Position numbers and translations under genes: made by a program. Of a stretch of DNA of 35,201 nucleotides, positions 1-35,201 are shown piece after piece. Location of the stretch: contig JAHIFE010000150.1 in the NCBI GenBank assembly GCA_018901125.1, forward strand, positions 1 through 35,201, read 5' to 3'. The stretch is from Pseudomonadota bacterium (GTDB taxonomy: Bacteria; Desulfobacterota; Desulfobacteria; Desulfobacterales; RPRI01). Within the stretch, counting starts at the first letter, position 1; the number at the start of each line of letters is the position of its first letter. The notes beneath the pieces were generated by a model. The model searched no databases. It saw only the letters and a list, made by a program, of their open reading frames with translations, and was not told where the DNA came from.

Positions 1-2
1 AA

Positions 3-275
3 AAAGGATATAGTTCCAACTGGGAACTTTCAAGCCTGATGGCCGTCCAATTGCAAAAATATTTCATAGAAGAATGCAAAATAAAGCCCGACAGAATTAC
101 AGCCTATGGGTATGGAAGTCAGCAGTCAGTTGCTTCAAACGATACACCAGAATCCAGGCAGAAGAATAGAAGAATTGAAATAATACTCAACAGTAATTCG
201 CCTGTTAAAAGAGTATATTCCGAATCGCCATCGGGAAACTTTACTTATAAGAGATTTAACTTCAATGTTTATTGA
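3..275 (+). CDS. motB: MotB-type stator protein, C-terminal part (cut by window start)
   Basis: The reading frame is open from base 3, so the gene begins before the window and only the end of its OmpA-like peptidoglycan-binding domain is present. Visible are SNWELSS near the 5' edge, then the turn GYG followed by an ESRQKNRRIEIIL stretch, which is the usual end of the OmpA fold in MotB. In the flagellar motor this domain anchors the MotA/MotB ion channel to the cell wall. An in-frame ATG at 39 is internal and is not the true start. The stop at 273-275 overlaps the start of the next gene, which is a second MotB-like protein. MotA is expected just upstream but lies outside the window. Confidence 0.85.
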   Translation, partial: KGYSSNWELSSLMAVQLQKYFIEECKIKPDRITAYGYGSQQSVASNDTPESRQKNRRIEIILNSNSPVKRVYSESPSGNFTYKRFNFNVY

Positions 276-924
276 TACCAAAAGAAGCAGAATAGAAACT
301 GATGACGAGACAGTCCAAAATACTGACACATGGATGGTTACACTGTCAGATATTATCATGCTTATGATTACTTTTTTTGTGATGCTGCTTACAATGTCTA
401 CCATAAATCAGAAATCTCTTAAAGATGCTATTAATCATATTAAAAAATCAATCGGAGGCTCAGCATATCATGGCCTCAGAGGAAGTGAAACGCTTGGAAC
501 AATTAAAGCAGCACTTAAAAATATCGACAGGTCTATCGAAATAAAAGAAGATGAACGCGGTATTGTGCTGTCAATTCAAGAAGACATACTTTTTGATCCG
601 GGAAAATCTACAATCAAAAAAGAAAACTACCTGATTCTTGATGCTATTTCCGCTGTAATTGATTCATGTCCGAATGAAATTATGGTTATGGGTCACACCG
701 ATGATTTGCCTGTGCAAGACGGTGAATACGAGTCTAACTGGGAACTGTCAGCATATAGAGGGCTTTATGTGCTAGAGTATTTTGTAAAAAACAGGCGTCT
801 ACCCCCTGAGCGGTTTTATGTCGGCGGTTATGGTGCGTTTCGGCCATTATTTCCTAATAATAACTCAAAACACAGATCATTAAACAGGAGAGTAGAAATA
901 ATTTTTAAACATAAAGAGGTATAA
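265..924 (+). CDS. motB: Second MotB-like stator protein
   Basis: This complete 219-residue MotB-type protein has a short cytoplasmic N-terminus and one membrane segment at about residues 27-45. The segment contains SDIIMLMITFFVMLL, in which the Asp is the expected proton- or sodium-binding residue of MotB/PomB. A linker and an OmpA-like domain follow (about 90-215), with VMGHTDD, SNWELSAYR and LNRRVEIIF. The peptidoglycan-binding domain anchors the stator while the membrane Asp takes part in ion flow. Its start overlaps the preceding motB by 11 bases, which suggests translational coupling. It could pair with the same MotA as its neighbour or replace it under other conditions. Whether it uses H+ or Na+ cannot be told from the sequence. 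Confidence 0.9.
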   Translation: MFIDTKRSRIETDDETVQNTDTWMVTLSDIIMLMITFFVMLLTMSTINQKSLKDAINHIKKSIGGSAYHGLRGSETLGTIKAALKNIDRSIEIKEDERGIVLSIQEDILFDPGKSTIKKENYLILDAISAVIDSCPNEIMVMGHTDDLPVQDGEYESNWELSAYRGLYVLEYFVKNRRLPPERFYVGGYGAFRPLFPNNNSKHRSLNRRVEIIFKHKEV

Positions 925-926
925 TT

Positions 927-1445
927 ATGGCGGAAGAGACGAAAACCAACGAAGAAGAAAAGAAAGAAATAAACCCGAAAAAACCAATGATCAAGTGGGT
1001 GATTATAGGTTGTGCCGTTTTGGTAATCGGGATCGGCGGGTTTTTCGGTTGGACTATGTTTATGAAGAAAGGAGCAAATGAGGATAGTCATAAAGCAGAA
1101 GTTTCCGAAGCTGGTGAAAAACAAAATGCCGGAGAAGCCCGGAGTATTTATCCGCTTGAATCATTTATAGTCAACCTTATGGACAACTCAGGAACCGGGA
1201 AAAAATATCTTAAAATCACAATGGAGCTTGAAGTTGTTGGAGAAGCAGAAAAGAAAAAGGTGGAAAATTATAAAACTCAGCTTAAAGACACTATTTTAAT
1301 GCTGCTTTCCAGCCGGTCGTTTGAAGAAATCAATACCGTAGAGGGTAAAATGGATCTGAAGCAGACTCTTTTAGCCAGGATCAATCAGGCTCTGGGTGAA
1401 AACGTAGTTTCCAGAATATACTTCACAGAATTTGTTGTGCAATAG
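927..1445 (+). CDS. fliL: Flagellar basal body-associated protein FliL
   Basis: The product has 172 residues. It has a charged cytoplasmic N-terminus, one membrane segment at about 24-46 (KWVIIGCAVLVIGIGGFFGW) and a periplasmic FliL domain starting at YPLESFIVNL and ending VSRIYFTEFVVQ, the typical FliL C-terminus. FliL surrounds or supports the stator units and strengthens torque in many bacteria. It starts two bases after the second motB and is followed after eight bases by fliM. A second FliL-like protein is encoded at 11048-11857. Confidence 0.93.
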   Translation: MAEETKTNEEEKKEINPKKPMIKWVIIGCAVLVIGIGGFFGWTMFMKKGANEDSHKAEVSEAGEKQNAGEARSIYPLESFIVNLMDNSGTGKKYLKITMELEVVGEAEKKKVENYKTQLKDTILMLLSSRSFEEINTVEGKMDLKQTLLARINQALGENVVSRIYFTEFVVQ

Positions 1446-1453
1446 AAATAACA

Positions 1454-2431
1454 ATGGCGAATATATTATCACAAGAAGAAGTTGATTCCCTTTTAGGCGG
1501 GATAGACGAAGGAAGTGTTGAAACCGAAACCGATGTTTCCGAAATAGACGGGGATGTTGCTTTATATGATTTTGGCAAAAAAAGCAGCCCCGGCCATCTT
1601 CGGCTGCCTGCTTTGGGTATGGTAAATGAGCGGTTTATCAACCTTTTAAACGAAAGTCTTCCAGGTACTGTGGGGCTATCGGCGGATGTATGCATAGATG
1701 AGATCGATTCAATTAAGTTTGGTGATTTTTGCCGGTCACTCCCTGTGCCTACAAGCCTTAATATTTTCAAAATGGAACCGCTTAAGGGTTTTGCTCTTCT
1801 GGTTTTTGAAGGTTGGCTGGTTTTTGCTTTTGTGGATGCCATGTTCGGAGGAAAAGGTGTGAGCCATGTTAAACTGGAAGGCAGGGGCTTTACAGCCATT
1901 GAGAAAAAGATAGTAAGCCGTATTGTAGATGTAGTTCTGGTAGATTTGCAAAAGGCCTGGGCCGATATCAAAGATCTGAAGATGATTTGCACCCGTTCGG
2001 AAATGGATCCTCAATTTGCCGGGATCGCTAAACCTACAGACATGATCATTGCTACAAGGTTTGCTATAAATATAGGCAATTTTACCGGAGGAATGACAAT
2101 ATGTCTACCCTATGATGTTATCGAACCAATCGGGGAAAAACTTAAAGCCAACTTTCGGAGTGAAAGTTTTGAGCCGGATAAAACATGGCGGAAATATATA
2201 GAAAATAAAGTACGGGAATTAAATATTAACTTAACATGTACGCTGGGCAAAATCAAAATAACAGGTCGTGAATTTCTGGAGATGAAAGCAAATGATGTAT
2301 TGCTTACGAATCAAAAAGTTGATGATCCGGTTGTTGTCAGTGTGGGAAACACTCCCAAGCTTGAAGGGTATATTGGATCAATGAACAATAAGAAAGCAAT
2401 AAGGGTATCAGAAATAAAATATTCGGAGTGA
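1454..2431 (+). CDS. fliM: Flagellar motor switch protein FliM
   Basis: The product has 325 residues, normal for FliM. The N-terminus ILSQEEVDSLLGGI is the conserved motif that binds phosphorylated CheY. It is followed by a CheC-like middle domain (about 45-235) and a C-terminal SpoA domain (about 245-320) that packs with FliN in the C-ring. It sits between fliL and fliN with short gaps (8 and 3 bases), as in most flagellar operons. Confidence 0.96.
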   Translation: MANILSQEEVDSLLGGIDEGSVETETDVSEIDGDVALYDFGKKSSPGHLRLPALGMVNERFINLLNESLPGTVGLSADVCIDEIDSIKFGDFCRSLPVPTSLNIFKMEPLKGFALLVFEGWLVFAFVDAMFGGKGVSHVKLEGRGFTAIEKKIVSRIVDVVLVDLQKAWADIKDLKMICTRSEMDPQFAGIAKPTDMIIATRFAINIGNFTGGMTICLPYDVIEPIGEKLKANFRSESFEPDKTWRKYIENKVRELNINLTCTLGKIKITGREFLEMKANDVLLTNQKVDDPVVVSVGNTPKLEGYIGSMNNKKAIRVSEIKYSE

Positions 2432-2434
2432 AAA

Positions 2435-2770
2435 ATGGATGAATCAATTGAAAGTAATGAATTAGATAAGCTGGGCTCAAAGGATATGGAAGCCCCTGAG
2501 TTAAATCAAGGATATGATATCGATCTTATCCTCGATATCCCGATAGAGATGCGGGTAGAATTGGGACAGACAAAGATGCTCATAAAAGATCTTCTCCAGC
2601 TTGGCCAGGGTTCGGTTGTCGAGTTGAATAAGCAGATCGGCGATCCCATTGATATTTACATAAGCGACAAGTTGATAGCAAGGGGTGAAGTTGTAGTAGT
2701 GGAAGATAAATTCGGTATACGATTGACAAATATTATAAGTCCGACAGAACGTATCAAATCTTTAGGTTAA
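2435..2770 (+). CDS. fliN: Flagellar motor switch protein FliN
   Basis: This short (111-residue) protein consists of an acidic N-terminal tail and a single SpoA domain (about 33-108). The domain contains LDIPIEMRVELG, GSVVELNKQIGDPIDIYI and GEVVVVEDKFGIRLT, all typical of FliN. It forms the lower C-ring with FliM and also interacts with the export ATPase complex. It follows fliM after three bases. Length and motifs are ordinary. Confidence 0.96.
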   Translation: MDESIESNELDKLGSKDMEAPELNQGYDIDLILDIPIEMRVELGQTKMLIKDLLQLGQGSVVELNKQIGDPIDIYISDKLIARGEVVVVEDKFGIRLTNIISPTERIKSLG

Positions 2771-2781
2771 GGGATTTAGCC

Positions 2782-3075
2782 ATGAATGGGGCATTTGAGG
2801 TCAATTTGTTAAGTACGGGTTTAAAGACGGCTGCTATGCTCTTAATCGTACTGGCTGTTTTAATCTGCGTTCTTTATATTATGAAAAGGTTTTTATTTTT
2901 TCAAAAAAAGTCAGGTGAGGAACAACTCATTAAAGTTGTTTCATCTATGCATCTGTCGCCTAAAGAGAGAATTCAGGTTGTTGAAATATCGGGTGAAAGA
3001 ATCGTGATTGGAATTACACCAGGCTCTATAAATTTTTTAGCAAGGCTAAGTGATGGCAATGAGCGGAATGAATAA
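2782..3075 (+). CDS. fliO: Flagellar export apparatus protein FliO
   Basis: The product has 97 residues, with one membrane segment at about residues 12-32 followed by a basic patch and a small cytoplasmic domain (EEQLIKVVSSMHLSPKERIQVVEI) typical of FliO/FliZ. FliO helps assemble the FliP-FliQ-FliR export gate. Sequence conservation in this family is low, so the call rests on topology, length and position directly before fliP. The end overlaps the fliP start. Confidence 0.88.
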   Translation: MNGAFEVNLLSTGLKTAAMLLIVLAVLICVLYIMKRFLFFQKKSGEEQLIKVVSSMHLSPKERIQVVEISGERIVIGITPGSINFLARLSDGNERNE

Positions 3076-3874
3076 ACCTATAATTTTTATAACTCTGATG
3101 CAATCAAAGGCTAAAATTGCAAAATTTATTTTATTTTCGTTGGCCATTTCAGCCGCGCTGTTTTTGTTTGCAGCAAACTGCGCAACCGCAGCCGATATTG
3201 CTTTTCCTTCTTTGCGCATAGGTGTGGAGTCCGGAGAAAGTCCGGAACAAGTATCCGTATTGCTTCAAATACTTTTTTTATTGACTATTCTTAGTCTTGC
3301 GCCGGCCATTCTTATAATGATGACGCCATTTACCAGGCTGGCTATCGTTTTTTCCTTTTTAAGACAGGCACTCGGAACCCAGCAGACCCCATCTAATCAG
3401 ATTATCGCGGGTCTGTCGCTGTTTTTAACTTTTTTTATTATGATGCCCCAATGGCAGGAGATCAACAACAATGCGCTGCAACCGTATATGGAAAAAAAGA
3501 TTTCGCAGGAAACCGCTCTTAAAGAGGCTATGATTCCCATTCGTAAATTTATGTTCAGACAGACACGTGAAAAGGATTTAGCCATATTTGTAAAAATGTC
3601 TAAAGCCGAAAAGCCAAATTCACCTGAAGATATTTCAATGACTACTCTTATACCTGCGTTTGTTATAAGCGAGCTTAAAACCGCTTTTATTATCGGCTTT
3701 GTTCTGTTTGTTCCTTTTTTGATTATCGACATGGTTGTGGCGAGCGTTTTGCTGAGTATGGGTATGATGATGCTTCCGCCGATTCTGATATCACTTCCGT
3801 TTAAACTTATGCTTTTCGTTCTGGTTGATGGCTGGAATCTGATTGTTGGTTCCATGGTTAAAAGTTTTGTATAA
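3053..3874 (+). CDS. fliP: Flagellar export gate protein FliP
   Basis: This protein of about 273 residues has an N-terminal cleavable signal or first membrane segment (FILFSLAISAALFLFAA). The FliP hallmark MTPFTRLAIVFSFLRQALGT follows, and then NQIIAGLSLFLTFFIMMP. Two further hydrophobic segments near the C-terminus include IIDMVVASVLLSMGMMMLPP. FliP forms the export gate with FliQ and FliR. The start is uncertain: GTG at 3050 and ATG at 3053, 3059 and 3068 are in frame and overlap fliO; I chose 3053, which lies about eight bases after an AAGG. Confidence 0.95.
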   Translation: MAMSGMNKPIIFITLMQSKAKIAKFILFSLAISAALFLFAANCATAADIAFPSLRIGVESGESPEQVSVLLQILFLLTILSLAPAILIMMTPFTRLAIVFSFLRQALGTQQTPSNQIIAGLSLFLTFFIMMPQWQEINNNALQPYMEKKISQETALKEAMIPIRKFMFRQTREKDLAIFVKMSKAEKPNSPEDISMTTLIPAFVISELKTAFIIGFVLFVPFLIIDMVVASVLLSMGMMMLPPILISLPFKLMLFVLVDGWNLIVGSMVKSFV

Positions 3875-3888
3875 GGAGATAAATGTAA

Positions 3889-4158
3889 ATGTCACCTGAA
3901 TTTGTAGTAAATCTTGCCCAGGAAGCAATTAAAACAACGATATTGGTTTCCATGCCGATCTTGCTTATTGCGCTGGTGATTGGTCTTATAATCAGTATTT
4001 TTCAGGCCGTAACTCAGATAAATGAGATGACACTTACCTTCGTACCTAAAATACTTGCTATATTTCTTGGACTGATTGTTTTCGGGAGCTGGATGCTGGA
4101 GCATATAACAACTTTTACAATAAACACGATTGAACAAATACCGAATTACATAAGGTAA
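3889..4158 (+). CDS. fliQ: Flagellar export gate protein FliQ
   Basis: The product has 89 residues and two membrane hairpin helices (about 15-38 and 52-75). The characteristic FliQ stretch FQAVTQINEMTLTFVPKI lies between them. It is part of the FliP5-FliQ4-FliR1 export gate. The gene is preceded by a good Shine-Dalgarno sequence (AAGGAG) and followed after eight bases by fliR. Confidence 0.96.
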   Translation: MSPEFVVNLAQEAIKTTILVSMPILLIALVIGLIISIFQAVTQINEMTLTFVPKILAIFLGLIVFGSWMLEHITTFTINTIEQIPNYIR

Positions 4159-4166
4159 TAATACAT

Positions 4167-4949
4167 ATGGATCTGCTTCATATACAGCATAATGAGATCA
4201 AGATATTTCTTTTTATACTCACAAGAATAGGGGTTATTTTATTTCTTATGCCTTTCTTTAATTCCAGAGTTATACCGGTTCTGGCAAAAGCGGGATTGAC
4301 GATTATATTGGCGATGGTCCTTTTTCCTGTAAGCGGTCCATATACAGGAGTATATCCGGAAAGCACAGTGGGAATTTTGGGCCTGATAATTGGTGAATTA
4401 ATTATCGGCATGATTTTGGGATTACTTGTCCTGTTCTTTTTTGAGGGTATCCGCATTATGGGTCAACTGGCTGGAATGGAAATAGGGTTTTCGATAGCAA
4501 ATGTGCTGGATCCACAAAGCGGAGCGCAGACCTCCATTCTTTCAAATATTGCTTATTTAATGGCCATAGTACTTTTTCTTATTCTGAATGGACACCATAT
4601 AATATTAAATGCAATCAGAGAAAGCTTTGCTATTTTACAGCCTGGCTCGGTACACCTGAATAAAAAGGTCTTCCAGGAGGTGTTGCACAGATCCGGAGAA
4701 ATGTTTGTTATATCCGTTCAGATAGGCGCACCTGTAATCGCAGCCATTTTATTCATTCAGCTTGCCTTCGGACTTATTACAAGGCTTTTACCTCAGATGA
4801 ATGTCATGGTTGTTGCATTTCCTGTACAGATAGTAACCGGACTGATTTTTTTTGGTATATCATTATGGGTAATGCTGCACTCTATAGAAAAATATCTGGG
4901 GAATATGGACAAACTGCTAATAAATATGATGTTACATATTAGAGGATAA
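4167..4949 (+). CDS. fliR: Flagellar export gate protein FliR
   Basis: The product has 260 residues and is highly hydrophobic with about six membrane segments. It contains GMEIGFSIANVLDPQSGAQTSILS, the usual FliR/SpaR signature region, and a C-terminal LLPQMNVMVVAFPVQI segment. FliR closes the export gate ring and contacts FlhB. The order fliQ-fliR-flhB is the standard arrangement, and flhB begins three bases later. Confidence 0.95.
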   Translation: MDLLHIQHNEIKIFLFILTRIGVILFLMPFFNSRVIPVLAKAGLTIILAMVLFPVSGPYTGVYPESTVGILGLIIGELIIGMILGLLVLFFFEGIRIMGQLAGMEIGFSIANVLDPQSGAQTSILSNIAYLMAIVLFLILNGHHIILNAIRESFAILQPGSVHLNKKVFQEVLHRSGEMFVISVQIGAPVIAAILFIQLAFGLITRLLPQMNVMVVAFPVQIVTGLIFFGISLWVMLHSIEKYLGNMDKLLINMMLHIRG

Positions 4950-4952
4950 ACC

Positions 4953-6023
4953 ATGGCTGAAGAGTCAAGCGGTGAAAAAACCGAGAAACCAACTCCAAAA
5001 AAGAGAGAAGAAACACGGAAAAAAGGCGAGGTAGCTAAAAGTAAAGAGCTTTCTTCCGTTGCCGTTCTTTTTTCCGGCCTTTTTGCTATGGGAATATACG
5101 GCACATTTATGCTTTCAAAGATTCAGGAATTAATGAAAAGCCTGTTTTCCAATCCAACCATAAACGATTTGAGTATTCATGGCATTATGGAATTTTCACA
5201 AAACCTTATTATTTCTTTTGTTGTGATTTTGTCTCCTCTTTTGGCTGCTGTTTTTATCGGGGCTATCTTATCCAATGTGATGCAGGTTGGTTTTATGGTG
5301 TCAGGAGAACTGATTAAACCCAAGTTTTCAAAATTAAATCCATTCAAAGGGTTAAAAAGATTGGTTTCCATGCAATCAGTAATGGAGCTGCTTAAATCTA
5401 TATTGAAGCTTCTGATTGTTGGGGTAACAGCATATTTAACCATAAATCATGAAATGGATAATGTTTCAATGCTTGGAGAGCTGGAACTCGGGTCTATTTT
5501 TTACTATATATCTGCAACTTTTTTTAAGATCTTATTAAGATGCTCTACTGCTATGATATTACTTGCTGCAATTGATTATGCATTCCAGAGATGGGAATTC
5601 GAGAAACGAATAAAAATGAGCAAGCAGGAAATTAAAGATGAGTACAAAAAAACCGAGGGTGATCCGCAGGTCAAATCAAGAATACGTGGCATTCAGATGG
5701 AAATGGCAAGAAAAAGGATGATGCAGGCCGTTCCTGATGCAGACGTGGTTGTAACAAACCCGACACATTTTGCTGTTGCTATAAAGTATGACAGCCTCAA
5801 CATGAATGCTCCTAAAGTCTTAGCAAAGGGTGCAGGTGAAATTGCCGGTAAGATCAAAAGCCTTGCTGCAAAACATAATATTCCGGTGGTAGAAAACAAG
5901 GAACTTGCCCGTAATCTGTATAAACTTGTGGAAATCGGCAAGGAAATCCCGGCGGATCTTTATCAGGCGGTCGCTGAAGTTCTGGCGTATATCTACAAAT
6001 TAAAAGGCAAGTTTAGTCATTAA
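4953..6023 (+). CDS. flhB: Flagellar export substrate-switch protein FlhB
   Basis: The product has 356 residues. The N-terminus GEKTEKPTPKKREETRKKG is the FlhB signature, followed by four membrane segments (about 30-210) and a cytoplasmic domain. The NPTH autocleavage motif lies at about residues 269-272. Cleavage between N and P switches export from rod/hook to filament substrates. A separate gene at 13809-14087 encodes only an FlhB-like C-terminal domain that lacks this motif. Confidence 0.97.
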   Translation: MAEESSGEKTEKPTPKKREETRKKGEVAKSKELSSVAVLFSGLFAMGIYGTFMLSKIQELMKSLFSNPTINDLSIHGIMEFSQNLIISFVVILSPLLAAVFIGAILSNVMQVGFMVSGELIKPKFSKLNPFKGLKRLVSMQSVMELLKSILKLLIVGVTAYLTINHEMDNVSMLGELELGSIFYYISATFFKILLRCSTAMILLAAIDYAFQRWEFEKRIKMSKQEIKDEYKKTEGDPQVKSRIRGIQMEMARKRMMQAVPDADVVVTNPTHFAVAIKYDSLNMNAPKVLAKGAGEIAGKIKSLAAKHNIPVVENKELARNLYKLVEIGKEIPADLYQAVAEVLAYIYKLKGKFSH

Positions 6024-6060
6024 TGCGTAATTAAAAGTTAAGCTGGCGGAGTAAATAAGA

Positions 6061-8151
6061 ATGGAAGAAGCTATAAGAATAAAAGCGGGTATGGCGTCAA
6101 GCAGCGAAATATTATCGGCTGTAGGCGTAATAGCAGTTCTCCTTGTAATGATTATCCCAGTTCCTTCGATGCTTCTTGATTTTCTTCTGGCTATAAATAT
6201 TACACTCTCTGTTACTATACTGCTTATTTCCATGTTTACTCTGACGCCTCTGGATTTTTCAATTTTCCCGACGTTGCTGCTGCTTACAACTCTTTTCAGG
6301 CTGTCTTTAAATGTGGCTTCGACCCGTTTGATACTTCTGCACGGAAATGAAAGTGCATCTGCTGCCGGAAAAGTTATTATGTCGTTTGGAAACTTTGTGG
6401 TCGGCGGTAATTATGTAGTCGGCGTGATTGTTTTTGTAATACTTGTCTTAGTTAACTTTATTGTAATTACCAAAGGTGCATCTAGAATCGCAGAAGTTGC
6501 AGCAAGGTTTACGCTTGATGCAATGCCTGGTAAACAGATGAGCATAGACGCCGATCTTAATGCCGGAATGATAGATGAAAAAGAGGCAAGAAAACGCAGA
6601 ACTATTATCGGAAGAGAAGCTGAATTTCACGGAGCGATGGACGGCGCGGTAAAATTTGTAAGAGGTGATGCTATTGCCGGTGTCATTATAACATTGATCA
6701 ATATATTGGCCGGATTTGTTATAGGTGTATTTCAAAAACAAATGCCCATAATGGATGCCGCTCAAAATTATACCCTATTGACGGTTGGTGATGGTCTTGT
6801 GTCGCAAATTCCGGCACTTCTTATATCTACCGCAGCCGGTATAGTACTCAGCAGATCCGGATCAACCGATACTATGGGCAAGGAGTTTGGAAAGCAGTTT
6901 TTAGGTTATCACAAGGCCATTTATCTGTCTTCCATTACAATATTTTTGTTTGGGCTTATTCCGGGATTGCCGCATTTTTCTTTTATAATACTTTCTCTTC
7001 TTATAGGAGGCTCCGTATATTTTCTGAGGCGAAAAGAAAATGTATCCCGTAACGAAAAAGAAATGGAAAGCAAAAATAAAGAAATTGATGCCGGTCCGGA
7101 AGTAGTCGAGCATCTGCTGCTTGTTGATATTTTGGAGCTGGAGGTAGGATACGGTCTTATTGCACTTGTAGATAAAGAGCAGGGTGGTGAGTTTCTTGAT
7201 AAGGTTCGTTCTATTCGTCGTCAGTTTGCCATTGAGTTGGGAATTGTGATACCACCTATCCACATTAGAGATAACCTTCAGCTGAAATCATCTGAATACC
7301 GCTTTCTTCTTAAAGGAGTGAGAATTGCGGGTTCCGATTTAATGGTAAACCACTTTCTTGCTATGGATCCTGGTGATGCGACAAGAAAAATTGAAGGGAT
7401 CAATACTTTTGAGCCATCCTTTAACCTGCCCGCTGTCTGGATTCCAAAAACAAAGAAAGAAGAAGCAAGCATTGCAGGTTATACTGTTGTAGATAATGTC
7501 ACTATAATGGCGACTCACTTGACTGAAGTGCTCAGAAAGCATGCCTGGGAGCTTTTGGGACGCCAGGAAGTGCAAAATCTTTTGAACAATTTGGGCAAAT
7601 CATATCCTAAGGTTGTTGAGGAGCTGGTGCCAAATATGCTTTCGCTAGGTGGTGTCCAGAAAGTCTTGCAAAATCTGCTAAAAGAACAGGTGGGCATAAA
7701 AGATATGCTGACAATCGTCGAAACGCTGGCAGACTATGCACCTTTATCAAAAGATCCTGAACTTCTGACAGAATATGTCCGTCATAAATTGGCACGTTCT
7801 ATTATCGGACCCTACCTTGATGAGAATGGATGTTTGAATCTTATAACCATGTCTCCCGATATTGAAAATATACTTCTAAAAAATATCCAAAAAACAGAAC
7901 ACGGCTCATATCTTGCATTAGATCCTAATACTGCTGACAAGCTTTTGGATTCGATTAAAGAAGAGTCGGAAAAAGCGATGATACATTATATGCAGCCGAT
8001 TCTTTTGACAAGCCCGGGATTGCGAAGACATCTTAAAAAAATGGTGGAATATTTTGTTCCAACATTGAAGGTTTTGTCACATAGCGAACTATTAAGTGAT
8101 ATCAAATTTACTTCAATAGGAGAGGTTAGAATAAACAGTGCAAATTCATAA
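6061..8151 (+). CDS. flhA: Flagellar export gate protein FlhA
   Basis: The product has 696 residues, normal length. Its N-terminal half contains about eight membrane segments with the FHIPEP-family region PTLLLLTTLFRLSLNVASTRLIL and the cytoplasmic loop AARFTLDAMPGKQMSIDADLNAG. The C-terminal half (about 345-696) is the soluble domain that forms a nonameric ring and docks chaperone-substrate complexes. It ends with a 14-base overlap with flhF. Confidence 0.97.
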   Translation: MEEAIRIKAGMASSSEILSAVGVIAVLLVMIIPVPSMLLDFLLAINITLSVTILLISMFTLTPLDFSIFPTLLLLTTLFRLSLNVASTRLILLHGNESASAAGKVIMSFGNFVVGGNYVVGVIVFVILVLVNFIVITKGASRIAEVAARFTLDAMPGKQMSIDADLNAGMIDEKEARKRRTIIGREAEFHGAMDGAVKFVRGDAIAGVIITLINILAGFVIGVFQKQMPIMDAAQNYTLLTVGDGLVSQIPALLISTAAGIVLSRSGSTDTMGKEFGKQFLGYHKAIYLSSITIFLFGLIPGLPHFSFIILSLLIGGSVYFLRRKENVSRNEKEMESKNKEIDAGPEVVEHLLLVDILELEVGYGLIALVDKEQGGEFLDKVRSIRRQFAIELGIVIPPIHIRDNLQLKSSEYRFLLKGVRIAGSDLMVNHFLAMDPGDATRKIEGINTFEPSFNLPAVWIPKTKKEEASIAGYTVVDNVTIMATHLTEVLRKHAWELLGRQEVQNLLNNLGKSYPKVVEELVPNMLSLGGVQKVLQNLLKEQVGIKDMLTIVETLADYAPLSKDPELLTEYVRHKLARSIIGPYLDENGCLNLITMSPDIENILLKNIQKTEHGSYLALDPNTADKLLDSIKEESEKAMIHYMQPILLTSPGLRRHLKKMVEYFVPTLKVLSHSELLSDIKFTSIGEVRINSANS

Positions 8152-9193
8152 GTATAAAGCGAAGTCAATAAGCGATGCTATATCAATGGTTAAGAACGAA
8201 CTTGGCCAGGATGCTATGATTTTATCTTCCAGAAAGATTAACGGAAATGCAAGTAATCATGCTTTTGAAATAGCTGCAATAGCCTCTAACGCAGATACTC
8301 TTAATACTTCTTCAGGACATTACGAAGAGGTTAAAACCGAGCTGACGAACATCAGGGAAATGATATACATTTTGAATAATTCCGGTAGTTTTGTCGATAA
8401 ATTAATGGTGAATCCTGAAACATTATTAATTTATGCAAAACTTCTCAGAAACGGTATTAATGACTATTATGCAAGAATGCTTCTCGAAAAAGGTGGAGCC
8501 TTCGAAAACAGCATGCCAGATAATTTAAAAGCAATTAAAACACAAACTCTTAAGGCTTTAATGGAAAAAATCGGGATACATAAGCCATTCGAAGTCACAG
8601 CCGGTAAACAAACTATTGCTGCTATGGTTGGCACTACCGGTGTGGGAAAAACAACTACTATTGCAAAGCTTGCTGCTCAGCTTACGCTAAAGAGCAAAAT
8701 AAAAGTCGGGTTAATATCTATAGACAGTTATAGAATCGGAGCAATGGAGCAGCTTAAGACTTATGCAAATATTTTGGGGATTCCTTGTATTCCTGCATTC
8801 AACAGAAAAGATCTGATAGCGGCAATAGGAAAACTAAAACAGATGGATGCAATTATAATTGATACAGCCGGACAGAGTCAATACGATGAAAAAAGGATTG
8901 AAGAGCTGAAGAATATAATGACGGATGATTTGGAAATACAATCTCATTTGCTTCTCAATGTATCAACTGCGGAAGAGGAAATGAATAAAATTGCAATTAA
9001 TTTCAGCCATCTTAAATTTGTCAGCTATATTTTTACGAAGCTGGACGAATCCGAAAAGTATGGATCTATTATAAACCAATTAATGAAAAAACAGTTTCCA
9101 ATATCATATCTGACCACAGGACAGAATGTCCCGGATGATATTGAACAAGCGTCAAAAAACAGAATAGCAAAGCTATTGTTTAATAAGAACTGA
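8138..9193 (+). CDS. flhF: SRP-type GTPase FlhF, flagellar placement
   Basis: The product has 351 residues. The N-terminus QIHKYKAKSISDAISMVKNELGQDAMILSSRK is typical of FlhF. The G domain carries the P-loop GTTGVGKTTT at about residues 165-174 and DTAGQSQYDEKRIEEL further on. FlhF recruits the first basal-body parts to the cell pole in polar flagellates. The start is GTG at 8138, inside the end of flhA; this start gives the conserved N-terminus. Confidence 0.95.
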   Translation: MQIHKYKAKSISDAISMVKNELGQDAMILSSRKINGNASNHAFEIAAIASNADTLNTSSGHYEEVKTELTNIREMIYILNNSGSFVDKLMVNPETLLIYAKLLRNGINDYYARMLLEKGGAFENSMPDNLKAIKTQTLKALMEKIGIHKPFEVTAGKQTIAAMVGTTGVGKTTTIAKLAAQLTLKSKIKVGLISIDSYRIGAMEQLKTYANILGIPCIPAFNRKDLIAAIGKLKQMDAIIIDTAGQSQYDEKRIEELKNIMTDDLEIQSHLLLNVSTAEEEMNKIAINFSHLKFVSYIFTKLDESEKYGSIINQLMKKQFPISYLTTGQNVPDDIEQASKNRIAKLLFNKN

Positions 9194-9370
9194 CGGACTT
9201 GTAAAAATTCTTAAGAGGAGGCCATTTTCCACAACGTGAATGTCATTTTATTGACTATTTACGAATGTATTCAAAGTTGATCGGTATCGCGTATCGAATA
9301 TCTAGTTCGATGTGTAAATTTCAACAGTCCGGAGATGTTGAAACAAATAAATTAATCGGAGCTTACTGTA
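9194..9370 (+). other. flhF-flhG intergenic leader
   Basis: These 177 bases carry no gene. They hold two perfect inverted repeats: ATCGAA-N7-TTCGAT at 9293-9311 and TTTCAACA-N9-TGTTGAAA at 9319-9343. They also hold the ribosome binding site of flhG (ATCGGAGC). This is the largest gap in the first 12 kb, so a separate promoter or a post-transcriptional control point for flhG-fliA is plausible. I could not identify a convincing -35/-10 pair. Confidence 0.5.
9319..9343 (+). promoter_or_regulatory. Hairpin with GGA in its loop, flhG leader
   Basis: An 8-bp perfect stem (TTTCAACA / TGTTGAAA) closes a 9-base loop GTCCGGAGA. A second GGA lies in the flhG Shine-Dalgarno sequence about 25 bases downstream. 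GGA in a hairpin loop plus GGA in the ribosome binding site is the usual layout of a CsrA-repressed leader, and csrA is encoded at 22188 in this cluster. The loop lacks the best CsrA consensus, so a DNA operator is an equal alternative. Confidence 0.35.
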
Positions 9371-10297
9371 ATGGATCAGGCGACGCATTTGAGACAAATG
9401 ATAGAAATAAAATCTCAAAATATAATTAAACAAAAAACAGACAGAGCTGTTGAAGCGGGTTTAAAAGCTAAAGTCCCCAGAGTGATTGCTGTCGCCAGCG
9501 GGAAAGGGGGTGTAGGAAAAACCAATATAGTCGTTAATCTCGCTATTGCTTTTCGGCGAATTGGTAATCGTGTTTTGATTTTTGATGCCGATCTGGGATT
9601 GGCTAATATCGATATTATATTCGGTCTCAACCCGAAGTGTAATATAGAAAATATGATTAAGGGAGAAAAGGAACTCTCTCAGGTTATTGTTAAAGGCCCG
9701 GAAGGTGTCGATATTATCCCGGCAAGTTCGGGTGTTCAGGAATTGACGCAATTGACAGAAGGCCAGAAGATGAATCTGTTGAATGAGTTTGATATGCTAA
9801 ACCGTATGTACGATTTGTTGCTTGTTGATACTGGCGCCGGCGTATCTTCAAATGTTATATATTTTAATCTTGCCGCAGAAGAACGGATGATTGTTGTAAC
9901 TCCTGAACCTACTTCAGTAACCGATGCTTATGCCCTAATAAAAATATTGTATTTTAAATACGGGATAAAAAATTTTTATCTGTTACTGAATATGGTGAAT
10001 GACGAAAAGGAAGCAAAATCAGTTTACAGCAAATTTTCAAAAGTTGTTGATAGATTTATGGGCGGAATTTCCATAGACTATGCTGGTTTTATTCCCCGTG
10101 ATAAATTTTTGGTAGAAGCTGTTTCACGTAGAAAACCGGTTATGCGTGCTTACCCGGATGCTCCATCGTGTAAAAGCTTTAAGTTATTGGCCGACTATCT
10201 CTCAAAAAAAGAAAAAACAGAACAGATTGACGGCAATATTAAATTTTTCTGGAAAAGACTAATCGGCGGAGAAACCGATGCTGACAATAAGCGCTGA
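9371..10297 (+). CDS. flhG: MinD-like ATPase FlhG (FleN), flagellar number control
   Basis: The product has 308 residues. A deviant Walker A motif ASGKGGVGKT (about residues 42-51), the switch DADLGLANIDIIFGL and LLVDTGAGVS identify a ParA/MinD-family ATPase, and the position between flhF and fliA identifies FlhG. FlhG limits flagellar number by opposing FlhF, and in some bacteria it also restrains the sigma-54 activator. The end overlaps the fliA start. Confidence 0.95.
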   Translation: MDQATHLRQMIEIKSQNIIKQKTDRAVEAGLKAKVPRVIAVASGKGGVGKTNIVVNLAIAFRRIGNRVLIFDADLGLANIDIIFGLNPKCNIENMIKGEKELSQVIVKGPEGVDIIPASSGVQELTQLTEGQKMNLLNEFDMLNRMYDLLLVDTGAGVSSNVIYFNLAAEERMIVVTPEPTSVTDAYALIKILYFKYGIKNFYLLLNMVNDEKEAKSVYSKFSKVVDRFMGGISIDYAGFIPRDKFLVEAVSRRKPVMRAYPDAPSCKSFKLLADYLSKKEKTEQIDGNIKFFWKRLIGGETDADNKR

Positions 10298-11045
10298 AAT
10301 TAATCGATATGTAGAAGCTTCTCAACTTAACTTTGAAGAACAAAAAGTAAGTCATAGAGAAAAACTCATCATGAAATATGCGCCGCTTGTAAAATACATT
10401 TCAGACAGGCTGGCGATTCGAATGCCATCGCATATTTTAAAAGATGATTTACATAGCGCCGGAATATTGGGGTTGTTTGATGCGATCGATAATTTTGATT
10501 CCAGCAGAGGAATCAAATTTGAGACTTACGCATCTTACAGGATAAGAGGCGCTATTCTGGATGAAATGAGGAAACTGGATTGGATTCCAAGATCTGTAAG
10601 AAAAGATATTCAGACAATTGAAGCTGCCATATCAGCTGCTCAGGTAAAACTTGACCGAACTCCGGAAGATGAAGAAATTGCTCAGGAGATGGGAGTCAAT
10701 CTTGAAACCTACTACAAAATGATAGACAGGACACATAATATAAACCTTTTAAGCCTTGATGAGCCTACTCGTGGCACAACAATTACTGCTGTTAACAAAA
10801 TAGAATCAGACAATCCATCGCCTTTCGATAAAATCAAAAAAAGCGAACTCAAGAAAGTAATTGCGGGCGCTTTGGCTAATCTGCCCGAAAAAGTCCAAAT
10901 GGTCATTTCGCTATATTATTTTGACGAGATGACCTTAAAGGAGATTGCAGAAATAATGGGATTGACTGAATCACGGATATCCCAGATACACTCAAAGGCT
11001 ATCATCATATTAAGGACAAAGCTGAAAGCATATTTTGAAGGTTGA
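10278..11045 (+). CDS. fliA: RNA polymerase sigma-28 factor FliA
   Basis: The product has 255 residues with sigma regions 2 (DDLHSAGILGLFDAIDNFDS), 3 and 4 (LKEIAEIMGLTESRISQIHSKAI). This is the FliA/WhiG class, which lacks region 1. It directs transcription of late flagellar genes from TAAA-type -35 and GCCGATAA -10 sequences; such a promoter is present at 18942-18968. The start overlaps flhG by 20 bases and has GGAG at a good distance. FlgM, its usual anti-sigma partner, is not seen in the window. Confidence 0.96.
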   Translation: MLTISAEINRYVEASQLNFEEQKVSHREKLIMKYAPLVKYISDRLAIRMPSHILKDDLHSAGILGLFDAIDNFDSSRGIKFETYASYRIRGAILDEMRKLDWIPRSVRKDIQTIEAAISAAQVKLDRTPEDEEIAQEMGVNLETYYKMIDRTHNINLLSLDEPTRGTTITAVNKIESDNPSPFDKIKKSELKKVIAGALANLPEKVQMVISLYYFDEMTLKEIAEIMGLTESRISQIHSKAIIILRTKLKAYFEG

Positions 11046-11047
11046 GT

Positions 11048-11857
11048 ATGGATTCGAATAAAACCGGTATTGAATATGAGCAGTTTAACGGAGATGAACT
11101 ATCGGAACCGGAAACTGATGAACAATTCACCGGAGATGAACTATCGGAACCGGAAACTGATGAACAATTCACCGGGGATGAACTATCGGAACCGGAAAGT
11201 GATGAACGATTCACCGGGGATGAACTATCGGAACCTGAAAGCAAAAAAATAATCATTGGAAAGGAAATAGACGGCTTTGAAAATGATAAACGTTTGACCG
11301 GGAAAGAACATGACAAGACTGGTAGTAAAATAGAAAATAAAACGATTCAGAACGATTCATCTGATAGCCGGAAAGATTTGAATCCGGTTGATGAAGAACT
11401 GACTCCAACCAGGAAGAAAAAATTTACAGCTGTTCATAAAATATCCGGTATAGTTATTTTGGTATGTCTTATAGCATCATGCATATATTTTTTTATCTTG
11501 AGACAGTCCGAAGTGCAAGATAAGCCAATAACGGCAAATAAAATATCGGCGAAGATCGAAAATCAGGCATTAGTGTTCGAAACGTTTATAGTTCCTTTTG
11601 AAGGCAATAAGTATTACACATATATGCTGGTTGATGTTTCTTTTGATGTTCCCGTGAGTAAAACACGCTTTGAAATGATTGAAAAACAAAATGAACTTAG
11701 AAAAATAATATACGACATATTATTAAATGAGATTGGTGGTTCCAAATCCCTTCCGCCGGTGATTGATATAAAGAATAATATAAAGTCCGGAGTTAATGCG
11801 ATTCTTGAAAAAGGGAAGATTGAAGAAGTATTTATAACAAAATATAATGCTGTATGA
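11048..11857 (+). CDS. FliL-like membrane protein with N-terminal 14-residue tandem repeats
   Basis: The product has about 269 residues from ATG 11048 (TTG 11042 is possible, but ATG has GAAGG at the right distance). The N-terminal half is acidic and repetitive: four near-identical 14-residue units of the type EQFTGDELSEPETD, then two decayed units (KIIIGKEIDGFEND and KRLTGKEHDKTGSK). One membrane segment follows (about 133-152, GIVILVCLIASCIYFFI). The C-terminal part resembles the FliL domain at 927-1445: VFETFIVPF matches YPLESFIVNL, and the end EVFITKYNAV matches RIYFTEFVVQ. I infer a second FliL-type stator-associated protein with a cytoplasmic repeat arm. The function of the repeats is unknown. 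Confidence 0.65.
   Translation: MDSNKTGIEYEQFNGDELSEPETDEQFTGDELSEPETDEQFTGDELSEPESDERFTGDELSEPESKKIIIGKEIDGFENDKRLTGKEHDKTGSKIENKTIQNDSSDSRKDLNPVDEELTPTRKKKFTAVHKISGIVILVCLIASCIYFFILRQSEVQDKPITANKISAKIENQALVFETFIVPFEGNKYYTYMLVDVSFDVPVSKTRFEMIEKQNELRKIIYDILLNEIGGSKSLPPVIDIKNNIKSGVNAILEKGKIEEVFITKYNAV
11078..11329 (+). repeat. 42-bp coding tandem repeat (4 clear plus 2 decayed units)
   Basis: Units run 11078-11119, 11120-11161, 11162-11203 and 11204-11245 with only a few base differences. Two diverged units of the same 14-codon length follow at 11246-11287 and 11288-11329. Unit length is a multiple of three, so copy-number change would keep the reading frame. The strong DNA identity of the first four suggests recent expansion. 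Confidence 0.9.
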
Positions 11858-11877
11858 CAGATTAATGGATAAATAAA

Positions 11878-12183
11878 ATGAGCAGTTCATCAAATATTAA
11901 TAGTATCTTAAGCCAAAGCACTGCTATTAAGGAAATACACAACGTCAGGAAGCAAAGTCTGGAATTAAACCAGCAGTATGTTGCTCAGCATGCTGAGATC
12001 CGGAAAGAGGAAGACAAAAGAAAAGTTCTGGAATCCAATGCTGGCGGTCATGTGGAAATCGGTAATGAAAATGAAAGAAACAAAATGAAAAGCAAGAATC
12101 AGGAAAAAACAAATTCTTCAAAAGATACAGCTGAGAATGAATCAAAACCTTCTGATGAACACATTATAGATATTACGGTGTAA
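11878..12183 (+). CDS. Small charged protein of flagellar cluster, function unknown
   Basis: This 101-residue soluble protein is rich in Lys, Glu, Asn and Ser. Its N-terminal half (about 15-60) is predicted by eye as helical or coiled-coil, a low-complexity polar stretch follows, and it ends in HIIDITV. No known domain is recognised. It lies 20 bases after the FliL-like gene and two bases before the next gene in the same direction. The tight spacing supports it being a real gene of the flagellar operon. Confidence 0.6.
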   Translation: MSSSSNINSILSQSTAIKEIHNVRKQSLELNQQYVAQHAEIRKEEDKRKVLESNAGGHVEIGNENERNKMKSKNQEKTNSSKDTAENESKPSDEHIIDITV

Positions 12184-12185
12184 AT

Positions 12186-12656
12186 ATGGCTATGTTTGAT
12201 ATTAAGCATTTAATTGTACTATTGATAAGCATTGACATCTTTATGATAATTACCTTTGTATATCTGATCAGAAAAATAAGATCGATGCCAAAAACGGAAA
12301 GATTCGAAGAAGGTATCAGGATTTTTGAATCTTTGCTTAGTGATGCGGATCAAATAACCGGATGTTTTGGCGAGCAGGTCAAGACAAAATATGACATGAT
12401 CAAAAATATAAACGCACAACTGGACAGACGCATAGATAGTATAAACGTACTATTGAGCAGAGCAGATATAATTCTTTCTTATAACGAGAAGAAAGCCGAT
12501 CGGGCCGATCAGCCCGCAAAGTCGATTCTTCTTAAGCAAAAAGAAATTGTTGATCTTGATAGCAAGGGTTGTGATGTGGATGAAATTGCACACAGGCTTT
12601 TGATCCCGAAAGGCGAAGTTAAACTAATCCTTGAATTAAACAAACAAACAGCCTGA
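12186..12656 (+). CDS. Membrane-anchored protein with C-terminal HTH-like region (DUF2802/DUF6115-like)
   Basis: The product has 156 residues. It has an N-terminal membrane helix (about 5-27, LIVLLISIDIFMIITFVYLI), a central helical region, and a C-terminal segment EIVDLDSKGCDVDEIAHRLLIPKGEVKLILEL that looks like a short helix-turn-helix. Small proteins with this architecture (DUF2802 or DUF6115 families) are common in flagellar operons next to hook or basal-body genes; their role is not known. The family assignment is from memory of the pattern, not a search. Confidence 0.6.
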   Translation: MAMFDIKHLIVLLISIDIFMIITFVYLIRKIRSMPKTERFEEGIRIFESLLSDADQITGCFGEQVKTKYDMIKNINAQLDRRIDSINVLLSRADIILSYNEKKADRADQPAKSILLKQKEIVDLDSKGCDVDEIAHRLLIPKGEVKLILELNKQTA

Positions 12657-12681
12657 TGACTAAATATAGCTGAATTCCAAT

Positions 12682-13758
12682 ATGATCGAATTTAATAATC
12701 TGATAAATTCAAAAGTCATGATTTATGACCCGGATATAAAGCGTTCAGCAAGTCCGGTCATGTTCGGCGAAAATGAAATTGTTAAAGGAAAGGTCATTGA
12801 AATTCTTGATTCAGAAACTGCAATTATCAATATTAAAGGACGAAACTTTAGCGCAAAGACTCTGGTTCCATTGAAAATCGGCGCAGATATGGCGTTTAAA
12901 GTTGAAAGATTAACGCCGGTCCCGGTTCTTAAGCCACTTGGCATTCAATTCGTTAAACCTGAAGCTGCTAGTATTCCAACCATATTGTCTGCCATAGAAG
13001 ATAATTTATGGAAATCTGTGTTTGAAAAAATTACAACCGTCAAAGGTTCGACGCCTGAAAAGATATCATATAACCAAATTGTAGAAAATTTACCAAAAAA
13101 ACTATTGGAATCCGGGAGATCTGAATATTTAAAGGAGATCATAGACCGGTCTGGTTTATTTTTCGAGGCGAAACTAAAAGGAGCGTTAGAGCAAAAGCCA
13201 ATAAATGCAGAACAAATCAGGCAGCTCATAAACAATGATGTAAAAGGATTGCTTTCAGATTTACTTTCAAAAACAGATAACGAAGAGGCCAAACAATTAC
13301 TGTCTGTTATAAAGAACTTGCAGATGCTTGATATATCAGGGCTTGAGCAGGAGAGAAAAATATTTATTCCTCTGCCTTTTCTACTGCCTGATGGGCAATT
13401 TTGCGTTGCGCAGCTGCTGTTCCAATTGCCAATGGTGCTAAAGGATGCCCCCGAAGAATCAGCGGAAGAAAACGGTCAGTTAAAGATATCCTTATTACTT
13501 GAACTTTCCTCCCTTGGTCCAATTCGGGCGGATTTTACCTTAAATGGCAAAATGGTTTATGGAATGTTTAGAGCCTCCATTGCCGAGACTGTAGAAATAT
13601 TAGAAACCGAAATGGATTCTTTTGTAAAAAACCTTGAGGATAAAGGATTTTCTATAAAGCACATTGAGTGCCGGCTTAAAGAGCCTGAAATTGTCACTGA
13701 ACCGCTTTTATTGGATATGATCCAGGCAACAGAAAACAATATTAATCTGGTAGGATAG
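12682..13758 (+). CDS. fliK: FliK-like flagellar hook-length control protein
   Basis: The product has 358 residues. The N-terminal region (about 30-95, VKGKVIEILDSETAIINIKGRNFSAK) has the small beta-rich pattern seen before the variable part of FliK-like proteins. The C-terminal region (about 265-345) resembles the Flg_hook domain: LLLELSSLGPIRADFTLNGK, then an amphipathic helix VEILETEMDSFVKNLEDKGF. FliK measures hook length and triggers the FlhB specificity switch. The next gene encodes an FlhB C-terminal domain, the known FliK partner fold, which supports the call. No strong Shine-Dalgarno precedes the ATG. Confidence 0.65.
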   Translation: MIEFNNLINSKVMIYDPDIKRSASPVMFGENEIVKGKVIEILDSETAIINIKGRNFSAKTLVPLKIGADMAFKVERLTPVPVLKPLGIQFVKPEAASIPTILSAIEDNLWKSVFEKITTVKGSTPEKISYNQIVENLPKKLLESGRSEYLKEIIDRSGLFFEAKLKGALEQKPINAEQIRQLINNDVKGLLSDLLSKTDNEEAKQLLSVIKNLQMLDISGLEQERKIFIPLPFLLPDGQFCVAQLLFQLPMVLKDAPEESAEENGQLKISLLLELSSLGPIRADFTLNGKMVYGMFRASIAETVEILETEMDSFVKNLEDKGFSIKHIECRLKEPEIVTEPLLLDMIQATENNINLVG

Positions 13759-13808
13759 ATGTACTCCTGAAAAAAGCGGTTTTTGATTTTTTGCGAAGGT
13801 ATAAACAG

Positions 13809-14087
13809 ATGACTTCAAAAAAAGGATCCAATAAGGCAGTAGCATTAAGATATACTCCCGAGCGAGAGCATGCTCCACGTGTTGTAGCAACAGGTAAGGG
13901 AACGGTTGCGGAAAAAATTCTTCAGATTGCAAAGGAACATAATATTCATATTCACAATGATCCTGATCTGGTTGAAATGTTGTCTCAGCTTCAACCGGAT
14001 CAGGAAATTCCGCCTGAACTATATAAGATTGTCGCTGAAATACTTGTTTTCGTCTACTCCCTAACCGGTAAAAAAAAGTTTGGGTAG
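13809..14087 (+). CDS. Stand-alone FlhB C-terminal-like protein (FlhX type)
   Basis: The product has about 92 residues from ATG 13809; GAAGG lies nine bases upstream, and TTG 13791 is a less likely start. The whole protein matches the soluble domain of FlhB/YscU: KAVALRYTPEREHAPRVVATGKG, VAEKILQIAKEHNIHIHNDPDLVEML and EIPPELYKIVAEILVFVY. The NPTH motif and the membrane part are absent. Such single domains (often named FlhX or FlhB2) can partly substitute for the cleaved FlhB domain. Its position after the FliK-like gene suggests a role in the export switch. Confidence 0.85.
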   Translation: MTSKKGSNKAVALRYTPEREHAPRVVATGKGTVAEKILQIAKEHNIHIHNDPDLVEMLSQLQPDQEIPPELYKIVAEILVFVYSLTGKKKFG

Positions 14088-14435
14088 GAAAAAAATTCCC
14101 CCCTTTTGCCATGCTTGCCGATTAATTTTATCTGTTTATTTATTTGTCTGCGTTAAACTGACGGGCACAAAAAATATATAATGCAGAATACAGCGTCAGG
14201 AAAAAACAGCTTTATGCTGTGTTATCTATAGCGTTTACAAACATAATATCCCAATTTCTTAAATTTTCAGCAATAGTACTCTACGCAGGAAAACAACAAT
14301 TATATATTTAGTATAAAACGTCTCTGGCACTGATATTGCTTCTGTTATTAATTAAACTCTGTTCAAATTACGATGAATCGCATTAAGCAGGTTTTCGGCT
14401 TATTGGCGGGGAAATAAACAAAATCGAGGTGGAAA
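14088..14435 (+). other. Intergenic region with flgF operon promoter
   Basis: This 348-base AT-rich stretch without a gene separates the export cluster from the rod genes. It holds the sigma-54 promoter at 14325-14340. A small inverted repeat ACAGC-TTTAT-GCTGT at 14206-14220, about 105 bases upstream of the -24 element, could be part of an activator site. The flgF ribosome binding site (GAGGTGG) is just before 14436. No clear intrinsic terminator follows the preceding gene. Confidence 0.6.
14325..14340 (+). promoter_or_regulatory. Sigma-54 promoter upstream of flgF
   Basis: TGGCACTGATATTGCT matches the -24/-12 consensus TGGCAC-N5-TTGCW, with GG and GC exactly ten bases apart. Transcription would start near 14351, about 85 bases before flgF. 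Sigma-54 control of rod and hook genes is known in polar flagellates; the activator and rpoN are not in this window. Confidence 0.88.
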
Positions 14436-15116
14436 ATGATTTCAAGTAATTACAATTTGGTTGAAGGTTCTTTGATACAGCAGCTCAGGTTTGATACCCT
14501 TTCAAACAATCTTGCCAATGTAAATACTACTGCTTTTAAGCAGGATATTGTATCTTTTGATGAAAATTTATCTTTGAACAAGTCTTCCATCGATTTTTCT
14601 TCCGGTCCAATCGTTTATACCGGAAACTCATTCGATATTGCACTCGAAAGTCCGGGGTTTTTCAAGATACAGACCCCTTCCGGTGTAAAATATTCAAGAG
14701 ATGGGGCATTCAGCCTTAACAGAGACGGTATGCTGGTTACTCGTAATGGAGATCAGGTACTTGGACAAAATGGTCCGATTAGTATATCCGGCAGTAATGT
14801 GATCATCGGATCTGATGGTCAAGTCATCGAAGACGGCAGCCCTGGTGATAAAATATTTGTCGCAGATATCAAAGATTTAAAGCTTCTTAAAAAAGAAGGC
14901 ATGAATTACTATAGTTATGAAGGAGAAGCTAAAAATATAACAAGCGCCGGAAAAGTCAGCATTAAGCAAAATTATATAGAAAAATCCAACGTGAATATAA
15001 CTGAAGAAATGATCAGGATGATTGAAACCTTCAGAACATTTGAATCCATACAAAAAGCGGTTCAGAATACGGATGAGACAACAGGCAAAATGGTCAATGA
15101 TTCTGAGCTACTTTAA
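14436..15116 (+). CDS. flgF: Flagellar proximal rod protein FlgF
   Basis: The product has 226 residues. The N-terminal Flg_bb_rod motif (LRFDTLSNNLANVNTTAFKQD) and the C-terminal helix ending in a FRTFESIQKAVQ pattern identify a rod/hook family protein. The region SPGFFKIQTPSGVKYSRDGAFSLNRDG is typical of FlgF/FlgG. It precedes flgG, and its shorter, less conserved sequence fits FlgF. It is probably the first gene of the sigma-54 operon. Confidence 0.9.
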   Translation: MISSNYNLVEGSLIQQLRFDTLSNNLANVNTTAFKQDIVSFDENLSLNKSSIDFSSGPIVYTGNSFDIALESPGFFKIQTPSGVKYSRDGAFSLNRDGMLVTRNGDQVLGQNGPISISGSNVIIGSDGQVIEDGSPGDKIFVADIKDLKLLKKEGMNYYSYEGEAKNITSAGKVSIKQNYIEKSNVNITEEMIRMIETFRTFESIQKAVQNTDETTGKMVNDSELL

Positions 15117-15160
15117 TTGGGACACACAAAAGATACATATTAGTTAAACAGGAGGTATTT

Positions 15161-15943
15161 ATGCTTAGGGGAATGTGGTCGGCTGCATCCGGAATGGATG
15201 CACAGAAAATGATGATAGATGTTATTTCCAATAACCTTGCTAACGTGAATACGGTAGGATTCAAGAAGAGCAGGCCTGATTTTCAGGATCTTATGTACCA
15301 GACCATGAGTCAGGGCGGATCAACAACTACTTCGGGAGATCAGATACCGGGCGGTATCCAGGTCGGCATGGGGACAATGCCGGTCAGTGTTCAAAAAATG
15401 TTTATGCAGGGCGATTTCAAGGAAACAAAAAATGAACTGGACATGTCCATAGAAGGAAAAGGGTTTTTCAAGGTTATAAGTAATGATGAGGAGGTTTATA
15501 CCAGAGCAGGTAATTTCAAGATGGATAAGGATGGAAACATCTGTACTCCTAACGGTGAAAAATTACAGCCTGCTATGTCTATCCCCTCTGATACACTAAC
15601 AATTAGTATTGACAAATCCGGAACAGTAACTGCTTTCGGTCCTTCCGGACAAGGAACCGTGGTCGGTGTGATCGAGTTATACTCTTTTGCGAATCCGGCA
15701 GGTCTTTTCAGCATGGGGCATAATAATTATAGATCAAACGATGCTTCAGGTGAAGCAATAGCAGGCGCACCAGGTTCGGAAGGAATGGGTACAATTGCGC
15801 AGGGCTTTATCGAGATGTCGAATGTAGATGTTGTTGAAGAAATGGTGGCAATGATTATGGCCCAGAGGGCTTATGAGGTATCCAGCAAATCAATTCAAAC
15901 TGCGGATAATATGCTGCAGATGGCAAACAACATCAAGAGGTAA
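15161..15943 (+). CDS. flgG: Flagellar distal rod protein FlgG
   Basis: The product has 260 residues, the standard FlgG size. It contains MLRGMWSAASGMDAQKMMIDVISNNLANVNTVGFKK at the N-terminus and the C-terminal MSNVDVVEEMVAMIMAQRAYEVSSKSIQTADNML. FlgG forms the distal rod, the drive shaft of the motor. A very strong Shine-Dalgarno (AGGAGG) lies eight bases before the ATG. Confidence 0.97.
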   Translation: MLRGMWSAASGMDAQKMMIDVISNNLANVNTVGFKKSRPDFQDLMYQTMSQGGSTTTSGDQIPGGIQVGMGTMPVSVQKMFMQGDFKETKNELDMSIEGKGFFKVISNDEEVYTRAGNFKMDKDGNICTPNGEKLQPAMSIPSDTLTISIDKSGTVTAFGPSGQGTVVGVIELYSFANPAGLFSMGHNNYRSNDASGEAIAGAPGSEGMGTIAQGFIEMSNVDVVEEMVAMIMAQRAYEVSSKSIQTADNMLQMANNIKR

Positions 15944-15948
15944 TAATA

Positions 15949-16704
15949 ATGAGTGAATCTGTGCGCACGATCATTATTCTTGTATGCCTTTTGCTTTTTG
16001 GCTCAGCTTTCGAAGTAAGTTCAAATGAGAATGTTCAAAAGACGAAGGTTTTGGATGATTCAAGTCAGCTAATACCGGAAGCTATGTTCAGGGAGGCTTA
16101 TAGCCAGTTTATCTGTTCACGTCTGGAAAAGAAAAAGGACGATATCATTTTGTCCAGATTTACAGTTAGCGGCGATAAACCACTACCTGCCGGCAAAGTG
16201 TCTTTGAAGTTGTTCAATAAAGGGCGTGAAGAATTTGCAGGATACGTGCGGCTGATTGCAATTGTCAGTATTGATGACATTCCAAAAACGGAAGTAAAGC
16301 TTTCGGGCTGGGTTGATGTGTTTGATTCCGTGGTATGTGCATCGCAGAATTTAAATAGAGGAGATGTTATTACTGCCGGGGATATACATCTTGAAAGAAA
16401 AAATATCTCCCGTCTTAATTCAGACACTCTTAAGGATGTTGATCAGGCGATCGGTCTCATGGCCAAACATGATATAAAGGATAACGATTGTCTTAAAGAG
16501 TGGATGCTTAAGAGAAATCCGCTTGTTAACAAAGGAGATATGGTCACGATACTTGCGGAGCATGGAAGCATAAGAATTACAGCGCCCGGAAGAATTCTTG
16601 AGAAAGGATATATGGGTGATTATATCAAAGTTCAGAATGCGATGAGCAAAAAAAGTGTTTATGCAAAGATTATTAATGATTCAACTGTAGTAGTGGATTT
16701 TTGA
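15949..16704 (+). CDS. flgA: P-ring assembly chaperone FlgA
   Basis: The product has 251 residues. It has an N-terminal signal peptide (about 6-22, TIIILVCLLLFGSAFEV), a divergent middle, and a C-terminal SAF-type domain with NLNRGDVITAGDIHLERKNIS, PLVNKGDMVTILAEHGSIRITAPGRILEKG and a final region that ends in VVVDF. FlgA is a periplasmic chaperone for FlgI. It lies directly before flgH and flgI. Confidence 0.9.
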   Translation: MSESVRTIIILVCLLLFGSAFEVSSNENVQKTKVLDDSSQLIPEAMFREAYSQFICSRLEKKKDDIILSRFTVSGDKPLPAGKVSLKLFNKGREEFAGYVRLIAIVSIDDIPKTEVKLSGWVDVFDSVVCASQNLNRGDVITAGDIHLERKNISRLNSDTLKDVDQAIGLMAKHDIKDNDCLKEWMLKRNPLVNKGDMVTILAEHGSIRITAPGRILEKGYMGDYIKVQNAMSKKSVYAKIINDSTVVVDF

Positions 16705-16712
16705 GGGTAAAA

Positions 16713-17438
16713 ATGATTCCAAAATACATTGCAGTATTATGCATTATGCTTGGACTGATTACAGGTTGTTCAGCCGGTTCTCAATATATTAAGCAGGCTG
16801 CTAAAACTGAAGTAAAAAGTACTACCAATGACCAGTCTCCTTATGCCTACCAGCCTCCTGAAAAATCGGAAGGATCTTTGTGGTCGGAATCGGAAGGCTC
16901 TTTTCTTTTTCCGGACAGAAGAGCGCGGCGTGTTGGCGATTTAGTTATCGTTAGAATTGTTGAAGATCCTGAGGCAAAACTTAATGCCAGCACCAATGCA
17001 AGCAGGTCGTCCGGTGTGGATGCTTCAAAACTGGAATTTTTGGGTTTTATGAAGGCACTGGCGGAAAAAAATTCCCGCCTTGCACAGGACCCGGGAAAGG
17101 ATGATCTGATGCTTGCTTCTTTGGGGACAAAATTCGATGGCAAGGGTTCGAGTGATAGAGACGGACATATAAAAGCATATGTTTCTGCTGTAGTTTTAAA
17201 GGTATTTCCAAACGGGAACATGTTCATAAACGGCAGACGGGAAATAAAAGTTAATAACGAAACAGAATATATTACATTATCCGGAATAGTAAGAGCTGAG
17301 GATATCAGTACGGCAAACGAGGTATCTTCTGCCTATGTTGCTGAGGCTAAAATCTCTTATTCCGGAAAGGGTCCTGTAGCAGATAAACAAAGACCCGGAT
17401 GGCTTATGGGGGTTATTGATTATGTATGGCCGTTTTAA
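16713..17438 (+). CDS. flgH: Flagellar L-ring lipoprotein FlgH
   Basis: The product has about 241 residues from ATG 16713; GAGGG lies five bases upstream and just after the flgA stop. The N-terminus has a lipoprotein signal with lipobox LITGC. Mature FlgH features follow: GSLWSESEGSFLFPDRRARRVGDLVIVRI and the C-terminal GIVRAEDISTANEVSSAYVAEAKISYSGKG. FlgH forms the outer-membrane L-ring, so the cell has an outer membrane. Confidence 0.95.
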   Translation: MIPKYIAVLCIMLGLITGCSAGSQYIKQAAKTEVKSTTNDQSPYAYQPPEKSEGSLWSESEGSFLFPDRRARRVGDLVIVRIVEDPEAKLNASTNASRSSGVDASKLEFLGFMKALAEKNSRLAQDPGKDDLMLASLGTKFDGKGSSDRDGHIKAYVSAVVLKVFPNGNMFINGRREIKVNNETEYITLSGIVRAEDISTANEVSSAYVAEAKISYSGKGPVADKQRPGWLMGVIDYVWPF

Positions 17439-18591
17439 GGTATTATTTTTACTGATAGTGGCACTGTGCCTGTTTATTCCTTCTGAGGGATTTTCAGCAC
17501 GGATTAAAGACTTGTCTTCTATCAAAGGTATCCGGTCAAACCAGCTTTTCGGTTATGGTTTAATCATCGGGCTCAACGGCAGCGGAGATAAGAGCGGCAC
17601 TACCTTTACAATTCAGGCCCTTGCAAATATGATGGAAAATATGGGAATACATGTGAGCCCGAGTGATATGAAGGTAAACAATATTGCTGCGGTTATGGTA
17701 AACGCAGAATTGCCGCCGTTTGCACGGACCGGGAAAAAGATAGATGTAACGGTTTCTTCCATTGGTGATGCCAAAAGCCTCCTGGGAGGAACACTTCTGC
17801 TTACCCCGTTAAAAGGTGTTGACGGGAAGATATATGCGCTGGCTCAAGGACCTATCGTAGTAGGCGGATTCAGCTCCGGTGGAGATGCCGGCGGTGGAGT
17901 AACAAAGAATCATCCAACGGTAGGAAGAATAGTAAATGGTGCAACAGTTGAAAAAGAAGTTCTTTTGTCGCTTGAAAACAGAAATGATCTGACTCTTATG
18001 CTGGATAATCCCGATTTCGTGACTGCAACAAGAGTTGCCGAAGCAATCAAGACCCAATTCGGAGAGGATCTTGCCAAACCGATCGATTCGGGCACTCTTA
18101 GAATTACAGTTCCTCCGGCATACCAAAATGATGTAGTCGGTCTGCTTGCAAAACTTGGTGATCTGGAGGTTAAGCCGGATATTGTGGCCAAAGTTATAGT
18201 CAACGAAAAAACAGGCACCGTTGTAATCGGAGAAAACGTCACAATTTCAATTGTTGCTGTTGCCCACGGGAACCTGAACATCCAAATAAAAGAGACAAAG
18301 GATGTTTCACAGCCATCACCGCTCGGCGTCTCCCGTTCTTCAAACGCGGCTCCGGCTCAGATGAAAAACGGTACGATAGTTGCGCCCGGAGGAGCTACCG
18401 TTGTCTCTCCGAATACAGAGATAAATGCCAATGAAGAAAAAGCAAGCCTGCTTTTGATAAATAGCGGAAAGACTGTTGGCGAACTGGTGCGGGCACTAAA
18501 TGCGATAGGTGTGACGCCAAGAGATCTTATCACTATTCTGCAAACGATTAAAGCGGCAGGAGCGCTTCAGGCCGAGCTGGAAATAATTTAA
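17422..18591 (+). CDS. flgI: Flagellar P-ring protein FlgI
   Basis: The product has about 389 residues from ATG 17422, preceded by GGGGGT at eight bases and overlapping the flgH end. A signal peptide (VLFLLIVALCLFIPSEGFSA) leads to ARIKDLSSIKGIRSNQLFGYGLIIGLNGSGD, the strongly conserved FlgI start. The C-terminus VRALNAIGVTPRDLITILQTIKAAGALQAELEII is also typical. FlgI builds the peptidoglycan-level P-ring with help from FlgA. Confidence 0.96.
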   Translation: MYGRFKVLFLLIVALCLFIPSEGFSARIKDLSSIKGIRSNQLFGYGLIIGLNGSGDKSGTTFTIQALANMMENMGIHVSPSDMKVNNIAAVMVNAELPPFARTGKKIDVTVSSIGDAKSLLGGTLLLTPLKGVDGKIYALAQGPIVVGGFSSGGDAGGGVTKNHPTVGRIVNGATVEKEVLLSLENRNDLTLMLDNPDFVTATRVAEAIKTQFGEDLAKPIDSGTLRITVPPAYQNDVVGLLAKLGDLEVKPDIVAKVIVNEKTGTVVIGENVTISIVAVAHGNLNIQIKETKDVSQPSPLGVSRSSNAAPAQMKNGTIVAPGGATVVSPNTEINANEEKASLLLINSGKTVGELVRALNAIGVTPRDLITILQTIKAAGALQAELEII

Positions 18592-18602
18592 AAGGAATAG
18601 AT

Positions 18603-18881
18603 ATGATTAAAGACATTACACAGGCTTCCGTTTCAGTTGATAATCAAAAAACTTCACAGGAAAAACTTAAAAAAACATGTCAGGATTTTGAATCGATTTT
18701 TCTGACATATATGCTAAAGACCATGAGAGCTGGTGTAACGGAGTCAGGTCTAACCGATAAAAGCCATGAGAGCAATATGATATATGCGATGTATGATGAA
18801 AAATTAAGTGAAGAGATGGCGGGAAACGGAGGGATGGGTCTGGCAAACATGCTTTTCGAGCAACTTAAGGATCGAAAATAA
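18603..18881 (+). CDS. flgJ: Rod-binding protein FlgJ, N-terminal domain only
   Basis: The 92-residue protein equals just the rod-binding domain (KLKKTCQDFESIFLTYMLKTMRAG and YDEKLSEEMAGNGGMGLANML). The muramidase domain found in enterobacterial FlgJ is missing, which is normal in many deltaproteobacteria. The domain caps or scaffolds rod assembly. It closes the flgF-G-A-H-I-J set. Confidence 0.92.
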   Translation: MIKDITQASVSVDNQKTSQEKLKKTCQDFESIFLTYMLKTMRAGVTESGLTDKSHESNMIYAMYDEKLSEEMAGNGGMGLANMLFEQLKDRK

Positions 18882-18941
18882 AAGACTCCTAAGAGTTCCA
18901 TGTTATTATAAGCTGTTATAAATTATACAAAACTAATTAAT

Positions 18942-18968
18942 TAAGAAAAGGGCGGAATCTGCCGATAA
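18942..18968 (+). promoter_or_regulatory. Sigma-28 (FliA) promoter upstream of flgN
   Basis: The -10 element GCCGATAA (18961-18968) is identical to the classical FliA -10 sequence. It is preceded after 11 bases by TAAGAAAA (18942-18949), close to the TAAA-type -35. The flgN start is at 18990, so the leader would be short. This fits class III control of flgN-flgK-flgL-csrA-fliW by the FliA encoded at 10278. Confidence 0.85.
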
Positions 18969-18989
18969 CCAACTTGGAGAATTTGCTTT

Positions 18990-19517
18990 ATGGAATATAC
19001 TATGATTGAGTTTCTCGAAAATGGCCTGCATGAAGAGATATTTCTTTATAACGAGCTTCTTAATTGTTTTAAAAGGGAAAAAGAATCATTAATAAATATG
19101 GATTTGGATACTCTTTGGAAAATATCAAAAGAAAAAAATGAACTGTGTTCAATGATAAATTCCGCAGAGCAAAAAATATTTTCGATGATTCGCCCTAAAT
19201 TAGATAAACAACATTTTGAACAATTTGAAAAAGCCGCCGGTTTTAATAGATGGTCGCAACTTTTGGTTCTTATAACAGATATTGTTGCGGAAAAGGACAA
19301 GCCAAAATTTAACAGATTATATTATTCGCTGCAAAAACTTAAAAGCGAGATCGATGCTATGCGCAAAGTTAATACGGATACGGTCGAGCATTCGCTTCAA
19401 TTTCTTGATGAAATTATATCAATTATAACAGGACAGGCGCGCCAGGAAGCAATATACAATGACAGGTGCAGATATAATCATTCAGGAAATAAAATGCTTA
19501 TGAGCAGGGAGGTCTGA
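18990..19517 (+). CDS. flgN: Flagellar export chaperone FlgN
   Basis: This 175-residue, mostly helical protein has the FlgN-family pattern LYNELLNCFKREKESLINMDLDTLWKISKEKNELCSMI near the N-terminus. It also has a long central coiled-coil-like region. FlgN binds and delivers the hook-filament junction proteins FlgK and FlgL, the next two genes. Ribosome binding site GGAGA lies nine bases upstream. The family is weakly conserved, so context carries much of the weight. Confidence 0.85.
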   Translation: MEYTMIEFLENGLHEEIFLYNELLNCFKREKESLINMDLDTLWKISKEKNELCSMINSAEQKIFSMIRPKLDKQHFEQFEKAAGFNRWSQLLVLITDIVAEKDKPKFNRLYYSLQKLKSEIDAMRKVNTDTVEHSLQFLDEIISIITGQARQEAIYNDRCRYNHSGNKMLMSREV

Positions 19518-19519
19518 TC

Positions 19520-21274
19520 ATGTCGAGTTTGGGACTTGTAGGGGATATTGCAAACAGCGCTTTATCTGCTCAGCGCTATGGTATTGAGGTGACTTCTCAT
19601 AATATAGCCAATGTTAATACAGAAGGCTATACCAGACAAAACCCAATTTATGAGGCCAAACTTCCTGGATCTTACGGCACCTTAATTCTTGGCCGGGGTG
19701 TAGATACAAGCACTGTAAGAAGGATTTCCGATCAGTTTATTGAAAATCAGCTTATGCAGCAAAAATCGAGTTTGTCTTCTTTTGAGGAGATGGAAAAATA
19801 TATTAAGGTTATTGAAGGGATCTTTAATGAAAATTCGCAGACCAGCATAAGCAACATGATGGCAGATTTCTGGAATTTGTGGCAGGATATTTCAAACAAT
19901 CCGGCTGGATCTCCCGAACGAGGTGCTCTTTACGAATATAGTTCCCAGTTTGCAGAACAGTTTAATACTCTCGATATGAGTATGAATCAAGTTGAGATAA
20001 ATTTGACTAGTTCTATATCTTCAGGAATTGGTAAAATAAATCAGCTTACCAGTGAAATTGCAAAAACCAATGGACAAATTGTTGGAATGGAAAGCGGTGG
20101 TTTGGCAAACGATTTAAGAGATAAGCGCAATGAACTGATATCACAACTATCAGGATACATTGATGTAAAATCATTTGAGCAGGACAATGGAACTATTACG
20201 GTAGTTACAGCAAGAGGTTGTGTATTGGTTAATGGGAATGACAGCAGTGACCTTGCCCTTGGAGGCGTAAATGGAAACAGGGTTGAGTGGCAGGGTTCAG
20301 GTGGAGCAACTACCGATATTACAGGCTATATCACAAACGGAAAACTAGGCGGATGGCTTGATATGCGCGACAAGATCCTTGCAAAGTATCAACTGGACAT
20401 GGACTCTCTGGCCAAAGAATTTGCATGGTCTGTAAACCAGCAGCATAGCCAAGGGGTTGGGTTAAGCGCCTTATCGGCTGTAACCGGAACATATGCGGCT
20501 ATAGCTACGGATCAAGCTGTGAGTACCGTTGACTCAGGGCTTGATTATTATTCCAAGATTAATGTTGGCAGTTTTAATCTATGGGTTTATGACGCCACAG
20601 GGGCTGTGGTTGGTCCGGGAGCAACCACTGTAAATATCGGTGCCGCAACAACTCTTGAGGATTTAGAAATTGCGATCGATGCGGTTAATGCCAATATTAA
20701 TGCTTCCATAACAACCGATAACACCTTTAGCATCACGGCTGTCAATGGTTATACTTTCGCATTTTCCAAAGATACAAGCAATGTATTGGCAGCACTTGGA
20801 ATAAACACTTTTTTTTCAGGTTCTAGCGCCGGTGATATATCGGTAAACGATTCGATCAGTTCAAATACTGATGCTATTGCTGCAGCCAGGGTAGGAACCG
20901 ATGGCGCTTTTGCTTCAGGTGATAATGTAAATGCAATTGCTATGTCCAACATACAAAATGCGTCTATGCCAATCTCGATCTGGACCTGCGACCGAATAAA
21001 TGGTAATACGGAAGGAAGTGTTACAAGCAGTCTGGAAGGCTATTATCATTCACTGGCTGGTTCCATTGGAACAAAATCGGCAGGAATTACAAGCAGCAAA
21101 TCATTTAATGAAGTGATGTATCAAAACTTAAGCGGTTTGCGGGACAGCATATCCGCCGTATCATTAGATGAAGAGATGACTAACCTGATAAAATATCAGC
21201 ATGCGTATTCGGCAGCGGCAAAACTGATCAGCATAGCTGATGAAATGTTACAAACATTGCTTAGTGTGAAGTAG
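19520..21274 (+). CDS. flgK: Flagellar hook-associated protein 1 FlgK
   Basis: The product has 584 residues. The N-terminal rod-type motif (ALSAQRYGIEVTSHNIANVNTEGYTRQNP), the D1 region with DLRDKRNELISQLSGYIDV, a central variable insertion with AALGINTFFSGSSAGDISVN, and the C-terminal SLDEEMTNLIKYQHAYSAAAKLISIADEMLQTLL are all typical of FlgK. It joins hook and filament. It starts two bases after flgN. Confidence 0.96.
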   Translation: MSSLGLVGDIANSALSAQRYGIEVTSHNIANVNTEGYTRQNPIYEAKLPGSYGTLILGRGVDTSTVRRISDQFIENQLMQQKSSLSSFEEMEKYIKVIEGIFNENSQTSISNMMADFWNLWQDISNNPAGSPERGALYEYSSQFAEQFNTLDMSMNQVEINLTSSISSGIGKINQLTSEIAKTNGQIVGMESGGLANDLRDKRNELISQLSGYIDVKSFEQDNGTITVVTARGCVLVNGNDSSDLALGGVNGNRVEWQGSGGATTDITGYITNGKLGGWLDMRDKILAKYQLDMDSLAKEFAWSVNQQHSQGVGLSALSAVTGTYAAIATDQAVSTVDSGLDYYSKINVGSFNLWVYDATGAVVGPGATTVNIGAATTLEDLEIAIDAVNANINASITTDNTFSITAVNGYTFAFSKDTSNVLAALGINTFFSGSSAGDISVNDSISSNTDAIAAARVGTDGAFASGDNVNAIAMSNIQNASMPISIWTCDRINGNTEGSVTSSLEGYYHSLAGSIGTKSAGITSSKSFNEVMYQNLSGLRDSISAVSLDEEMTNLIKYQHAYSAAAKLISIADEMLQTLLSVK

Positions 21275-21292
21275 AGTTGGGAGAATGTAATT

Positions 21293-22159
21293 ATGCGGGT
21301 TACAAATAATAGCGTTTACGATTCTGTTAGATACAATCTGGGCAAGATCAGTGAAGATATGAGCAAAGCTAACAAAATCGTTTCTTCAGGAAAACTCATT
21401 TCGAATTTATCGGATGATCCGGTTGGCCTTACCCAATCATTAAAGATCAAGTCTGTTATTGCCGGTATTGATCAGTTGGGAAGAAATGTATCTTTAGGAA
21501 AATCCTGGCTTACCGCATCAGAAAGTGCATTGACTAGTGTGCAGGATTTGATTTCCGATACAAAAGCACTATGTATTCAAATGGCGACCGCGACTACAGG
21601 AGCTCCGCAAAGAGCATCAGCAGCAAGAACCGTTCAAAATATACTGGATGAGATTATATCGCTGTCAAACACTGAAGTAAGCGGAAGATATATCTTCTCC
21701 GGAACAAAAACTGATTCACTTGCATTTGATCAGAGCGGAACCTATTTGGGAAACGATGAGCCCTTTGCTGTAAAAATAGGAATGGATACAACTGCTTCAG
21801 TTGGAAGGAACGGCCAGGAAGTATTCGGAGCTATCTTTACTGTATTAAGTGATTTGAAAGACAAATTAAACGCCAACAATACGCAAGGGATTCTAACAAG
21901 CCTGGACGGACTCACTGATAATTTTAACAATATAACAAATACAATTTCTGATATCGGTTCCAAGATGAACCGAATGGAAATTAAAGAACAGATATTTCAG
22001 GATTTGAAGCTCGTCAACACAGATCGGCTTTCGGCTATTGAGGATGCAGATATAGCAGATGCAATTATCAATATTAAAGAAAAGGAACTCGCCTATCAGG
22101 CTGCTTTAAACTCTTCCAGCAAGGTAATGCAGTTGAGTCTGGCAGACTATTTGAAATAA
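21293..22159 (+). CDS. flgL: Flagellar hook-associated protein 3 FlgL
   Basis: This 288-residue flagellin-like protein has the N-terminal RVTNNSVYDSVRYNL and KIVSSGKLISNLSDDPVGLTQSLKIKS. The central EIISLSNTEVSGRYIFSGTKTDS is the FlgL signature. The C-terminal helix is DIADAIINIKEKELAYQAALNSSSKVMQLSLADYL. FlgL forms the second junction layer, on which the filament grows. Confidence 0.96.
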   Translation: MRVTNNSVYDSVRYNLGKISEDMSKANKIVSSGKLISNLSDDPVGLTQSLKIKSVIAGIDQLGRNVSLGKSWLTASESALTSVQDLISDTKALCIQMATATTGAPQRASAARTVQNILDEIISLSNTEVSGRYIFSGTKTDSLAFDQSGTYLGNDEPFAVKIGMDTTASVGRNGQEVFGAIFTVLSDLKDKLNANNTQGILTSLDGLTDNFNNITNTISDIGSKMNRMEIKEQIFQDLKLVNTDRLSAIEDADIADAIINIKEKELAYQAALNSSSKVMQLSLADYLK

Positions 22160-22187
22160 TGACTTAGGAAAGAGCTATGGGAAATTC

Positions 22188-22439
22188 ATGCTGATAATTA
22201 CGCGAAAAGCAGGTGAACGAATTACTATCGGCGACGATATTGTTGTTACAATAATTGAAGTCAAAGGGTCACTGGTCAAGTTAGGTATTGATGCGCCAAG
22301 ATCTGTGAGCGTTCATCGTCAGGAAATATATGATAAAATCCGTGAGCAGAATATTAAAGCCTCAGAAATTGATGAATCCGATCTCACAATTGCTCTTTCC
22401 ATAATAAATCAAAATATATCAGATGGTGATTCAAAGTGA
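22188..22439 (+). CDS. csrA: Carbon storage / translational regulator CsrA
   Basis: The 83-residue protein begins MLIITRKAGERITIGDDIVV and contains the RNA-binding strand region APRSVSVHRQEIYDKI. It is longer than the 61-residue E. coli CsrA because of an acidic C-terminal tail of about 25 residues. In bacteria with FliW this tail region is known to take part in FliW binding. CsrA represses translation of mRNAs with GGA-containing leaders, notably flagellin mRNA in FliW-containing bacteria. The stop overlaps the fliW start (GTGA), so the two are translationally coupled. Confidence 0.96.
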   Translation: MLIITRKAGERITIGDDIVVTIIEVKGSLVKLGIDAPRSVSVHRQEIYDKIREQNIKASEIDESDLTIALSIINQNISDGDSK

Positions 22440-22864
22440 AGATAAAGACAACTCGATTCGGGACTATCAGCGTAACAAAAGACAAAATAATTCATATGCC
22501 TTTCGGTATGCTTGGCTTTTCAGAAAAAAAGAACTTTATTATGTTCCGCCATAAAGAAAATTCTCCTTTCTTCTGGTATCAATCCGCAGATGATCCGATG
22601 CTTGCTTTTGTAATAACCAACCCTTTTATTTTTATGCCTGATTATAAAATTGATGCGGACGAGGCGGCAAAAGCCATGTCCTGGGATGATATCGGCGAGG
22701 ATGATCTTGAGCTGTTTGTGGTTGCCAATATTCCCAAAGGCAACCCGAAAGAAATGACGGCCAATTTAATCGGTCCTGTATTGATAAATACAAAAAAACG
22801 TCAGGCGGTCCAGATGGTTATTTCAAACACTGATTACTCCCACAGATTTCCGATTGCAGTATAA
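22436..22864 (+). CDS. fliW: Flagellar assembly factor FliW, CsrA antagonist
   Basis: The product has 142 residues from GTG 22436. KIKTTRFGTISVTKDKIIHMPFGMLGFSEKKNFIMF and the central DPMLAFVITNPFIFMPDYKI are typical FliW motifs. FliW binds either flagellin or CsrA, so cytoplasmic flagellin level controls CsrA activity. It is the last gene of the flagellar block. Flagellin (fliC) is not in the window, and no clear terminator follows in the 59 bases before the convergent gene. Confidence 0.96.
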   Translation: MKIKTTRFGTISVTKDKIIHMPFGMLGFSEKKNFIMFRHKENSPFFWYQSADDPMLAFVITNPFIFMPDYKIDADEAAKAMSWDDIGEDDLELFVVANIPKGNPKEMTANLIGPVLINTKKRQAVQMVISNTDYSHRFPIAV

Positions 22865-22923
22865 TGCTATCAATATTCTAAATAGAAATGGAGTCCCTGT
22901 GGGTAATGAGCGGCGCTTTAAAC

Positions 22924-23613
22924 TTATATCCATGCTCTCAATTCGCACAATGCCGTGGAAACCATTAAATAAGGTTCTTTATGCAAAACAGCCAAACGTT
23001 GAATTTCTGATAATAACTCATTAAAAATCAAAGAGTCTATTTTCCTGTCGGACAATATTTCAGAAACATGTCCCCACATGTGTTCAAGGGTATTCCTCAG
23101 ATTTCCAGGTGCTGGCTGTGTTTGAAGTATTTTTGTCAACTCTAAAGCAAGCTCATCAAATCCCTCATATTTTTTAGCGTTAGATATTTTATTGCCTATT
23201 GATTTATATAAAACCTGATTGCGTGCCATAACGGAATATTTATGCTGGGCCCACAAGTCCTGAGTATTTCCCGGAAGCGGAATTCTTCCAAGCGGCCGGT
23301 CTTTATATTTTTCTTCTAGTATAGCAAATTGAGCACCCGGAGAATCAATGAAGTTTTCCGGCCAAAGCTTTTCCCCGGAGAAAAGAGCAACAGCAGAATA
23401 ATGCTTAAAATTTCTTAAATACATTTCAGAAACTAAAAGAGCGTGACGTTTGCAAAGTGCCCAGCCAAAAGCTTTCCAACGCAAAGTTTCAGGATGTCTT
23501 GAATAGCCCTTCTTGTTATTGCTGATAATAGATGCGATTGCATGCAGCTCGCGGTGTTCTCCAAGAAGACTCCGGTTATTCAGATACCCAGGATTTATAT
23601 CCCATATTCGCAT
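22924..23613 (-). CDS. Pyrimidine-dimer DNA glycosylase/endonuclease V-like protein
   Basis: The product has about 229 residues from ATG 23613 (TTG 23628 is a less likely start). The N-terminus MRIWDINPGYLNNRSLLGEHRELHAI, then HPETLRWKAFGWALCKRHALLVSEM, matches the Pyr_excise family, bacterial relatives of T4 endonuclease V. Members cut at UV-induced pyrimidine dimers. The C-terminal third (PAPGNLRNTLEHMWGHVSEIL and onward) resembles DUF1722 proteins. It is convergent with fliW and lies 57 bases after the cupin gene on the same strand. Whether it belongs functionally to the upstream RiPP cassette is doubtful; no good ribosome binding site is seen. Confidence 0.75.
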   Translation of the reverse strand: MRIWDINPGYLNNRSLLGEHRELHAIASIISNNKKGYSRHPETLRWKAFGWALCKRHALLVSEMYLRNFKHYSAVALFSGEKLWPENFIDSPGAQFAILEEKYKDRPLGRIPLPGNTQDLWAQHKYSVMARNQVLYKSIGNKISNAKKYEGFDELALELTKILQTQPAPGNLRNTLEHMWGHVSEILSDRKIDSLIFNELLSEIQRLAVLHKEPYLMVSTALCELRAWI

Positions 23614-23670
23614 CTGTATATTTACCAAATTTTAAAATTCTGCTTTGCATGACCTATGCAGGGAGAGTGT

Positions 23671-24012
23671 TTATTCGCTCTCGGTCTGCTGATGGTCATG
23701 CTGTATTGTGTGTGCTCCTGCAACAACATAATTGCAGTCCTTTAAAGCAATAAAGGTAAAAGCATCATTTGCCATATATATAGCCTGCTCTTTGACCAAT
23801 TTGGTTTCAACTCCGTCTTTTTCAATAAGCGCTTCACCGGATAGCAGATATATTATTTCGTCATGACCTTTGGGGGCTCCCATTTCTCTTCTTTCATTAC
23901 GGGGTACTTCTCCGTAAACAAAATATACGCTATGCTTTCCGATTTCTCTGGAACCAATTATATATTCTTCCCAATCATTCTGGAAACAGTCTTTGATATT
24001 AAATATTTTCAT
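23671..24012 (-). CDS. Small cupin-domain protein
   Basis: The product has about 113 residues from ATG 24012, which has AGGAAG seven bases upstream; ATG 24030 overlaps the preceding stop (TAATG) and is an alternative. The single cupin barrel shows PKGHDEIIYLLSGEALIEKDG (motif 1) and a C-terminal GAHTIQHDHQ rich in His. Cupins bind metals and act as sugar isomerases, dioxygenases or sensors; the substrate cannot be told. Its position directly after the radical SAM maturase makes it a possible tailoring or regulatory partner of the RiPP cassette. Confidence 0.75.
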   Translation of the reverse strand: MKIFNIKDCFQNDWEEYIIGSREIGKHSVYFVYGEVPRNERREMGAPKGHDEIIYLLSGEALIEKDGVETKLVKEQAIYMANDAFTFIALKDCNYVVAGAHTIQHDHQQTESE

Positions 24013-24029
24013 ATTATTACTTCCTTTCA

Positions 24030-24761
24030 TTATTTAGATATTCCATAAACAGCGCACATAACAGGATCGGGAGCAAAAGAATTCGAAGCGCGAAAACGGC
24101 AACCCCCAGTACATTCTGCCAGTACCGGGCAGCTTTTGCATTCAAGCCGGTCAAGCGGTATATGTCCAAGTCTAAGCCATGCATCTTTTAACCCATCTCT
24201 TGCATCGCCAAGTATATCCTGGCTGTAAAATCCGCATTTTACAGCATTTCCGTTTGGCATAACAGTTATCAGATGTCTTCCGCAGGCAAAGCCTTCGGAA
24301 GACCCGTGATAGCCGCCGCCGAATGAATAAGCCAACAGTGGTACAGCTTCTTTATATGACACCATAAGATGCCGGTTGTTTTCAAGGGAGCCTGCGGCAA
24401 CAGGAAAATCAATTCCCCATTCCAGACCTTTAGTTTGTTCTATGAATTTTTCCATCTTGTCAAATTCATCAAGGTTGCCCCTGTGAATCATTGTAGCAAA
24501 TGAAACGGGAACTCCAGCTTCCATTGCTGCTTTAATTCCTTTCATTGTTCGCTTAAAAGTTCCCTTGCCCCTAAGCATATCGTGACCTTGCTCCCATCCG
24601 TCAAGACTGAATTGTATTTCATCTACGTTCAGCCAGCCGATGTTATCGGGATTGATGAGCGTACCATTTGAAAAAAGTACTCTTCGCAAGTTCAGATCTG
24701 CGGTTTTTGCAATAAAACTATTCAGGTCTTTATACAAAAGAGGTTCACCGCCTGAAATCAT
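24030..24761 (-). CDS. Radical SAM/SPASM peptide maturase, C-terminal part (frameshifted)
   Basis: This 243-residue reading frame starts MISGGEPLLYKDL, the GGEP motif of radical SAM enzymes, and contains QFSLDGWEQGHDMLRGKGTF. It ends in a complete SPASM domain with the canonical seven-cysteine spacing: CX10GX4C, gap, CX2CX5CX3C, gap, C, which would bind auxiliary Fe-S clusters. It lacks the CX3CX2C cluster site, which is in the preceding frame (24758-25189). The two parts overlap as ATGA. Inserting one C after DIGG on the coding strand joins the frames as DIGGLKAMISGGEP, exactly the expected family sequence, so this is probably one gene with a one-base deletion or a sequencing error. A coupled split enzyme is the alternative. 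Confidence 0.85.
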   Translation of the reverse strand: MISGGEPLLYKDLNSFIAKTADLNLRRVLFSNGTLINPDNIGWLNVDEIQFSLDGWEQGHDMLRGKGTFKRTMKGIKAAMEAGVPVSFATMIHRGNLDEFDKMEKFIEQTKGLEWGIDFPVAAGSLENNRHLMVSYKEAVPLLAYSFGGGYHGSSEGFACGRHLITVMPNGNAVKCGFYSQDILGDARDGLKDAWLRLGHIPLDRLECKSCPVLAECTGGCRFRASNSFAPDPVMCAVYGISK

Positions 24762-25189
24762 GGCCTTAAGCCGCCTATATCGGAAAATTCACGAGTAATT
24801 TTAAGCGCATCACCTAAAGCCATATCGCCATGTTCTGATGAGCCGAGATAACAATGAAGGCATTTAAGATTGCATCTGTTCAGCAGTTGCAGCTCAAGAT
24901 ATCTTAGAGACGGATTTACGGCCTCATTAACAAAAATGTTCACAGGATCAGGTGAGACAAGAAGCTCAAGCAGTTCTTCTTCTATGCAGTACCGGACAAA
25001 ACCGGAATCTGAAGTAAGATCTTTTCCTTTGCTGGTGCCGTTGCATTTAGTTAAAAAGTCTTTAGCAAGATTATCAATTTCGTAAAGTTCATCCTTTGCC
25101 GCATGATATACGAAAGGATTTTCCAGAATCTTTATAGAGGCTTTTTTATGAAGCCGGAGGTAAGCCGAAGCCCAGTTCAGGTCATTCAC
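24758..25189 (-). CDS. Radical SAM/SPASM peptide maturase, N-terminal part with RRE-like region
   Basis: This 143-residue reading frame starts at GTG 25189 with GGAG seven bases upstream. Residues about 20-80 (NPFVYHAAKDELYEIDNLAKDFLTKC and FVRYCIEEELLELL) have the PqqD-like pattern of a RiPP recognition element, which binds the leader of a precursor peptide. ELQLLNRCNLKCLHCYLG then gives the radical SAM CX3CX2C motif (Cys 106, 110, 113), which holds the [4Fe-4S] cluster that cleaves S-adenosylmethionine. The frame ends FSDIGGLRP and the rest of the enzyme continues in another frame at 24761. The start overlaps the Cys-rich gene by eight bases. Confidence 0.85.
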   Translation of the reverse strand: MNDLNWASAYLRLHKKASIKILENPFVYHAAKDELYEIDNLAKDFLTKCNGTSKGKDLTSDSGFVRYCIEEELLELLVSPDPVNIFVNEAVNPSLRYLELQLLNRCNLKCLHCYLGSSEHGDMALGDALKITREFSDIGGLRP

Positions 25190-25541
25190 AAGAAAGCTCC
25201 ATATCCGATTCGTTAATCATATTATTTTCTTTTAAAAGTGCCAGCAGTATAAAGCCTCCGCAGGGTTCAGTGTTGTCAGGAGGATTTTCCGACTGGAAAT
25301 CACAGTCTTGTTCCCGAAAAGAACATCGACTGCAAACATATGTTTCCAGATTTTTTTTATGCTTTTCCCATAAAACGGGTTCTTTTTTATATCGGGAGAT
25401 CTTTGATGAATCAATACGGCCATTGCCGACAAGCATTTCCACAACCTGAGCCCCCATGCAGGACATGTCTTCTTTTTTTTCTTCTTTAAAAAACACGCAG
25501 TACGGGCGGCATATATATACTTTGAACAGATTTTTATTCAT
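25182..25541 (-). CDS. Cys-rich protein of RiPP cassette, probable Fe-S binder
   Basis: The product has 119 residues with eight cysteines: CRPYC (11, 15), SCMG (28), CSRCSFREQDCDF (70, 73, 80), PCGGF (94) and one near the end (118). The grouping CX2CX6C...CGGF suggests a metal or iron-sulfur site rather than disulfides. There is no signal peptide or membrane segment. I do not recognise a named family. It lies between the 20-residue peptide gene and the radical SAM enzyme, overlapping the latter, which argues for a role in maturing or binding the peptide. No clear Shine-Dalgarno precedes the ATG. Confidence 0.75.
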   Translation of the reverse strand: MNKNLFKVYICRPYCVFFKEEKKEDMSCMGAQVVEMLVGNGRIDSSKISRYKKEPVLWEKHKKNLETYVCSRCSFREQDCDFQSENPPDNTEPCGGFILLALLKENNMINESDMELSCE

Positions 25542-25570
25542 GATTTTTTATATTGTGATACAAAACAAAT

Positions 25571-25606
25571 GATGGCCTGAGTATGATTTCGCAAACCCAG
25601 GCCATC
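25571..25606 (-). terminator. Imperfect terminator/attenuator hairpin after the precursor peptide gene
   Basis: The perfect 9-bp arms GATGGCCTG and CAGGCCATC enclose an 18-base loop. In the minus-strand direction the hairpin is followed by a short T-rich run (ATTTGTTTTG). It sits between the peptide stop (25631) and the Cys-rich gene start (25541). A leaky terminator here would give more peptide than enzyme mRNA, a usual arrangement in RiPP operons. Confidence 0.65.
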
Positions 25607-25630
25607 TTCTTTCTTAAAAAACTCTTTGGA

Positions 25631-25693
25631 TCAGCAGGCATGTTTACATTTGCACAGACCTGTTGAAACCTTTTTAACTTTCTTAATTTTCAT
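25631..25693 (-). CDS. 20-residue Lys/Cys RiPP precursor peptide (CbpA-like)
   Basis: The gene encodes MKIKKVKKVSTGLCKCKHAC and ends in TGA directly after the last Cys. A full AGGAGG Shine-Dalgarno lies seven bases before the ATG, the strongest in the neighbourhood, which makes a chance reading frame unlikely. The N-terminal half is a basic leader-like segment. The C-terminal half (TGLCKCKHAC) holds three Cys and would be the modified core. The next genes on the strand encode a Cys-rich protein and an RRE-containing radical SAM/SPASM enzyme, so I infer a ribosomally made, radical-SAM-modified peptide. From memory, NCBI names a tiny-precursor/enzyme pair of this kind CbpA/CbpB; this was not checked. 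The nature of the modification is unknown. Confidence 0.75.
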   Translation of the reverse strand: MKIKKVKKVSTGLCKCKHAC

Positions 25694-25712
25694 CGTTTTA
25701 CCTCCTTTGAGT

Positions 25713-25758
25713 CCAACGCAGAGATCGGCCAAAATAGGGCGTTTTGCAATTGGCTCCT
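25713..25758. repeat. Truncated, decayed MITE fragment in precursor gene leader
   Basis: CAACGCAGAGATCGGCCAAAA followed by an altered end (GGGCGTTTTGCAATTGGCTCC) matches the right 46 bases of the full element at 25843-25992 with a few differences. Only one end is present. It lies between the inferred promoter (25810-25837) and the ribosome binding site of the 20-residue peptide, so it would be transcribed as part of that leader. Confidence 0.8.
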
Positions 25759-25809
25759 TTGTTAAGAAGTTAACTTATGAGCTACACAATACAAAATCAG
25801 CTTATTCTT

Positions 25810-25837
25810 AGTATAATTCCTATTTGTTAAAAATCAA
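25810..25837 (-). promoter_or_regulatory. Possible sigma-70 promoter of the RiPP cassette
   Basis: On the minus strand TTGATT (25837-25832) and TATACT (25815-25810) are separated by 16 bases. Transcription would begin near 25803 and give a leader of about 110 bases before the peptide gene. The -35 hexamer lies a few bases from the end of the MITE copy at 25840. This is the best pair I found in the gap. Confidence 0.4.
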
Positions 25838-25842
25838 TACAT

Positions 25843-25992
25843 TATAGAGCCAGTTTCAAAACGTTTCAGTTTGGTCAAGGTCAAGGCGGGTTAAAATTTT
25901 AACCGCAGGAATACATGGGGTATTTCGAGGATTAAAAATTTCACCCAACGCAGAGATCGGCCAAAATGGGACGTTTTGAAACTGGCTCTATA
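25843..25992. mobile_element. MITE-like element, complete copy
   Basis: This non-coding element of about 142-150 bp is bounded by perfect 18-bp terminal inverted repeats GAGCCAGTTTCAAAACGT (25847-25864 and complement 25971-25988). The repeats extend outward through CATTATA/TATAATG (25840-25846, 25989-25995). A 16-bp palindrome GGTTAAAATTTTAACC lies inside. It has no transposase, so it would be mobilised in trans. An inverted copy starts at 35105 and a fragment lies at 25713-25758. Confidence 0.85.
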
Positions 25993-26411
25993 ATGAACCG
26001 CAATAGCTATCTATTTTTATTTTATAATAATCCTTGAACCCTTCGAATATTTATCTATTGATCTAGGATGTAAAGGACATTCCCGGCTTAAGCGAATAAA
26101 TTTTGCTTTGCGTATTGCAGAAGAATTCAAAAAACAACTTCTCCTTAAAATACCGGCATATCAAGCACATTCTAGATGTTCTTATTCTTTTTCTTTCAGA
26201 GTTTATAGTACAGACTTATCAAAGGTTTTCTGGTTGGCTGATATCCTGTGGTTATGGAAAGATATCTGTAGAAATAATTTTGTCTGGTAAGTTTTGCTTA
26301 CAATCATGAATATAAAAAAACTTAAAGAGGATACACTCTAATTCTTATTTGCCTCGGTAGTTTCAACGCAGTTCCGATAGGTTAACTCTCCAAAATAACC
26401 AGATAAAACGT

Positions 26412-26439
26412 TTGACAATATATCACCGGTAGATATAAC
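26412..26439 (+). promoter_or_regulatory. Sigma-70-type promoter of the restriction operon
   Basis: A perfect -35 TTGACA (26412-26417) is followed after 16 bases by TATAAC (26434-26439), five of six consensus bases. Transcription would start near 26446 and give a leader of about 115 bases before hsdM at 26562. The -10 overlaps a palindrome. Confidence 0.65.
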
Positions 26440-26452
26440 AATGACATTGTTA
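26436..26452 (+). promoter_or_regulatory. 17-bp palindromic operator candidate
   Basis: TAACAATGACATTGTTA is a perfect 8+1+8 palindrome covering the -10 element and the expected transcription start. This is the position of a classical repressor site. No regulator gene is adjacent, so the binding protein may be encoded elsewhere or be one of the operon products. Confidence 0.6.
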
Positions 26453-26521
26453 ACTTTAGTTTAGGCACATAATCACCAGTGGCTCGAACATAGGGTACCA
26501 ATATACCTACTTAAGTAAATA

Positions 26522-26540
26522 GATTTCTCAAAAAGAAATC
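26522..26540 (+). promoter_or_regulatory. Small hairpin just before hsdM
   Basis: GATTTCT-CAAAA-AGAAATC forms a perfect 7-bp stem with a 5-base loop, ending 21 bases before the hsdM start and just upstream of its GGGGG ribosome binding site. It could tune translation or be a second operator. It could also be chance in AT-rich DNA. Confidence 0.35.
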
Positions 26541-26561
26541 ATAGACTTTCCGGGGGCAAAA

Positions 26562-28145
26562 ATGAGTAAGGCCAACAATGGGGCTAACCTGGGATTTGAG
26601 CGTGAGCTATGGCAGGCTGCAGACGCGCTACGTTCCAATATGGATGCGGCTGAGTATAAGCACGTTGTGCTCGGACTGATCTTCCTGAAGTATATTTCCG
26701 ATGCATTCGAGGAACAGCATGCCAATCTGGTAGCCGAACGTTCCCTTGGAGCCGACCCGGAAGACCCCGACGAGTATAGGGCTGTAAACATATTCTGGGT
26801 GCCCAAAGAGGCGCGCTGGCCAAATCTCAAGTCCAATGCAAAACAGCCAACCATCGGCAAGTTTATCGACGATGCAATGATAGCTATCGAGCGTGACAAT
26901 CAGTCGCTAAAGGGCGTGCTTCCCAAGGATTATGCTCACCCCCGTCTTGATAAACAGCGGCTTGGGCAACTTATCGACCTGATCGGCAATATCGGGTTAG
27001 GAGACAAGGCCAACCGCACCAAGGACATTCTTGGCCGGGTTTATGAGTATTTCCTCTCTCAGTTTGCCAGCGCAGAAGGCAAGAAGGGCGGTCAGTTCTA
27101 TACGCCGCGCTGCATTGTGCGTGTTTTGGTCGAGATGCTGGCGCCTTACCAGGGTAGAGTCTATGATCCGTGTTGCGGTTCCGGAGGCATGTTCGTCCAG
27201 TCGGTTGAGTTCGTGAGGGCTCATGCCAGCGGTAATGGGAATGGTGGAAAAACAAAGGCCGATGTCAGTATCTTCGGACAGGAGTCAAACCACACCACCT
27301 GGCGATTAGCAAAGATGAATCTTGCTATCCGTCAGATTGAGAATAACCTTGGAAAGGAACATGCCGACAGCTTTCATCACGACCTTCACCCCGACCTCAA
27401 GGCCGACTATGTTATTGCCAATCCGCCATTCAATGATTCAGACTGGCGCGGGGAGCTGCTCAAGGAGGACAAGCGATGGAAATTCGGTATACCACCTGCC
27501 TCTAATGCCAACTTTGCCTGGGTCCAGCACTTTATCCATCACCTTGCTCCGAAAGGGCTGGCAGGTTTTGTCCTGGCCAATGGTTCAATGTCATCCAACC
27601 AGTCCGGCGAGGGTGAAATCCGCAAGAACATTATTGAGGCCGACATGGTGGATTGTATGGTGGCAATGCCCGGCCAGCTCTTCTATTCCACTCAGATTCC
27701 AGTCTGCCTGTGGTTTATCACCCGTGATAAAAAGAACGGCCGTTTCCGCGATCGGCGCGGCTACACGCTCTTTATTGATGCCCGCAAGCTGGGGACGATG
27801 ATTGACCGCGTTCACCGCGAGCTGACCGAAGAAGATATCCACAAAATCGCCGGCGTTTACCATTCCTGGCGTGGTGATATTGGGGCGGTTCGCGAACCGG
27901 CTCTACCGCAATATGAAGATATCGCCGGTTTTTGCAAGAGTGCCACAATTGATGATATCCGCCATCATAATCATATCCTCACGCCTGGGCGTTATGTTGG
28001 CGCGGCAGAAGTCGAAGACGACGGTGAGCCGTTTGATGAGAAGATGACCAGACTAACAATCGAACTGAAAAAACAGATGGCGAAAGAAGCCGAACTCGAC
28101 AAACTTATTTGGGCCAACCTGGAGGACATCGGGTATGGCGGATAA
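26562..28145 (+). CDS. hsdM: Type I restriction-modification DNA methyltransferase subunit HsdM
   Basis: The product has 527 residues. The helical N-terminal HsdM domain (about 10-140, [36 protein letters not shown]) is followed by the N6-adenine methyltransferase domain. That domain has the SAM-binding [12 protein letters not shown] (about 200-211) and the catalytic NPPF at about 287-290. With HsdS it methylates adenine in the target sequence to protect host DNA. Its base composition is visibly more GC-rich than the flagellar genes. The end overlaps the next gene by 11 bases. Confidence 0.96.
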
Positions 28146-29292
28146 GAAAATGAAGACGGATGACTCACGCCGAACACTTGGGCAAAAGCGACCAGGGGCA
28201 TCCTTTCCTGTAGCCCCTCCCAAGTCCGAATTGCCCGGAGACTATGCTGGTCTTCTTGCTGATCTGAAGAATCGTATTGCTGCGGAACGCCTGCGGATGA
28301 CAATGACGGCAAACGCTGCAATGATAATGCTTTACTGGGATATCGGACAGTCTATTTTAGAGCGGCAGCGAAACGAAGGCTGGGGTGCCAAGGTGATTGA
28401 CCGTCTTTCCGCCGATTTGCGTGATGCCTTTCCGGATATGCATGGTTTGTCTCCGCGGAATCTCAAGTACATGCGAAAATTCGCTGAAGCCTGGCCGGAC
28501 CGGAAAATAGTGCAGCGGGCCGCTGCACAAATTCCATGGAGGAGCAATCAGGCCCTGCTCGATAAACTCGACAACCAGGAAACCCGCTTGTGGTATGCCG
28601 AAAAAACCATCGAAAACGGCTGGAGCCGGGATGTACTTTCTCTGCAAATCGAATCCTGCCTCCATGAGCGCCAGGGCAAAACCGTCAATAATTTCTCGGT
28701 AACACTTCCGCCCGCCGACTCCGACATGGCCGCCCAGATTTTCAAGGACCCGTATCTCTTCGATTTCATCGGAACCGCCGACCCGCGCCGTGAACGCGAG
28801 ATCGAACAAACCCTGGTCGATCATATTCAGAAATTCCTCCTGGAACTCGGGGCCGGTTTCGCATTTGTCGGCCGCCAAGTACCGCTTGAGGTCGGCGATC
28901 AGGATTTTTTCATCGACCTGCTGTTTTATCATTTCAAACTGCGTTGTTTTGTGGTTGTGGAACTGAAGGCCGTGGCTTTCGATCCTTCATTTATCGGCAA
29001 AGTGAACCTATATCTCTCTGCAGTGGACGACCTGCTGCGTCATCCTGATGACAAACCGACCATCGGGCTTTTGCTTTGTAAGGGTAAGAACAGGCTGGTA
29101 GCCGAATACGCCCTGCGTGACCTTCGCAAACCGATTGGCGTTGCCGACTGGGAAACGCATATTGTCGCATCCTTGCCGGAAGAGCTGAGGGGTAGCCTGC
29201 CGACTATCGAGGAGATCGAGGCTGAACTGGGTGAATTAGTCAAGCCGAAGCCGAAAAAAGCTACCAGCAAAAAGAAAGGCGATAGGAAATGA
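28135..29292 (+). CDS. YhcG/DUF1016-type PD-(D/E)XK nuclease
   Basis: The product has 385 residues. The N-terminal DUF1016 helical region has [32 protein letters not shown] and [21 protein letters not shown]-terminal nuclease fold follows with FIDLLFYH (Asp about 261) and VVELKA (Glu about 276, Lys about 278), the PD-(D/E)XK catalytic set. The tail is Lys-rich. Such proteins are known beside type I restriction systems, but their role there is not settled. It overlaps hsdM and, by ATGA, hsdS, so it is an integral member of the operon. Confidence 0.88.
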
Positions 29293-30674
29293 CCGCCAGA
29301 ATGGGTGAGCATACCAAACATACGGTTTACGGTTTAATGTCTGCTCGATTTGAAAGTTCACCACTTGTTGATCTTTGCATCGCGGACGGTGGTGTTCAGA
29401 CTGGCCCTTTTGGTAGCCAACTTCATGCGAGTGATTACGTTGACTATGGCACTCCGATCATCACTGTCGAACATTTGGGTGATAATCGTATTATACATAA
29501 CAACCTTCCGCGTGTCACCGATGAGGACAAGGATCGACTGTCTCGGTATACACTGGTCACCGGTGATATCGTCTTTAGCCGGGTTGGATCAGTTGATAGG
29601 CGGGCAGTTGTCCATCCTGAGGAAGACGGCTGGCTATTTTCCGGTCGATGTCTTCGCATTCGCCCGGATAAAAATAAGATCGATCCTGGCTTCTTGTCAT
29701 GGTTTTTTGGTTTTCCGGGATTTCAGGAACATATTCGACAGATAGCTGTGGGCGCGACGATGCCATCACTCAATACGAAGATTCTTGGTGATGTGCCAAT
29801 TTACTATCCGTCATCCCCCACGGAGCAACAGGCTATCGCATGCATTCTTGGTGCATTGGACGACAAGATCGAGTTGAACCGGCAGATGAACCGGACACAG
29901 GAGGAGACGGCGCGGGCGATCTTTAAGAGCTGGTTCGTGGATTTCGACCCCGTCCGTGCCAAAACTGATGGTCAGCAGCCCCCTGGCCTCAAGCCTGAAA
30001 TCGCCGCCCTTTTCCCGGACACTTTTGAAGACTCCGAACTGGGTGAGATTCCTGCCGGTTGGAGAGTGCGGCCCATCGGTGATGTTGTGCAGGTGCTAGG
30101 TGGTGGAACACCTAGCACCAAAGAACCTGATTACTGGGAAGGAGGGTTCCACCCATTCTGTACTCCCAAGGACATGTCTTCGCTAACGGAACCAGTGCTG
30201 CTGGGAACGGAACGCCATCTAACCGATAAAGGGCTCACCAAGGTCAGTTCGGGGTGCTTGCCAATAGGAACGGTTCTATTGTCGTCGCGCGCACCCATAG
30301 GGTATTTGGCCATTGCTGAAACACCCGTGTCCATAAATCAGGGGATTATTGCGATGGTCTGTGACGGTGGGCTGCCGAACCTATACGTTTTGTACTGGAC
30401 CAGAGCCAACATGGAACGAGTACTTGCTAACGCTAACGGCAGCACGTTCTTGGAGATCAGTAAGCAGAACTTTCGTCCGATTTCTGCAGTCATTCCACCA
30501 CCGACTATCCTTCGGCGATTTATGCAGATCGTCGATCCGCAGCATCAACGGGTCGTCTTATCGCTTCGACAGATTCAGCATATCGCCGCCCTTCGCGACA
30601 CTTTGTTGCCTAAGTTGTTGTCCGGTGAACTCGTGGTAGCAGAAGCTGAACGAATTGTGGGGAGGGTGATCTGA
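29289..30674 (+). CDS. hsdS: Type I restriction-modification specificity subunit HsdS
   Basis: The product has 461 residues with two target recognition domains: TRD1 about 15-175, and TRD2 about 247-415 starting SELGEIPAGWRVRPIGDVVQVLGGGTPST. They are separated by the central conserved helix ILGALDDKIELNRQMNRTQEETARAIFKSWFVDFDPV. A second conserved helix (IQHIAALRDTLLPKLLSGEL) is at the C-terminus. It fixes the two-part DNA target of the complex; the target cannot be read from the sequence. The ATG overlaps the stop of the nuclease gene. No inverted repeats or second hsdS for phase variation are seen nearby. Confidence 0.95.
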   Translation: MTARMGEHTKHTVYGLMSARFESSPLVDLCIADGGVQTGPFGSQLHASDYVDYGTPIITVEHLGDNRIIHNNLPRVTDEDKDRLSRYTLVTGDIVFSRVGSVDRRAVVHPEEDGWLFSGRCLRIRPDKNKIDPGFLSWFFGFPGFQEHIRQIAVGATMPSLNTKILGDVPIYYPSSPTEQQAIACILGALDDKIELNRQMNRTQEETARAIFKSWFVDFDPVRAKTDGQQPPGLKPEIAALFPDTFEDSELGEIPAGWRVRPIGDVVQVLGGGTPSTKEPDYWEGGFHPFCTPKDMSSLTEPVLLGTERHLTDKGLTKVSSGCLPIGTVLLSSRAPIGYLAIAETPVSINQGIIAMVCDGGLPNLYVLYWTRANMERVLANANGSTFLEISKQNFRPISAVIPPPTILRRFMQIVDPQHQRVVLSLRQIQHIAALRDTLLPKLLSGELVVAEAERIVGRVI

Positions 30675-30676
30675 TC

Positions 30677-31714
30677 ATGGATTTTCTTCATCCCGTCTTT
30701 GAGGATCAGCTTGAGTTACAACCAGATGCTAAGGGCAACGTCGTCATCGGCGACACGATCTTTTCCCCCGTTGCCATTCTTCGTGCTGATCCCTCCGCAT
30801 ACGAGGATGAATTCTCCAAGTGGATGAGCGACCGGTGGATTCCAGAGCAGAATGAGTTATTGGAGGAAATCCTCAGCATTCACGCAAATCGGAAGCGGTT
30901 CGTTGATTTGTGTGCCACGTTAAAGAATGGACACCTAATCCCTCTTGTTGGCAGCGGAATGTCGATTCCCACGGGCCTTCCGACATGGTTGGGGTTTCTG
31001 CGCATGGTCCGGCAGCATTCATCCATGCCGGAAATAGAACTGGAAGACTTACTATTACATTGTGCATACGAAGAGGCTGCCGAGCGCCTTGCCGCAGCCA
31101 TGCCTGGAAGGCTCTTCGATGAGCGAATAGAACATGATCTACGGATCGATGATACCAACGCAATATGTGGAGCTGTGGTCTTTTTGCCTGAACTATTCGA
31201 CAAGCTGGTCCTGACAACGAACCTTGATGACCTGCTGGAGCGAATGTATGAACTACGCAATCGTAGGTTTAGCCATATCTTGGCCGGAAAAAGCATTAGC
31301 GAATATCGAAAGGTCAAGGCAAACTCCGAACGCGTTCTCTTGAAGTTCCATGGTGACTGCCGATCACGTGATGGACGAGTACTCGGAAAAACCGAATACG
31401 AGCAGGCATACTGCAACGGATCTCCCATCAAGGAAGAACTAACTACTGTCTATAGAAACCATAGCATCTTATGCCTCGGTTGCAGCCTGGAGCCAGACCG
31501 CACCGTAGAGCTACTGGCCGAGGTTGCAAAGATTGATCCCGGTATGCCCAAGCACTACGCGTTCTTGCAGCACCCAAATAATGCAGACATGCTACGACAG
31601 AGGGAGCACTTCCTGACCGACCGCGATGTATTTCCGATCTGGTATCGCGACTACCATGATGAATCAATTAAAGCATTATTTGTCGGCATGATGCAACACT
31701 TGGGGAGGCTATGA
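30677..31714 (+). CDS. SIR2-like domain protein embedded in the type I operon
   Basis: The product has 345 residues. An N-terminal extension of about 70 residues (low similarity to anything I know) precedes a SIR2-like fold with [18 protein letters not shown] (about 87-104), [11 protein letters not shown] (Asn about 182, Asp about 184), LKFHGD (His about 225) and [12 protein letters not shown] (about 265-276). The GSG, TTN-D and HG positions are those expected for NAD binding and cleavage in defence SIR2 proteins such as ThsA or DSR2, so an NAD-depleting abortive-infection effector is plausible. It starts two bases after hsdS and overlaps hsdR by four bases, so it is co-expressed with the restriction system. 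Activity is inferred, not shown. Confidence 0.82.
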
Positions 31715-34700
31715 TGCCTAACTTCACCGAATCTGTTGTCGAGCAAGCTACCTTGGCCTGGTTGGAGAGCATGGGCTACCTCGTCTTGTCGGGGTTGGAA
31801 ATTGCTCCAGGCGAACCGGCCGCCGAGCGAGAAGATTACGAACAGGTCTGTCTTCCTCGACGGTTGAAACAAGCGCTCCAGCGGCTGAACCCGCATTTGC
31901 CGCCTGATGTAGTTGAGGAGGCATTCCACAAGCTGAAGCGGCCGTACTCGCCTTCGCTGGTGGTGAACAACCACATCATCCACAAACACCTGGTTGATGG
32001 AGTGCCGGTCGAGTATCAGCGTGCTGATGGATCTATCGGCGGCGATCTTGTTCGCGTGTTTGACTATGATGAGCCGGAAAACAATGAATTCCTTGTAGTT
32101 AACCAGTTTACGGTGGTTGAAAATCAGCATGAACGACGGCCTGATGTTGTGCTTTTTGTCAATGGCTTACCATTGGCGGTTATAGAACTGAAGAATGCTA
32201 CCACTGAAAATGCTTCCATATGGTCGGCTTTTAATCAGCTTCAGACCTACAAAATGCAAATTCCGTCGCTTTTCTCTTTTAATGAAGCGCTGGTGATCTC
32301 TGATGGCGTACAAGCTCGAATTGGCACTCTGACGGCCGACCGTGAGTGGTTCATGCCGTGGAGGACCATCGAAGGCGAGGATTTGGCTGACACGCGGTTG
32401 CCTCAGCTTCAAGTTATGCTTGAGGGTGTGTTTGAAAAGCGGCGGTTTCTGGATCTGATAAGGTATTTCATCGTTTTTGAGGATGTAGGCGGTGGTGTGC
32501 TGGCTAAAAAGATGGCCGGTTACCATCAGTATCACGCAGTAAATGTGGCTCTGGCTGAAACAATTCGAGCTTGTGTGCCGTCGACAAAACAAGAACAAAT
32601 CGGAGAGGAATTAGGAAGGTTTTATGCCAAGGGGCAGCGTGAGGCCAAACCGGGTGACCGGCGTGTGGGGGTTATCTGGCATACCCAGGGATCGGGAAAA
32701 AGCCTGACTATGGCTTTTTATGCAGGCCGGGTAGTAATGCATCCGGTTATGAAAAACCCAACGCTTGTAATAATAACCGACCGCAACGATCTGGACGACC
32801 AACTTTATGGCACTTTTGCCCGCTGCAATGAACTGTTGCGCCAGAAGCCGGTTCAAGCCCAGAGCCGGGCTCATTTGCGTGATCTGCTGCGCACAGGTTC
32901 AGGCGGTGTTGTATTTACAACGGTTCACAAGTTTTTCCCTGTCGAAGGCGAGGACCAACATCCCCTGCTTTCCGATAGACGTAATATTGTGGTTATCGCC
33001 GATGAAGCTCATCGAAGCCAGTATGATTTTATTGATGGATTTGCCAGGCACATGCGCGAGGCGCTGCCAATGGCATCTTTCATAGGGTTTACCGGTACCC
33101 CCATAGAATTGATTGATAAGAACACCAGGGCTGTATTTGGTGATTACATCAGCATATATGACATTGAAAGAGCGGTAAAGGATGGCGCAACAGTTCCAAT
33201 ATACTACGAGAGCCGATTGGCAAAACTGGAACTGGATGAGAAAGAACGACCTCACCTGGATGAAGATTTTGAGGAAGTTACCGAAGGCGAGGAGGTTGAT
33301 CACAAAGAACGGCTCAAAACCAGATGGGCACAGCTTGAGGCTTTGGTCGGCACAGAAAAACGTTTGGCATTGATCGCCAGTGATCTGGTAGACCATTTTG
33401 AGCGTCGCCTGGAAGCAATTGACGGCAAGGCCATGGTGGTTTGCATGAGCCGGAGGATATGTGTTGATCTATATAACGCCATAGTATCAATCCGGCCTGA
33501 TTGGCATTATGAGGACGATGACAAGGGCTTTATCAAGATCGTGATGACCGGTTCAGCCGCCGATCCCATTGGTTGGCAGAGTCATATACGCAACAAACAA
33601 CGAAGAGAACAACTGGCCAAGAGGTTTAAAGATCCTAAAGATGGATTTAAGATGGTGATCGTACGCGATATGTGGTTGACAGGTTTCGATGTGCCGTGCC
33701 TACATACCATGTATGCGGATAAACCCATGCGCAGTCATGGCTTGATGCAGGCAATTGCCAGAGTTAACCGCGTATTTAAGGATAAACCCGGAGGCCTGGT
33801 GGTTGACTATTTGGGTTTGGCTCATGAACTTAGGGCTGCATTGGCAAACTATACGGAAAGTGGGGGCACGGGCCGGACAGCCATTAAACAGGAAGAAGCT
33901 GTGGCAGTAATGCTGGAAAAATATGAAATTTGCAGTGGAATATTTCATGGTTTTGATCGAACTGTCTGGAAAACCGGAAAGCCACAGGAACGGCTTTCTA
34001 TTCTGCCGTCCGCACAAGAACACGTGCTTTCAATACATGATGGCAAAAGCCGCCTGAATAAGGCTGTTAGTGATCTGTCCAAAGCATTTGCCTTGGCTGT
34101 GCCTCACACGAAAGCAATGGAAATACGCGATGATGTTGCTTTTTTCCAGGCTGTTAAAACGGTTCTGGCCAAAGGCGCTTATACTTCAGGTCACAGTCCG
34201 GAAGAGCTGGATCATGCAATTCGGCAGATAGTGTCAAAGGCCGTCTCATCTGAGGAAGTAATCGATATATTTGCCGCAGCCGGTCTTGATAAACCGGATA
34301 TATCGATTTTATCTGATGAATTTCTTGCGGAAGTACGTGGAATGCCGCACCATAACCTTGCAGTGGAGATTTTACGCAAGCTCTTGGATAATGAAATCAA
34401 AACGCGTAAACGCAAAAATATTGTTCAAGCACGCTCTTTTTCAGAAATGCTGGAAAATTCCATTCGGCGATATCAGAACCGCGCAATCGAAACAGCACAA
34501 GTAATTGAAGAGTTGATCTCTTTGGCTAAAGATTTGAGAGAGGCGGATCGCAGGGGAGAAGCTTTAGGCCTCACAGAAGATGAAGTTTCATTCTATGATG
34601 CTCTGGAAGTTAATGACAGCGCTGTGAAAGTACTGGGTGATAAAACACTTAGAATGATTGCCCAGGAATTGGTGCGGGCGGTACGCAGCAATCTTAAGAC

Positions 34701-34857
34701 AGACTGGACGGTAAGAGAAAACGTCCGGGCTGAAATGCGTGTAATGATAAAGCGAATCCTCAGACGATATGGTTACCCGCCTGACAAACAGGCCAGAGCT
34801 ACCGAGCTTGTTTTGGAGCAGGCTGAGGTGCTTTGTCAGGATTGGGTTGCATTATAG
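31711..34857 (+). CDS. hsdR: Type I restriction enzyme motor/nuclease subunit HsdR
   Basis: The product has 1048 residues, normal for HsdR. The N-terminal nuclease domain has RRPDVVLF (Asp about 145) and VIELK (Glu about 159, Lys about 161). The SF2 translocase follows with Walker A QGSGKS (about 326-331), DEAH (about 431-434), GFTGTP and a second RecA-like domain with [21 protein letters not shown] and QAIARVNR. A helical C-terminal region binds the methylase core. It pumps unmodified DNA and cuts it far from the recognition site. ATG 31711 overlaps the SIR2 gene stop; ATG 31714 has better spacing from GGGGAGG and may be the true start. Confidence 0.96.
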
Positions 34858-35104
34858 CGTTATTATATGGCTATAGGAGTTTTTACTTAAATGGAACTAC
34901 GAGTAATCCTCTTAAGTTCAGAATGAAAGAGAGCGGTATGTTGCTCATTGTCAAACGTATGATCGAATATGACAAAAGTATAAATACAAAACCTCAGCCA
35001 CTTCTCATTTTGAGATATTTTTCACATATCACAGTTCCTCCATAACCTTTGATAAGAAGAATGTATGAAAGAATTGCATTGATCTTAGGGTCTTTTATTC
35101 TTTT
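34858..35104. other. Gap after hsdR
   Basis: These 247 AT-rich bases are without a recognisable gene, promoter or strong terminator hairpin. The open frame crossing the hsdR end into this gap has no credible start or protein features. Confidence 0.4.
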
Positions 35105-35201
35105 GAGCCAGTTTCAAAACGTCCCATTTTGGCCGATCTCTGCGTTGGGTGAAAATTTTAATCCTCGAAATACTCTATGTATTCCTGCGGTTAAAATTTT
35201 C
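35105..35201. mobile_element. MITE-like element, second copy, inverted and cut by window end
   Basis: The segment begins with the same 18-bp terminal repeat GAGCCAGTTTCAAAACGT. It then follows the reverse complement of the right part of the copy at 25843-25992 for the remaining bases, with only a handful of differences, breaking off inside the internal GGTTAAAATTTT palindrome. The other end lies beyond the window. The orientation is opposite to the first copy. Confidence 0.85.

Follow-up and report, generated by a model that had tools for sequence, protein, structure and literature searches.

The window, i.e. the whole stretch of 35,201 nt analysed here, carries on its minus strand a small operon headed by a gene of only 20 codons, MKIKKVKKVSTGLCKCKHAC (Table 1). 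The stop codon of this frame lies immediately 3' of the codon for the final Cys (25693-25631, minus strand), and its ATG is separated by the 7-nt spacer TAAAACG from a complete Shine-Dalgarno (SD) sequence, AGGAGG, so that the frame and its well-placed ribosome binding site are present as originally predicted. The peptide gene is followed by a terminator-like hairpin, the gene for a protein with seven Cys residues (here called P2), the gene for a maturase with RRE, radical SAM and SPASM domains and a cupin gene, after which a pyrimidine-dimer glycosylase-like gene comes next. The original prediction had placed the peptide at the head of an operon with an RRE-bearing radical SAM/SPASM enzyme; this order stands for the peptide, but the radical SAM gene is only the third gene of the operon and is split in the window. 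The split and the repeat insertion described below had both escaped the original prediction. No model of NCBIfam or Pfam claims the peptide or P2, hence the family would be overlooked by annotation pipelines based on such models. The peptide is also not described in the open-licence literature that was searched.

Table 1. Features of the peptide operon in the window, and loci with the linked A-N-GAA hairpin.
Feature	Position	Strand	Remarks
Small cupin-fold protein, final gene of the operon	23671..24012	-	weak Cupin_2 match; relatives in many loci
Maturase: N-terminal RRE, radical SAM core (CNLKCLHC), C-terminal SPASM	24030..25189	-	1-base deletion near 24763
P2, accessory protein of 119 aa, seven invariant Cys and PCGG	25182..25541	-	without Pfam or NCBIfam family
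Terminator/attenuator-like hairpin, GATGGCCTGGGT...ACTCAGGCCATC, with T-rich tract	25571..25606	-	between peptide and P2 genes; z = -3.8
Precursor peptide gene, MKIKKVKKVSTGLCKCKHAC, 20 codons	25631..25693	-	conserved beside the maturase
Shine-Dalgarno sequence, AGGAGG	25701..25706	-	7 nt from the peptide ATG
Remnant of a ~143-bp repeat	25709..25760	-	91% identity over 25713-25756; absent in L021
A-N-GAA hairpin	L106-L118, L023-L046, L058, L064		upstream of the peptide; downstream in f17 loci

The copy of the operon in the window

The radical SAM gene of the window consists of two frames (24758-25189 and 24030-24761). When aligned with its counterpart in the nearest relative, the gene lacks exactly one base near 24763, where the window reads GGC-CATG and the relative GGCTTATG; in this closest relative (L021/G007) the maturase gene is intact. 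Compared to L021, approximately 52 nt have also been inserted in the window, which now separate the ancestral upstream arm from the SD sequence. The repeat remnant found there is bordered on both sides by AAAGGAG (25760-25754 and 25708-25702), which looks like a target-site duplication of 7 bp. The corresponding element is an imperfect, MITE-like inverted repeat of ~143 bp, present in the window's genome in at least 40 copies at 95-98% identity (374 first-look candidates, of which 40 were scored); copies often lie at contig ends, and one is located at 25846-25995 in the window. Furthermore, residue 19 of the window peptide is Ala, and Ser stands at this position in 62 of the 64 distinct relatives.

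Given the frameshift, the repeat insertion and the S19A exchange, the window's copy may be inactive. The operon could even be a decaying remnant which was switched off by the frameshift and the insertion, a reading that deserves consideration but that we do not favour. It would fit that the deletion hits the sole maturase copy, as a second one was not found in the window's genome, and that both the repeat remnant in the 5' region and S19A affect the peptide gene. On the other hand, the 386-codon maturase gene contains no other lesion and has kept a synonymous-biased substitution pattern, while peptide, P2 and cupin are intact and the SD sequence is preserved. Moreover, one isolated indel is weak evidence for a broken maturase in a draft assembly, in which it may simply be an error. 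Apart from the peptide operon, the plus strand of the window contains a type I restriction-modification operon (26562-34857; HsdM, HsdS and HsdR), in which a PDC-S02-type gene (28135-29292) separates HsdM from HsdS and a ThsA-like gene (30677-31714) separates HsdS from HsdR.

Conservation of the peptide and its co-occurrence with the maturase

Conservation of the peptide beside orthologous maturases had been set beforehand as the check on the prediction. It was evaluated with a loose pattern (a start, 12 residues, C-x-C-x3-C and a stop), which fixes only the start, the length and the Cys spacing, and the 20-codon peptide was detected in 63 of the 76 distinct maturase loci with enough flanking sequence, which refutes non-conservation. 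The 64 distinct peptide sequences retrieved by this pattern have the constant Cys14, Cys16 and Cys20, the last being the C-terminal residue, and all share I3, K/R5, K/R8 and K15; no aromatic residue is conserved among them. A second set of 61 distinct peptide genes comes from a regular expression which itself fixes CKC and the C-terminal Cys, and statements on invariance therefore rest on the looser pattern. In this second set, each gene has an SD-like site (61/61), and mean pS is 0.83 versus a mean pN of 0.25, values which show that the peptide evolves under purifying selection.

The co-occurrence was analysed by searching the peptide pattern and the maturase in the same 395 genomes of the Desulfobacterota phylum. 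The maturase is encoded in 39 of these sampled genomes. A DNA (IUPAC) pattern of the peptide gene matched 30 genomes, every one among those 39, and none of the 356 genomes without maturase; the reversed control pattern gave no match in any of the 395 genomes. The maturase was furthermore found in 53 of 148 genomes of the phylum on the Nitrospirota side. Loci with peptide and maturase are present in many Desulfobacterota, in Nitrospirota, in one Nitrospinota MAG (L041) and in a MAG labelled Spirochaetes (L031). Viral matches were restricted to distant radical SAM relatives (at most 33% identity), and no plasmid covered 80% of the query.

Within the same genus, all five genomes with an orthologous maturase have the peptide upstream of it (MKIKKVKKVSTGLCKCKHSC, MKIKKVKKVPTGLCKCKRSC, once with a TTG start, and MSIKKVRKIATGLCKCKRSC; a tandem pair in G001). 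In Nitrospirota and in the family f17, the peptide gene is located downstream of the maturase. Some genomes contain extra peptide copies, in tandem or distal on other contigs, as it is expected of a precursor. The 13 exceptions among the maturase loci include one in which the peptide lies 3.5 kb upstream behind an insertion (L022), a truncated one (L065) and two from genomes with a distal peptide copy (L079, L080); in about nine loci, a peptide could not be recognised in the vicinity (L078, L043-L045, L156-L158, L165, L166). A stand-alone peptide, VNIRKIEKKMKGACKCKVLC, remote from any maturase, was observed around position 4152 of L130 (reverse-complement orientation of the locus), where two small c-type-cytochrome-like genes follow.

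The frame MKIKKVKKVSTGLCKCKHAC is hence confirmed as a real gene and is no chance frame. Conservation, co-occurrence and operon structure together strongly support the predicted role as RiPP precursor for the adjoining maturase, whose substrate the peptide almost certainly is.

The maturase and its partner proteins

The maturase family is represented by an alignment of 31 sequences with a mean column identity of 57%, in which the CNxxCxHC motif as well as C351, C354, C360, C364 and C379 are invariant. The structure model (pLDDT 92) resembles over its whole length SkfB (Z 26.1, rmsd 4.9, 329 residues, model 15-374) and SuiB (Z 25.7, rmsd 3.8, 355 residues, model 10-384), followed by anSMEcpe, CteB and others; the epimerase EpeE is also among the structural neighbours (Z 18.9). 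SkfB is the best PDB match by sequence as well (E 4e-23). It must be mentioned that a structural match of this model does not discriminate between thioether formation, epimerisation and other reactions. All members are recognised by the sequence profile of the radical SAM core, and the match to SPASM is weak; the SPASM model TIGR04085 scores 33.3 bits on the maturase versus a cut-off of 27. The RRE is barely visible by sequence, with the PqqD profile matching only one of the 31 members (E 0.07), and becomes apparent from the structure model, which aligns from residue 10 or 15 to the RRE-bearing SuiB and SkfB.

All NCBIfam equivalog models leave the maturase far below their cut-offs. Membership in the SynChlorMet (ScmE/ScmF) family was considered and rejected, as ScmE is the top-scoring model but reaches only 92.6 bits versus a cut-off of 400; the same applies to PQQ (PqqE, 59 bits versus 381) and mycofactocin (MftC, 58 bits versus 265). 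The suggestion that the pair belongs to the CbpA/CbpB class had to be abandoned as well. The CbpA model TIGR04165 (cut-off 60 bits) has no match in the contig, including the peptide, and its maximum in the whole genome, 18.1 bits on another contig, is at chance level; the CbpB model TIGR04163 (cut-off 375 bits) is absent from the 25 top-scoring models for the maturase, a list that extends down to ~48 bits. Both systems combine a small Cys peptide with a SPASM enzyme, but the CbpA model has 50 positions compared to the 20 residues of our peptide.

Among the characterised systems, the sactipeptide maturases such as SkfB of the sporulation killing factor share the whole-length arrangement of RRE, radical SAM core and Fe-S C-terminal domain and act on a Cys-containing substrate. 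The present system differs in that the maturase remains far below the NCBIfam cut-off for SkfB, the 20-residue precursor has no long leader, transporter, peptidase and immunity genes are missing, and P2 is present as extra protein or domain. The ranthipeptide systems CteB/SCIFF and PapB also combine an RRE-SPASM maturase with Cys-rich precursors, in which thioethers to non-alpha carbons are formed (PMC8326336), and the same gene combination is found here. However, the SCIFF precursors comprise ~45 residues with six Cys in contrast to 20 residues with three Cys, and the models of these systems remain below cut-off on the window proteins. PqqA/PqqE and mycofactocin (MftA/MftC) provide the precedent for a peptide-derived cofactor (PMC3023750). 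They resemble our case in having a very short precursor, almost constant in length, encoded next to a SPASM enzyme, in the patchy occurrence across phyla and in the lack of export genes; unlike them, the peptide has no Glu/Tyr or Val/Tyr core, and partners of the PqqB/C or MftE type were not seen here.

P2 contains seven invariant Cys (C11, C15, C28, C70, C73, C80, C94) and the invariant E24. Several loci encode P2 as an N-terminal fusion to the maturase (P2-RRE-rSAM-SPASM), which links it functionally to the maturase reaction. The structure model of P2 is confident (pLDDT 83), and its fold has no meaningful match in the PDB (Foldseek E at least 3.6; best match VIA with Z 2.4), although such a lack of matches is no proof of anything. 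Judged from the seven Cys only, P2 is probably an Fe-S electron donor or an auxiliary-cluster domain. Many Desulfobacterales-type loci encode a second radical SAM/SPASM protein (R2) before the cupin, which could add a second modification. The R2 gene is missing from the window operon and present in G007; it follows the maturase in L021, L022, L025, L026, L029, L030, L033-L037, L040, L046 and L094, and a further R2 gene occurs in L161 (7500-8483). In one family, f17, an ATP-grasp-like gene takes the place of R2 after the maturase/peptide pair (L067, L071, L073, L079, L083, L085, L095), which suggests a variant product. Genes for rubrerythrin, Fe/Mn superoxide dismutase, peroxiredoxin or Fur are found near several loci; they hint at redox or metal biology, and part of this pattern represents shared ancestry.

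Putative product, alternative readings and RNA hairpins

The find is best read as a new, widespread family of radical SAM RiPP precursors, belonging to a known kind of system; its accessory domain is new, as is the linked hairpin. The family is common and its precursor unusually uniform. In our opinion, the gene quite probably encodes the precursor of a radical-SAM-modified RiPP with an RRE-bound leader, a Cys-modified CKCxxSC end and an intracellular product. The N-terminal half (M-K-I-K-K-V-x-K), with alternating basic and aliphatic residues and the invariant Ile3, would serve as recognition strand, and judged from related families it very probably docks on the RRE. The C-terminal half (G-L-C-K-C-K-x-S-C) would represent the core, from which the maturase, with P2 as helper or fused domain, could abstract hydrogen in order to link one or more Cys sulfurs to carbon like sactisynthases and ranthisynthases do.

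The absence of a conserved aromatic residue makes Tyr- or Trp-based crosslinks as in PQQ, streptide or cyclophanes unlikely, so that Cys, Lys and Ser remain as sites for the chemistry. It strengthens, together with the three absolutely conserved Cys, the earlier idea that the Cys thiols are modified. Hence, Cys-based thioethers are the most likely chemistry, to which we assign roughly an even chance; taken alone, the invariance of Cys14, Cys16 and Cys20 is only compatible with such a crosslink. The surroundings of the locus contain no conserved gene for an exporter or transporter, for immunity or for a peptidase; therefore, the product is most likely retained in the cell, where it might act, rather tentatively, as a small redox or metal-binding factor. 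An intracellular product would represent a new factor derived from a peptide, in anaerobes with a central role in the sulfur cycle. With its fixed 20-residue substrate and three Cys, the system is about as simple as radical SAM RiPP systems get and easy to test.

A RiPP with another type of modification is an appreciable possibility. Epimerisation, a Lys- or Ser-directed C-C or C-N linkage or a conversion of the C-terminal Cys would agree with the nearly invariant Ser19-Cys20 end, with the invariant Lys15 between two Cys and with EpeE among the structural neighbours, but the closest whole-length structures are the sactisynthase SkfB and SuiB, and Cys are the most constrained residues of the peptide. 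It is clearly improbable that the peptide acts unmodified in metal binding or redox reactions while the radical SAM enzyme uses a substrate encoded elsewhere: the CxCxxxC motif and the Lys-rich composition suit thiolate metal binding, and the redox and metal genes near several loci would match, but this assumption disagrees with the leader-like N-terminal half of the peptide and with the fact that it strictly co-occurs with a SPASM enzyme bearing an RRE.

A stable hairpin 3' of the peptide stop codon (z ≤ -2) was found in 49 of 61 relatives, often together with a T-rich tract, which agrees with a precursor that is produced in larger amounts than its enzymes. The sequence of a short Cys/Lys-rich frame, terminator-like hairpin and enzyme genes also resembles a transcription-attenuation leader, in which ribosomes stalling at Cys and Lys codons control the hairpin and the genes behind it, but this is highly improbable given the conservation of features irrelevant to stalling (Ile3, Lys5, Ser19 and the exact length of 20), the position of the peptide gene behind that of the maturase in Nitrospirota and f17, and the existence of tandem copies and of distal ones on other contigs.

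Returning to the RiPP precursor, its gene is accompanied by another hairpin further upstream. A stem of at least 4 bp with the loop A-N-GAA is present in 31 of 62 peptide genes, compared to a mean of 0.16 and a maximum of 2 in shuffles, and no other loop pattern of equal degeneracy exceeded 3. The stems vary by lineage (CTTTC/GAAAG, GCCCC/GGGGC, GTCCC/GGGAC, GTTGC/GCAAC and others); pairing is kept in 98% of cells and covariation is 1.10 versus 0.31 in shuffled sequences, in a set chosen for having the stem, so that the unbiased test is the loop-pattern count versus shuffles. A palindrome upstream of the peptide, AAGTTAACTT, shared by the window and L021, was rejected as conserved signal, as it is not kept beyond these two. 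No Rfam family matched the upstream hairpins, and the A-N-GAA structure is a new linked RNA hairpin. We regard as rather unlikely the most far-reaching assumption, that Desulfobacterota and Nitrospirota possess an intracellular cofactor for redox or metal functions which derives from a peptide and would rank with PQQ or mycofactocin, with a universal 20-residue precursor, an RRE-SPASM enzyme with a previously unnamed 7-Cys partner domain and the A-N-GAA hairpin governing precursor synthesis in many species. The hairpin itself represents a separate testable question on regulation. In many lineages it abuts or overlaps the SD sequence. Of 2024 such hairpins counted away from the peptide, only 22 show the A-N-GAA loop, and several of these sit just after the peptide in f17.
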